Below are positions 1-37,288 of a stretch of 37,288 nucleotides of DNA, in pieces. Numbering within the stretch: the stretch's first letter is position 1; each line of letters begins with the position of its first letter. The notes under the pieces were generated by a model. It worked only from the letters and a program-made list of their open reading frames with translations. It was not told where the DNA came from and made no database searches. Made by a program: the position numbers and the translations under genes. The stretch is from positions 1 through 37,288 of IMG/VR virus record IMGVR_UViG_3300043419_000357. The stretch is one strand, 5' to 3'. This DNA comes from a virus.

Positions 1-1
1 A

Positions 2-3000
2 GCAATTGCCATCACTGACCACGGTACTTTATCTGGGCATAGGGAACTGCACCGTATTGCAAAAGCAAAGGGCATTAAGCCAATTCTAGGTCTAGAAGGA
101 TACATGTGTGCAGACATATCTGATACAAGAGATAAGTCTGAAAGAGAAGGTCAACAAGACCTTGTCTATAACCACATTATCCTTCTAGCCAAGAATCAAA
201 TTGGTTTGGAAAATCTAAACAAGATTAGCGAACTATCTTGGACAGATGGTTTCTTTAAGAAGCCACGATTTGACTTTACTATATTGGAAAAGTATAAAGA
301 AGGTATTATAGTTACCTCTGCTTGTCCAAGTAGCGTACTTGTAAAAGCATTAGAAGAAGAAGAGTTTGCACTTGCCAAGAAGTACCTTACTTGGTTTAAG
401 GAGCGCTTTGGCGATGACTACTATGTTGAGGTAATGCCTCACAACGAAGCACATATTAATAAATATCTTATTGAACTTGCAGATGAGTTCGGAATTAAGG
501 TTGTAGTTACACCAGACTGCCACCATGTTGATCCATCTCAGAAAGAAGTTCAAGAGTTTAAACTTCTTATGAATACACATGGTAAGTTTGAAAAAGATGC
601 CACATACGAAAAGTCAAAGAAAAAAGGCAACATGATGGAACGCCTTGACTACCTTTATGGCGAAGATCGTCAGATCACATTTAATAAGTTTGATATTCAC
701 CTGCTCTCATATGAAGAGATTAAAGCAGCCATGGAAGCGCAGGGTATTGATCGACCAGACATCTACTCAAACACACTGCTATTAGCAGAGACAGTAGGAG
801 ACTATGGAATTCAAGAAGGACTAAACCTTCTGCCAGTACAGTATAAGAGTCCTGACAAGGAACTTGCAAAGGTTGCACTAGAAGGTTTGGCAGAGCGAGG
901 CCTGTCAGAAAATCAAGAGTATCTAGAGAGACTTGAAGAAGAGTTGCAGATTATCAAAGATAAGAAGTTTGCTCCATACTTCCTTGTTGTTAGTAATATG
1001 ATTAACTGGGCTAAGAAGGAAGAGATTATGGTTGGCCCTGGTCGTGGTTCTTCTGCTGGCTCTCTTGTATGCTACGCACTAAAAATTACAGACATTGATC
1101 CTATTGAACACAATCTTTTGTTCTTCCGCTTTATTAATCCAGAGCGTAATGACTTCCCTGATATTGATACTGATATTCAGGATACTCGTCGTGAAGAAGT
1201 CAAAGACTATCTTGTTAGACAATATCGACATGTTGCATCTATCGCTACATTCCTTCAGTTTACAGGAAAAGGAATTGTTAGAGATGTTTCACGAGTACTA
1301 AATATTCCTTTGTCAGATGTAAACAAGGTTTTGAAAACTGTAGATACATGGGATGACTTCTGCACATCTAAATCAACACGAGAGTTTCGTGAGAAGTATC
1401 CAGAGGTTGAGATTTATGGAGAGCAACTTCGTGGTCGCATTCGTGGAACAGGTATCCATGCTGCTGGTGTTGTGACTGCAAAAGAACCAATCTTTAGATA
1501 CGCACCACTTGAGACAAGATCATCTACTGGATCTGATGAAAGAATTCCAGTTGTAGGCGTTGATATGGAAGAGGCTGAAAGAATTGGTCTAATTAAGATT
1601 GATGCTTTAGGTCTTAAGACCTTGTCTGTTCTTAAAAATACAATTGACATTATTAAAGAGCGAGATGGAAAGAAGATTGACCTTCTTAAGATTAAGATGG
1701 ATGATGCTAATGTTTACCAGATGCTTTCAGACGGATACACAAAGGGTGTATTCCAATGTGAAGCAGCGCCATATACAAACCTTCTTGTCAAGATGGGTGT
1801 AAAGAATCTGAATGAACTTGCAGCATCCAATGCTCTTGTTCGTCCAGGTGCCATGAATACTATTGGAAAAGACTATGTTGACCGCAAGCATGGTCGTCAA
1901 AATATTTCTTATACACACCAAGTACTAAAACAATTTACGGAGGACACCTATGGCTGTATTCTTTACCAGGAACAAGTTATGCAAGCATGCGTACACCTTG
2001 GCGGTATGTCCATGTCGGAAGCAGATAAAGTTAGAAAGATCATTGGAAAGAAAAAAGATGCTAAAGAATTTGATCAGTTTAAAGAGAAGTTCGTAGATGG
2101 TGCATCAAAGTTTATCTCTCCAAACCTTGCTCTCGATCTGTGGCATGACTTTGAGGCTCACGCAGGGTACTCATTCAACAAGTCACATGCAGTAGCATAC
2201 TCAACTCTATCTTACTGGACAGCATGGTTGAAGTATTACTACCCACTAGAGTTTATGTACTCACTACTTAAGAATGAAAAGGATAAAGATGCAAGAACTG
2301 AATACCTCATTGAAGCGAAGCGCATGGGCATTTCGATTAAACTGCCACATATTAACGATTCGGATATTGATTTTAAAATTGAAGGCAAGGGTATTCGGTT
2401 TGGATTATCAGCAATTAAGTTCATCTCTGATAAAATTGCAGAAAGATATATTGCTGCTCGCCCGTTCGTATCCTACAAAGAACTTGAAGAGTTTACCTTT
2501 ACAAAGGGTAACGGGGTTAATTCTAGGGCTCTTCAAGCACTAAGAGTAATTGGTGCTGCAACCTTTAATGATAATCCTAGAAATGATCAGGACATTAAAG
2601 AGAATCTTTATGAGTATTTAAACCTACCAGAGTTTAATATTACTATTCCTTCTCACTATTACGCATTTATTCAGGATGTGTCTGACTTTGAAGAAAAAGG
2701 ATCTTACATTTTTATGGGTATGGTAAAATCAATTAAACGAGGAACAGGGTGGTCACGAGTTGAAATTTTGGACAAGACTGGCAGTGTTGGTGTATTTGAC
2801 GATGAAAACACAACTATTGAGACGGGTCGTTCTTACTTGGTTCTTTGTAATGACAACAGGATTGTATCTTTCATACCGTCTGACGAAATAAAAGAGTCGT
2901 CTCATGCACTTGTAAAGTTCTTGAGTTACAAGCAACTTCCATACAAGAATGATGAGATGTTTGTTGTTTCATTTAAACCAAGAATAACAAAGACTGGTAA

Positions 3001-3175
3001 GAAGATGGCATCTCTTACTCTCGCAGATACTAGTAGGGACTTGCACTCAGTTACAGTATTCCCTACTTCTTTTGCAAAGGCCTATATGAATATTGAAGAA
3101 GGAAAGTATTACAAGTTTGATTTTGGCAAGACTAAAGACGGAACCGTAACATTGGAGGATGTACATGTCAGTTAG
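2..3175 (+). CDS. dnaE: DNA polymerase III alpha subunit (DnaE type), 5' partial
   Basis: Replicative C-family DNA polymerase. The frame is open from base 2 and the first ATG (104) is internal, because the 34 codons before it already encode the PHP-domain start with a TDHG motif and a KGIKPILGLEGY-like strand. In the visible 1057 residues, the PHP segment continues to a CHHVD motif, the palm carries PGRGSSAGS near residue 346 and PDIDTD at 386-391 (the catalytic aspartates), followed by the GIHAAGVV and GCILYQEQVMQ signatures. The C-terminal part is compatible with an OB-fold. It overlaps the next gene, recA-like, by 11 bases. A bacterial-type Pol III alpha rather than a family A or B polymerase is notable for a phage. 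Family assignment is secure; the true start lies outside the window. Confidence 0.96.
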   Translation, partial: AIAITDHGTLSGHRELHRIAKAKGIKPILGLEGYMCADISDTRDKSEREGQQDLVYNHIILLAKNQIGLENLNKISELSWTDGFFKKPRFDFTILEKYKEGIIVTSACPSSVLVKALEEEEFALAKKYLTWFKERFGDDYYVEVMPHNEAHINKYLIELADEFGIKVVVTPDCHHVDPSQKEVQEFKLLMNTHGKFEKDATYEKSKKKGNMMERLDYLYGEDRQITFNKFDIHLLSYEEIKAAMEAQGIDRPDIYSNTLLLAETVGDYGIQEGLNLLPVQYKSPDKELAKVALEGLAERGLSENQEYLERLEEELQIIKDKKFAPYFLVVSNMINWAKKEEIMVGPGRGSSAGSLVCYALKITDIDPIEHNLLFFRFINPERNDFPDIDTDIQDTRREEVKDYLVRQYRHVASIATFLQFTGKGIVRDVSRVLNIPLSDVNKVLKTVDTWDDFCTSKSTREFREKYPEVEIYGEQLRGRIRGTGIHAAGVVTAKEPIFRYAPLETRSSTGSDERIPVVGVDMEEAERIGLIKIDALGLKTLSVLKNTIDIIKERDGKKIDLLKIKMDDANVYQMLSDGYTKGVFQCEAAPYTNLLVKMGVKNLNELAASNALVRPGAMNTIGKDYVDRKHGRQNISYTHQVLKQFTEDTYGCILYQEQVMQACVHLGGMSMSEADKVRKIIGKKKDAKEFDQFKEKFVDGASKFISPNLALDLWHDFEAHAGYSFNKSHAVAYSTLSYWTAWLKYYYPLEFMYSLLKNEKDKDARTEYLIEAKRMGISIKLPHINDSDIDFKIEGKGIRFGLSAIKFISDKIAERYIAARPFVSYKELEEFTFTKGNGVNSRALQALRVIGAATFNDNPRNDQDIKENLYEYLNLPEFNITIPSHYYAFIQDVSDFEEKGSYIFMGMVKSIKRGTGWSRVEILDKTGSVGVFDDENTTIETGRSYLVLCNDNRIVSFIPSDEIKESSHALVKFLSYKQLPYKNDEMFVVSFKPRITKTGKKMASLTLADTSRDLHSVTVFPTSFAKAYMNIEEGKYYKFDFGKTKDGTVTLEDVHVS

Positions 3176-4175
3176 TATAGAAGAAGCGTTAGCACAACTT
3201 GATCCTAAGTTGAGAAAGAGACTTGGAAGTGGTGTTGGTGTTAACTATGAGTATCAGCCTACCCCAAGTTTTGGATTAAACCGTGCTCTAGGAGGCGGAC
3301 TTCCTTATGGTAGACAGGTTCTTATCTGGGGCTCTAAGTCGTCTGCAAAGTCCTCTATGTGCCTTCAGATGATTGCTCTAGCACAAGCCGAAGGAAAGTT
3401 GTGTGCTTGGATTGACTCAGAGATGTCTTATTCAGAAGACTGGGCAAGATCTCTGGGTGTAGATCCAGAAAAACTAATCTATTCACAAGCAAGAACTATT
3501 AGCGACATGGTAGATGTTGGTGTTGGACTAATGAATGCTGGTGTTGACTTAATCGTAGTAGACTCTATTACATCAATGCTTCCTGCAATTTATTTTGAAA
3601 AGGATACAGATGAGATGAAGGCTTTAGAAAATACAAAGCAGATTGGAGCAGAATCCCGTGACTTTAGTAACGCATGGAAAATGCTTAACTATGCAAACAA
3701 TAAAGTTAAGCCAACTTTGCTTGTTCTTATTTCTCAGTCTCGTAACAATATTAATGCTATGTATACTAGCCAGCAGCCTTCTGGTGGTCAGGCTACTAAG
3801 TTTTATTCATCATGTATTATTAAACTCTTTTCTTCAGAGTCAGATAATCAAGCCATTAAAGGAAAGATCAAGGTAGGAGATAAACTAATTGAAGAAAAAG
3901 TTGGTAGAACAATTAAGTGGGAACTACAGTTTTCCAAAACCTCTCCAGGGTTTCAATCTGGTGAGTATGATTTTTATTTTAGAGGTGACGATATTGGTCT
4001 TGATACCATTGGCGACTTGGTTACTACAGCAGAACTAAACGGCATTGTAGAGCGTACAGGAGCATGGTACATACTTCCAGATGGCACAAAGGTACAAGGC
4101 AAAGAGGCCTTTGTAAATCGTGTAAGAGAGGATCTTGATTTGCAAGAATCGATCAAGGCAAGACTAAATGGGTAG
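3165..4175 (+). CDS. RecA-like recombinase
   Basis: Strand-exchange ATPase of the RecA/UvsX family, 336 residues. The P-loop is at 56-64 (GSKSSAKSS), where the usual Gly before the catalytic Lys is Ala. Walker B is DLIVVDSITS at 128-137, and a SQSRNNIN segment follows where RecA has its loop 1/2 region. I chose ATG 3165 because GGAGG at 3154-3158 sits six bases ahead; ATG 3159 would directly abut it. It overlaps the polymerase stop by 11 bases, which suggests coupled translation in a replication/recombination operon. Shorter than cellular RecA at the C terminus. Role inferred: phage recombination-dependent replication or repair. Confidence 0.92.
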   Translation: MSVSIEEALAQLDPKLRKRLGSGVGVNYEYQPTPSFGLNRALGGGLPYGRQVLIWGSKSSAKSSMCLQMIALAQAEGKLCAWIDSEMSYSEDWARSLGVDPEKLIYSQARTISDMVDVGVGLMNAGVDLIVVDSITSMLPAIYFEKDTDEMKALENTKQIGAESRDFSNAWKMLNYANNKVKPTLLVLISQSRNNINAMYTSQQPSGGQATKFYSSCIIKLFSSESDNQAIKGKIKVGDKLIEEKVGRTIKWELQFSKTSPGFQSGEYDFYFRGDDIGLDTIGDLVTTAELNGIVERTGAWYILPDGTKVQGKEAFVNRVREDLDLQESIKARLNG

Positions 4176-4344
4176 TTTTACAGTCTATCACGGGGCATTT
4201 GTTTGTCACACATGCAAGGCAGAGGTAAGAACATTAAGACTTTATGCTGAAACAAAAACAATGACTTGGATGTGCAAAGAAAAGCATCTTACAACTGTTA
4301 AGTTTGGTAAGCAGAAATGGAAGGGTAATGACAGAGAAGAGTGA
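4168..4344 (+). CDS. Small zinc-ribbon-like protein
   Basis: A 58-residue ORF whose ATG lies inside the last codons of the recA-like gene (8-base overlap). It has a CHTC motif near residue 14 and a second Cys/His pair (MCKEKH) near residue 39, consistent with one zinc-ribbon fold of the C2-CH type. The C terminus is lysine rich. It overlaps the following nuclease-like gene by 17 bases. I do not recognise the family. The overlaps on both sides and the paired metal ligands argue that it is a real gene. Confidence 0.6.
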   Translation: MGSFTVYHGAFVCHTCKAEVRTLRLYAETKTMTWMCKEKHLTTVKFGKQKWKGNDREE

Positions 4345-4609
4345 GTCCAAGAGAATAGGTGCTAAACAGCACAAGAACTCTGGTCGTAATACACAAAAGG
4401 GAGATGCTTCCTGGAAAAACTTTGTTGTAGACTTTAAAGAGGTTGGCAAATCATTTACTTTAAACAAAGAAGTTTGGGCTAAAGCAACTACTGATGCTAT
4501 GAAAAATGGCAAAGACCCAGCCATTGTGGTGGTAATGGGCGAGGGTAACGCAAAGGTTAGGCTTGCTATAATTGAGATGAGCATATTAGAAGATCTAGTG
4601 GAGGAATAA
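4328..4609 (+). CDS. Small PD-(D/E)XK-like protein, possible Holliday-junction nuclease
   Basis: A 93-residue protein. The centre contains a hydrophobic strand ending in VVDFKEVGKSFTL, which resembles the (D/E)xK strand of PD-(D/E)XK nucleases such as Hjc-type resolvases. A candidate acidic residue lies upstream in KGDASW, and a second strand, DPAIVVVMGEG, follows. ATG 4328 is preferred because GGAAGGG lies just upstream and the longer frame upstream has no RBS. It sits between RecA-like and Fe-S nuclease genes, which fits a recombination role. The nuclease assignment is from motif reading only and is uncertain. Confidence 0.5.
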   Translation: MTEKSESKRIGAKQHKNSGRNTQKGDASWKNFVVDFKEVGKSFTLNKEVWAKATTDAMKNGKDPAIVVVMGEGNAKVRLAIIEMSILEDLVEE

Positions 4610-4914
4610 TGGAACAACAGAAAACAACTATAGACATGGTAAATGGTTTAGCCGAGATTGCAGACTATATGGAAGATGAAGAGTTGACAACCGCTCTTAC
4701 CTTCATTGCTAAGATTATTATTAAACCAGATATCCCGCTAAATGTAGCACATATAGAGATAGTTAGACTTCAGGCTATTGCAGCAAAGATGGCATTCAAA
4801 GCAACTTGGATGGCCAATGTTGATAAGTCAGACCGTGGTAAGAAGAATCTTTATTACACAGCAGCAGAGTCACTAAACAATTTAGTATCTGCATTGAAAT
4901 ATATAACCCGATAA
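4609..4914 (+). CDS. Hypothetical helical phage protein
   Basis: A 101-residue protein predicted mostly alpha-helical, with no Cys pairs, signal or membrane segment. ATG 4609 overlaps the previous TAA (TAATG) and is preceded by GGAGGA, so it is translated as part of the upstream operon. A DKSDRGKKNLYY segment in the C-terminal half is basic and could contact nucleic acid. I do not recognise the family; position among recombination genes is the only functional hint. Confidence 0.75.
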   Translation: MEQQKTTIDMVNGLAEIADYMEDEELTTALTFIAKIIIKPDIPLNVAHIEIVRLQAIAAKMAFKATWMANVDKSDRGKKNLYYTAAESLNNLVSALKYITR

Positions 4915-4916
4915 TC

Positions 4917-4925
4917 TGCTATACT
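4917..4925 (+). promoter_or_regulatory. Extended -10 promoter
   Basis: TGC followed by TATACT, an extended -10 element, about 24 bases before the nuclease ATG at 4949. No convincing -35 at 17 bases; a TTGAAA exists but is 20 bases away. Confidence 0.5.
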
Positions 4926-4948
4926 TATACTAACAGAAACGAGAAAAA

Positions 4949-5764
4949 ATGACGAAGAATTTATTGCATACGGTAATGTTGAAGCCAGAAGAAAAGCCAA
5001 TCCATCCTATGGATATAGCAGGTCTTGAAGCCAAGATTAAAGAAGGATATACGATTACTCGTGTAGATAAGCACACAACTAAAAAGACTTTTGCTCCATC
5101 TACTATTGCTTATGGGCATGGAGAATGTGCTAGATACTGGTATCTTGCATTTGATGGTCAGATGTTTGAAGATAATGCTGATGCATATGCTTCTGCAAAT
5201 ATGACTGCAGGAACACTCTCTCACGCAAGAATTCAGAACGCAATGATGAATGCTGGAATAGTAAAAGTTTATCGTGATGACGATAACGAACCAACAACAG
5301 AGTTTAAGATTAGACATGATGATCCACCTATCTTTGGATATGGGGATGTTATGTTTGATTGGCAAGGCCAAGAACTTATTGGTGAAATTAAAACAATGAT
5401 GAATGAAGGATTTGAATATAGAAAAGCATCAGGTAAGGCTAAGAATGGCCACCTAATGCAGTTGCTTATCTATATGAAGATCTTAAAGAGACCAACTGGT
5501 GTTATGATTTATGAGAATAAAAATAATCATGAACTCCTTTTGATCCCTGTAGATGTAAACGATCATTACCGTCGGTGGGTAGACCAGGCATTTGATTGGA
5601 TGAGACTAGTTCGCAAGACATGGGAAGACAGAACCCTGCCAAACAAAAACTATAGATCAAACTCCAAGATATGCAAGTCATGCCCAATTAAAAAAGCATG
5701 TGAGTCTGCAGGTCCAGGCGTAGTAAAAATAGCGCCCTTGGAGATTCTCGGTGAACAATTGTAA
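4949..5764 (+). CDS. Cas4/RecB-like PD-(D/E)XK exonuclease with Fe-S cysteines
   Basis: Probable single-strand or dsDNA exonuclease, 271 residues. Visible in order: Cys60 (GHGEC), His92 (TLSH), the core GYGDVMFDW with Asp133, GEIK with Glu146 and Lys148, a QLLIY motif at 171-175, and a C-terminal cysteine trio C242/C245/C251 (CKSCPIKKAC). One early plus three late cysteines is the 4Fe-4S arrangement of Cas4 and AddB. It has its own extended -10 promoter in a short intergenic gap after the replication genes. Likely pairs with the RecA-like protein in phage recombination. No cas genes are nearby, so it is not part of a CRISPR system. Confidence 0.85.
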   Translation: MTKNLLHTVMLKPEEKPIHPMDIAGLEAKIKEGYTITRVDKHTTKKTFAPSTIAYGHGECARYWYLAFDGQMFEDNADAYASANMTAGTLSHARIQNAMMNAGIVKVYRDDDNEPTTEFKIRHDDPPIFGYGDVMFDWQGQELIGEIKTMMNEGFEYRKASGKAKNGHLMQLLIYMKILKRPTGVMIYENKNNHELLLIPVDVNDHYRRWVDQAFDWMRLVRKTWEDRTLPNKNYRSNSKICKSCPIKKACESAGPGVVKIAPLEILGEQL

Positions 5765-6035
5765 ATGCTGCGACAACCAGTTTGAGCCAACAGTATCTTA
5801 TCAGATATATTGCTCTCCACACTGCAGAGATATCGCAACAAAGGAAAAAATTGCAATAAGATATTTGCAATCAAAAAGGCAAAAGAGAAAGGGTAAAGTA
5901 AGGCTTTGCAAGTCTTGCTCTAACCCTTTGTCTATTTACAATGATGACTTGGTTTGCTCATCATGTATTGTAAATCCTGATGCCGTACTGAAAGCAATAA
6001 AAGAAATAAAAGGAAAAATAAATGGTAAAAAATAA
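5751..6035 (+). CDS. Double zinc-finger small protein (GTG start)
   Basis: A 94-residue protein with two Cys clusters: CKCC plus YCSPHC in the first 30 residues and CKSC plus CSSC near 55-75, joined by a very basic linker (SKRQKRKGK). This suggests two treble-clef or ribbon zinc folds binding nucleic acid. The start is GTG 5751, inside the preceding nuclease gene (14-base overlap), with GGAG about 10 bases upstream. It overlaps the RuvC-like gene by 14 bases. Family unknown. Confidence 0.75.
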   Translation: MNNCKCCDNQFEPTVSYQIYCSPHCRDIATKEKIAIRYLQSKRQKRKGKVRLCKSCSNPLSIYNDDLVCSSCIVNPDAVLKAIKEIKGKINGKK

Positions 6036-6612
6036 GTGGGGCTTGGAATTACAACCAGAACGTATTTGTGCTATTGATGCTAGTACCAACAGTCTTGCCT
6101 ATGCTACCTTCCACGGAGGATCTCTTAAGGAGGTTGGCAAGATTAATTTTGAAGGAAAAGACATCTACGAAAAAGTTATTGACGCTGGTAGAAAGTCCAA
6201 AGGTTTGTTTGACCACATTGTAAATGTAGATGCCATTGTGATTGAGCATACTGTTTTTATGAATAGTCCAAAGACTGCTGCTGATTTGGCATTAGTTCAG
6301 GGTGCTCTTCTTGGCGCAGCAGGGCAATCTGGAATTAAAATAATAGGCAAGGTTTCTCCAATCACTTGGCAAAATTATATTGGAAATAAAAAAATATCAA
6401 AAGATGAGCAACTATTTATACGTTCTCAGAATCCAGGTAAGTCTGTTTCATGGTATAAGTCTTACGAAAGAAACCTTCGTAAAGAAAGAACGATAAGATT
6501 TATTAACACTATCTATGATAGAACTATCACTGATAACGATGTAGCCGATGCTTGCGGTATAGGTCATTGGGCTATAAAAAATTGGAGCAAAGCAATAGGA
6601 GTTTACAAATAA
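6022..6612 (+). CDS. RuvC-like Holliday junction resolvase
   Basis: RNase H-fold nuclease, 196 residues. The first strand has Asp19 in CAIDASTNSLAY, the third has Glu75 in AIVIEHT, and the C-terminal helix carries Asp173 and Asp176 in DNDVADACGIG, together the D-E-D-D set of RuvC/YqgF-like resolvases. A KVSPITWQNYIG segment resembles the RuvC PxxVK region. AAAGGA precedes the ATG at 6022. It probably resolves branched replicative DNA before packaging, matching its place between recombination and terminase genes. Confidence 0.85.
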   Translation: MVKNKWGLELQPERICAIDASTNSLAYATFHGGSLKEVGKINFEGKDIYEKVIDAGRKSKGLFDHIVNVDAIVIEHTVFMNSPKTAADLALVQGALLGAAGQSGIKIIGKVSPITWQNYIGNKKISKDEQLFIRSQNPGKSVSWYKSYERNLRKERTIRFINTIYDRTITDNDVADACGIGHWAIKNWSKAIGVYK

Positions 6613-6616
6613 CATC

Positions 6617-6772
6617 ATGGCTGCTAAACTATATACAAGCGAAACTTTTATGCGTAAGAGATATCTTATGGATAAGAAGACCCCAGAAGAGATTGCAAAG
6701 GAGTGCGGAGTGAGTCTAGAAACTATCTACGTATACCTTGCTAAATTTGGATTAAGGAAATCAAGAAGATGA
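6617..6772 (+). CDS. Small helix-turn-helix protein
   Basis: A 51-residue basic protein. Residues about 22-46 (TPEEIAKECGVSLETIYVYL) match a helix-turn-helix of the sigma/resolvase type. It starts four bases after the resolvase stop, and its TGA overlaps the next ATG (ATGA). Likely DNA-binding; could be a small regulator or a packaging-linked protein. No family recognised. Confidence 0.7.
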   Translation: MAAKLYTSETFMRKRYLMDKKTPEEIAKECGVSLETIYVYLAKFGLRKSRR

Positions 6773-6906
6773 ATAAATTTGAAAAAGCGTTGGTAGCACT
6801 TGCTGTGGCAGGCACTGTTGGTTTTGCTTTTGCATTTGCTGCACTAAGAGGAATACCAGAAGCATTTGACTGGGAACTTGACGAAGAGGAATTTCATGAC
6901 GAATAA
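6769..6906 (+). CDS. Small single-pass membrane protein
   Basis: A 45-residue protein with one hydrophobic helix, about residues 7-27 (ALVALAVAGTVGFAFAFAAL), followed by an acidic C-terminal tail (DWELDEEEFHDE). It overlaps both neighbours (4 bases upstream, 11 downstream). Function unknown. Confidence 0.65.
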   Translation: MNKFEKALVALAVAGTVGFAFAFAALRGIPEAFDWELDEEEFHDE

Positions 6907-7138
6907 TCTAAACATAACAGTTGACCAAGTAAACAACCCACTGCACTATACGTCAGATCCTTCTGGCATTGAGTGTATTCAGATTACTCGTCATCGTAAT
7001 TTTAATATTGGCAATGCTTTTAAGTACCTATGGAGAGCAGGCTTAAAAGATGAAGAAAAAACTATTCAGGATCTTGAGAAAGCAATCTTTTATATCAAGG
7101 ATGAAATTAATAGACTAGAGGGAAAGCATGTCAACTGA
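6896..7138 (+). CDS. DUF3310 protein
   Basis: An 80-residue protein with the DUF3310 pattern: NPLHYTSDPSGIECI, then NIGNAFKYLWRAGLKD, then DLEKAIFYIKDEINRL. This domain is common in phages, sometimes annotated as nucleotide-kinase-like, with no firmly established role. ATG 6896 is chosen because GAGGAA lies six bases upstream; the frame upstream merely reads through the preceding gene. It overlaps the TerS gene by 11 bases. Confidence 0.9.
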   Translation: MTNNLNITVDQVNNPLHYTSDPSGIECIQITRHRNFNIGNAFKYLWRAGLKDEEKTIQDLEKAIFYIKDEINRLEGKHVN

Positions 7139-7664
7139 AGATGATCTAGTCAAGCACCTAGACCAAGTAAACTTAGTGGTAGAAGAATACCTTAAAGGAA
7201 ATGATCCAACTGTAATTTCAAAGCAGTTGTCTATACCAAGACAAAAAGTTGTAACCCTTATTAATGAGTGGAAGGTAATGGCATCTGCTAATGATGCTAT
7301 CCGTGCTCGTGCTAAAGAAGCACTTGCTGCAGCAGATACACATTACAGCAAGTTAGTGTCACGCACATACGAAGTTATTGATGAAGCATCTATGACTAAT
7401 AATCTTAGTGCAAAGACTGCTGCAATTAAACTTGTTATGGATATTGAATCTAAGAGAATTGATATGCTACAGAAGGCTGGACTTCTTGAGAACAAGGAAC
7501 TAGCAGAAGAAATGATGGAAATTGAAAAGCGACAAGAAGTTCTTGTAGGCATTCTAAAAGATATTGCTTCTGAGTATCCACAGATTCGTGATGAGATTAT
7601 GCGTAGGCTATCTTCATTTGCAAAAGACAATGAGGTGATTACAGTTGTCCACGATGTTCAATGA
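7128..7664 (+). CDS. Probable terminase small subunit
   Basis: A 178-residue mostly helical protein directly before the large terminase. The N-terminal HTH (DPTVISKQLSIPRQKVVTLI, about residues 27-46) would bind the packaging site, and the long central helices fit the oligomerisation region of TerS proteins. GAGGGAAAG precedes the ATG. It overlaps the TerL reading frame by 20 bases. Assignment rests on the HTH plus position. Confidence 0.75.
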   Translation: MSTEDDLVKHLDQVNLVVEEYLKGNDPTVISKQLSIPRQKVVTLINEWKVMASANDAIRARAKEALAAADTHYSKLVSRTYEVIDEASMTNNLSAKTAAIKLVMDIESKRIDMLQKAGLLENKELAEEMMEIEKRQEVLVGILKDIASEYPQIRDEIMRRLSSFAKDNEVITVVHDVQ

Positions 7665-9441
7665 GTTCCTTGAGGCACTTCAAGATGATCACTTTGAAGA
7701 AACTCCAGTAGATGCAAGAACATTTGTTGAAGGTGAAGCATACCTTGGACAGCCACCTCTATCAGATATTCAATATGATATTGTTGAGGCAATGAGTCAG
7801 ATATACCGCAAAGAAGATTTAATAAATATAATGGGGGAAGAAGAAGGAACCAAGTACTTTAATAAGTACACCAAGAATGAAATTATTCTGCAACTTGGCA
7901 AGGGATCTGGTAAGGACTTCACATCAACCGTAGCATGTTCGTATATTGTATACAAACTTCTATGCTTAAAAGACCCAGCAAAGTATTTTGGAAAGCCATC
8001 TGGAGATGCTATTGACCTTATCAACGTAGCGATTAACGCTCAACAGGCAAAGAATGTGTTCTTTAAAGGCTTTAAGTCGAAGATCGAAAGATCTCCATGG
8101 TTTGCTGGAAAGTATAATGCAAAAGCAGACTCAGTAGAGTTTGATAAATCAATTACAGTTTACTCTGGTCACTCAGAGCGTGAATCACATGAGGGTTTGA
8201 ACCTTCTGCTTGCAGTTCTTGACGAGATCTCTGGTTTTGCATCTGAAGTTGGAACAGGTAATGAGCAAGGAAAGACTGCTGATAATATCTATAAGGCATT
8301 CCGTGGGTCAGTAGACTCCCGATTCCCAGACCTTGGTAAGGTTGTTTTGCTTTCGTTTCCAAGATATCCAGGTGACTTTATTTCAGAAAGATATGATGAT
8401 GTTATTGCTGAGAAAGAAGTAATAGAAAGAACGCACAAGTTTACTATTAACCCACTTCTTCCAGAAGACAGCCCAGATAACTCGTTTGAAATTTCGTGGG
8501 ACGAAGATCAAATCACATCATACAAGTATCCAGGAGTATTTGCACTAAAGAGACCTACATGGGAAGTAAACCCTACACGCAAGATCGATGACTTTATGAT
8601 TGCATTCATGACAGACCTTGGAGATGCTATGATGCGCTTTGCATGTGTTCCAACATTTGCTTCTGATGCATTCTTTAAGCAGGCAGACAAGGTAAGAGCC
8701 TGTATGACACTAAGAAACCCCGTTGATAATTTTAGAAGGTTTGATGAGGCATTTAAGCCAGACCCAACAAAGAAATACTATGTTCATGCTGACCTTGCAC
8801 AAAAACATGACAAGTGTGCAGTTGCTATTGCTCACGTAGATAAGTGGGTAAATATTCAGGTAATCAATAACTATGAACAGGTGGCACCAATTGTAGTAGT
8901 AGATGCAGTAGCATGGTGGGAACCAAAGGTTGAAGGTCCAGTAAACCTATCAGAAGTTAAACAGTGGATCCAGAATCTTCGCAGACTTGGTTTTGATATT
9001 GGTATGGTTTCATTTGACCGTTGGCAATCATTTGATATTCAGAATGAACTAAAGCAGGTTGGAATGAGAACTGATACTGTTTCTGTTGCTAAGAAACATT
9101 ATGAGGATATGGCAATGCTTGTGTATGAGGAAAGACTTGCTATGCCAGCAATTGATTTATTGTTCGAAGAATTAACCCAACTTAAAATTATGAAAAATGA
9201 TAGAGTTGACCACCCACGAAAAAAGTCTAAGGACTTAGCAGATGCTGTATGTGGTGCAATTTTTGGTGCTATATCTCATACACCAAAAAATATAGACACT
9301 GAAGTAGAAGTTCATACTTTCAGAGATAGGCCAAAAACTCCAGAGGAGCAATTTGACCTGGAAAGTCGTAATGTGATACAATATAAACCTAGCCAAATAG
9401 AAGAGATAAAAGACTATTTGGATAGACTAAAAACACTATAA
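7645..9441 (+). CDS. Terminase large subunit
   Basis: DNA-packaging ATPase/nuclease, about 598 residues. The ATPase half has Walker A GKGSGKD at 85-91 and Walker B LLLAVLDE ending at D193/E194. The nuclease half shows YYVHADLAQKHDKCA, then IGMVSFDRW, then SKDLADAVCGA, giving the acidic residues of the RNase H-like domain. TTG 7645 is preferred because GAGGTG lies eight bases upstream; ATG 7654 is the alternative. The start overlaps the small-subunit gene. Confidence 0.94.
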   Translation: MSTMFNEFLEALQDDHFEETPVDARTFVEGEAYLGQPPLSDIQYDIVEAMSQIYRKEDLINIMGEEEGTKYFNKYTKNEIILQLGKGSGKDFTSTVACSYIVYKLLCLKDPAKYFGKPSGDAIDLINVAINAQQAKNVFFKGFKSKIERSPWFAGKYNAKADSVEFDKSITVYSGHSERESHEGLNLLLAVLDEISGFASEVGTGNEQGKTADNIYKAFRGSVDSRFPDLGKVVLLSFPRYPGDFISERYDDVIAEKEVIERTHKFTINPLLPEDSPDNSFEISWDEDQITSYKYPGVFALKRPTWEVNPTRKIDDFMIAFMTDLGDAMMRFACVPTFASDAFFKQADKVRACMTLRNPVDNFRRFDEAFKPDPTKKYYVHADLAQKHDKCAVAIAHVDKWVNIQVINNYEQVAPIVVVDAVAWWEPKVEGPVNLSEVKQWIQNLRRLGFDIGMVSFDRWQSFDIQNELKQVGMRTDTVSVAKKHYEDMAMLVYEERLAMPAIDLLFEELTQLKIMKNDRVDHPRKKSKDLADAVCGAIFGAISHTPKNIDTEVEVHTFRDRPKTPEEQFDLESRNVIQYKPSQIEEIKDYLDRLKTL

Positions 9442-9453
9442 ATAGAAAAGGAA
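9438..9453 (+). repeat. 16-bp leader repeat, copy 1
   Basis: ATAAATAGAAAAGGAA, carrying the ribosome binding site of the surface-protein gene. An identical copy at 14937-14952 precedes the subtilase gene. Both copies overlap the stop codon of the upstream gene and both downstream proteins have signal peptides. Confidence 0.6.
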
Positions 9454-9459
9454 ATATAA

Positions 9460-10536
9460 ATGAATTCATTTAAGAAAATCTCAATTGCTACTGCTGCAGC
9501 CCTAGCAATCGTTGGACTTTCTGTAGCACCATCTTCGGCAGCACCTCTTGCCGTAACGGTTGCAACAGTAACTAACGCTACAACGGCAACAGCACCAGCA
9601 TCAGTTGCAGTTCCAGCAGCAAACCAGATCACATCTGGAACATCTGTAGCACTAGCAGCAACAGCAGACACAGGAACTATCGTTTCTTTCTCTGCCTCAT
9701 CAACAGTTAAGTTGGTAACAGCACTACACACAACAGACGCACCAAAGACAGTTGCTTCAGGAGTATCATCTCTTTCAGTAACATCTGCTGGTACAGCAGT
9801 CACAGTGTATGCATACACAACAACTACAGCGGTTGGATCAGTAACAATCACAAACGGTTCTTACTCAACAATCGTATACATCAAGGGTACAGCAGCAGCA
9901 GCATCTAATGTTGCAGTCTCAGTTCCGTCTGCAACAGCAGTTGGAACAATCCCGACAATCACAGTTTCAGCAACAGACGTTTTTGGAAACGTAATCGCAA
10001 CAGGTGAGACAGTTACTGCTACAGTAATTGGTTCAACATTTGCTGACGGTACAATTACAAAGACTCTTGTTACTACTACAACAGCAGAAGGTGCAGCAGA
10101 TACAACTCTCGTAGTTGGATCAAAGACAGCATCACTTGCAACAGCAGTTGCAGGAACAGTTCAGGTTGTTGTTACAGGTGCTTCATCTGCAGCAACAGTA
10201 ACTGGTCTTCCAGCGCCAACAAAGGCAGCAACAGCATCATTCGTTGTGTCTGACCTTAACGGAACAATCGCTACTCTAACTGCACAACTTGCAGGAGAGA
10301 AGGCTGGCCGTGCACTTGATGCACAGGCAGCAGCAAATGTTCTTGCAGCAGAAAAGGCTGCTCGTGCAGCAGACAAGGTTGCAGCAGACAAGGCACTTGC
10401 AGACGAGAAGTCAGCACATGCAGCAACTAAGGTAGCAGCAGAAGCAAAGGCTAAGACAGATGCAGCGACAATCGCAGCATTGACAAAGCGTCTTGCAGCA
10501 GCAAACAAGTTACTTCCTGCATCAAAGCGCAAGTAA
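9460..10536 (+). CDS. Exported Ala/Thr-rich surface protein
   Basis: A 358-residue exported protein. Signal peptide: MNSFKKISIATAAALAIVGL with likely cleavage after SSA or AAP near 26-30. Residues about 35-270 are beta-rich, low-complexity, Ala/Thr/Val repeats with Ig-like character (ATDVFGNVIATGETVTATV is typical of invasin/Big-type repeats). The last 80 residues form an Ala-rich coiled coil ending in a basic tail. This style resembles surface proteins of freshwater actinobacteria (recalled, not searched). It sits between TerL and lysis genes and is followed by a strong terminator. Possible roles are virion decoration or cell-surface alteration. Confidence 0.75.
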   Translation: MNSFKKISIATAAALAIVGLSVAPSSAAPLAVTVATVTNATTATAPASVAVPAANQITSGTSVALAATADTGTIVSFSASSTVKLVTALHTTDAPKTVASGVSSLSVTSAGTAVTVYAYTTTTAVGSVTITNGSYSTIVYIKGTAAAASNVAVSVPSATAVGTIPTITVSATDVFGNVIATGETVTATVIGSTFADGTITKTLVTTTTAEGAADTTLVVGSKTASLATAVAGTVQVVVTGASSAATVTGLPAPTKAATASFVVSDLNGTIATLTAQLAGEKAGRALDAQAAANVLAAEKAARAADKVAADKALADEKSAHAATKVAAEAKAKTDAATIAALTKRLAAANKLLPASKRK

Positions 10537-10551
10537 ATAATCCAACAATTA

Positions 10552-10580
10552 GGGGAGTCAGGAAACTGGCTCCCCTTTTT
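10552..10580 (+). terminator. Intrinsic terminator
   Basis: A 9-bp stem (GGGGAGTCA with TGGCTCCCC, one G-T pair), 6-base loop GGAAAC, then TTTTT. Ends transcription of the surface-protein gene. Confidence 0.9.
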
Positions 10581-10590
10581 GTATTTGTGT

Positions 10591-10596
10591 TATAAT
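10591..10596 (+). promoter_or_regulatory. Leaderless promoter -10
   Basis: TATAAT, six bases before the ATG at 10603. No RBS is present, so the mRNA is probably leaderless. No clear -35. Confidence 0.6.
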
Positions 10597-10602
10597 AAAC
10601 AT

Positions 10603-11184
10603 ATGATCATTCCTACAGGCTTTCGTAAAAAAATTATTGAGTCTGTAGAAAATAATAAGGGTGTAATATTTAAAGATTTTTTTGATAGTGAAACTACGCC
10701 AGGCTGGGAAGAAATAATGCAATGCCTACATAATGAGATTAGTCTCGATACTCATAGGCAGGAGTTTTCTATAAAGCCTAGTGAAGAAGAAAAGACCTAT
10801 GGAAATGTTATTATGTCTGATAAGTTGTACTTGGCATCTCATTTAGATCAAAAAATATTTAATGGATATTTCCCAAAAGTTTCAAAGGCACTGGATGTAA
10901 TAAGGAATTCATCAGGTATAGTCATAGTTGGCATTGGACCAAGAGTATGTCTAGGACCACACATAGTTAAGTTTCATAAGGATCAGTGGCATGCATTTGC
11001 TTTGCAGTGTGAAGGAAAAGCAAAATGGATCCTATCAGATACAAAAGAGGGTACTGGGCAATATGTTGAAGAGTTCTATCCTGAAAAGGGAGATATGATC
11101 TTCTTCCCCAAAGGTATGTGGCATAGAATAGAAACTCAGGATGCCCCAAGAGCAGGCTTGCAGTTCAATGCCCTTATATCTTAA
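10603..11184 (+). CDS. JmjC/cupin-like Fe(II)/2OG oxygenase
   Basis: A 193-residue double-stranded beta-helix protein. The HxD pair is H125/D127 (FHKDQWH), the distal histidine is H174 (KGMWHRI), and R183 in PRAGLQF fits the end of the cupin fold. The order matches cupin_8/JmjC-type hydroxylases. ATG 10603 is chosen over an upstream TTG because the TATAAT box lies six bases before it. Paralogous in layout to the gene at 33377-33934. Substrate unknown. Confidence 0.72.
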   Translation: MIIPTGFRKKIIESVENNKGVIFKDFFDSETTPGWEEIMQCLHNEISLDTHRQEFSIKPSEEEKTYGNVIMSDKLYLASHLDQKIFNGYFPKVSKALDVIRNSSGIVIVGIGPRVCLGPHIVKFHKDQWHAFALQCEGKAKWILSDTKEGTGQYVEEFYPEKGDMIFFPKGMWHRIETQDAPRAGLQFNALIS

Positions 11185-11199
11185 TCATGTATAAAATGA

Positions 11200-11205
11200 T
11201 ATAAT
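11200..11205 (+). promoter_or_regulatory. Leaderless promoter -10
   Basis: TATAAT preceded by TGA (extended -10), six bases ahead of ATG 11212. Confidence 0.5.
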
Positions 11206-11211
11206 TATAGG

Positions 11212-11301
11212 ATGATAATTAAATACCTTGTGTATAGAGTTTTTTTTAAATTAAAGAGCATATTTAAGAAAAATAAGAAAAAAAATAGATTTATCTATTA
11301 G
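11212..11301 (+). CDS. Possible 29-residue basic peptide
   Basis: An ORF starting six bases after a TATAAT box. The peptide is hydrophobic at the start (MIIKYLVYRVFF) and very basic afterwards (KKNKKKNR). It could be a membrane-associated micro-peptide. Low-complexity A-rich DNA could give this by chance; the promoter placement is the main support. Confidence 0.4.
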   Translation: MIIKYLVYRVFFKLKSIFKKNKKKNRFIY

Positions 11302-11349
11302 AGAAAATATTAGGCAAATGCTTGAAGTTTAGGGATAACTATAATAAAA

Positions 11350-11358
11350 TGATATAAT
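11350..11358 (+). promoter_or_regulatory. Extended -10 promoter of the PA14 protein gene
   Basis: TGA followed by TATAAT. The predicted start of transcription is near 11365, leaving a leader of about 33 bases with a strong RBS (AAGGGGGAAAGG, 11383-11394). Confidence 0.6.
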
Positions 11359-11397
11359 AACCTTATCAGACATCTAGTCTGCAAGGGGGAAAGGTTA

Positions 11398-13677
11398 ATT
11401 AAAAGATTACTACTCAGATCAGCATTTATAACAGCGTTTTTAGCACTATGCCTATTGCTATTTCCACAGGATACCGCTCACGCTGAAGAGATAGGTACTG
11501 TCCAGGTATCTCCAGCAGAGACAACCACAGCAACAATATCAGTAAATACAACAATAGTTGCACAAGTCTCAGACACATCTACCGTAGTATCAATAACCCC
11601 TACAGCCATAATTGAGGCAGCCCAGACTGCAATAACTCAGGCTGAAACTGCCACGGCAGTTATAGCGATCCAAGCAGCAGCCATTACAGGTCTTACAGAG
11701 ACAGTTACAGCCACTATCGCACAGGCTCAAGACTCTATCATACAAGCACAGACAGTAGTAGATAGTGCTACTGTGGCTCTTGCTCAGGTAGATGGGGCAA
11801 CTGTTTTAGTATCTGAAGCACAAGAAAATGTGACTGTTGCAGAGATTGCAGTAGAAGCACAGACAGAGGTTGTAGTAGATAAAACACAGGTAGTTGAGTC
11901 AGCAACAGCAGTAGTAAATGCAAACACATCCCCTGGATTAAATGTAACAATCTATACAAATCGTGGGTACAATAATGCCCCTCCTCTTGGTGGCTTTAAC
12001 ATAAATAATCCAGCAGTCACAACAACAGACACAAATGGAATTAATGAACAGTGGGGTGGCGGTGGACCTGCTGGTGTTTATCCTGAAGATTTTCAGGTAA
12101 GATGGCAAGGTATCTGGACACCTCAGTACACTGGAACACAATGGCTCACAGCACCTGCTGATGATGGAACTAAGTTATTTTTAGATGGAGAATTAGTTAT
12201 AAACGATTGGTATGACAAAGGCGGTGGAGGATCTACTGCTGCTGTTCAAACTGTTTCTGGAGTAGGAAAGCAATTTGATTTTTGGTACTACGAAAATGGT
12301 GGAGGAGCAAATGTTGCTTTACTTAGGTATGAAGGAAATGGTACATGGCAAGTAATTCCTGGATCAGAATTTTCTACGACATCAGCAACTCCAGAACAAC
12401 TTCAAACATTACAGGCTGCACAGAATAATCTTAGTGTTGCACAAATAACACTCGATATTCTTGAGTCTGATCTTGCTACTGCAGAAGAAGATTTAGTTGA
12501 GGCAGAAGAAAATCTTCAAGATGCACAAGAGGATTTAAATGCTGCAATGGAGGCAGTTGGTACTGCTGTTACTAATATGAATACAAATGTAACCACAGCA
12601 CAGAACATTATAGTGCAAACACTTGCAGCAGAAGAAGCAGAGAGAGCAAGGATTGCTGAAGAAGCAAGACAGGCAGAGTTAGCAAGACAAGCAGCAATCG
12701 CTGCAGAGAATGCAAGAATAGCAGCCCAACAAGCATATGAAGCAGAACAGTCTAGAATCGCTGCAGAGGCTGCAAGAATTAAGGCAGAGGCAGAAGCCAA
12801 AGCAGCAGTAGAGGCTGCAGCAAAAGCAGAAGCAGATAGAGTTGCTGCTGAAGAAGCAGCCAAGAAAGCAGAGGCTGCACGAATAGCAGCAGAAGAAGCA
12901 GCAGCCAAAGCCAAGGCTGAAGCAGAAAAGGCTGAAGCAGATAGGCTAGAGGCAGAAGCCAAAGCAAAGGCTGCAGAAGAAGAAAAGGCTAAGGCAGAAC
13001 TTGATGCAAAAATTAAGGCAGAAGAAGATGCTAAAAAATTAGCAGAGCAAAAAGCAGCGGAAGAATTAAAAGCAAAGGCAGAGGAAGAGAAGGCTAAGGC
13101 TGAAGCAGATAAGTTAAAGGCAGAGCAAGAGAAGATTGCAGCAGAGCAAGCATCAAAGAAGGCAGAAGAAGAAAAACTTGCAAAAATTGCAGAAGAGGCT
13201 AAAGCAGGTAAAGAATTATCAAAGGAAGAAGTTAAAGCAGTCGTTACAGCACTGGTAGCAGATTTAAAACCAGGAGAATCTATCTCTGCAGCAGAAGTAA
13301 AAGCATCTGGAGTATCATATGCAGACCTTCCACCAGAAACACCAGTAGCAGTTAGAAGATCTGAGTCTGGCGAAGTGCTTGTTATTACTGCAGAGGTGGC
13401 AGCAAATGTTGAATTAGTTCAAGATCCAGGAGCCCTTCTGACTGCAGCACTTACAGATCCAGGAGCAGCCCTAGCAGCACTTGGAAGTATTGGAGCAGAT
13501 ATGACTCCAGGAGAAAGAGAAGAGGCAACTAATATGGTTGTAGCAACAGTAGTTGCAACAGGAGCAGCACTTAATGCTGTAGGTTTGGCTACTGGAGGAT
13601 CAGCACCTGCTGCTCCATCTGGTGGGTCAGCAAGCGGGGCAAATTCAGGTGGTTCAAGGAGGAATGAAAGATGGTAA
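11398..13677 (+). CDS. Exported PA14-domain coiled-coil protein, apparent ATT start
   Basis: About 759 residues. With ATT 11398 as start the protein opens with KRLLLRSAFITAFLALCLL then AHA, a textbook signal peptide, and AAGGGGG lies eight bases upstream. No in-frame ATG, GTG or TTG exists between the upstream TGA and TTG 11455, which would destroy the n-region. Order: Ala/Thr helical region, a PA14-like beta domain (around residues 180-320, with WTPQYTGTQWL and DDGTKLFLDGELVINDWYD), then a roughly 270-residue Ala/Glu/Lys coiled coil, and a Gly/Ser-rich tail. PA14 domains often bind carbohydrate. Likely a surface-exposed or virion adhesin; function inferred. Confidence 0.75.
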   Translation: MKRLLLRSAFITAFLALCLLLFPQDTAHAEEIGTVQVSPAETTTATISVNTTIVAQVSDTSTVVSITPTAIIEAAQTAITQAETATAVIAIQAAAITGLTETVTATIAQAQDSIIQAQTVVDSATVALAQVDGATVLVSEAQENVTVAEIAVEAQTEVVVDKTQVVESATAVVNANTSPGLNVTIYTNRGYNNAPPLGGFNINNPAVTTTDTNGINEQWGGGGPAGVYPEDFQVRWQGIWTPQYTGTQWLTAPADDGTKLFLDGELVINDWYDKGGGGSTAAVQTVSGVGKQFDFWYYENGGGANVALLRYEGNGTWQVIPGSEFSTTSATPEQLQTLQAAQNNLSVAQITLDILESDLATAEEDLVEAEENLQDAQEDLNAAMEAVGTAVTNMNTNVTTAQNIIVQTLAAEEAERARIAEEARQAELARQAAIAAENARIAAQQAYEAEQSRIAAEAARIKAEAEAKAAVEAAAKAEADRVAAEEAAKKAEAARIAAEEAAAKAKAEAEKAEADRLEAEAKAKAAEEEKAKAELDAKIKAEEDAKKLAEQKAAEELKAKAEEEKAKAEADKLKAEQEKIAAEQASKKAEEEKLAKIAEEAKAGKELSKEEVKAVVTALVADLKPGESISAAEVKASGVSYADLPPETPVAVRRSESGEVLVITAEVAANVELVQDPGALLTAALTDPGAALAALGSIGADMTPGEREEATNMVVATVVATGAALNAVGLATGGSAPAAPSGGSASGANSGGSRRNERW

Positions 13678-13841
13678 AACTAATCAAGGATATTCTTGAT
13701 CAACAATGGACTCTCCTAGGCATGTTTATCGCTTGGGTTGTTTTGGACGGTAGTGCAAAAACAGTTGTTGGTTATGGAATTATATTTACAATGCTTACAT
13801 GGATACTAAGTTATCCAATTAGAAATAGAGAGGAGGACTAA
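13671..13841 (+). CDS. Small two-helix membrane protein (holin-like)
   Basis: 56 residues with hydrophobic segments at about 14-27 (LLGMFIAWVVLDG) and 33-48 (VVGYGIIFTMLTWILS) and a charged C terminus (RNREED). AAGGAGG lies eight bases before ATG 13671, which overlaps the previous stop by seven bases. Adjacent to a second holin-like gene and close to an endolysin, so it may be a holin or antiholin. Confidence 0.65.
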   Translation: MVKLIKDILDQQWTLLGMFIAWVVLDGSAKTVVGYGIIFTMLTWILSYPIRNREED

Positions 13842-13843
13842 AT

Positions 13844-14128
13844 ATGGCAACTAAAAAAATAGTAGAGGCTCCCAAAAAAGAGCACCCACAAAAGGCTTTG
13901 ACAAACATACTAATGAGAATAGTGGCAGTATTTGCAGCCTCTGGCCTGTCAGTACTTGGTGCTGGTGCAGTTGTTGGAATTGACACACTTCAGGCAGTAT
14001 TCTTAGCAGGACTGCTAGGCGTAGCAACAGTCATTGAAAGGCTTGCAAGGGCTTTTTTGGACGATGGAAAACTCACATTGGCAGAAATCAATGATGCGTT
14101 TAGAACAGTAGACAAAAAGGCTAATTAG
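13844..14128 (+). CDS. Putative holin
   Basis: 94 residues. A basic N terminus is followed by two hydrophobic helices (about 25-50, ILMRIVAVFAASGLSVLGAG; and 50-68, LQAVFLAGLLGVATVI) and a C-terminal DDGKLTLAEINDAF segment, which is typical of actinophage holins. GAGGAGG precedes the ATG. The gene ends just before a terminator/promoter element. The endolysin lies 2.4 kb downstream. Confidence 0.7.
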   Translation: MATKKIVEAPKKEHPQKALTNILMRIVAVFAASGLSVLGAGAVVGIDTLQAVFLAGLLGVATVIERLARAFLDDGKLTLAEINDAFRTVDKKAN

Positions 14129-14144
14129 TCATTATTGACCTTAG

Positions 14145-14174
14145 TTGACAGCCCTCTCTGGGGAGTGGTATACT
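14145..14174 (+). promoter_or_regulatory. Promoter nested inside a terminator hairpin
   Basis: TTGACA (14145-14150), 18-base spacer, TATACT (14169-14174). The -10 and the predicted transcription start lie in the loop of the hairpin 14151-14198. Drives the Ntn-hydrolase gene. Confidence 0.8.
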
Positions 14175-14202
14175 TAAGTATATCTATCTAGAGAGGGCTT
14201 TT
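14151..14202 (+). terminator. Terminator for read-through transcripts
   Basis: GCCCTCTCT (14151-14159) pairs perfectly with AGAGAGGGC (14190-14198), followed by TTTT. Only RNA coming from upstream contains both arms; RNA starting at the nested promoter lacks the 5' arm. Confidence 0.7.
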
Positions 14203-14205
14203 GCC

Positions 14206-14730
14206 ATGACTTGTATTGCCGTAGTAAGACATGAAGATAAAATCTACATGGCTGGAGATCGTGGTGCCTCAGATGATGGTACTATTTTAGCATTAGATGC
14301 ACCAAAGGTTTGGAAAATTGGTCCATACCTTATTGGTTATGCAGGTGCAATGGATGGTGAAAGAATTCGGTATAACTTTAAACCAACTGCACCAAATATT
14401 AAAGACACAGATAAGTTTATGCAAACCAAATTTGTTAAAGAACTCCGTGAATTCTATAATGAATTTTGGGTTGACACATCTAAAGATGGAGATCTCGGTT
14501 TGATCATTGCAGTTCGTGGTGAAATATATGAGCATAGTTCTGCAGACATGTCTTTATCTAAATACACACTCCCTTATCTTGCTATGGGTTCAGGAGCAGA
14601 GTACGCATATGGAGTTTTGTATGCTACAGACAAGCAAAAAAATGCAAGGAATAGAGTAATGCAGGCAGTAAATTCTGCAATTAAGTTTAGCCCATCTTGC
14701 ATGGGTCCAGTTGACATCGTTAGCCTTTAA
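14206..14730 (+). CDS. Proteasome beta/HslV-like Ntn hydrolase
   Basis: 174 residues with the layout of a peptidase T1 subunit. After the initiator Met comes Thr2, the candidate N-terminal nucleophile; Asp18 (AGDRGASD) and Lys34 (DAPKVWKI) match mature-enzyme D17 and K33; a YLIGYAGAMDG segment matches the conserved glycine region. Methionine removal alone would expose the threonine. A GAGAGGG RBS lies upstream. Possible roles: head or tail maturation, or degrading host or regulatory proteins. It lies between holin and protease genes. Fold assignment is fairly strong; substrate unknown. Confidence 0.78.
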   Translation: MTCIAVVRHEDKIYMAGDRGASDDGTILALDAPKVWKIGPYLIGYAGAMDGERIRYNFKPTAPNIKDTDKFMQTKFVKELREFYNEFWVDTSKDGDLGLIIAVRGEIYEHSSADMSLSKYTLPYLAMGSGAEYAYGVLYATDKQKNARNRVMQAVNSAIKFSPSCMGPVDIVSL

Positions 14731-14739
14731 CGGTATACT
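14711..14739 (+). promoter_or_regulatory. Consensus leaderless promoter
   Basis: TTGACA, 17-base spacer, TATACT, then exactly six bases to ATG 14746. It lies within the last codons of the Ntn-hydrolase gene. Confidence 0.85.
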
Positions 14740-14745
14740 TATAAT

Positions 14746-14940
14746 ATGAACGAAGAGTTATCCGTAGAAGAGCAAGAGTTTGGTATTTGGATTACCAATG
14801 GAGTTGAGCGGGGATGGATCACAGAGCCATATTGTAATACTCATGATGGTGGATATCAATACATGAGTGAAGAAGAGATTGAAGAGTGGGACCAAGGTGG
14901 AGACCCATGTTGTCATGTCGTAAGACTGATGATTTCATAA
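14746..14940 (+). CDS. Small acidic hypothetical protein
   Basis: 64 residues, strongly acidic, with EYC-type cysteines (YCNTHDGGY and DPCCHVV) that could bind a metal. There is no RBS; translation is likely leaderless from the consensus promoter at 14711-14739. Family not recognised with certainty, although the WITEPYCNTHDG segment recalls a conserved small actinophage protein. Confidence 0.8.
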   Translation: MNEELSVEEQEFGIWITNGVERGWITEPYCNTHDGGYQYMSEEEIEEWDQGGDPCCHVVRLMIS

Positions 14941-14952
14941 ATAGAAAAGGAA
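14937..14952 (+). repeat. 16-bp leader repeat, copy 2
   Basis: Identical to 9438-9453 and supplies the RBS (AAAAGGAA) of the subtilase gene. Confidence 0.6.
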
Positions 14953-14956
14953 CAAA

Positions 14957-15850
14957 ATGAAAAAGGCAATTCTAGCACTACTATCAGGAACACTATTACT
15001 ATCAGTAACTAGTCCAGCACAAGCCGAAGATCAGAGAGTCTTAGCAATTATTGATACTGCTATTGACTCTTCCAAGCATCCTTCAGTAATTGGAGAAGCA
15101 TGCTTTACATCTGCTCCAATTACATCATGTCCTAATGGTAAGACATTCATGGAAGGCAAGGGCTCTGCAAGTTCTGCATGGCCAGTATCCATCAATAGCA
15201 ATACCTATCATGGAGATAGCATGGTAAAAGCAGCGCTTGCATCAAATCCAAACCTAAAGATTGTGTTTGTTCGTATTGCAGATGTTGATCGTGTAGGAAA
15301 TAACTTTATTCAAGCACCTTCTTTGATTTCAGCAATCAAGTGGGTTGCAGATAATTCTGAAAAGTATAGCATTGATGCGGTATCTCTTAGTCTTTCAGGA
15401 CTCAATCCAGCAAACTGCAGCAATCAGACAACAATTACTTCAGTTGCTTCTCTAGGTTTGAAGAACATTCCAACCTTTGCAGCAACAGGTAATGATGCTT
15501 CAAAGACTGCTGTTGGTTTCCCAGCATGTGTTCCTGGAGTAATTGGTGTAGGTGCTTTGTCATCACTTGAAAGCAAGATTCTTGAGACAGCAACAAACCG
15601 AGGTCCAGGACTAGATGTTGTATCTAATGGGTCTATCAACATTACTAAGTACAATGGATCACCTACAACACTTAGTGGTTCATCAGGTGCAAACGTAGTT
15701 ACAGCATCTACATACATTAAGAATGTAAACTCTAAGAAGTTTCAAGAGTACCTTGATTCACTTCCAAAGATCGTTGTAACACAAATGGATAGAGTAACAA
15801 AGAAGATTGATCCTACATTCAATCTGACAGTTATGTATTCGTCTAACTAA
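14957..15850 (+). CDS. Secreted subtilisin-like serine protease
   Basis: 297 residues. Signal peptide with cleavage expected after AQA at 23. Peptidase S8 triad: Asp33 (AIIDTAID), His85 (YHGDSM), Ser243 (SGSSGANV), with the oxyanion Asn179 in AATGND. The catalytic Ser block reads GSSGA rather than the usual GTSMA. There is no long propeptide between the signal and the catalytic Asp. It shares a leader repeat with the exported protein at 9460. A secreted protease in a phage may process surface proteins or degrade host envelope proteins; role inferred. Confidence 0.85.
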   Translation: MKKAILALLSGTLLLSVTSPAQAEDQRVLAIIDTAIDSSKHPSVIGEACFTSAPITSCPNGKTFMEGKGSASSAWPVSINSNTYHGDSMVKAALASNPNLKIVFVRIADVDRVGNNFIQAPSLISAIKWVADNSEKYSIDAVSLSLSGLNPANCSNQTTITSVASLGLKNIPTFAATGNDASKTAVGFPACVPGVIGVGALSSLESKILETATNRGPGLDVVSNGSINITKYNGSPTTLSGSSGANVVTASTYIKNVNSKKFQEYLDSLPKIVVTQMDRVTKKIDPTFNLTVMYSSN

Positions 15851-15856
15851 TCCACC

Positions 15857-15883
15857 AGTCCTGGGTACGACTTAAAACTGCCC
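15857..15883. terminator. Hairpin at convergent gene ends, copy A
   Basis: GGGTA...TGCCC hairpin between the subtilase stop and the opposing oxygenase stop. It matches the inverted element at 24810-24836 in 25 of 27 positions. Probably a shared terminator. Confidence 0.6.
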
Positions 15884-16441
15884 CTATTTTAATTTTAAAA
15901 AAGTTGTCATAGAGTATCTTTGTCCTGAAGATACCATTTTTACTCCATGTCTGTAGCCCTCATGTGCTGGATGAACCAGTAGGCTGTACGCCTCTGGTTT
16001 AAATTCTATTCCAAGATTGGGATAAAATATTTCACCACCCTCATACTCATCATTTAAATATAGAACAACACCATACTTAAACTTAGGTCCAAGCCCTGAG
16101 TCGCTATGAGTTTTCATTTCTTGACCAATCACTGATCTATAGATTGTGTTAAAGCCAGTGTATTCATAAATATCTTTTTTCAGTATTGAATTTATTTCTT
16201 TTTTTATTTTTTCAAATAAGTCTATAACAATCTTATTAGTCTTATCATCAAAAGAACTACAACTTTCCAATATTAAAATTCTATCATCCCACTCACTATC
16301 CTCACCTCTTTCTGTATAGTTATATACAGACCACTCCTCTTCTGTAGCATTCTTTGCTACAGTAGTTAAAGCATCGGATTCTTCTTTAGTAATAAAATTA
16401 TTAATCACAAAAATATTTGGATCGGGATTGTTTATTATCAT
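15884..16441 (-). CDS. P4H-like 2OG-Fe(II) oxygenase
   Basis: 185 residues of the prolyl-4-hydroxylase superfamily. H112 and D114 (THSDSG) form the HxD metal motif, VLYLNDEYEGGEIFY is the family signature, H165 (YRHGV) is the distal ligand, and R175 in GQRYSMTTF likely binds 2-oxoglutarate. It is the only minus-strand gene between 1 and 24.8 kb and has its own leaderless promoter, suggesting independent acquisition or expression timing. Substrate unknown. One of four P4H-like genes here. Confidence 0.88.
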   Translation of the reverse strand: MIINNPDPNIFVINNFITKEESDALTTVAKNATEEEWSVYNYTERGEDSEWDDRILILESCSSFDDKTNKIVIDLFEKIKKEINSILKKDIYEYTGFNTIYRSVIGQEMKTHSDSGLGPKFKYGVVLYLNDEYEGGEIFYPNLGIEFKPEAYSLLVHPAHEGYRHGVKMVSSGQRYSMTTFLKLK

Positions 16442-16447
16442 GTACCT

Positions 16448-16453
16448 AGTATA
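16448..16453 (-). promoter_or_regulatory. Leaderless promoter -10 (minus strand)
   Basis: TATACT on the minus strand, six bases before the oxygenase ATG at 16441. It is divergent from the endolysin promoter. Confidence 0.6.
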
Positions 16454-16468
16454 CAGGATATAGTCATA

Positions 16469-16498
16469 TTGACACGGTAGTTATCAATATGCTATAAT
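16469..16498 (+). promoter_or_regulatory. Endolysin promoter
   Basis: TTGACA (16469-16474), 18 bases, TATAAT (16493-16498) with a TGC extended -10. AAGGAGG at 16511-16517 is the RBS for ATG 16526. Confidence 0.85.
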
Positions 16499-16525
16499 TA
16501 AGTAGAACTTAAGGAGGCCACAACC

Positions 16526-17152
16526 ATGGCAATTAAAGGATCATTAGAGGCAATCATAGAGGTTGCAAAGAAGGAAGTGGGCACAATTGAAGGCCCTAAA
16601 GATAACGAAACAAAGTACGGAGCATGGATGAAGGTAAACTTCCAGCCATGGTGCCAATCATTCGTTTCGTGGTGTGCATTCACCGCGGGAGTCAAGTCAT
16701 TCCCTAAGTCTGCATCAACAGTAGCAGCAGCAGATTGGTTTAAGAAGGCAGAGCGTTGGTCAGATGCTCGCAATGATGACCCACAGGCTGGAGACTGGAT
16801 CTATTTTGATTTCCCAGATGATGGTGTAAATCGTATTTCACATGTAGGTCTTTGCATTAAGAATAATGGTGATGGAACCATCCAAGTTATTGAAGGAAAT
16901 ACTTCAGGAACTGCTAAGGGAGATCAGCGCAATGGCGGAATGTGTGTTGAAAAGACTCGTGGCTATGTAAAGAACAACAAGAAGAAATTGCTTAATGCTG
17001 TAGTTGGTTGGGGTCGCCCAGTATATGCTGGAGAAGAAAATGCACCGCTTCTTAATAAGATTGCTGCGTCTACAACCACTGCACCCGCTGTCAAGCCAGT
17101 TGCAAAGGCTAGTAAGCCAGTTGCAAAGCCTGCAGCGAAGAAGGCAAAGTAA
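16526..17152 (+). CDS. CHAP-domain endolysin
   Basis: 208 residues. The CHAP catalytic Cys43 lies in PWCQSFVSWC, His106 in ISHVGL, and the third polar residue around 123-125 in VIEGN. It would cleave peptidoglycan cross-links or the amide bond. The C-terminal 45 residues are low-complexity with repeated KPVAK-type units and many lysines, probably a cell-wall-attaching or flexible tail. It has a strong promoter and RBS of its own. No signal peptide, so release through a holin is expected. Confidence 0.88.
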   Translation: MAIKGSLEAIIEVAKKEVGTIEGPKDNETKYGAWMKVNFQPWCQSFVSWCAFTAGVKSFPKSASTVAAADWFKKAERWSDARNDDPQAGDWIYFDFPDDGVNRISHVGLCIKNNGDGTIQVIEGNTSGTAKGDQRNGGMCVEKTRGYVKNNKKKLLNAVVGWGRPVYAGEENAPLLNKIAASTTTAPAVKPVAKASKPVAKPAAKKAK

Positions 17153-17353
17153 ATGGAATCAATAAAGAAGTCATCAATTAAAACAATTACTTGGGAAACA
17201 TTTCACCTTGTAGTTCTTGCTGGAATTATTTACCTATTTACTGGTGAATGGGAGTATGCAAGCCTTGGGGCAATCTTGTATATTGGTATTGAGGCACTTG
17301 GATATTATATACACGAAAGACTATGGGCAAAGTTTGGAAAGAAGGTCAGGTAA
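17153..17353 (+). CDS. DUF2061-like membrane protein
   Basis: 66 residues. The pattern KTITWETFHLVVLAGIIYLFTG, then IGIEALGYYIHERLWAKFG, matches the DUF2061 family: two hydrophobic helices and a conserved YYxHERxW end. The ATG directly follows the endolysin stop. Possibly another lysis-linked membrane protein, but the family has no established role. Confidence 0.8.
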   Translation: MESIKKSSIKTITWETFHLVVLAGIIYLFTGEWEYASLGAILYIGIEALGYYIHERLWAKFGKKVR

Positions 17354-17457
17354 TGCGTATTAGAATTATTAGATTTGTTGTAAAGGTCCTTGGATATGAG
17401 TGGGGTGGAGATTCTCTAAATGCCCCAATCTGGACAGTTAAAGCAAAGAAAAAGTAA
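17353..17457 (+). CDS. Small basic protein
   Basis: 34 residues, ATG overlapping the previous TAA (TAATG). Sequence MRIRIIRFVVKVLGYEWGGD then a basic end. Possible amphipathic membrane-associated peptide. Support comes from the tight coupling and lack of a gap; family unknown. Confidence 0.5.
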   Translation: MRIRIIRFVVKVLGYEWGGDSLNAPIWTVKAKKK

Positions 17458-17466
17458 TACTATAAA

Positions 17467-18090
17467 ATGGATCTTGAATCTGCTTCTATAAAACCAACTT
17501 ATATTAATGCAGGTTCGGTTGCTGTATATGAAGACTTCTGGGACTTAAATGAAGAAGATCTCACAAGTTTTGTAGATGAGTTATCAGATAATCTTTCAGG
17601 CCTTAGTTTTATTCCATCACAGGTAGGGGCAGATAGAGAGTCTGATAATCCATATACCCAGCAGTCTGTTAGAACAAGTTATGAAATGTCACTAACTAGG
17701 TTTGCTACAACTAATAAATCAGTAAAAAAAATAAACGACAAGTGCATTAGTTTTATCGGTTCTGCAATTAAAAACTATAAAGAAATTTTTAATATAGAGC
17801 AGGACATTGTTATTGGTGAGCCACACATACTTCTTAGGTACTTGGAAGGTAATAAGTTTAACCAGCACTACGATGGTGGAACTGAAACAAAGAGATGTGT
17901 ATCTGCTCTGGTCTATCTTAATGATAACTATGAGGGTGGAGAATTAGAGTTTACCAACTTTGGTTTAAAGATAAAGCCAAAGGCTGGGTCGCTAATACTT
18001 TTTCCATCAAACTATGCATATGCACACATTGCTCATCCAGTAACTTCTGGAACTAAATACGTAATAACTACATGGGGACACGATAGGTAA
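17467..18090 (+). CDS. P4H-like 2OG-Fe(II) oxygenase
   Basis: 207 residues. H134 and D136 (HYDGG), signature VYLNDNYEGGELEF, distal H190 (AHPV), and K197 in TKYVITTWG as the likely 2-oxoglutarate ligand. No RBS is visible; TAATAC sits six bases before the ATG with TGGACA 18 bases farther up, a weaker version of the leaderless promoter. Followed directly by an FmdB-like zinc protein. Second of four P4H-like enzymes in the window. Confidence 0.88.
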   Translation: MDLESASIKPTYINAGSVAVYEDFWDLNEEDLTSFVDELSDNLSGLSFIPSQVGADRESDNPYTQQSVRTSYEMSLTRFATTNKSVKKINDKCISFIGSAIKNYKEIFNIEQDIVIGEPHILLRYLEGNKFNQHYDGGTETKRCVSALVYLNDNYEGGELEFTNFGLKIKPKAGSLILFPSNYAYAHIAHPVTSGTKYVITTWGHDR

Positions 18091-18092
18091 AA

Positions 18093-18278
18093 ATGGCAAT
18101 TTATGAATATAATTGTGAGACATGCAAAAAAGAATATGTTAAGCAAAGATCAATTAAAGATGATGATCCAGGGTATAAGTGCGATACTTGCAATACTTCG
18201 CTAGTTCGTGTATACTCTAATATAGGAGCAGTTTTTAACGGGAGTGGCTTTTATAGCACCGATAACAGAAAGAAGTAG
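18093..18278 (+). CDS. FmdB-like zinc-ribbon protein
   Basis: 61 residues: MAIYEYNCETC...YKCDTCNT, the CxxC...CxxC pattern of the FmdB/CxxC_CXXC_SSSS family, found in bacteria and phages. The C-terminal GSGFYSTD motif is also typical. Probably nucleic-acid or protein binding. Two bases after the oxygenase gene, so co-transcribed. Confidence 0.85.
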   Translation: MAIYEYNCETCKKEYVKQRSIKDDDPGYKCDTCNTSLVRVYSNIGAVFNGSGFYSTDNRKK

Positions 18279-18284
18279 TATACT

Positions 18285-18539
18285 ATGAATACAATGATAG
18301 ATACCCCTCAAGAAGTTAAAGAGTGGTTGCTTAAGGCAACTGATAGATGTGACTCTTGTGCAGCCGAAGCACTGGTGCAGGTTACTGGGATTAACGGAGA
18401 ACTGCTATTTTGTGGGCATCACTATAATAGTATAATGAGTGATCCAGCAGGGTATAAAAAGATGATGTCATTTATGATAAGCATTATAGATGAACGAGAT
18501 AAACTTATTGAAAACAAAGCAAAGGGGAAAGATTACTAA
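18285..18539 (+). CDS. DUF7455-like zinc protein
   Basis: 84 residues. DRCDSCAAEALVQV and GELLFCGHHYN match the DUF7455 pattern widespread in Actinobacteria and their phages; the CxxC and CxHH clusters likely bind zinc. TATACT abuts ATG 18285, so the in-frame ATG 18294 may be the true leaderless start. Overlaps the nuclease gene by one base. Function unknown; supports an actinobacterial host. Confidence 0.82.
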   Translation: MNTMIDTPQEVKEWLLKATDRCDSCAAEALVQVTGINGELLFCGHHYNSIMSDPAGYKKMMSFMISIIDERDKLIENKAKGKDY

Positions 18540-18946
18540 TGTATGAATACTATGTAAGGAAAGTAGAGAATGTTGTTGATGGAGATACCATCGATGTTCT
18601 CATTGATTTAGGGTTTGATATCCTATTCGCATCTCGTGTTAGACTGGCTGGTATTGATACCCCTGAGTCTCGCACAAAGGATCTTGCAGAGAAGGCACTT
18701 GGTCTAGAAGCCAAGGAGTATCTAAAGAAGCATCTTAAGGATGCCAAGTCTGTTGTTATTAAGACTGAGAAGATGGATTCATCAGAAAAGTATGGTCGCA
18801 TTTTAGGCTGGGTATACATTAATGGAGATACTGTATCTCTTAATGACATGATGATCAATGATGGCTATGCATGGGGATACCTAGGCGACACCAAGATCAA
18901 GGACTTTGATGCCCTTGCAAAGGCTAGAAAGAAGTCTGGAAAGTGA
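18539..18946 (+). CDS. Staphylococcal-nuclease-like (SNase) protein
   Basis: 135 residues with the SNase/thermonuclease pattern: VVDGDTIDV, RLAGIDTPES (catalytic Arg and Glu region) and SSEKYGRILGWVY (second catalytic Arg). No signal peptide is present, so it would act inside the cell, possibly on host DNA or RNA. Its TGA overlaps the GTG start of the next gene. Confidence 0.9.
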   Translation: MYEYYVRKVENVVDGDTIDVLIDLGFDILFASRVRLAGIDTPESRTKDLAEKALGLEAKEYLKKHLKDAKSVVIKTEKMDSSEKYGRILGWVYINGDTVSLNDMMINDGYAWGYLGDTKIKDFDALAKARKKSGK

Positions 18947-19197
18947 GCCATGTACTTTACTTCACAGCGGAGTGGTGTAATCCTTGCCAGAGGACTAAGC
19001 CAGTAGCAGAAGAGTTAAAGCGTGATGGAGTAATAGACTTTATGTTTATTGATGCTGACTCAGAAACTGATCTAGTTCAAAAGTTTGATGTTAAGTCTAT
19101 TCCCACATATATTCTTCTTGAAGATGGAAAAGAGATTAGAAGAATGAATGGCGCAAAAACAAAAGAGCAGTTCTTAGAATTCATTTCTAATGGATGA
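18943..19197 (+). CDS. Thioredoxin-like protein
   Basis: 84 residues starting at GTG 18943 (GTGA overlap with the previous stop). Active site WCNPC (C12/C15) and cis-Pro in KSIPTYILL. A cytoplasmic dithiol reductase that could reduce ribonucleotide reductase or the phage AhpC/AhpD. The CNPC dipeptide differs from the standard CGPC. Confidence 0.9.
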   Translation: MSHVLYFTAEWCNPCQRTKPVAEELKRDGVIDFMFIDADSETDLVQKFDVKSIPTYILLEDGKEIRRMNGAKTKEQFLEFISNG

Positions 19198-19519
19198 GTT
19201 TGACATAGTAGATAGCCTTATCTTTAATGGTGGGCTAGAGTTTGCAGGCAAAGATTCTGAAACTGGAGAGCCACTATACAGGCCTACAGAAAGACTTAAA
19301 GAGATAGACTCTAGACTAAGCGATGAACTCTCTATATATTTTTCAGAGGTCACTCTAAGGCTTTGGGAAAAAGGTTTCTTGGATATGGATATAACTGATG
19401 AAGATCCAATTGTAAACTTGGGTCCAAAATCACTTGATGTCCTGGCTATAAAATCTTTAGACAAAGATGAAAGAGTTGTTATTGAGGAAATAATTAAGGC
19501 TCTTTCTAACAAAAACTGA
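19190..19519 (+). CDS. Hypothetical acidic protein
   Basis: 109 residues, acidic, alpha/beta, no Cys, signal or membrane segment. Overlaps the thioredoxin gene by eight bases, so translation is coupled. No family recognised. Confidence 0.75.
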   Translation: MDEFDIVDSLIFNGGLEFAGKDSETGEPLYRPTERLKEIDSRLSDELSIYFSEVTLRLWEKGFLDMDITDEDPIVNLGPKSLDVLAIKSLDKDERVVIEEIIKALSNKN

Positions 19520-19542
19520 TATACTAAGTATCTGGAGTATTA

Positions 19543-19959
19543 ATGAATAATATATATGGTGCTATCGGACTAACAGTTACTGCCTTGCTGCTTCTTTATA
19601 TTTATATTCTTAAGAATAGAATAAGAAATAAGCAAGAAGTAATTGTAAGCCAAGCAATGCTACAGTATAGATATAGTACTAGAAATAAAAAATCTAGGAA
19701 ACTAAAGGTACGGTCACAATCAAAAAACCAATATGATAAAACAAACATAAAGGTTATTATTTTTGACAACAACGCCTATTGGATTAAAGATAATATATTT
19801 TACAAGGCACCCCTTGTTGATCAATTAATCAATAAAGAGGCTGCAGAGCAAGTTGACACAATACACATGGATAAGGTACAATTAGATAAGATGCTGTTCA
19901 TAATGGACAGACTGAGAGAAGGGATTGACGATGATAGTAGGGGTTCAAGGGACGAGTAG
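19543..19959 (+). CDS. Membrane-anchored hypothetical protein
   Basis: 138 residues. One N-terminal transmembrane helix (about 5-23), then a basic stretch (RNKKSRKLKVRSQSK), then a soluble region with FDNNAYWIKDNIFYKA and DTIHMDKVQLDKMLFIMDRL. GGAG lies upstream of the ATG. I believe this is a conserved phage family but cannot name a function. Confidence 0.75.
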   Translation: MNNIYGAIGLTVTALLLLYIYILKNRIRNKQEVIVSQAMLQYRYSTRNKKSRKLKVRSQSKNQYDKTNIKVIIFDNNAYWIKDNIFYKAPLVDQLINKEAAEQVDTIHMDKVQLDKMLFIMDRLREGIDDDSRGSRDE

Positions 19960-20281
19960 TTTTGACAACTACCAAGTATTCCTTAGATCAATGGCCGTTG
20001 CCCTTTCTGAACTATTGGATGAGGACAAAGAATTTTATATATATTCTGCTGGCCCTAATAACATTAACATGATGGCAATGGAGTTTGCCAATCTGTCTGA
20101 AAAGGGAATGAAGTTACGAGGAAAATCTATTAAGTTTTTAAAAGTTACTCCTCAGTGGCTAGAAGAAAACATCTTAGAGATTAACCACTTTGCTTTTTTA
20201 TGTAATCCAAAAGAGCCAGTGTCAAAGATTGCTCACATATCAAAACTAAATAATATAAACACAAACGTATACAACTTTTAG
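19931..20281 (+). CDS. SLOG-like (YspA-type) hypothetical protein
   Basis: 116 residues. The start GVQGTSSFDNYQVF resembles the nucleotide-binding loop of SLOG-superfamily proteins (GSR.F.DY pattern), followed by an FYIYSAGP strand, with HFAFLCNPKEP near the end where family members keep a conserved acidic/proline motif. ATG 19931 is chosen because AAGGG lies upstream. It overlaps the membrane-anchored gene by 29 bases. SLOG proteins bind nucleotide derivatives; assignment is tentative. Confidence 0.6.
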   Translation: MIVGVQGTSSFDNYQVFLRSMAVALSELLDEDKEFYIYSAGPNNINMMAMEFANLSEKGMKLRGKSIKFLKVTPQWLEENILEINHFAFLCNPKEPVSKIAHISKLNNINTNVYNF

Positions 20282-20314
20282 ATAAAGTTAAATACATAAC
20301 AGAATGGAAACATT

Positions 20315-20527
20315 ATGAAATTAATTAATTCTTTAGATACTATGGAATCAATAGTAAACAAGAACAAGCAACTATCTTGGGATGGTTGGACAGTGGTTGA
20401 GACATTTCCTTCAGAGAAAGCCTACTACTCAAAGTTTGGCATTTATAAGAATAATAAGTGGCAAATGAAGAAAGAGTTTGTTCCTTCTAACCAAGGTTGG
20501 GAAATTCCTGATAAGTATGTGATCTAA
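20315..20527 (+). CDS. Hypothetical protein
   Basis: 70 residues, rich in Trp, Lys and Tyr (SWDGWTVVETF, KNNKWQMKKEF, NQGWEIPDKY). The repeated W-containing strands suggest a small beta domain. GGAAAC precedes the ATG. It abuts the WhiB-like gene. Family not recognised. Confidence 0.75.
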   Translation: MKLINSLDTMESIVNKNKQLSWDGWTVVETFPSEKAYYSKFGIYKNNKWQMKKEFVPSNQGWEIPDKYVI

Positions 20528-20809
20528 ATGAATAAGTTTAAATGGAAAGATGATGCAGTATGTCTAGACTATGACACAAACTTATTCTTTGAGAAATATG
20601 AAGAAGATGAATTGCTTAGGCCTGCCATTGATGCTCTTTGCTCTTCCTGTCCAGTAAGAAAAGAATGTTTTTCTGTGGGTATATCAGGGAAAGAGTGGGG
20701 CGTTTGGGGTGGTGTATACCTAGAAAATGGAGAACTATCAAAAGAATTCTCTAGCCATAAGAGCAAAGATGACTGGGGAATGACTTGGCAATCATTAACA
20801 ATGGAGTAA
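20528..20809 (+). CDS. WhiB-family Fe-S regulator
   Basis: 93 residues. The four cluster cysteines C12, C38, C41 and C47 (CSSCPVRKEC) and the GVWGG turn at 58-62 define the WhiB family, which is restricted to Actinobacteria and their phages. The C-terminal basic DNA-binding patch is weak. Likely modulates sigma factor activity to redirect host transcription. It is the best single marker of host phylum. Confidence 0.95.
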   Translation: MNKFKWKDDAVCLDYDTNLFFEKYEEDELLRPAIDALCSSCPVRKECFSVGISGKEWGVWGGVYLENGELSKEFSSHKSKDDWGMTWQSLTME

Positions 20810-20810
20810 T

Positions 20811-21050
20811 ATGTATACAGATGAAATGAGACGGGCTTTTAGATCTATTGAGTGTCCCAAAAACTTTTCTTTAGAGGTTATAGACAATGATAATTTTATA
20901 ACACTTAAGGCAAAAGAAAAAGTTTTTATGTCATTAGAAACAGTAGACCTCAAAAGACAAGCAATTGAGTATATGATTCGTGTTAAGAAGGCCTTAGAGG
21001 ACAACGGGGCTATTGTATTGCTAGTGAGAGAAGGTGGTAAAGAATTATGA
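20811..21050 (+). CDS. Hypothetical protein
   Basis: 79 residues, alpha/beta, charged, with no special motif. GGAG RBS within the end of the WhiB gene. Overlaps the next ATG (ATGA). No family recognised. Confidence 0.75.
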   Translation: MYTDEMRRAFRSIECPKNFSLEVIDNDNFITLKAKEKVFMSLETVDLKRQAIEYMIRVKKALEDNGAIVLLVREGGKEL

Positions 21051-21451
21051 TACAGTCTATACTACTAATTATATTATCAGTCATAGCAACTTCCTTTGCT
21101 TTTCTTTACTACGATCAAAAAAAGAAAAACGTACTTGTGCTTGCACAAACATTAGAGTTTTTAATGTTACAAGAAGAGCAGCAAGAGCAATCAAAAACTG
21201 AAAAAGATCAAGTCAATGAAGACTTTTTAAAATTTATTTCAGATTCTCGTGATGTGGCTTACACCTACATAGAAGATATGCAGTTGTCTTTAAATAAGTT
21301 TATTAATGATATTGAGCCAGAGATTAATTATTTTAAAGAGTACGGAGACATTGGATCTATGTCGCCAAACTACTACTCTATGAAAAAAATTGTTGGGTCC
21401 TATGAGGAGTTAAAAAAAATACTTCCAGAAGATGAAGTCAAGGAAGACTAA
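21047..21451 (+). CDS. Membrane-anchored coiled-coil protein
   Basis: 134 residues. One N-terminal transmembrane helix (SILLIILSVIATSFAFLYY, about 4-22), then a Glu/Gln-rich helix (LQEEQQEQSKTEKDQ) and an acidic C terminus. One-base overlap with the next gene. Function unknown. Confidence 0.75.
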   Translation: MIQSILLIILSVIATSFAFLYYDQKKKNVLVLAQTLEFLMLQEEQQEQSKTEKDQVNEDFLKFISDSRDVAYTYIEDMQLSLNKFINDIEPEINYFKEYGDIGSMSPNYYSMKKIVGSYEELKKILPEDEVKED

Positions 21452-22161
21452 TGATCTTTTATATTTTTACATCGGACTTTAAACTTATAAAGCAGTTAAA
21501 TAAGTTTGGCGTTTATGGTGTATTGCATACTTATAATACATACCAAACAAGTCCTTTTGTAACAATACCGAAAGAACTACAGAAAACAAACATAAAGCAC
21601 ATGATCGCAGTCAGACCATATACGATATCTCCGCAACTTCTTTCTCAGATAGGAAGAACATTTGATAGCCTTTATGGTGACAAAGTTTTACAAATAAACT
21701 TGATCTCTGGATGGATTAAAGATAATGAAAAAAATGCTGGGGGAGTAATTGGTGCAGTAAATGACAACTCATCAAGAGAAGACAAGTCAAAGTATCTTGT
21801 AGAGTATATAGAGTCATTAGAGGGATTAGAAGTAAAGGGCCTAGACTACTATGTATCAGTAACAAATAATTTTACCTTTAATGCAGCAGCAAAACACAAT
21901 AGCAAAATGATAATAGACTATGCTCACTTTGAAGAAAATAGGTACGACATTAAAGATAAAAGAATTATGGTAATGTTAAGCCCTACTAGAAATGATGGAA
22001 GCCCAAAAACACATGAAGAACTTCTGCTTAGTGTTAAAAAGTTAAAAGAAAATGGCATCAATGAGTTAATATTTCCTGGAGGAAGCCAAGATATTATTGA
22101 CAATACCCTATCTTTTATAAAAAAATATAAAGGGCTATCAGATCAGGCTGTGGTAGAATAG
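21451..22161 (+). CDS. Luciferase-like (LLM) TIM-barrel protein
   Basis: 236 residues. HMIAVRPYTISPQLLSQIGRTFDSL and VLQINLISGWIKDN resemble the RPG...P...A...DxLSxGR and lNvVtG segments of SsuD/LLM flavin monooxygenases, and KSKYLVEYIESLEG fits the ERY.R..E helix. The protein is shorter than the usual 300 or more residues and lacks part of the barrel. A flavin-dependent or degenerate enzyme is possible. Assignment by motif reading only. Confidence 0.55.
   Translation: MIFYIFTSDFKLIKQLNKFGVYGVLHTYNTYQTSPFVTIPKELQKTNIKHMIAVRPYTISPQLLSQIGRTFDSLYGDKVLQINLISGWIKDNEKNAGGVIGAVNDNSSREDKSKYLVEYIESLEGLEVKGLDYYVSVTNNFTFNAAAKHNSKMIIDYAHFEENRYDIKDKRIMVMLSPTRNDGSPKTHEELLLSVKKLKENGINELIFPGGSQDIIDNTLSFIKKYKGLSDQAVVE
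22151..22159 (+). promoter_or_regulatory. Extended -10 leaderless promoter
   Basis: TGG plus TAGAAT, six bases before ATG 22166; lies in the last codons of the luciferase-like gene. Confidence 0.5.
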
Positions 22162-22165
22162 ATAT

Positions 22166-22318
22166 ATGATAACATTCAAGTCATACCAAGATCTAGCATA
22201 TCAGGCATTTTATTCATGCCATGTATTTGGCTGTGAAATTGAAGCAGAAAAACTATACCCCACTGAAACCCAAATTAGAGATGTCTGTATAAAACACTAT
22301 ACAGAACTAACAAAGTAA
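22166..22318 (+). CDS. Zinc-finger-like micro-protein
   Basis: 50 residues with SCHVFGCEIEAEKLYP and VCIKHYTEL: two Cys plus a Cys/His pair that could bind one zinc. No RBS; leaderless from TAGAAT six bases upstream. Similar in style to the micro-protein at 31608-31733. Family unknown. Confidence 0.6.
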   Translation: MITFKSYQDLAYQAFYSCHVFGCEIEAEKLYPTETQIRDVCIKHYTELTK

Positions 22319-22336
22319 TATCCTAGGAGGAATACT

Positions 22337-22633
22337 ATGACACATCACAACGAAACAAACTCACAGATCAAGGCAGCACTTGCATCTTACGGACGCTCAG
22401 TCCTTGGTGCAGCAATTGCTCTTTACGCATCAGGCGTAACTGATCCAAAGACACTTGCTTACTCACTGCTTGGTGCAATCGTACCAGTTGCTTTGAGAGC
22501 AGTCAACCCTAACGACAAGGCATTCGGCAAGTTGCCATCAGTCGAAGAGGTAGACGTAGCGGTAAAGACTGCTAAGGTCGTTAAGAAGGCAGCAAAGAAG
22601 GCTCCTGCAAAGAAGGCAGTAGCAAAGAAGTAA
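22337..22633 (+). CDS. Membrane protein with histone-H1-like Lys/Ala tail
   Basis: 98 residues. Hydrophobic helix or helices from about 15 to 55 (SVLGAAIALYASG; TLAYSLLGAIVPVAL), then VNPNDKAFGK, then a tail of KKAAKKAPAKKA repeats. The first part resembles phage holin-like or small membrane proteins; the tail resembles histone H1/HU-type tails, echoing the endolysin tail. Strong AGGAGG RBS. Followed by a terminator. Confidence 0.7.
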   Translation: MTHHNETNSQIKAALASYGRSVLGAAIALYASGVTDPKTLAYSLLGAIVPVALRAVNPNDKAFGKLPSVEEVDVAVKTAKVVKKAAKKAPAKKAVAKK

Positions 22634-22646
22634 TTCTTTAGATTAG

Positions 22647-22676
22647 CAGGCTAGGGTAGTTGACTAGCCTGTTTTT
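22647..22676 (+). terminator. Intrinsic terminator overlapping a promoter
   Basis: CAGGCTAG (22647-22654) pairs with CTAGCCTG (22664-22671), 9-base loop, then TTTTT. The -35 box of the Hsp20 promoter lies in its loop and 3' arm. Confidence 0.85.
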
Positions 22677-22688
22677 CTATGCTATAAT
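22660..22688 (+). promoter_or_regulatory. Hsp20 promoter
   Basis: TTGACT, 17-base spacer, TATAAT with a TGC extended -10. Predicted start near 22695, giving a leader of about 50 bases. Confidence 0.88.
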
Positions 22689-22719
22689 ATTTATACCTGC
22701 CCATATGGGGGGAATTAAT

Positions 22720-22742
22720 TTATTCGCTTGAAAGGGGAATAA
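22720..22742 (+). promoter_or_regulatory. Possible RNA thermometer at the Hsp20 RBS
   Basis: TTATTC (22720-22725) can pair with GAATAA (22737-22742), holding the AAAGGGG RBS in the loop and stem just before ATG 22744. A CCCATATGGG palindrome lies at 22700-22709 in the same leader. Confidence 0.4.
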
Positions 22743-22743
22743 T

Positions 22744-23148
22744 ATGGTAGTAGAAACAATGCTGGGTCTTTTAGATGATCCATTCTTTAATCGATTCAAT
22801 CAAACAATCAGAACAACACAAAATAACTATCCACCTTATAATGTAATTAAGGTAGGAGAAGACCTATTTATTTTGGAATTTGCATTAGCAGGTTTTGATA
22901 AGGAAGAGGTATCGATTACAGTAGAAAATAATCAACTAAAGGTTAGCGGACAGCGATCTGAAGTTGATGAGGATGATTCTGTGATTTTCTTGCACAAGGG
23001 AATTGCAGCAAGAAAGTTCTCAACTGTATTTAACTTGCCAGAGTATATGGAAGTTGAATCAGCAATATTCTCAAATGGTATTCTAGAGTTAACACTCGAA
23101 AAGCATGTGCCTGAAGAGAAGAAGCCAAAAACTATTGAAATTCAGTAG
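22744..23148 (+). CDS. Hsp20 small heat-shock protein
   Basis: 134 residues, IbpA-like. The alpha-crystallin domain runs from about 30 to 120: VIKVGEDLFILEFALAGFDKEEVSITVENNQLKVSG and the NGILELTLEK end (the family's GvLtl strand). N-terminal DPFFNRF is a typical IbpA-class motif. Holds unfolding proteins for refolding; phage copies, known in cyanophages, may aid particle assembly. It has its own strong promoter and structured leader. Confidence 0.92.
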   Translation: MVVETMLGLLDDPFFNRFNQTIRTTQNNYPPYNVIKVGEDLFILEFALAGFDKEEVSITVENNQLKVSGQRSEVDEDDSVIFLHKGIAARKFSTVFNLPEYMEVESAIFSNGILELTLEKHVPEEKKPKTIEIQ

Positions 23149-23160
23149 TATAATATATAA

Positions 23161-23280
23161 CATTCCGCTATGAGACTTTAAAAGGTTTTACAACGGATGC
23201 TCCTACGAGTGGAGAGTTAGCAGGAGTCGAATCTTCGTGGCTAATAGACCTGAGCAGTCGTCTATAAACTGCTCATTTAC
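23161..23280 (+). ncRNA. Candidate structured RNA 1
   Basis: Non-coding stretch after a TATAAT at 23149-23154. It contains TCCG/CGGA and CTCCT/AGGAG pairings and ends in a 7-bp hairpin GAGCAGT/ACTGCTC (23252-23274). It has TCGAATC, recalling a tRNA T loop, but no tRNA fold can be drawn. No ORF of note. Identity unknown. Confidence 0.4.
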
Positions 23281-23297
23281 TATGCTACAATATAATA

Positions 23298-23414
23298 GTC
23301 GGGGGAGACAGCGACATTAAATACCTGGCATGCCTCACGCAGGACCTTGGGATGGATTAGTTACCTATTCTATACACGACCTGGGCCATAGTGCTTGAAT
23401 CGCCTGCGTGGGGC
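23298..23414 (+). ncRNA. Candidate structured RNA 2
   Basis: Follows TACAAT with a TGC extension at 23283-23291 and an overlapping TATAAT at 23291-23296. A GTCG/CGAC hairpin (23298-23315) is followed by a 12-bp closing helix between 23332-23343 and 23403-23414 (one G-U pair) around a 59-base internal region. Such a long perfect helix in an AT-rich genome is unlikely by chance. No known RNA class recognised. Confidence 0.5.
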
Positions 23415-23430
23415 TCTTAACATTTGGCGG

Positions 23431-23436
23431 TATAAT
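23431..23436 (+). promoter_or_regulatory. Leaderless promoter -10
   Basis: TATAAT, seven bases before ATG 23444 of the HNH gene. Confidence 0.55.
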
Positions 23437-23443
23437 ATTATTA

Positions 23444-23716
23444 ATGACTGACAAAGAGTTAGAAACCTACAATAAGCAGCAGTATAAAAAGATGCTTGCC
23501 AAGATAAAAGAGGATTCTGGCTGTGTAGACTGTGGAATCAATAATCATATTATCTTAGATTTTGACCATATAAGGGACAAAAGGTATAATGTATCAAGGA
23601 TGATCCATGATGGTTTTTCATGGAAGTCTATCAAGAAAGAGATCGAAAAGTGTGAGGTGGTTTGTGCTAACTGCCACAGGATAAGGACACACAATAGACT
23701 CAACGGCATGGTATAA
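23444..23716 (+). CDS. HNH endonuclease
   Basis: 90 residues. Zinc-binding CVDCG and CANCHR cysteines flank LDFDHIRDKRYNVS, the HNH core, with NCHRIRTHN at the end. ATG 23444 is chosen over an upstream in-frame start because the -10 box lies seven bases before it. It stands directly after the structured RNA, a setting often seen for homing-type HNH genes; it could also be packaging-linked. Its 3' end contains the next promoter. Confidence 0.88.
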   Translation: MTDKELETYNKQQYKKMLAKIKEDSGCVDCGINNHIILDFDHIRDKRYNVSRMIHDGFSWKSIKKEIEKCEVVCANCHRIRTHNRLNGMV

Positions 23717-23717
23717 T
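23709..23717 (+). promoter_or_regulatory. Extended -10 leaderless promoter
   Basis: TGG plus TATAAT, exactly six bases before ATG 23724; overlaps the HNH stop. Confidence 0.65.
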
Positions 23718-23723
23718 TATTGT

Positions 23724-24677
23724 ATGCTAAAAGAAGGCGATTTCGCAATGACGGCTCATGGATCCGATGAAGAGGTTCATATTGGTCAGGTAGTTCATGT
23801 AATGACGGAAGGAATGCTTGGTGTTCCAGGAGGAGAGTATTCTCTTGAAGCAACAAAAGAAAATCCAGCAGTATTAATCCAGTTATTTGAACAAGAAGAA
23901 AATGGATATTGGGAAGCAACTAATCTATACACAGGATGCACGATGTCATTAATGGTCGCTATTGATCCACTTCCGCAAGAACCAGAAGATTCAGAAGTTG
24001 CTATGGCAATGTATGACTCATCAATTGGCAAAGCCTATGATGGCTGTGGTTGCTCAATGTGTAAAGAATTAGATGTAACATGTGAAGAATGCCCACAGTG
24101 CCAGTCTGGTGACTCTAAGTCGAGTTGTTGTGGTGATGTAGTAAAGCAAGCACCTTGCTGGGATGGATATGTTCAAAGAGGAATGAAGCCAGGAGCAAAT
24201 GGTAAGCCTGTTCCTAATTGTGTACCTGCTGCAAAAGCAGATGATCTATTTGAAGATGATGACACAGTTGAATATGAAACAGATTCAGTTGCTAAGGCAG
24301 ATGGATACTCTCCACCAGCAGGAGCAAGATCTGCTGCTCGTAGAGCAATTAAGTTTAAAGAAGATGGTAAGGCTAACGGTGCAGGAACATCTGTAGGTTG
24401 GACTCGTGCAGGGCAGTTAGCAAGAGGAGAATCATTGTCTCTCAGTACTGTTAAGAGAATGTATTCATACTTTTCACGACATGAAGTAGACAAGAAGGGT
24501 AAGGACTGGGGCAACTCAGCAAACCCATCAAATGGATACATCATGTGGTTAGCATGGGGTGGAGATGCAGGTTTCTCATGGTCAAGAGGAATTGTTAATC
24601 GTGAAAAAGACAAGGCGTTGTTTGCTGATTTTGGAAAAGATTACACAAAGGTTCAAAGAGAAAGACATTCACTATAA
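23724..24677 (+). CDS. Phage protein with Cys-rich middle and conserved C-terminal domain
   Basis: 317 residues. N-terminal beta-rich region (1-90), a cysteine-rich part about 110-155 (GCGCSMCKE, CEECPQCQ, CCGD; CWDGYVQRGMKPGANGKPVPNC), an acidic linker, then YSPPAGARSAARRAIKF...TSVGWTRAGQLARGESLSLSTVKRM...GYIMWLAWGGDAGFSW. The last part matches a domain I recall from phage prohead or portal-associated proteins, where its role is not known. Leaderless promoter. Probably a virion or head-assembly protein, uncertain. Confidence 0.7.
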   Translation: MLKEGDFAMTAHGSDEEVHIGQVVHVMTEGMLGVPGGEYSLEATKENPAVLIQLFEQEENGYWEATNLYTGCTMSLMVAIDPLPQEPEDSEVAMAMYDSSIGKAYDGCGCSMCKELDVTCEECPQCQSGDSKSSCCGDVVKQAPCWDGYVQRGMKPGANGKPVPNCVPAAKADDLFEDDDTVEYETDSVAKADGYSPPAGARSAARRAIKFKEDGKANGAGTSVGWTRAGQLARGESLSLSTVKRMYSYFSRHEVDKKGKDWGNSANPSNGYIMWLAWGGDAGFSWSRGIVNREKDKALFADFGKDYTKVQRERHSL

Positions 24678-24805
24678 TGCCAAAGAAAAAAGCAGCAGCG
24701 TTCAATCCTATTCAGATTAAAGATGGTTGGATTGTTAGACTATATAAAGATGGTCGTATCAAATCTAAAGTTGCACCATACGAACCAAAGCATCCTAAAA
24801 AATAA
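24677..24805 (+). CDS. Small basic hypothetical protein
   Basis: 42 residues, ATG overlapping the previous TAA. MPKKKAAAFNPIQIKDGWIV then RLYKDGRIKSK, a short beta hairpin with basic ends. Likely translated with the preceding gene. Function unknown. Confidence 0.6.
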   Translation: MPKKKAAAFNPIQIKDGWIVRLYKDGRIKSKVAPYEPKHPKK

Positions 24806-24809
24806 TATT

Positions 24810-24836
24810 GGGTAGTTTTAAGTCATACCCAGGACT
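24810..24836. terminator. Hairpin at convergent gene ends, copy B
   Basis: GGGTA...TACCC stem with an 11-base loop between converging genes; the inverted counterpart of 15857-15883 (25 of 27 identical). Confidence 0.6.
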
Positions 24837-24842
24837 ATTAAA

Positions 24843-25355
24843 TTATGCTGATAAGATCTTTGCTAAAGCATTAATTGTTGCTGCAAGTCTTCCAATATCA
24901 CGCAACTGTTCTACAGAATATCCTTCTTCTTTTAAAGTTTCGTAATGTGCTTTAACACAAAAATGACACTTTCCAATAATGGATGAAGCAAGGCAATATG
25001 CTTCAAACTTGGCTTTAGTTGTTCCACCATGTGTAGCAATGCCATTCATTCGCAGTTGCGCTGGAAGTCCCTTTAGATTTGGGTCATCTGCCATCTCTAA
25101 GTATGGATACCATATGTTATTTTGAGCCATAATAGCCCCTGCATACAGTGCAGCATCTCTTTCATTTTCATCAGTTGCACTTGCTAAAATAAAGGTTAGC
25201 AACTTTGAATTGCCAGTTGAAACAGCAGCAGAAACTGAAAGGTATAGTGCCTGATCTGGATCAATAGTTGATCTATTAACTACAGAATCAAGATTAAGTT
25301 TAATATCTTTGGCGTATCTAGGAAGGTTTTCACCTAATTGCTCAACCCAAGTCAT
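24843..25355 (-). CDS. ahpD: AhpD-like alkylhydroperoxidase
   Basis: 170 residues. The CxxC active site C130/C133, His137 and Glu118 (KFEAY...GKCHFCVKAHYETL) fall at the same numbers as in the characterised mycobacterial AhpD. AhpD reduces the peroxiredoxin AhpC and has weak peroxidase activity itself. ATG overlaps the ahpC stop (TAATG), so the two are translated as a pair. A full actinobacterial-type AhpCD couple on a phage looks like a host-derived auxiliary metabolic gene set. Confidence 0.93.
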   Translation of the reverse strand: MTWVEQLGENLPRYAKDIKLNLDSVVNRSTIDPDQALYLSVSAAVSTGNSKLLTFILASATDENERDAALYAGAIMAQNNIWYPYLEMADDPNLKGLPAQLRMNGIATHGGTTKAKFEAYCLASSIIGKCHFCVKAHYETLKEEGYSVEQLRDIGRLAATINALAKILSA

Positions 25356-25891
25356 TATAGAGTCTCACCACCAAGAGGTCTATTGCATGCACATAATTCT
25401 CCAGTTTGAAGAGCATCTAGAACACGAAGTGCCTCATCAGCATTACGACCAACATCTAGGTTATTTACAGTAATGTGCTGGATTACATTCTCTGGATCAA
25501 CAATAAATGTTGCACGGAAAGTAACACCAGAAGAGTGATGGATTCCAAGATCGTTTGCAAGTGTATGTGCTGTATCTGCAAATGACCATGAGTTAGTATT
25601 CTTTAAGTCTTCGTGTGCATTACGCCATGCAACCTTACAGAACTCATTATCTACTGATCCAGTTAGTAATACTGCATCACGATCATTAAAATCATTAACT
25701 AGAGCATCGTATGCAACTATCTCTGTTGGACATACAAATGTAAAGTCTTTTGGATAAAATACAAAGATCTTCCACTTTCCAGGAAATGAGTCCTGTGTTA
25801 ATACTTCGAATGATGAATCATCATATGTTAATGCTCCAGGCTTAACTCCAGTAACTGCAAAGTTGCCTAACTTATCTCCAATAGTCTTCAT
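25355..25891 (-). CDS. ahpC: AhpC peroxiredoxin
   Basis: 178 residues, 2-Cys peroxiredoxin. Peroxidatic Cys54 in TFVCPTE, and the resolving cysteines C167/C169 near the C terminus (GELCACNRP) where AhpC of Actinobacteria has its pair. R127 region (TFRATFIVD) fits the active-site Arg. Detoxifies peroxides with AhpD. Preceded by a 100-base leader with competing hairpins and an extended -10 promoter. RBS is weak (AGAGAAG). Confidence 0.95.
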   Translation of the reverse strand: MKTIGDKLGNFAVTGVKPGALTYDDSSFEVLTQDSFPGKWKIFVFYPKDFTFVCPTEIVAYDALVNDFNDRDAVLLTGSVDNEFCKVAWRNAHEDLKNTNSWSFADTAHTLANDLGIHHSSGVTFRATFIVDPENVIQHITVNNLDVGRNADEALRVLDALQTGELCACNRPLGGETL

Positions 25892-25929
25892 GACTTCTCT
25901 TTTCTTTTAGTCTAGTAAATAAATTTAAG

Positions 25930-25992
25930 GACAATATAGTGTTGCAACACACCATAAAATGTTTCCCGACATAGTCTGGCGACTATATTGTC
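25930..25992 (-). promoter_or_regulatory. Switch-like leader of ahpCD
   Basis: In the minus-strand RNA the first bases (25992-25982) can pair with 25940-25930 (11 bp), or 25986-25981 can pair with 25976-25971 (ATAGTC/GACTAT, 4-base loop). The two folds share bases and exclude each other. A 12-bp perfect palindrome GTGTTGCAACAC lies at 25939-25950. Confidence 0.45.
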
Positions 25993-26000
25993 ACACTATA

Positions 26001-26009
26001 ATTATACCA
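26001..26009 (-). promoter_or_regulatory. ahpCD promoter
   Basis: TGG plus TATAAT on the minus strand (26009 to 26001); predicted transcription start near 25994, at the first base of the leader stem. Confidence 0.6.
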
Positions 26010-26013
26010 TGTG

Positions 26014-26086
26014 TACCCCTGGCAGGAATCGAACCTGCGACGCTTGGCTTAGAAGTCCAACGTTCTGTCCACTGAACTACAGAGGT
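26014..26086 (-). tRNA. tRNA-Arg(TCT)
   Basis: Acceptor ACCTCTG/CAGGGGT, anticodon loop CTTCTAA, T arm GCAGG-TTCGATT-CCTGC. Reads AGA. CCA not encoded. Confidence 0.92.
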
Positions 26087-26090
26087 TTAG

Positions 26091-26163
26091 TGCCCCTCAC
26101 TGGATTTGAACCAGTGCTGTAAGGATTTTAAGTCCTCTGCCTCTACCGCTGGGCTAGAGGGGC
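26091..26163 (-). tRNA. tRNA with anticodon TAA (Leu?), class I shape
   Basis: Acceptor GCCCCTC/GAGGGGC, anticodon stem GAGGA/TCCTT with loop CTTAAAA, T arm ACTGG-TTCAAAT-CCAGT. The anticodon reads UUA (Leu), yet the variable region is only about five bases; tRNA-Leu normally has a long arm. Confidence 0.8.
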
Positions 26164-26166
26164 TTG

Positions 26167-26237
26167 CTTCTCCCCTAGGACTCGAACCTAGATTGCTGGT
26201 GCCAAAAACCAGAGTCCTGCCATTGGACGAAGGAGAA
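26167..26237 (-). tRNA. tRNA-Gln(TTG)
   Basis: Acceptor TTCTCCT/GGGAGAA, anticodon stem CTGGT/ACCAG with loop TTTTGGC, T arm CTAGG-TTCGAGT-CCTAG. Confidence 0.92.
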
Positions 26238-26377
26238 AAATGTCGGGTCAGTTTATAGAGCACCACACTGTAAGGACCTTCACCGCATGCCCCGACGACA
26301 TGGTGCAGTAGACTCCTAGTTGCCCCTGCATCTTGCCGTAAACAGTAACCAGTGACTGCGATAACAAGAGTTTCCTG
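26238..26377. other. Gene-free spacer in the tRNA array, structured
   Basis: 140 bases with no ORF of note. GTCGGG and CCCGAC flank a plus-strand stretch CAGTTTATAGAGCACC that looks like a tRNA D arm, but no T arm or matching anticodon stem is found. May be a decayed tRNA or a separate RNA. Confidence 0.4.
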
Positions 26378-26448
26378 CGCCGTCTCTAGGAGTCGAACCT
26401 AGGCTTACCGCTTTGGAGACGGTAGTGCTTCCGTAACACTTAGACGAC
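26378..26448 (-). tRNA. tRNA-Trp(CCA)
   Basis: Acceptor GTCGTCT/AGACGGC, anticodon stem ACCGT/GCGGT with loop CTCCAAA, T arm CTAGG-TTCGACT-CCTAG. Confidence 0.92.
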
Positions 26449-26576
26449 AAATGATCAACAAGTCTACGAGCAGACTAACTTATTGATCTGATATATGAGG
26501 ATTTACATAAGCCCGTTGTCCTCCAGTTGTCCCCGTCGGGAGACAGATGTTTCACTGCAACTCAACCTTAATATCG
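26449..26576. other. Second structured spacer in the tRNA array
   Basis: 128 bases, no tRNA. GATCAA/TTGATC with an inner AGTCT/AGACT hairpin at about 26453-26492, and a 7-bp hairpin (TGTCCCC with GGGAGACA, loop GTCG-like) near 26528-26545. Function unknown; could be processing signals or small RNAs. Confidence 0.35.
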
Positions 26577-26650
26577 TACATCTGGAAGGACTTGAACCTT
26601 CGGCTCTCTGCATATAAGGCAGGTACTCTAACCAACTGAGTTACAGATGT
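26577..26650 (-). tRNA. tRNA-Ile(TAT)
   Basis: Acceptor ACATCTG/CAGATGT, anticodon loop CTTATAT, T arm GAAGG-TTCAAGT-CCTTC. Reads AUA. First anticodon-stem pair is C-A. Confidence 0.88.
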
Positions 26651-26651
26651 G

Positions 26652-26723
26652 TAGCCCCAACGGGAGTCGAACCCGTCTTGCCAGATTGAAAATCTGGAGT
26701 CCTAACCGATAGACGATGGAGCC
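26652..26723 (-). tRNA. tRNA-Glu(TTC)
   Basis: Acceptor GGCTCCA/TGGGGCT, anticodon stem CCAGA/TCTGG with loop TTTTCAA, T arm ACGGG-TTCGACT-CCCGT. Confidence 0.92.
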
Positions 26724-26727
26724 ATTG

Positions 26728-26810
26728 CGGAAGTAACAGGATTCGAACCTGTGGATCTTTCGATCTACGATTTAGCAAACCGTTGCATTCGACCACTCTG
26801 CCATACTTCC
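26728..26810 (-). tRNA. tRNA-Ser(GCT)
   Basis: 83 bases with the expected long variable arm (AGATC GAAA GATC). Acceptor GGAAGTA/TACTTCC, anticodon loop TTGCTAA, T arm ACAGG-TTCGAAT-CCTGT. Confidence 0.93.
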
Positions 26811-26816
26811 ATCTTG

Positions 26817-26889
26817 CTGGGGATGCAGGCCTCGATCCTGCGACTTGCGAATTAACAGTTCGCCACTCTACCAACTGAGTTAATCCCCA
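26817..26889 (-). tRNA. tRNA-Asn(GTT)
   Basis: Acceptor TGGGGAT/ATCCCCA, anticodon stem GCGAA/TTCGC with loop CTGTTAA. The T loop reads ATCGAGG, lacking the universal T54. Confidence 0.88.
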
Positions 26890-26899
26890 TGAGTATTAA

Positions 26900-26908
26900 A
26901 TTGTATCA
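26900..26908 (-). promoter_or_regulatory. Possible internal tRNA promoter
   Basis: TGA plus TACAAT on the minus strand between tRNA-Met and tRNA-Asn; the predicted start would be close to the tRNA-Asn 5' end. Confidence 0.4.
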
Positions 26909-26911
26909 TAG

Positions 26912-26985
26912 TACACCAGGTAGGACTCGAACCTACGATAACCGAATTATGAGTTCGGGGCCTTAACCAACTTGGCTACTGGTGC
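26912..26985 (-). tRNA. tRNA-Met(CAT)
   Basis: Acceptor GCACCAG/CTGGTGT, anticodon stem CCGAA/TTCGG with loop CTCATAA, T arm GTAGG-TTCGAGT-CCTAC. Paired acceptor end argues against an initiator; tRNA-Ile2 (modified C34) is possible. Overlaps the carbamoyltransferase 3' end by 23 bases. Confidence 0.9.
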
Positions 26986-28408
26986 CTACTATTATATTAT
27001 ACATGTAATGGCTCTCCCAGTCAAATACATCATTAGCATCATTTAGTAGTGGTTGACCTTTAATGTTTAAACTAGTATTAAGTAAGATTGGTACGCCAGT
27101 TTTTAGATAGAACTTATTTAAAACCCTCCACAAACCACGATGTTGTTGACGATTTACAGTCTGCACTCGTGATGTCCCATCAGCATGAACTACTGAAGGA
27201 ATTAATTCTGGTCTTAAGCACTTAACAGTATACTGCATGTAAGGGCTTGAAAAATCCATATCAAACCATTTAGATGCACATTCTTCCATAACTACTGGAG
27301 CAAAAGGTCTAAATAGTTCTCTCTGCTTTATCTTGTTTACTTTATCCTTGATATCTGGATCTCTTGGGTCAGCAAGAATAGATCTATTCCCTAATGCTCT
27401 AGGTCCATATTCTGATCTACCTGATGCTACTGCGACAATTCCATCCTTCAAGATGCCGTCTACAATTTGCTGAACTGGGTACTCTCCTCCAAGATCATGT
27501 CCAAGATATGGAGACTTCCAATTAAGATGCTTTCCATAAAGGGCAGCAGCAGCACCTAGGGAACTGCCAGCGTCACCTGGATTCGGCATAATCCAAATCA
27601 TGTCAAAGATGTTCCAAAGAAGTGTGTTAGCAGATGAGTTAAGTGCACATCCACCCATGAAGACTAAGTTATTCTTTCCAGTTATATCTTTTGCCATACG
27701 CATAAAGTCGTTTAGTCTTTGTTCGTAAACAACTTGAACTGCTGCAGCAATATCAAACTTATCCTGTTCTGAACTGATCCATCCCCAGTCAGTAATTCCT
27801 TTATGAAAGTTATATTTTTGTCGGGTATATGAAGGGAAATAATCATTAACTTTTTTGTAATGCTTTCTCCAATCACCGTAAGCAGCCATACCCATCATAA
27901 TATATTCTTCTTGGTTTGGCATAAGACCAATTAATTGAGTGAATGCTGAGTAGAACAATCCAAAACTAACAGGATAGTTTTGCTTATATCTAAGTTTAAT
28001 TTTGTCGCCTTGACCTACCCAAATTGTCGAGGTATTGTATTCGCCGATTGCATCAAGAACTACAATAACAGCATCATTAAAATCACTAGTATAGTATCCT
28101 GCTGCTGCATGAGAATAGTGATGACCAAAAGATTTTCTAGGTATGCCATCTATAGTAAACCTAGGCATCCATTCGCCAGATCCACCCCTTAAAGCCAGTC
28201 TAGAGGCCTTTAGAAGTGGCTTCTCGTAGTAGGCTATAGCATTGGGTACCCCATAGGATAAAGCATCATTGATTAGACTATCATTCACATACCAGTCATT
28301 TTTTTGCTTACTATACCTTTCAGCATGTCCAGCAAAAAGAATCTCTCCATCTTTAATTAAAGATACAGATGCGTCGTGTGATGTTTCATTTATCCCAAGG
28401 ATAATCAT
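26963..28408 (-). CDS. NodU/CmcH-type carbamoyltransferase
   Basis: 481 residues. N-terminal Kae1-like ATPase fold: ILGINETSHDASVSLIKDG, GHHYSHAAAGYY (metal-binding HxxxH) and MGGCALNSSANTLLW. C-terminal domain: GRSEYGPRALGNRSILADPRD and LFRPFAPVVMEE, NTSLNIKGQPL. The family transfers carbamoyl from carbamoyl phosphate, through carbamoyl adenylate, to hydroxyls of sugars or antibiotics. ATG overlaps the SGNH gene stop (ATGA). The stop codon lies inside the tRNA-Met gene. On a phage it likely decorates a glycan, nucleotide or virion component; substrate unknown. Confidence 0.93.
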   Translation of the reverse strand: MIILGINETSHDASVSLIKDGEILFAGHAERYSKQKNDWYVNDSLINDALSYGVPNAIAYYEKPLLKASRLALRGGSGEWMPRFTIDGIPRKSFGHHYSHAAAGYYTSDFNDAVIVVLDAIGEYNTSTIWVGQGDKIKLRYKQNYPVSFGLFYSAFTQLIGLMPNQEEYIMMGMAAYGDWRKHYKKVNDYFPSYTRQKYNFHKGITDWGWISSEQDKFDIAAAVQVVYEQRLNDFMRMAKDITGKNNLVFMGGCALNSSANTLLWNIFDMIWIMPNPGDAGSSLGAAAALYGKHLNWKSPYLGHDLGGEYPVQQIVDGILKDGIVAVASGRSEYGPRALGNRSILADPRDPDIKDKVNKIKQRELFRPFAPVVMEECASKWFDMDFSSPYMQYTVKCLRPELIPSVVHADGTSRVQTVNRQQHRGLWRVLNKFYLKTGVPILLNTSLNIKGQPLLNDANDVFDWESHYMYNIIVGTSSQVG

Positions 28409-29370
28409 TTATCTTTTTCTATCTTTGCTATAAAACTATCTGCAGTATGCTGTTGCCAGTGAATACCTAGGTGGCTTTTGTCAGATGCAATTTTCCACAT
28501 AGATTTATATTTATCAAAATCTTCTGACTTCATATCGTGAGTAGAGTCGCAATTTTCCTCGTCAAGGTAGTCTACATTCTTTAAAAGTGGATTTGCTAAA
28601 ACCTGTGACCTAATGGTCTCTACAAAAGTATTTCTATTTAAACAAAAATCATCCATAGTAAAAAGGTTTTCTAGAAACATCATTCTTGTTGAGTCATGCC
28701 ATGTTCCCCAATAAAACTTTATATTTAGTAAATTACAAATTGCTTCTATAGTATAGATAGAAGATATATATTGACTAATTGATTCTTCTGTTGAGATCAT
28801 ATATGTTGGATCAGTTGGTAGTTTAATTATTTTATTTTCTATATTGACAGACCCGTTAATGTGGTCAGAGGTTCTTGTATGTGTTATTACCTTCCTAGAT
28901 TTTGAATTATTTCCTTCATTGTCATTCAAATAGAAAAATGATCCTTCGGAAATGTGACTATATCTATGATGATCTGGAAAACATGCTAATACATATTCTG
29001 GAATTCCAACAGTATCTAAGTAAAGAAAAAATGATTCCATGGTTTTTTGTGCACTTGCACCACAAATTCCTAAGTTTGCAACTGTTTTACCAGTTTTTGT
29101 TTCTATAATTGATGGCCAAGTATACTCTTGTGGCACACCTATTCCGTATGTATGCGAGCAACCAAGTGTAACAATTTCTGATGGCTTATTAGGCTGCCAA
29201 TCTTTTTTATCTCTAAAGGTAAAGTTGTTGACATGGTATTGATTAGTATAGTTATCTAGATATGTTTTGTTGTCTACTATATCCATATCATTTAACTTCA
29301 TATTTTTGTTATGCAACTTTAAAGCAAAGTCTAGGTTATATTTTTTAGAATTAGTAGGTGTATTTTTCAT
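28405..29370 (-). CDS. SGNH/GDSL-like hydrolase
   Basis: 321 residues. VTLGCSHTYGIGVP carries the block I nucleophile serine (GxSxxxG), NLGICGASAQ resembles block II, and DKSHLGIHWQQH gives the C-terminal Asp/His block. No signal peptide, so it acts in the cytoplasm. It is related in layout to the protein at 32501-33388. Overlaps the carbamoyltransferase start, indicating a joint modification operon. Could be an esterase, acetyl- or acyl-transfer enzyme on sugars. Confidence 0.75.
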   Translation of the reverse strand: MKNTPTNSKKYNLDFALKLHNKNMKLNDMDIVDNKTYLDNYTNQYHVNNFTFRDKKDWQPNKPSEIVTLGCSHTYGIGVPQEYTWPSIIETKTGKTVANLGICGASAQKTMESFFLYLDTVGIPEYVLACFPDHHRYSHISEGSFFYLNDNEGNNSKSRKVITHTRTSDHINGSVNIENKIIKLPTDPTYMISTEESISQYISSIYTIEAICNLLNIKFYWGTWHDSTRMMFLENLFTMDDFCLNRNTFVETIRSQVLANPLLKNVDYLDEENCDSTHDMKSEDFDKYKSMWKIASDKSHLGIHWQQHTADSFIAKIEKDK

Positions 29371-29449
29371 AGTTACCCTTTTTCTTTTTCTTAAACTTTT
29401 TTAAAGTTTTATATATAAAATATTGAATACTTAATATCATCTAAGTATC

Positions 29450-29593
29450 CTATTTAATCAATATTCCAAAAAAAGTTCCAATAATAAAAGAGCCAATGCC
29501 AACAGTCCAATGATAGTATGTTTTCATGTGTTCTTTAATGATTGCCTGCTTTAGTTCATCAGGTATTTTTTTTAATTTATCATAATCTACCAT
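29450..29593 (-). CDS. Small C-tail membrane protein
   Basis: 47 residues: a charged helix (DYDKLKKIPDELKQAIIKEH) followed by a hydrophobic helix (TVGIGSFIIGTFFGILI) at the end. Lies four bases after the previous small gene. Function unknown. Confidence 0.6.
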   Translation of the reverse strand: MVDYDKLKKIPDELKQAIIKEHMKTYYHWTVGIGSFIIGTFFGILIK

Positions 29594-29597
29594 AAGA

Positions 29598-29771
29598 TTA
29601 ATTCTTTACATTTTGAGATGCATTAATCAGGTGATGCTGAATAATCTGCTCTCTTAAAAATGCCTGCTTACGCTCAAATTTTGACAAGTAAGGCTTTGCT
29701 TGTACTCTCTTCTTATTCTTTACTGCTCGTTTGATCTTATGCTGAGATACTTTATTGTTTGATTTTTTCAT
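29598..29771 (-). CDS. Small very basic protein
   Basis: 57 residues with many Lys and Arg (KIKRAVKNKKRVQAKPYLSKFERKQ). Possibly nucleic-acid binding. No RBS; it begins six bases after the -10 of a consensus promoter, so it is probably the first gene of the SGNH/carbamoyltransferase operon. Confidence 0.65.
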   Translation of the reverse strand: MKKSNNKVSQHKIKRAVKNKKRVQAKPYLSKFERKQAFLREQIIQHHLINASQNVKN

Positions 29772-29777
29772 ATTCTA

Positions 29778-29806
29778 ATGATACCATTCTTTAGGTTGTG
29801 TGTCAA
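29778..29806 (-). promoter_or_regulatory. Consensus leaderless promoter (minus)
   Basis: TTGACA (29806-29801), 17 bases, TATCAT (29783-29778), six bases to ATG 29771. Overlaps the 3' end of the phosphatase gene. Confidence 0.85.
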
Positions 29807-30261
29807 GACTTATTTCCATCCCAATCACCAATTTTTGTAGTAGGGATTCCATACTCTTCCCATAGACGAATAACATTTGGGTTGTCGTCAATAGCATGAA
29901 CAACATTCCAATGATTTTTAATGCTGTGAAGGATGTCTTTTTTGACATCATAATCTGGTCTAAAATCACCATCTTTACGCATATATAGCGCATGGTGACC
30001 AAGATCATGCTTTGCCAACCAGTAGGATGTAACTCCTCTCCATTTTTCAGTTCTAGATGTAACAACTAAAACATGATGCTGATCAAAGAAAGCCCTATTT
30101 AGCATTTCTACAACTTCTAAATTTGGCAGGGCATCAATAGATGCCTCATGAAAAGCGTCATAGTTCCTATCTGGACCACGAACTAAATGAATATAGGGGT
30201 CTACATTTGCAAGAGTGCCATCTACATCAAATATGTATGCTTTAGGCTTAATCTTGGTCAA
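29803..30261 (-). CDS. HAD-family 3'-phosphatase-like protein (TTG start)
   Basis: 152 residues. HAD motifs: FDVDGTLA (nucleophile Asp), VTSRTE, a Lys in DVKKDI and AIDDNPNV. The order and size match the phosphatase domain of T4 PseT/PNKP proteins without the kinase half. The only in-frame start after the upstream stop is TTG 30261, which lies inside the preceding 29-codon ORF. Possibly repairs RNA or DNA 3' ends, or acts on sugar phosphates. Confidence 0.8.
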   Translation of the reverse strand: MTKIKPKAYIFDVDGTLANVDPYIHLVRGPDRNYDAFHEASIDALPNLEVVEMLNRAFFDQHHVLVVTSRTEKWRGVTSYWLAKHDLGHHALYMRKDGDFRPDYDVKKDILHSIKNHWNVVHAIDDNPNVIRLWEEYGIPTTKIGDWDGNKS

Positions 30262-30337
30262 CCTTATAAGTCATTGCAACGTAGCATGCAATGTATCCCA
30301 TAAAAAATGCTGGGATTAAAAATAATACATTAATCAT
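30248..30337 (-). CDS. 29-residue membrane micro-protein
   Basis: One hydrophobic helix (INVLFLIPAFFMGYIACYVA) followed by a short charged tail. A strong AAGGAG RBS lies six bases before ATG and a consensus promoter follows upstream. It overlaps the phosphatase TTG start by 14 bases, so it may serve to couple translation as well as act at the membrane. Confidence 0.65.
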   Translation of the reverse strand: MINVLFLIPAFFMGYIACYVAMTYKVDQD

Positions 30338-30365
30338 ATACTCTCCTTACTGTTTGTATATTACA

Positions 30366-30394
30366 ATTATACCGAAGTAAATCAATGATGTCAA
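30366..30394 (-). promoter_or_regulatory. Consensus promoter (minus)
   Basis: TTGACA (30394-30389), 17 bases, TATAAT (30371-30366); drives the micro-protein and phosphatase. Confidence 0.88.
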
Positions 30395-30399
30395 GCCAA

Positions 30400-31065
30400 T
30401 CAGCAGTCGTCTTTTGTGCTGACTGGAACATTTATATCTGACCAGCACTGACCATACAAGGTGTGTCTTGAGTTAGGTCCAAGAACCTTAGTTACCCTAT
30501 GAGTAAACTCTTCTCCAATAGGTATATTGACTAACATTCCTGATTCTGGCTTAATGACATAGCCTTTTCTAAATTCTACTAAACCACCTTCAAAATCATC
30601 ATTTAAATAAATAGAGTGTGAGGCAGCCCTATTGCCTTGAGGCCCTGGATCTTCCCAATGCCAATCCATAGCATAACCAATGTCTGCCGTTTTTGCTTGG
30701 TCAAGGTTCCTATCTCTTTCAATTTCTTCATCTGTACAATATTTAAATGTTTGAATACCACTATTTCTTCCGTAACCTTGTGGCAGAACTGATTCAAGTC
30801 TTTCATATATGCCACCAGGTTTTCCAAACAATTCTTCTATCTCTGGGACTGTAGGGTCTCCAGGAACTGGAAACTTTAATGAGCCATCTTCTTCAAACTG
30901 TGGAACGTTCATTGGAAACTTATTTAAAATGTTTTTGTAATGCGATCTCATTGTGGCGTACCAACCAGTTGGCTCATCACAATAAGGTCTTAGAGTCTCA
31001 AGTTCTTCTTTAGTTAAAAAATTTTTTATGTACCAAAGGCCTTCATCTAGATATATTTTTTCCAT
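30400..31065 (-). CDS. P4H-like 2OG-Fe(II) oxygenase, HxE variant
   Basis: 221 residues from ATG 31065. Signature SIYLNDDFEGGLVEF; distal H189 (FTHRV) and R200 (SRHTLYGQCW). The metal motif reads H136-W-E138, an HxE instead of HxD. ATG 31065 is chosen because TATAAT lies exactly six bases before; the frame extends five codons upstream through the promoter. Third of the P4H-like set. May still bind iron, or be altered in activity. Confidence 0.85.
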   Translation of the reverse strand: MEKIYLDEGLWYIKNFLTKEELETLRPYCDEPTGWYATMRSHYKNILNKFPMNVPQFEEDGSLKFPVPGDPTVPEIEELFGKPGGIYERLESVLPQGYGRNSGIQTFKYCTDEEIERDRNLDQAKTADIGYAMDWHWEDPGPQGNRAASHSIYLNDDFEGGLVEFRKGYVIKPESGMLVNIPIGEEFTHRVTKVLGPNSRHTLYGQCWSDINVPVSTKDDC

Positions 31066-31071
31066 ATTGCA

Positions 31072-31077
31072 ATTATA
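31072..31077 (-). promoter_or_regulatory. Leaderless promoter -10 (minus)
   Basis: TATAAT (31077-31072), six bases before ATG 31065; -35 weak. Confidence 0.6.
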
Positions 31078-31079
31078 CA

Positions 31080-31364
31080 TTATCTATTTTTGTCCCAGAC
31101 ATGACCAAGAAATGATCTCCAAGATACGCTTTCTTTGTCTAGGTCTTTCCAATGTATGTATGACTTAATATACACAATGGAGTAAGCAATAGCAGCAAAT
31201 ATAAAGCCATACTGTTTGGTTACTAGGGCATAATATATCCACATTGCCTCATTAAATGTAGCCCAAATCCATGCCCAAATCTGTCTTCGGCCCACAAAGT
31301 AAATTGCTGCAACACCACTTAGAGCAAGCACCCAGGATGCATAATCATTAATCCATTGTTCCAT
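31080..31364 (-). CDS. PnuC-like small membrane protein
   Basis: 94 residues, three predicted hydrophobic helices (WVLALSGVAAIYFVG; WAWIWATFNEAMWIYYALV; FIFAAIAYSIVYIKSYI). GRRQIWAWIWATFNE and TKQYGFIFAAIAYSIVYIKSYIHW recall the PnuC/nicotinamide riboside transporter pattern but at half the length. Good RBS (AAGGAAA). Could import a pyridine nucleotide precursor, or be a remnant. Confidence 0.6.
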   Translation of the reverse strand: MEQWINDYASWVLALSGVAAIYFVGRRQIWAWIWATFNEAMWIYYALVTKQYGFIFAAIAYSIVYIKSYIHWKDLDKESVSWRSFLGHVWDKNR

Positions 31365-31377
31365 AAGTTTCCTTAAA

Positions 31378-31608
31378 TTAATTGGCTTGCTTGCCCTTGG
31401 TCTTTACCCAAGTGCCTATCTTGCCATTACTAACTTTTGACCTTAGCGTCTCTGCAAATGCTGTTATTATTTCAGAGCCAAGGTACTCTTCTCCAGTTTC
31501 TAGGTCAATAAGTTTCCACTTACCTGGAGCCTTTGTATGTATTATCAATTCTAGCGGGGTATCAAAAGACTCAACTTCTGTACCGTCTTTAAGTATTCTT
31601 TTATCCAT
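31378..31608 (-). CDS. Hypothetical protein
   Basis: 76 residues from ATG 31608, which overlaps the previous stop (TAATG). Contains PGKWKLIDLETGEEYLGSE, a small beta domain, and a basic C terminus (KIGTWVKTKGKQ). The pattern is familiar from phage small proteins; no function known. Confidence 0.7.
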   Translation of the reverse strand: MDKRILKDGTEVESFDTPLELIIHTKAPGKWKLIDLETGEEYLGSEIITAFAETLRSKVSNGKIGTWVKTKGKQAN

Positions 31609-31733
31609 TAAGACACAAGACCCATAGACAGGTGGGTAAGGCAAACATCTGCAACTATATAATCAGAGTGGTCTACTACCACATCGTAATGTGTTGCATC
31701 TTTCTCACAAAAGAAACATTTTGCTTTTTTCAT
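31608..31733 (-). CDS. Zinc micro-protein
   Basis: 41 residues with CFFC near the start and CLTH near residue 33 (CxxC...CxxH). No RBS; leaderless from TATAAT six bases upstream. Likely one zinc-ribbon. Coupled to the next gene. Confidence 0.7.
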   Translation of the reverse strand: MKKAKCFFCEKDATHYDVVVDHSDYIVADVCLTHLSMGLVS

Positions 31734-31739
31734 ATAATG

Positions 31740-31745
31740 ATTATA
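31740..31745 (-). promoter_or_regulatory. Leaderless promoter -10 (minus)
   Basis: TATAAT (31745-31740) with TGA extension, six bases before ATG 31733. Confidence 0.65.
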
Positions 31746-31755
31746 TCATAAAAGA

Positions 31756-31860
31756 TTATTTATGATCTGCCTTCATATGCCTGTATAGACTATCATGAGC
31801 AAAGCCTACTCTAAAGTCCCACTCTTTTTTACAGACAGGACAGATAATAGTTCTAGCCAT
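31756..31860 (-). CDS. C2H2-like zinc micro-protein
   Basis: 34 residues: CPVC, then H25-ish and a final HMKADH, giving a C2H2 finger of CxxC...HxxxxH type. RBS AAGGA. Overlaps the end of the preceding gene. Possibly DNA-binding. Confidence 0.65.
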   Translation of the reverse strand: MARTIICPVCKKEWDFRVGFAHDSLYRHMKADHK

Positions 31861-32098
31861 TTAGATCCTTCTTCCATGCTTCCATATCGATTATGTAGTA
31901 TGTTCCCCACCATTCGTAAGGCTTGTTAAGAATATTATACATTTTTGCGTGGTACTTATAACGCCATCCCAATTCCTGATCTTCGTCCATGTTGACACAC
32001 TTAACTATATGATTACCAGCAAACTCTCCAGAGATATTTCCGATCCATCGTAATAAAATATTACTTGTTTTCTGATGTTTGATCGAATGATTGATCAT
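31853..32098 (-). CDS. Hypothetical protein, start uncertain
   Basis: About 81 residues if ATG 32098 is the start; ATG 31993 (MDEDQELGWRYKYHAKMYN) is an alternative. The C-terminal part (WRYKYHAKMYNILNKPYEWWGTYYIID) looks like real protein, rich in Trp and Tyr. The first third overlaps the 43-residue ORF in another frame, so the N terminus is doubtful. Confidence 0.5.
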   Translation of the reverse strand: MINHSIKHQKTSNILLRWIGNISGEFAGNHIVKCVNMDEDQELGWRYKYHAKMYNILNKPYEWWGTYYIIDMEAWKKDLNG

Positions 32099-32192
32099 CT
32101 TTTGGCACCCAAACTTTCTTTCCATCTTTATATACAGGCCAATAGCCAAGGCTACGCCAGTCCATAGACATAATCTTAGGATCTTTTGGCAT
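32061..32192 (-). CDS. Small hypothetical protein
   Basis: 43 residues: MPKDPKIMSMDWRSLGYWPV then KDGKKVWVPKDDQSFD, a short beta-hairpin-like sequence. Overlaps the upstream zinc protein by 17 bases. No clear RBS. Function unknown. Confidence 0.55.
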   Translation of the reverse strand: MPKDPKIMSMDWRSLGYWPVYKDGKKVWVPKDDQSFDQTSENK

Positions 32193-32391
32193 TTACGCAC
32201 CACACTTTATAATCGCTCATTGTCTGATGACTTTCCCAAAACAGTGGGTCCTTGTGATGCATCTCACACTCAGGACATTCATTCTTAGTAATCTTAACAT
32301 CCTTGCACTTGGGACACTTAGTAGTAGGGTTAGTTGTTCCATATGGTACAGTAAAGGTACCACCACAATCAAAACACAGCACAATTGGCAT
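32176..32391 (-). CDS. Zinc-ribbon protein
   Basis: 71 residues. Three cysteine pairs: CFDCG, CPKC and CPEC with an MHH segment, giving up to two zinc sites. First gene of a minus-strand series driven by the promoter at 32417-32445. Probably nucleic-acid binding; family not named. Confidence 0.75.
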   Translation of the reverse strand: MPIVLCFDCGGTFTVPYGTTNPTTKCPKCKDVKITKNECPECEMHHKDPLFWESHQTMSDYKVWCVNAKRS

Positions 32392-32416
32392 TAGGTCTTC
32401 TTTCTTCTATTATATA

Positions 32417-32445
32417 ATTGTATCACAGGACTACATTTAAGTCAA
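32417..32445 (-). promoter_or_regulatory. Promoter (minus)
   Basis: TTGACT (32445-32440), 17 bases, TACAAT (32422-32417). Divergent from the plus-strand promoter below. Confidence 0.75.
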
Positions 32446-32448
32446 ATA

Positions 32449-32457
32449 TGATATAAT
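32449..32457 (+). promoter_or_regulatory. Extended -10 promoter
   Basis: TGA plus TATAAT on the plus strand, 43 bases before ATG 32501. Confidence 0.5.
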
Positions 32458-32500
32458 GTTTAAATATTAGTTTTATTTATAAGTTAAAAGAAAGAAAACA

Positions 32501-33388
32501 ATGAAAAGAAAAAAAGATCTACACCTTCTTGATTTTGGCATACCAGATCGAGTAGTTGAGCCTGATCCTTTTTATGATAATTTTATTAGTCATGAGCATA
32601 GGCATGAAAATATGGTAGATGAACTAAAACTAGAAGTAAGAAGTAAAAAGTTTACATATAAAGATAGCATGCCTATAGAATATAATGTAAACTCAAAAGG
32701 TTTTAGATCGATTGAGTTTGTTAATAATCCTGACGTAATAACTTCTGGCTGCTCCCAGTCTTTTGGTGTAGGACTACCATCAAAGTATATCTGGTCTAAC
32801 TTGTTAGATGAGTCTGGATCTTTAAAGGTTATTAACATATCCTATCCAGGAACAAGCACTCAGACTATAGTTGAAGATATCTTTAGATATATTAATGAGT
32901 ACGGCAACCCAAAGTATATTAGAATACTTGTCCCAGACTTTATACGTTTTAAATTTTTAAAAGCATTAGATACTAATTACTATGTTGAGTTTGCCAAGGG
33001 GAACTTTGGAGATTTCCTTAATACTGTCGCCAGCATGGACCAATCCCTAAGCAAATATGAAAAACTACCAGTCCCAATTGAAAAGATTATGCCGTATTCA
33101 GTTCCATTTAGGACATCACTAATGCATATCAAAATGCTTGAGTCGTATTGCGAAGTAGCAAAAATTGATCTTAAGTGGGCAACTTGGGATAGCAAGTTAA
33201 AGTATCATTTTTCTAAGCACGACTATGGATTTAAAAACTATGTTGCAAACAGTGATATCTTAGACTATTCTTCATGCCACTCTGAATTAAAAGAAGAGTT
33301 TGAGGAATTATTTTATTTAGCAGCAGATATTGACGAGCATATGGGTACTCATGCACACTCACATTATGCAAAGATATTATCCTTGTAG
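32501..33388 (+). CDS. SGNH/GDSL-like hydrolase, second copy
   Basis: 295 residues. TSGCSQSFGVGLP carries the nucleophile Ser, ISYPGTSTQ is block II-like, and DEHMGTHAHSHYA provides the Asp/His end. Same order and spacing as the protein at 28405-29370, so they are distant paralogs. It is the only plus-strand gene between 24.8 and 37.2 kb, apart from the edge gene, and its 3' end overlaps the opposing JmjC-like gene by 12 bases. RBS weak. Confidence 0.72.
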   Translation: MKRKKDLHLLDFGIPDRVVEPDPFYDNFISHEHRHENMVDELKLEVRSKKFTYKDSMPIEYNVNSKGFRSIEFVNNPDVITSGCSQSFGVGLPSKYIWSNLLDESGSLKVINISYPGTSTQTIVEDIFRYINEYGNPKYIRILVPDFIRFKFLKALDTNYYVEFAKGNFGDFLNTVASMDQSLSKYEKLPVPIEKIMPYSVPFRTSLMHIKMLESYCEVAKIDLKWATWDSKLKYHFSKHDYGFKNYVANSDILDYSSCHSELKEEFEELFYLAADIDEHMGTHAHSHYAKILSL

Positions 33389-33934
33389 CAGCGTTTCTTC
33401 TAATCTATTAAAGTTTAACTTGTATTCAAACTGTATTGCTGCTCTAGGCTCTGTTGTAATCACATTATGCTTAGTGTAGTTTGGTATGAAAATTACATCA
33501 CCTGGGTTTAAAACATAACTTATATCCTCAAACTCCCAAAGAGTAGTGCCTATACATTGCCAATAGAAGTGATCTTTAGAGTCCACATGCTGCCTTGATG
33601 GTGGTTCTTTAGCAAAGTTTACATATGCAGCCAGTGGCTTGCCTTCGCCCAGTAATTCAAACTCTTTAAAGAATATTTCTATTTCTGGATAAAACTCTTT
33701 AGTCGGGTAGGTAATGTTAACGTAAAAAGGATCTTTAAATAATACTCCATTGACAAACTTCTCTCTAGTTGCATCTAAAGCATGGTACTTAACTTCGGTA
33801 TTGTGATACTCTGAATTCAAATGATCAATGAAGTTTTCCCATTTGGGAACTGATGGAAGTATATTTTTAAATAGATAAGGTTTCTTGTTTTTCTTTGCAT
33901 CAATGATTTCTTTTATCAATCGATCCACATCCAC
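33377..33934 (-). CDS. JmjC/cupin-like Fe(II)/2OG oxygenase
   Basis: 185 residues. H116/D118 (RQHVDSKDHFYWQ), H156 (YTKHNVI), R164 in PRAAIQFEY, with LNPGDVIFIP as the cupin strand. The layout mirrors the protein at 10603-11184. ATG lies inside the end of the P4H-like gene (19-base overlap), so the two are likely co-translated and may act on the same substrate. Confidence 0.75.
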   Translation of the reverse strand: MDVDRLIKEIIDAKKNKKPYLFKNILPSVPKWENFIDHLNSEYHNTEVKYHALDATREKFVNGVLFKDPFYVNITYPTKEFYPEIEIFFKEFELLGEGKPLAAYVNFAKEPPSRQHVDSKDHFYWQCIGTTLWEFEDISYVLNPGDVIFIPNYTKHNVITTEPRAAIQFEYKLNFNRLEETLLQG

Positions 33935-34662
33935 TTCATGTATGAGTTACGCTCAATCCTCTCACGAAGATTTTCTTTCTTATTCCATTCTTCTTCAGAG
34001 TACTTAGCCTTCTCCTCATGCCATTCGGGGGAGCCATCATACTTGTAGTGCCAGAATGATCTAACAAAGTACTTTGTACCTTCGTCTACGGTTCTAACTC
34101 CATGTCTATATCTTTCTCCAGATGGGAATACAACTAGGTCTCCTGCTTTAGGCTTATATCTGACAAGATTTTCGGTATCGTCATCAATCATAAATACGAT
34201 ATCCCCACCCTTATAATCATCATTAATATAAAGGTTTGCAGTTATGTAATGCTTAAGTCCTGGCTGATCCTTTTGTTCCTGCTTATAGTCGGTATGAAAA
34301 GGCATGATGAGGTTTGTGTATCTTACTCTCTTAGGCCTATAGAAACATAGTTGGTTACTAGAGGTGTGCAACTCTCCTGTTCCCATTCCATATCTGTTTA
34401 TATAGTCAATAGTAACTTTGCCAAATAGGTCATTGTAAATTGCTGTTATCTCATTGTTATATGGGTTACTTGATGTGGCAGTTGATGAGAACTCCAAAGG
34501 GTCTCCGCTGTATGGGGTACATTCGAGTCTGGTCATCTTACCAAAACTGCCCCATTTGCCCCAGTCATCTTCGCCGTAATTACTAATTATTTCAAGGATG
34601 CGGTCAGACTCTTCTTTGAAATTATATACGACAACTTGGTCGGTCAAAACGTAGGATTCCAT
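33916..34662 (-). CDS. P4H-like 2OG-Fe(II) oxygenase
   Basis: 248 residues from ATG 34662. H123/D125 (PFHTDY), NLYINDDYKGGDIVF signature, H187 (YRHGV), K197 (TKYFVRSFW). The start is chosen because TATAAT ends seven bases before it; ATG 34671 overlaps that box. C-terminal 45 residues are charged. Fourth P4H-like enzyme, coupled to the JmjC-like gene. Confidence 0.88.
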   Translation of the reverse strand: MESYVLTDQVVVYNFKEESDRILEIISNYGEDDWGKWGSFGKMTRLECTPYSGDPLEFSSTATSSNPYNNEITAIYNDLFGKVTIDYINRYGMGTGELHTSSNQLCFYRPKRVRYTNLIMPFHTDYKQEQKDQPGLKHYITANLYINDDYKGGDIVFMIDDDTENLVRYKPKAGDLVVFPSGERYRHGVRTVDEGTKYFVRSFWHYKYDGSPEWHEEKAKYSEEEWNKKENLRERIERNSYMKWMWID

Positions 34663-34669
34663 AGTTTCC

Positions 34670-34675
34670 ATTATA
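34670..34675 (-). promoter_or_regulatory. Leaderless promoter -10 (minus)
   Basis: TATAAT (34675-34670), seven bases before ATG 34662. Confidence 0.55.
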
Positions 34676-34750
34676 CAGTATTAAAGTTCGGCGGAAAATA
34701 GAGTTAGTAAACCTTCTTATGCCCTAGACGGGCAATAGTGGTTAGTATCC

Positions 34751-34876
34751 CTAGTATTGCCTATGTCTTTTTTTATTACCATATCTAGATTTAATATCAG
34801 ACTTAGCCTGCTCTACAATAGCGTTCGCAATGTCTTCAACACTAAACTCTTGATCGAAGGTTTGTTCAGTATCCAT
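34751..34876 (-). CDS. Small charged protein
   Basis: 41 residues: an acidic first half (TEQTFDQEFSVEDIANAIVEQ) and a basic tail (KSRYGNKKRHRQY). AAGGAG RBS six bases upstream. Last gene of the operon that starts at 35883. Function unknown. Confidence 0.65.
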   Translation of the reverse strand: MDTEQTFDQEFSVEDIANAIVEQAKSDIKSRYGNKKRHRQY

Positions 34877-34886
34877 GATAATCTCC

Positions 34887-35072
34887 TTATCGTCGATGAT
34901 GGTTTCTTGCAATCATTCTATGTTCGGCACTTTCTGAATATGGGATTTTTGCGGGGGTATCAAATAGACAAACCCTACAAGGAGCAAACCTAGTATGCTC
35001 AACACATACAAAGCCCCACTCCCAACCCTGATCAGTTATATTAGCGAACAGTTCTTCTGGTAGATTATTCAC
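34887..35072 (-). CDS. Zinc-finger-like small protein
   Basis: 61 residues. WGFVCVEHTRFAPCRVCL gives a CxxH...CxxC set, probably one zinc. Overlaps the preceding gene by eight bases. Family not named. Confidence 0.75.
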   Translation of the reverse strand: MNNLPEELFANITDQGWEWGFVCVEHTRFAPCRVCLFDTPAKIPYSESAEHRMIARNHHRR

Positions 35073-35283
35073 TTAACTCCTTATCAATAGCCTCAATAAT
35101 TAACTGGAATGCAGTTTGTAGTCCTTGATTAAATTCTTCATTGACATAGTTTCCATCTTTGTATGTCGCAGCCAATTCCACTACTGCACGAAGGGCTTTG
35201 TAATATGGGTTTGAGTTATCGTACTTCTGGTCAAAGTCTTTGATAATTCCATCTAGTTCTTCCAGCAATTCATCGTGGGTCAT
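35065..35283 (-). CDS. Hypothetical helical protein
   Basis: 72 residues, acidic, all-helical (DELLEELDGIIKDF...YYKALRAVVELAATYKDG...LIIEAIDKELSE). ATGA overlap with the upstream gene. Function unknown. Confidence 0.75.
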   Translation of the reverse strand: MTHDELLEELDGIIKDFDQKYDNSNPYYKALRAVVELAATYKDGNYVNEEFNQGLQTAFQLIIEAIDKELSE

Positions 35284-35501
35284 TTTAAGTCCTCAATTTT
35301 TTCAAATGGTTGAAATGATAGGTATTTTTTTGCTGCTCTTTTAGCCATACGTTTAGCACCCCAATAAGTAAATGCATATCCACCTCTTATTGAAGACCAA
35401 TAACCTTCTCGCTTTTTATCTGGTTGACGGTAATTTTCTACATCCCAAAAGTAACCACTGTAATTGCGTGAGTTACGGATACTGACTCTATATTGTGTCA
35501 T
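35280..35501 (-). CDS. Hypothetical basic protein
   Basis: 73 residues, Tyr/Arg/Lys rich (YRVSIRNSRNYSGYFWDVEN; WGAKRMAKRAAKKYLSF). TAATG overlap with the upstream gene. Possibly nucleic-acid binding. Confidence 0.7.
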   Translation of the reverse strand: MTQYRVSIRNSRNYSGYFWDVENYRQPDKKREGYWSSIRGGYAFTYWGAKRMAKRAAKKYLSFQPFEKIEDLK

Positions 35502-35677
35502 TAGTATGGTCCCTCAATCTGATACATTAAATATCTTATAACTTCTTTTTCTCTACCTAAGTTTACCATTTCAAGCGGGGACATGTCAAAGGCATGATTA
35601 TAGCCTTTCATCCACTGATCTTGTTGCACTTCATTATTGACAATAATAGAAAGAAGTCTAGTGATTTCATTTATCAT
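35501..35677 (-). CDS. Hypothetical small protein
   Basis: 58 residues from ATG 35677 (strong AGGAGG RBS, six bases). Helical, with SPLEMVNLGREKEVIRYL. The longer reading six codons upstream lacks support. Overlaps neighbours by one base at each end. Confidence 0.7.
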   Translation of the reverse strand: MINEITRLLSIIVNNEVQQDQWMKGYNHAFDMSPLEMVNLGREKEVIRYLMYQIEGPY

Positions 35678-35883
35678 TAGTATCCTCCTAGACACTCATT
35701 ACGAGTGTGGTATAGTCTAATCTTATTCATTGTCTTCTTATTTGGTGCATATAACTCTTCACCACAGCATGAGGTTTTGAGATACCACTCCTTAGCAAAG
35801 AAGTCATAGATAAGGCCCTTAGCGTTAGCATATTTGTTGGCTACAAAGGTTTGAAATGGGTCTGGTATTTCCATATTGATCAT
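35677..35883 (-). CDS. Small protein with CC motif, operon leader
   Basis: 68 residues. KTSCCGEELYAPNKKT and a final ECLGGY might bind metal. ATG 35883 is six bases after the GATACT -10 of a TTGACA promoter, hence leaderless. First gene of the six-gene overlapping operon down to 34751. Confidence 0.75.
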   Translation of the reverse strand: MINMEIPDPFQTFVANKYANAKGLIYDFFAKEWYLKTSCCGEELYAPNKKTMNKIRLYHTRNECLGGY

Positions 35884-35889
35884 AGATTA

Positions 35890-35918
35890 AGTATCCCACA
35901 TTGGCCAAAGCATGTCAA
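35890..35918 (-). promoter_or_regulatory. Consensus leaderless promoter (minus)
   Basis: TTGACA (35918-35913), 17 bases, GATACT (35895-35890) with TGG extension, six bases to ATG 35883. Confidence 0.8.
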
Positions 35919-36046
35919 GTGGATAGTTTATACTCATATCCAGGAGTCTCGATGTTTACTTTAGGCACGTTATCGAGATAGTCCGTGCTCGGCTTTTCGG
36001 TTTTGCACTCATACTCAAGAGAAGGAGTGACTCTATAATTATACAC
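35915..36046 (-). CDS. Possible small protein, GTG start
   Basis: 43 residues in a frame open beyond this start; composition (Tyr, Pro, Glu, Lys) looks coding. However GTG 36046 lies upstream of the -10 of the promoter at 36038-36066, so the real start, if any, is unclear. Ends inside the next promoter. Confidence 0.3.
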   Translation of the reverse strand: MYNYRVTPSLEYECKTEKPSTDYLDNVPKVNIETPGYEYKLST

Positions 36047-36066
36047 AGTTTTGCGGGGGATGTCAA
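36038..36066 (-). promoter_or_regulatory. Consensus promoter (minus)
   Basis: TTGACA (36066-36061), 17 bases, TATAAT (36043-36038). The downstream RNA has no clear long gene until 35883. Confidence 0.8.
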
Positions 36067-36106
36067 GAGAGCATCGTAATCCCCAGTATAACAATACCCT
36101 ATGGTA

Positions 36107-36223
36107 TTAGATATCTTTGAAGTATTCGTAGATAGATAGACAAACCATAAATGTGGATAGGCCTAGCATGCCATAAATCCAATAGATGTAGAGTAGGGCT
36201 GGATCAGTTAATATCTCTTTCAT
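36107..36223 (-). CDS. Small membrane protein
   Basis: 38 residues with a hydrophobic middle (LLYIYWIYGMLGLSTFMVCLS) and a charged end. Leaderless: TATAAT ends six bases before ATG 36223. Function unknown. Confidence 0.55.
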   Translation of the reverse strand: MKEILTDPALLYIYWIYGMLGLSTFMVCLSIYEYFKDI

Positions 36224-36229
36224 GGTCTG

Positions 36230-36235
36230 ATTATA
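36230..36235 (-). promoter_or_regulatory. Leaderless promoter -10 (minus)
   Basis: TATAAT (36235-36230), six bases before ATG 36223; no clear -35. Confidence 0.55.
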
Positions 36236-36418
36236 TCCCACATATGGGGAAATATCTGATGTATCGTAATCTTTATTTACCCTGGTTTTTTAGAGTTATC
36301 CACAGGTTATGGTTTGATGATGAAGACTATATAAGAACAAAATATCATGATTGATAGGCATAGAATTAGATCGATATGGGGTTTCATGGTTTGATTATAG
36401 CAGAGTTATCCACAGGTG

Positions 36419-36504
36419 AAGGTGTTATAGACACTTAAGTTGTTAGGTTTTAAGGTGTTGTAGACACTTGATTGTTAGGTTTGATATGGTGGTTTGTTAG
36501 GTTT
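36419..36504 (+). repeat. Iteron-like direct repeats
   Basis: Two copies of a 31-32 base unit (36419-36450 and 36452-36482), each with GTGT...ACAC and TTGTTAGGTTT; a third TTGTTAGGTTT follows at 36494-36504. The spacing of 32 and 22 bases is close to whole helical turns. Confidence 0.75.
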
Positions 36505-36552
36505 TGACACTTCTATTCGGCTAGGCGAAGACTTGTGTATATAGTTATCCAC

Positions 36553-36612
36553 AATGTACCTTAAGTGTAGAATAGGTACATTTGATCGGATATTATGTTT
36601 TGGAATGTACCT
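36553..36612. repeat. AATGTACCT inverted and direct repeats
   Basis: AATGTACCT at 36553-36561, its inverse AGGTACATT at 36574-36582 and a direct copy at 36604-36612, between DnaA boxes three and four. May bind a replication or partition protein. Confidence 0.6.
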
Positions 36613-36867
36613 TTTGATAGAGTTATCCACAGGTTTATCCACAGATTGATCTTACTGATTATATTATTAGATGTCCTAGAAGTGGAGTGTTGTGGAGGAT
36701 AGTGGAGCATAGAGCATATCATAGAAGGCATCGTAATGTCAAGCGGGTCGAGAGGGGCTCTATCACAAAACCTTCATATTGTCAAACCTTCAAACCTTCA
36801 TATCCCGCAGCGGATGATATCACAAATATAATGGTTTGTCAAGTCCTTTCAAACCTTAAAACCCCAT

Positions 36868-36893
36868 AAAAAAATCTCCCAAAACCAGGGAGA
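36868..36893 (-). terminator. Intrinsic terminator (minus)
   Basis: On the minus strand TCTCCC pairs with GGGAGA (7-base loop), followed by seven T. Terminates the gene at 36966-37199. Confidence 0.8.
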
Positions 36894-36916
36894 AATTTGC
36901 TAATATCGTAATGTTT

Positions 36917-36949
36917 TTTAAAGAAACCTTTATAGTATTTAAAGAAACC
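36917..36949 (+). repeat. 12-bp direct repeat
   Basis: TTTAAAGAAACC at 36917-36928 and 36938-36949, 21 bases apart (two helical turns), in the gap before the convergent gene end. Confidence 0.5.
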
Positions 36950-36965
36950 AGGACATAATGGTTTG

Positions 36966-37199
36966 TTATTCTATAGGGGGTAGTTTTGCTTCTTCTTGAT
37001 CCCCGCCTGCGGCGTGAATGATAGGATCATTAGTGATCGATGAAGCGGGGGATTTAGGAAAGAAAGCCTTAAGGGTAACAACACTATATAACATACCACA
37101 GATAGCACCCATTGCTTGGTTAAATTCATATGAGTCATGTGGTTGATCATGGCGAGTAGACTTGTTACGATACATCTGTGCAAAATGATCTCTACTCAT
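36966..37199 (-). CDS. Hypothetical protein
   Basis: 77 residues from ATG 37199, which is six bases after TATAAT. A hydrophobic patch (MGAICGMLYSVVTLKAFFP) in the middle and an acidic end. Divergent from the gene at the window end. No family recognised. Confidence 0.7.
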   Translation of the reverse strand: MSRDHFAQMYRNKSTRHDQPHDSYEFNQAMGAICGMLYSVVTLKAFFPKSPASSITNDPIIHAAGGDQEEAKLPPIE

Positions 37200-37205
37200 A
37201 ATACA

Positions 37206-37211
37206 ATTATA
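37206..37211 (-). promoter_or_regulatory. Leaderless promoter -10 (minus)
   Basis: TATAAT (37211-37206) with TGT extension, six bases before ATG 37199. Confidence 0.65.
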
Positions 37212-37219
37212 ACATTGGT

Positions 37220-37248
37220 TTGACAAACCTTAAAACCTATGGTATAAC
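37220..37248 (+). promoter_or_regulatory. Consensus promoter of the edge gene
   Basis: TTGACA, 17 bases, TATAAC with TGG extension. Confidence 0.8.
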
Positions 37249-37279
37249 CTCAGCAGGGGGAAAGATTTGGAGGTTCGTA

Positions 37280-37288
37280 ATGTCCTGG
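37280..37288 (+). CDS. Start of a gene cut by the window end
   Basis: ATG 37280 with GGAGG six bases upstream and a consensus promoter; only three codons are visible (MSW). Product unknown. Confidence 0.6.

Follow-up and report, generated by a model that had tools for sequence, protein, structure and literature searches.

The locus studied here raises the question of whether a carbamoyltransferase, two SGNH-type enzymes, three oxygenases and a phosphatase encoded close together in a viral genome act in one pathway. The window, that is, the whole 37,288-nucleotide stretch that was analyzed (IMG/VR record IMGVR_UViG_3300043419_000357), comes from an environmental virus of actinobacteria-type ancestry. 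An earlier note, made from the sequence alone, described these genes as an island that decorates a glycan, nucleotide or virion component. Sequence and profile searches recovered every gene it named, each in its place; the 'island' is nonetheless two things, a true module composed of SGNH1 and CarbT, and a set of oxygenases, a polynucleotide kinase phosphatase (PNKP)-type phosphatase and a PnuC-like gene that are mostly separate from it.

CarbT (26963–28408, minus strand; 481 residues) is a member of the NodU/CmcH O-carbamoyltransferase family. It contains the Pfam domains Carbam_trans_N (4e-34) and Carbam_trans_C (2.4e-53), both over threshold (119 and 180.6 bits; cut-offs, 24 and 27), matches the Nol-like family phrog_1601 (3.5e-104) and carries the motif GPRALGNRS. 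In an alignment of 16 phage proteins, H11, H96/H97, H100, D119 and D279 are invariant (Kae1-like His/Asp); transfer of a carbamoyl group to a hydroxyl is the predicted reaction. The nearest solved structures are NovN, GdmN and TobZ (NovN and GdmN were aligned with CarbT), which carbamoylate sugar or macrolactam hydroxyls. The nearest cellular homologue is 46% identical (Streptomyces/Plantactinospora); the SGNH profile identified no adjacent SGNH gene, and its neighborhood, drawn from simple ORF calls, was uninformative.

SGNH1 (28405–29370, minus strand; 321 residues), a hydrolase/acyltransferase-like protein, has weak Pfam matches (DUF6473, 1.8e-4; Lipase_GDSL_3, 0.07), and no signal peptide was seen in it. 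Its AF2 model (pLDDT 74.8) is predicted to adopt the SGNH fold; the top VIA-align match is CgnD (Z 15.4), tied with TesA-type esterases (13–15, within Z 1), and many SGNH enzymes score 13–15. Among 38 aligned relatives, SGNH2 included, G70, S72, G76 and H300 are invariant and D297 is nearly so; S72 is the block I Ser, and D297 and H300 form the block V Asp-x-x-His. The earlier note's second SGNH enzyme is borne out: SGNH2 (32501–33388, plus strand) is divergent and has no Pfam match, but the SGNH profile set groups it with the relatives of SGNH1, and it shares their motifs (GCSQSFGVG, DIDEHMG). We assign SGNH1 to the SGNH hydrolase superfamily by fold and SGNH2 by motifs and profile, with predicted activity on acyl esters. 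Because SGNH proteins diverge rapidly, close-relative scans with SGNH1 or SGNH2 alone retrieved nothing from viral contigs, nor did SGNH1 retrieve anything from annotated phages; the SGNH alignment contained no stretch sufficiently conserved to scan with. Loci often contain two or three SGNH relatives.

The coupling of carbamoyltransferase and SGNH hydrolase that the earlier note described is physical and conserved. The two minus-strand genes, SGNH1 and CarbT, share 4 nt (ATGA), and similar overlaps occur in relatives. The pairing was assessed at 80 CarbT loci against 5000 passes of a within-locus gene shuffle; this null was used because the TerL loci (L082–L161) are an unfair control for SGNH frequency, that is, their flanks miss the CarbT region. 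At 68 of the 80, CarbT has an SGNH gene as its direct neighbor in the same orientation (10.1 expected; maximum in any shuffle, 22), and no adjacent SGNH gene is present at the remaining 12; in the reciprocal direction, CarbT occurs at 24 of the 27 loci of one SGNH family. The pair also occurs in marine phages (L361, L363, L365, L366, L369–L371 and L408) whose CarbT is ~37–45% identical to their query. Partners are exchanged: CarbT can be 82–91% identical where the SGNH partner has fallen to 16–29%, with the catalytic Ser and Asp-x-x-His still kept, and the CarbT tree requires at least eight changes of genome position and 17 of the side on which SGNH lies. The order SGNH-CarbT-tRNA-AhpC-AhpD recurs in the window and its relatives; in the window, a tRNA-Met(CAT) gene (26911–26985, minus strand; ARAGORN) shares the last 23 nt of CarbT, and an AhpC-type peroxiredoxin (25355–25891, minus strand; ORF and translation) and its AhpD/CMD-type partner (24843–25355, minus strand; PF02627, 7.7e-8) follow. 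The 23-nt overlap is found in 27 of 80 relatives. The overlap and the Kae1-like domain also prompted consideration of a role in tRNA modification, which was set aside because about two-thirds of the relatives have no tRNA at CarbT. These sequence comparisons show that the pairing of CarbT with SGNH is conserved and that the two genes have changed place in the genome together, sometimes taking the overlapping tRNA gene along. We found no paper describing such a phage pair.

The rest of the island is less coherent. Its three oxygenases are as first described: P4H_A (33916–34671, minus strand; 7e-11) and P4H_B (30400–31080, minus strand; 7.7e-6, 27.2 bits against a cut-off of 27) match 2OG-FeII_Oxy_3, and the gene at 33377–33934 (minus strand) encodes a JmjC/cupin-like 2OG oxygenase (JmjC_2, 1.8e-5, 24.7 bits against a cut-off of 22; QHVD...KH motif). 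P4H_A is prolyl-hydroxylase-like, with predicted peptidyl-proline hydroxylation: its sequence profile is nearest to P3H1 and bacterial P4H, its AF2 model (pLDDT 84.8) is nearest to P3H1/PHD2 in Foldseek, and it has the HxD...H triad (HTD...H190); the triad of P4H_B is HWE...H, not HxD. Oxygenases are not confined to the island, because three more 2OG/JmjC genes lie outside it: 10579–11184, P4H_C (15884–16441, minus strand; 2OG-FeII_Oxy_3, 3e-8) and P4H_D (17467–18090, plus strand; 2OG-FeII_Oxy_3, 6e-17). Relatives of P4H_C and P4H_D are directly upstream of CarbT in CHAP-side rows. Across the 80 loci, P4H genes beside CarbT are weakly enriched (16 versus 9.7 expected by shuffle, p = 0.024), and JmjC genes near CarbT are rare (7 among 1,995 genes). 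The 'HAD phosphatase' (29803–30261, minus strand) is a phosphatase, but it is the polynucleotide kinase phosphatase domain (PF25109, 7e-22; phrog_415, 6e-42) and not a sugar enzyme; it is of the nucleic-acid end-repair type and probably not in a decoration pathway. Relatives of this gene, P4H_B, o88 and the half-length PnuC-like membrane protein (31080–31364, minus strand; NMN_transporter, 1.1e-6; phrog_2421) recur together, away from CarbT; in the window, the PnuC-like gene and small ORFs lie between the other genes of the island. The sole match to a defense-system library was a generic 2OG model. Co-occurrence in other phages goes beyond chance for CarbT and SGNH; P4H adjacency barely above chance, the rarity of JmjC near CarbT and the PNKP type of the phosphatase do not support the eight-gene set, taken as a unit, as one conserved pathway.

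Relatives provide a glycan and virion context. Some contain the row 2OG oxygenase–PF11397 GlcNAc-transferase–P4H–P4H–CarbT–(SGNH); PF11397 is present in 5 of 14 records, and the window contains neither a PF11397 gene nor the fiber region. A GT8-like gene follows CarbT-SGNH-SGNH in one marine phage (L365), and an O-methyltransferase or radical SAM gene is near marine CarbT. In this phage family, proteins of the collagen-like (Gly-X-Y) or (Val-Thr-Pro)n kind are encoded in the virion fiber modules. All six near-complete (long) relatives encode a collagen-like protein (0.05 per shuffled pass) and 4–13 P4H-type genes each, P4H clusters adjoin fiber genes, and three loci (L404–L406) have a (VTP)n fiber-SGNH-JmjC/P4H arrangement. 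In most loci, the CarbT-SGNH pair does not adjoin a fiber gene; SGNH relatives also occur beside fiber-like genes without CarbT.

In Skp1, hydroxyproline glycosylation proceeds by a P4H and then a PF11397 GlcNAc-transferase, and mimivirus modifies collagen. As in those systems, P4H-like and PF11397-related genes are adjacent in the relatives, with collagen-like proteins in the same genomes; however, those systems are eukaryotic or from a eukaryotic virus, and the corresponding phage activity is predicted. We know of no CarbT-SGNH pair in either. Cyanophages and pelagiphages encode Nol-like/NodU carbamoyltransferases (phrog_1601) of the same family as CarbT (~25–42% identity to the window's protein), and in virion regions these genes frequently have 2OG oxygenase and glycan genes close by (S-SSM7, HTVC008M; Sullivan 2010, PMC3037559); unlike in the window, the SGNH profile identified no partner at the annotated loci of cyanophages, pelagiphages and T4-like marine phages that we examined. 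The crocagin cluster encodes a dioxygenase (CgnC), a hydrolase (CgnD) and a carbamoyltransferase (CgnI) together, a parallel to the oxygenase, SGNH1 and CarbT; it differs in making a bacterial peptide natural product and in having CgnB and CgnE proteins (PMC10070186). SGNH1 and CgnD match in fold only (~12% identity).

What, then, is the substrate? The likeliest answer, which we hold tentatively and somewhat short of an even chance, is that the phage encodes a decoration pathway, with the mobile SGNH-CarbT cassette as its core, that acts on virion fiber proteins or their glycans; the substrate is putative. The pairing, CarbT's solved relatives, the glycan/fiber gene rows, the P4H_A fold and the crocagin precedent count in its favor; the weak P4H-CarbT adjacency, the lack of a fiber region and PF11397 in the window, the location of most pairs away from fiber genes, the 12 unpaired CarbT genes, the patchy PF11397 and the CgnD tie count against it. 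The cassette might instead edit host surface glycans or their precursors during infection, e.g., masking receptors against superinfection, with the hydroxylases as unrelated virion genes. NodU-type enzymes act on sugars, SGNH divergence would fit changing host glycans and the cassette is outside the fiber module in many loci; CarbT shares a row with P4H and GT genes in a subset, however, and SGNH relatives sit beside fiber-like genes without CarbT, and we consider this account rather unlikely. Slightly more doubtful is mere co-residence, that is, a small-molecule role for SGNH-CarbT and independent accessory roles for the oxygenases, phosphatase and PnuC-like gene; the barely enriched P4H adjacency and the separate grouping of PNKP, P4H_B, PnuC and o88 relatives favor it, and the rows that join 2OG oxygenase, GT, P4H, CarbT and SGNH argue against it.

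Two further routes are very improbable. CarbT could make 5-carbamoyloxymethylcytosine in phage DNA, an activity proven for a sewage metavirome phage enzyme of the same family (MetaGPA 5-hydroxymethylcytosine carbamoyltransferase; PMC8670742), and some P4H genes are weakly similar to Tet_JBP. The partner of that enzyme is a thymidylate-synthase homologue, which co-occurred only in the modified contigs of that study (PMC8670742); no PF00303 thymidylate-synthase/dCMP-hydroxymethylase homologue was matched in 13 relatives (records that are possibly fragments), nor, in 13–14 related records (several >100 kb), was ThyX or a C5-methyltransferase. Tet/JBP (PF12851) matches all fall under the curated cut-off of 34.9 (best, 24.8 bits in relatives and 16.5 in the window). 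DNA carbamoylation is disfavored because of these missing partner families and subthreshold matches, and with it the nucleotide target in the earlier proposal; the conserved CarbT-SGNH partners, the prolyl-hydroxylase relatives of P4H_A and, in a subset, the rows of 2OG oxygenase and PF11397-related glycosyltransferase genes give that proposal partial support. A crocagin-like route, in which a small ribosomal peptide would be hydroxylated, hydrolyzed by an SGNH-type enzyme and carbamoylated, would use the same kinds of enzymes as the crocagin cluster; an unsystematic look showed no precursor peptide, and this and the multiplicity of SGNH relatives per locus argue against it.

In the preferred virion-decoration pathway, P4H/JmjC enzymes would hydroxylate residues on fiber proteins, glycosyltransferases would attach sugar to the hydroxyls so formed or to others, CarbT would convert carbamoyl phosphate to carbamoyl-AMP and carbamoylate a hydroxyl of the fiber glycan or hydroxylated side chain, and the SGNH enzyme would add or remove an acyl group at a neighboring hydroxyl; rapid SGNH divergence may reflect changing acceptors. 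The product would alter the virion surface and might affect host recognition, stability or shielding. A more specific version, which we regard as improbable in its full detail, is that collagen-like or Pro/Thr-rich fibers are hydroxylated, GlcNAc-type sugars are placed on the new hydroxyls (as in Skp1) and the exchangeable CarbT-SGNH cassette caps them with O-carbamoyl and acyl groups.

Phage carbamoyltransferases are common, and their role has been guessed at; one paper assigned pyrimidine synthesis to such an enzyme (PMC9146016). The constant presence of an SGNH partner points to capping chemistry, and its exchange while CarbT stays constant defines a two-enzyme system that can be assayed. 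Because genes of the prolyl-hydroxylase-like, PF11397-related and collagen-like kinds occur together, the idea that a bacterial virus carries out glycosylation dependent on hydroxylation can be tested.

All of the genes named in the earlier note are present in the window, and the coupling that it described between a carbamoyltransferase and an SGNH hydrolase is seen directly: the NodU/CmcH-type O-carbamoyltransferase gene (CarbT; 26963-28408, minus strand) and the gene for its SGNH-fold partner (SGNH1; 28405-29370, minus strand) share a four-base overlap, ATGA. CarbT contains two NodU-family domains and keeps the conserved His/Asp residues (alignment of 16 proteins); among solved structures, NovN, GdmN, and TobZ come closest to it. 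In 68 of 80 loci encoding a CarbT at least 82% identical, its immediate same-strand neighbor is an SGNH gene, a count that hinges on ORF calls made by simple rules; random placement within the same loci (5000 trials) gives a mean of 10.1 and a maximum of 22 such adjacencies, although this shuffle alone overstates independence because the 80 loci are related. CarbT is found beside the terminase, the lysin (CHAP), or Hsp20, or on the tRNA/Ahp side, with SGNH neighbors in each position, and its tree calls for a minimum of eight shifts in position, six in SGNH presence, and 17 in the side on which SGNH lies. In a reverse search from one SGNH family, CarbT adjoins in 24 of 27 loci. Distant marine phages (L361, L363, L365, L366, L369–L371, and the single-cell virus AG-345-D19) carry the pair too; it was not found with the SGNH profile in the T4-like marine group L297–L346, such absences being provisional because viral records may be fragments. 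The interpretation of the pair as a functional module is well supported. In L365 (5558-9746), a row of CarbT, two SGNH genes, and a GT8-like glycosyltransferase lies directly past virion-like genes.

The SGNH proteins of this set are scarcely detected by Pfam. For a structure model of SGNH1 built with 38 relatives (mean pLDDT 74.8), the matches are SGNH enzymes throughout: crocagin CgnD (Z 15.4 across 213 residues) as well as esterases, TesA among them (Z 13–15), with matches within Z 1 of each other regarded as tied. By predicted fold, SGNH1 is an SGNH enzyme. Ser72 and His300 do not vary, and Asp297 hardly does. The second SGNH-type protein (SGNH2; 32501-33388, plus strand) belongs to the same profile family. 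The SGNH proteins adjoining CarbT form some 36 clusters at 50% identity; CarbT of locus L014 is 87% identical to that of the window, its SGNH protein only 27%.

The oxygenases are less closely tied to CarbT. The three assigned to the proposed island are present, but three more are located elsewhere in the window, and the association with CarbT, strong for SGNH, is weak for the prolyl-hydroxylase-like (P4H) genes, which lie next to it in 16 of the 80 loci against 9.7 by chance (p=0.024). The 2OG triad is HTD...H in P4H_A (33916-34671, minus strand) and HWE...H in P4H_B (30400-31080, minus strand); the motif of the JmjC-like protein (33377-33934, minus strand), read from the sequence, is QHVD...KH. 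By sequence and fold, P4H_A is nearest to the prolyl hydroxylases P3H1, PHD2, and bacterial P4H. Near-complete genomes of the phage family encode 4–13 P4H genes, in several clustered beside fiber genes. The gene described as a HAD phosphatase (29803-30261) is present but encodes a polynucleotide-kinase phosphatase domain (PF25109, phrog_415); other loci repeat its grouping with a P4H_B relative and a half-length PnuC-like protein, the latter encoded between the oxygenases in the window (31080-31364).

The last 23 nt of CarbT lie inside a tRNA-Met gene (26911-26985), so that the 5′ part of the tRNA encodes the CarbT C-terminus (e.g., SSQVG, SSLVG). Exactly the same overlap occurs in 27 of 80 relatives, with tRNA-Met in 25 and tRNA-Ile in two, and not always at the same genome position. 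An AhpC/AhpD pair (24843-25891 in the window) is recurrently downstream of CarbT and the tRNA in relatives; the order SGNH–CarbT–tRNA–AhpC–AhpD is found repeatedly next to the terminase, but in the window and L002 it lies elsewhere, and these differing positions support movement of the genes as a block. Nine tRNA genes occupy 26013-26985, five for ANN codons (Arg-TCT, Ile-TAT, Ser-GCT, Asn-GTT, Met-CAT).

The record, at 37,288 bases a whole IMG/VR virus record, is probably a fragment; contigs related to it are as long as 109–119 kb. The terminase of the window shares 55% identity with those of ~128-kb Streptomyces phages (e.g., Kenrey, Gilson), so an actinobacterial host is likely. A proteasome-like (Ntn-hydrolase) protein (14206-14730; PF00227, 3.6e-5) is conserved among relatives.

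A CarbT known from a metavirome acts on DNA, an activity that is established (PMC8670742). The same role is unlikely for the CarbT of the window: the partner genes of the metavirome enzyme are missing here, in records that may be fragments. The nearest described combination is the crocagin cluster, with an oxygenase, a hydrolase of SGNH1-like fold, and a carbamoyltransferase; its enzymes act on a small peptide (PMC10070186); a literature search, with most subscription journals outside its scope, found no report naming phage, SGNH hydrolase, and carbamoyltransferase together. In a set of relatives whose CarbT precedes the lysin, the genes run in the order 2OG-type gene (recognized by eye through its motifs, without a Pfam match), PF11397-related glycosyltransferase, a single P4H or two, CarbT, and in many cases SGNH. 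PF11397 is a GlcNAc-transferase family of Skp1 type; the relationship was drawn with an iterated profile uniting the row glycosyltransferases with bona fide PF11397 matches, the query itself having no Pfam match at 0.1. Each of the six long relatives has a gene for a protein containing 11–23 Gly-X-Y triplets, whereas a shuffled pass would yield 0.05. Three SGNH loci without CarbT contain a fiber-like gene with long (Val-Thr-Pro)n repeats (L404 1894-3162; L405 1589-3073; L406 1783-3075), one small ORF, SGNH, and then JmjC/P4H genes. The window's 37,288 nt contain neither a PF11397 gene nor a fiber region. Decoration of a glycan or fiber is the reading that best fits this context and the chemistry of the solved relatives; we infer each of its steps beyond the conserved pair.
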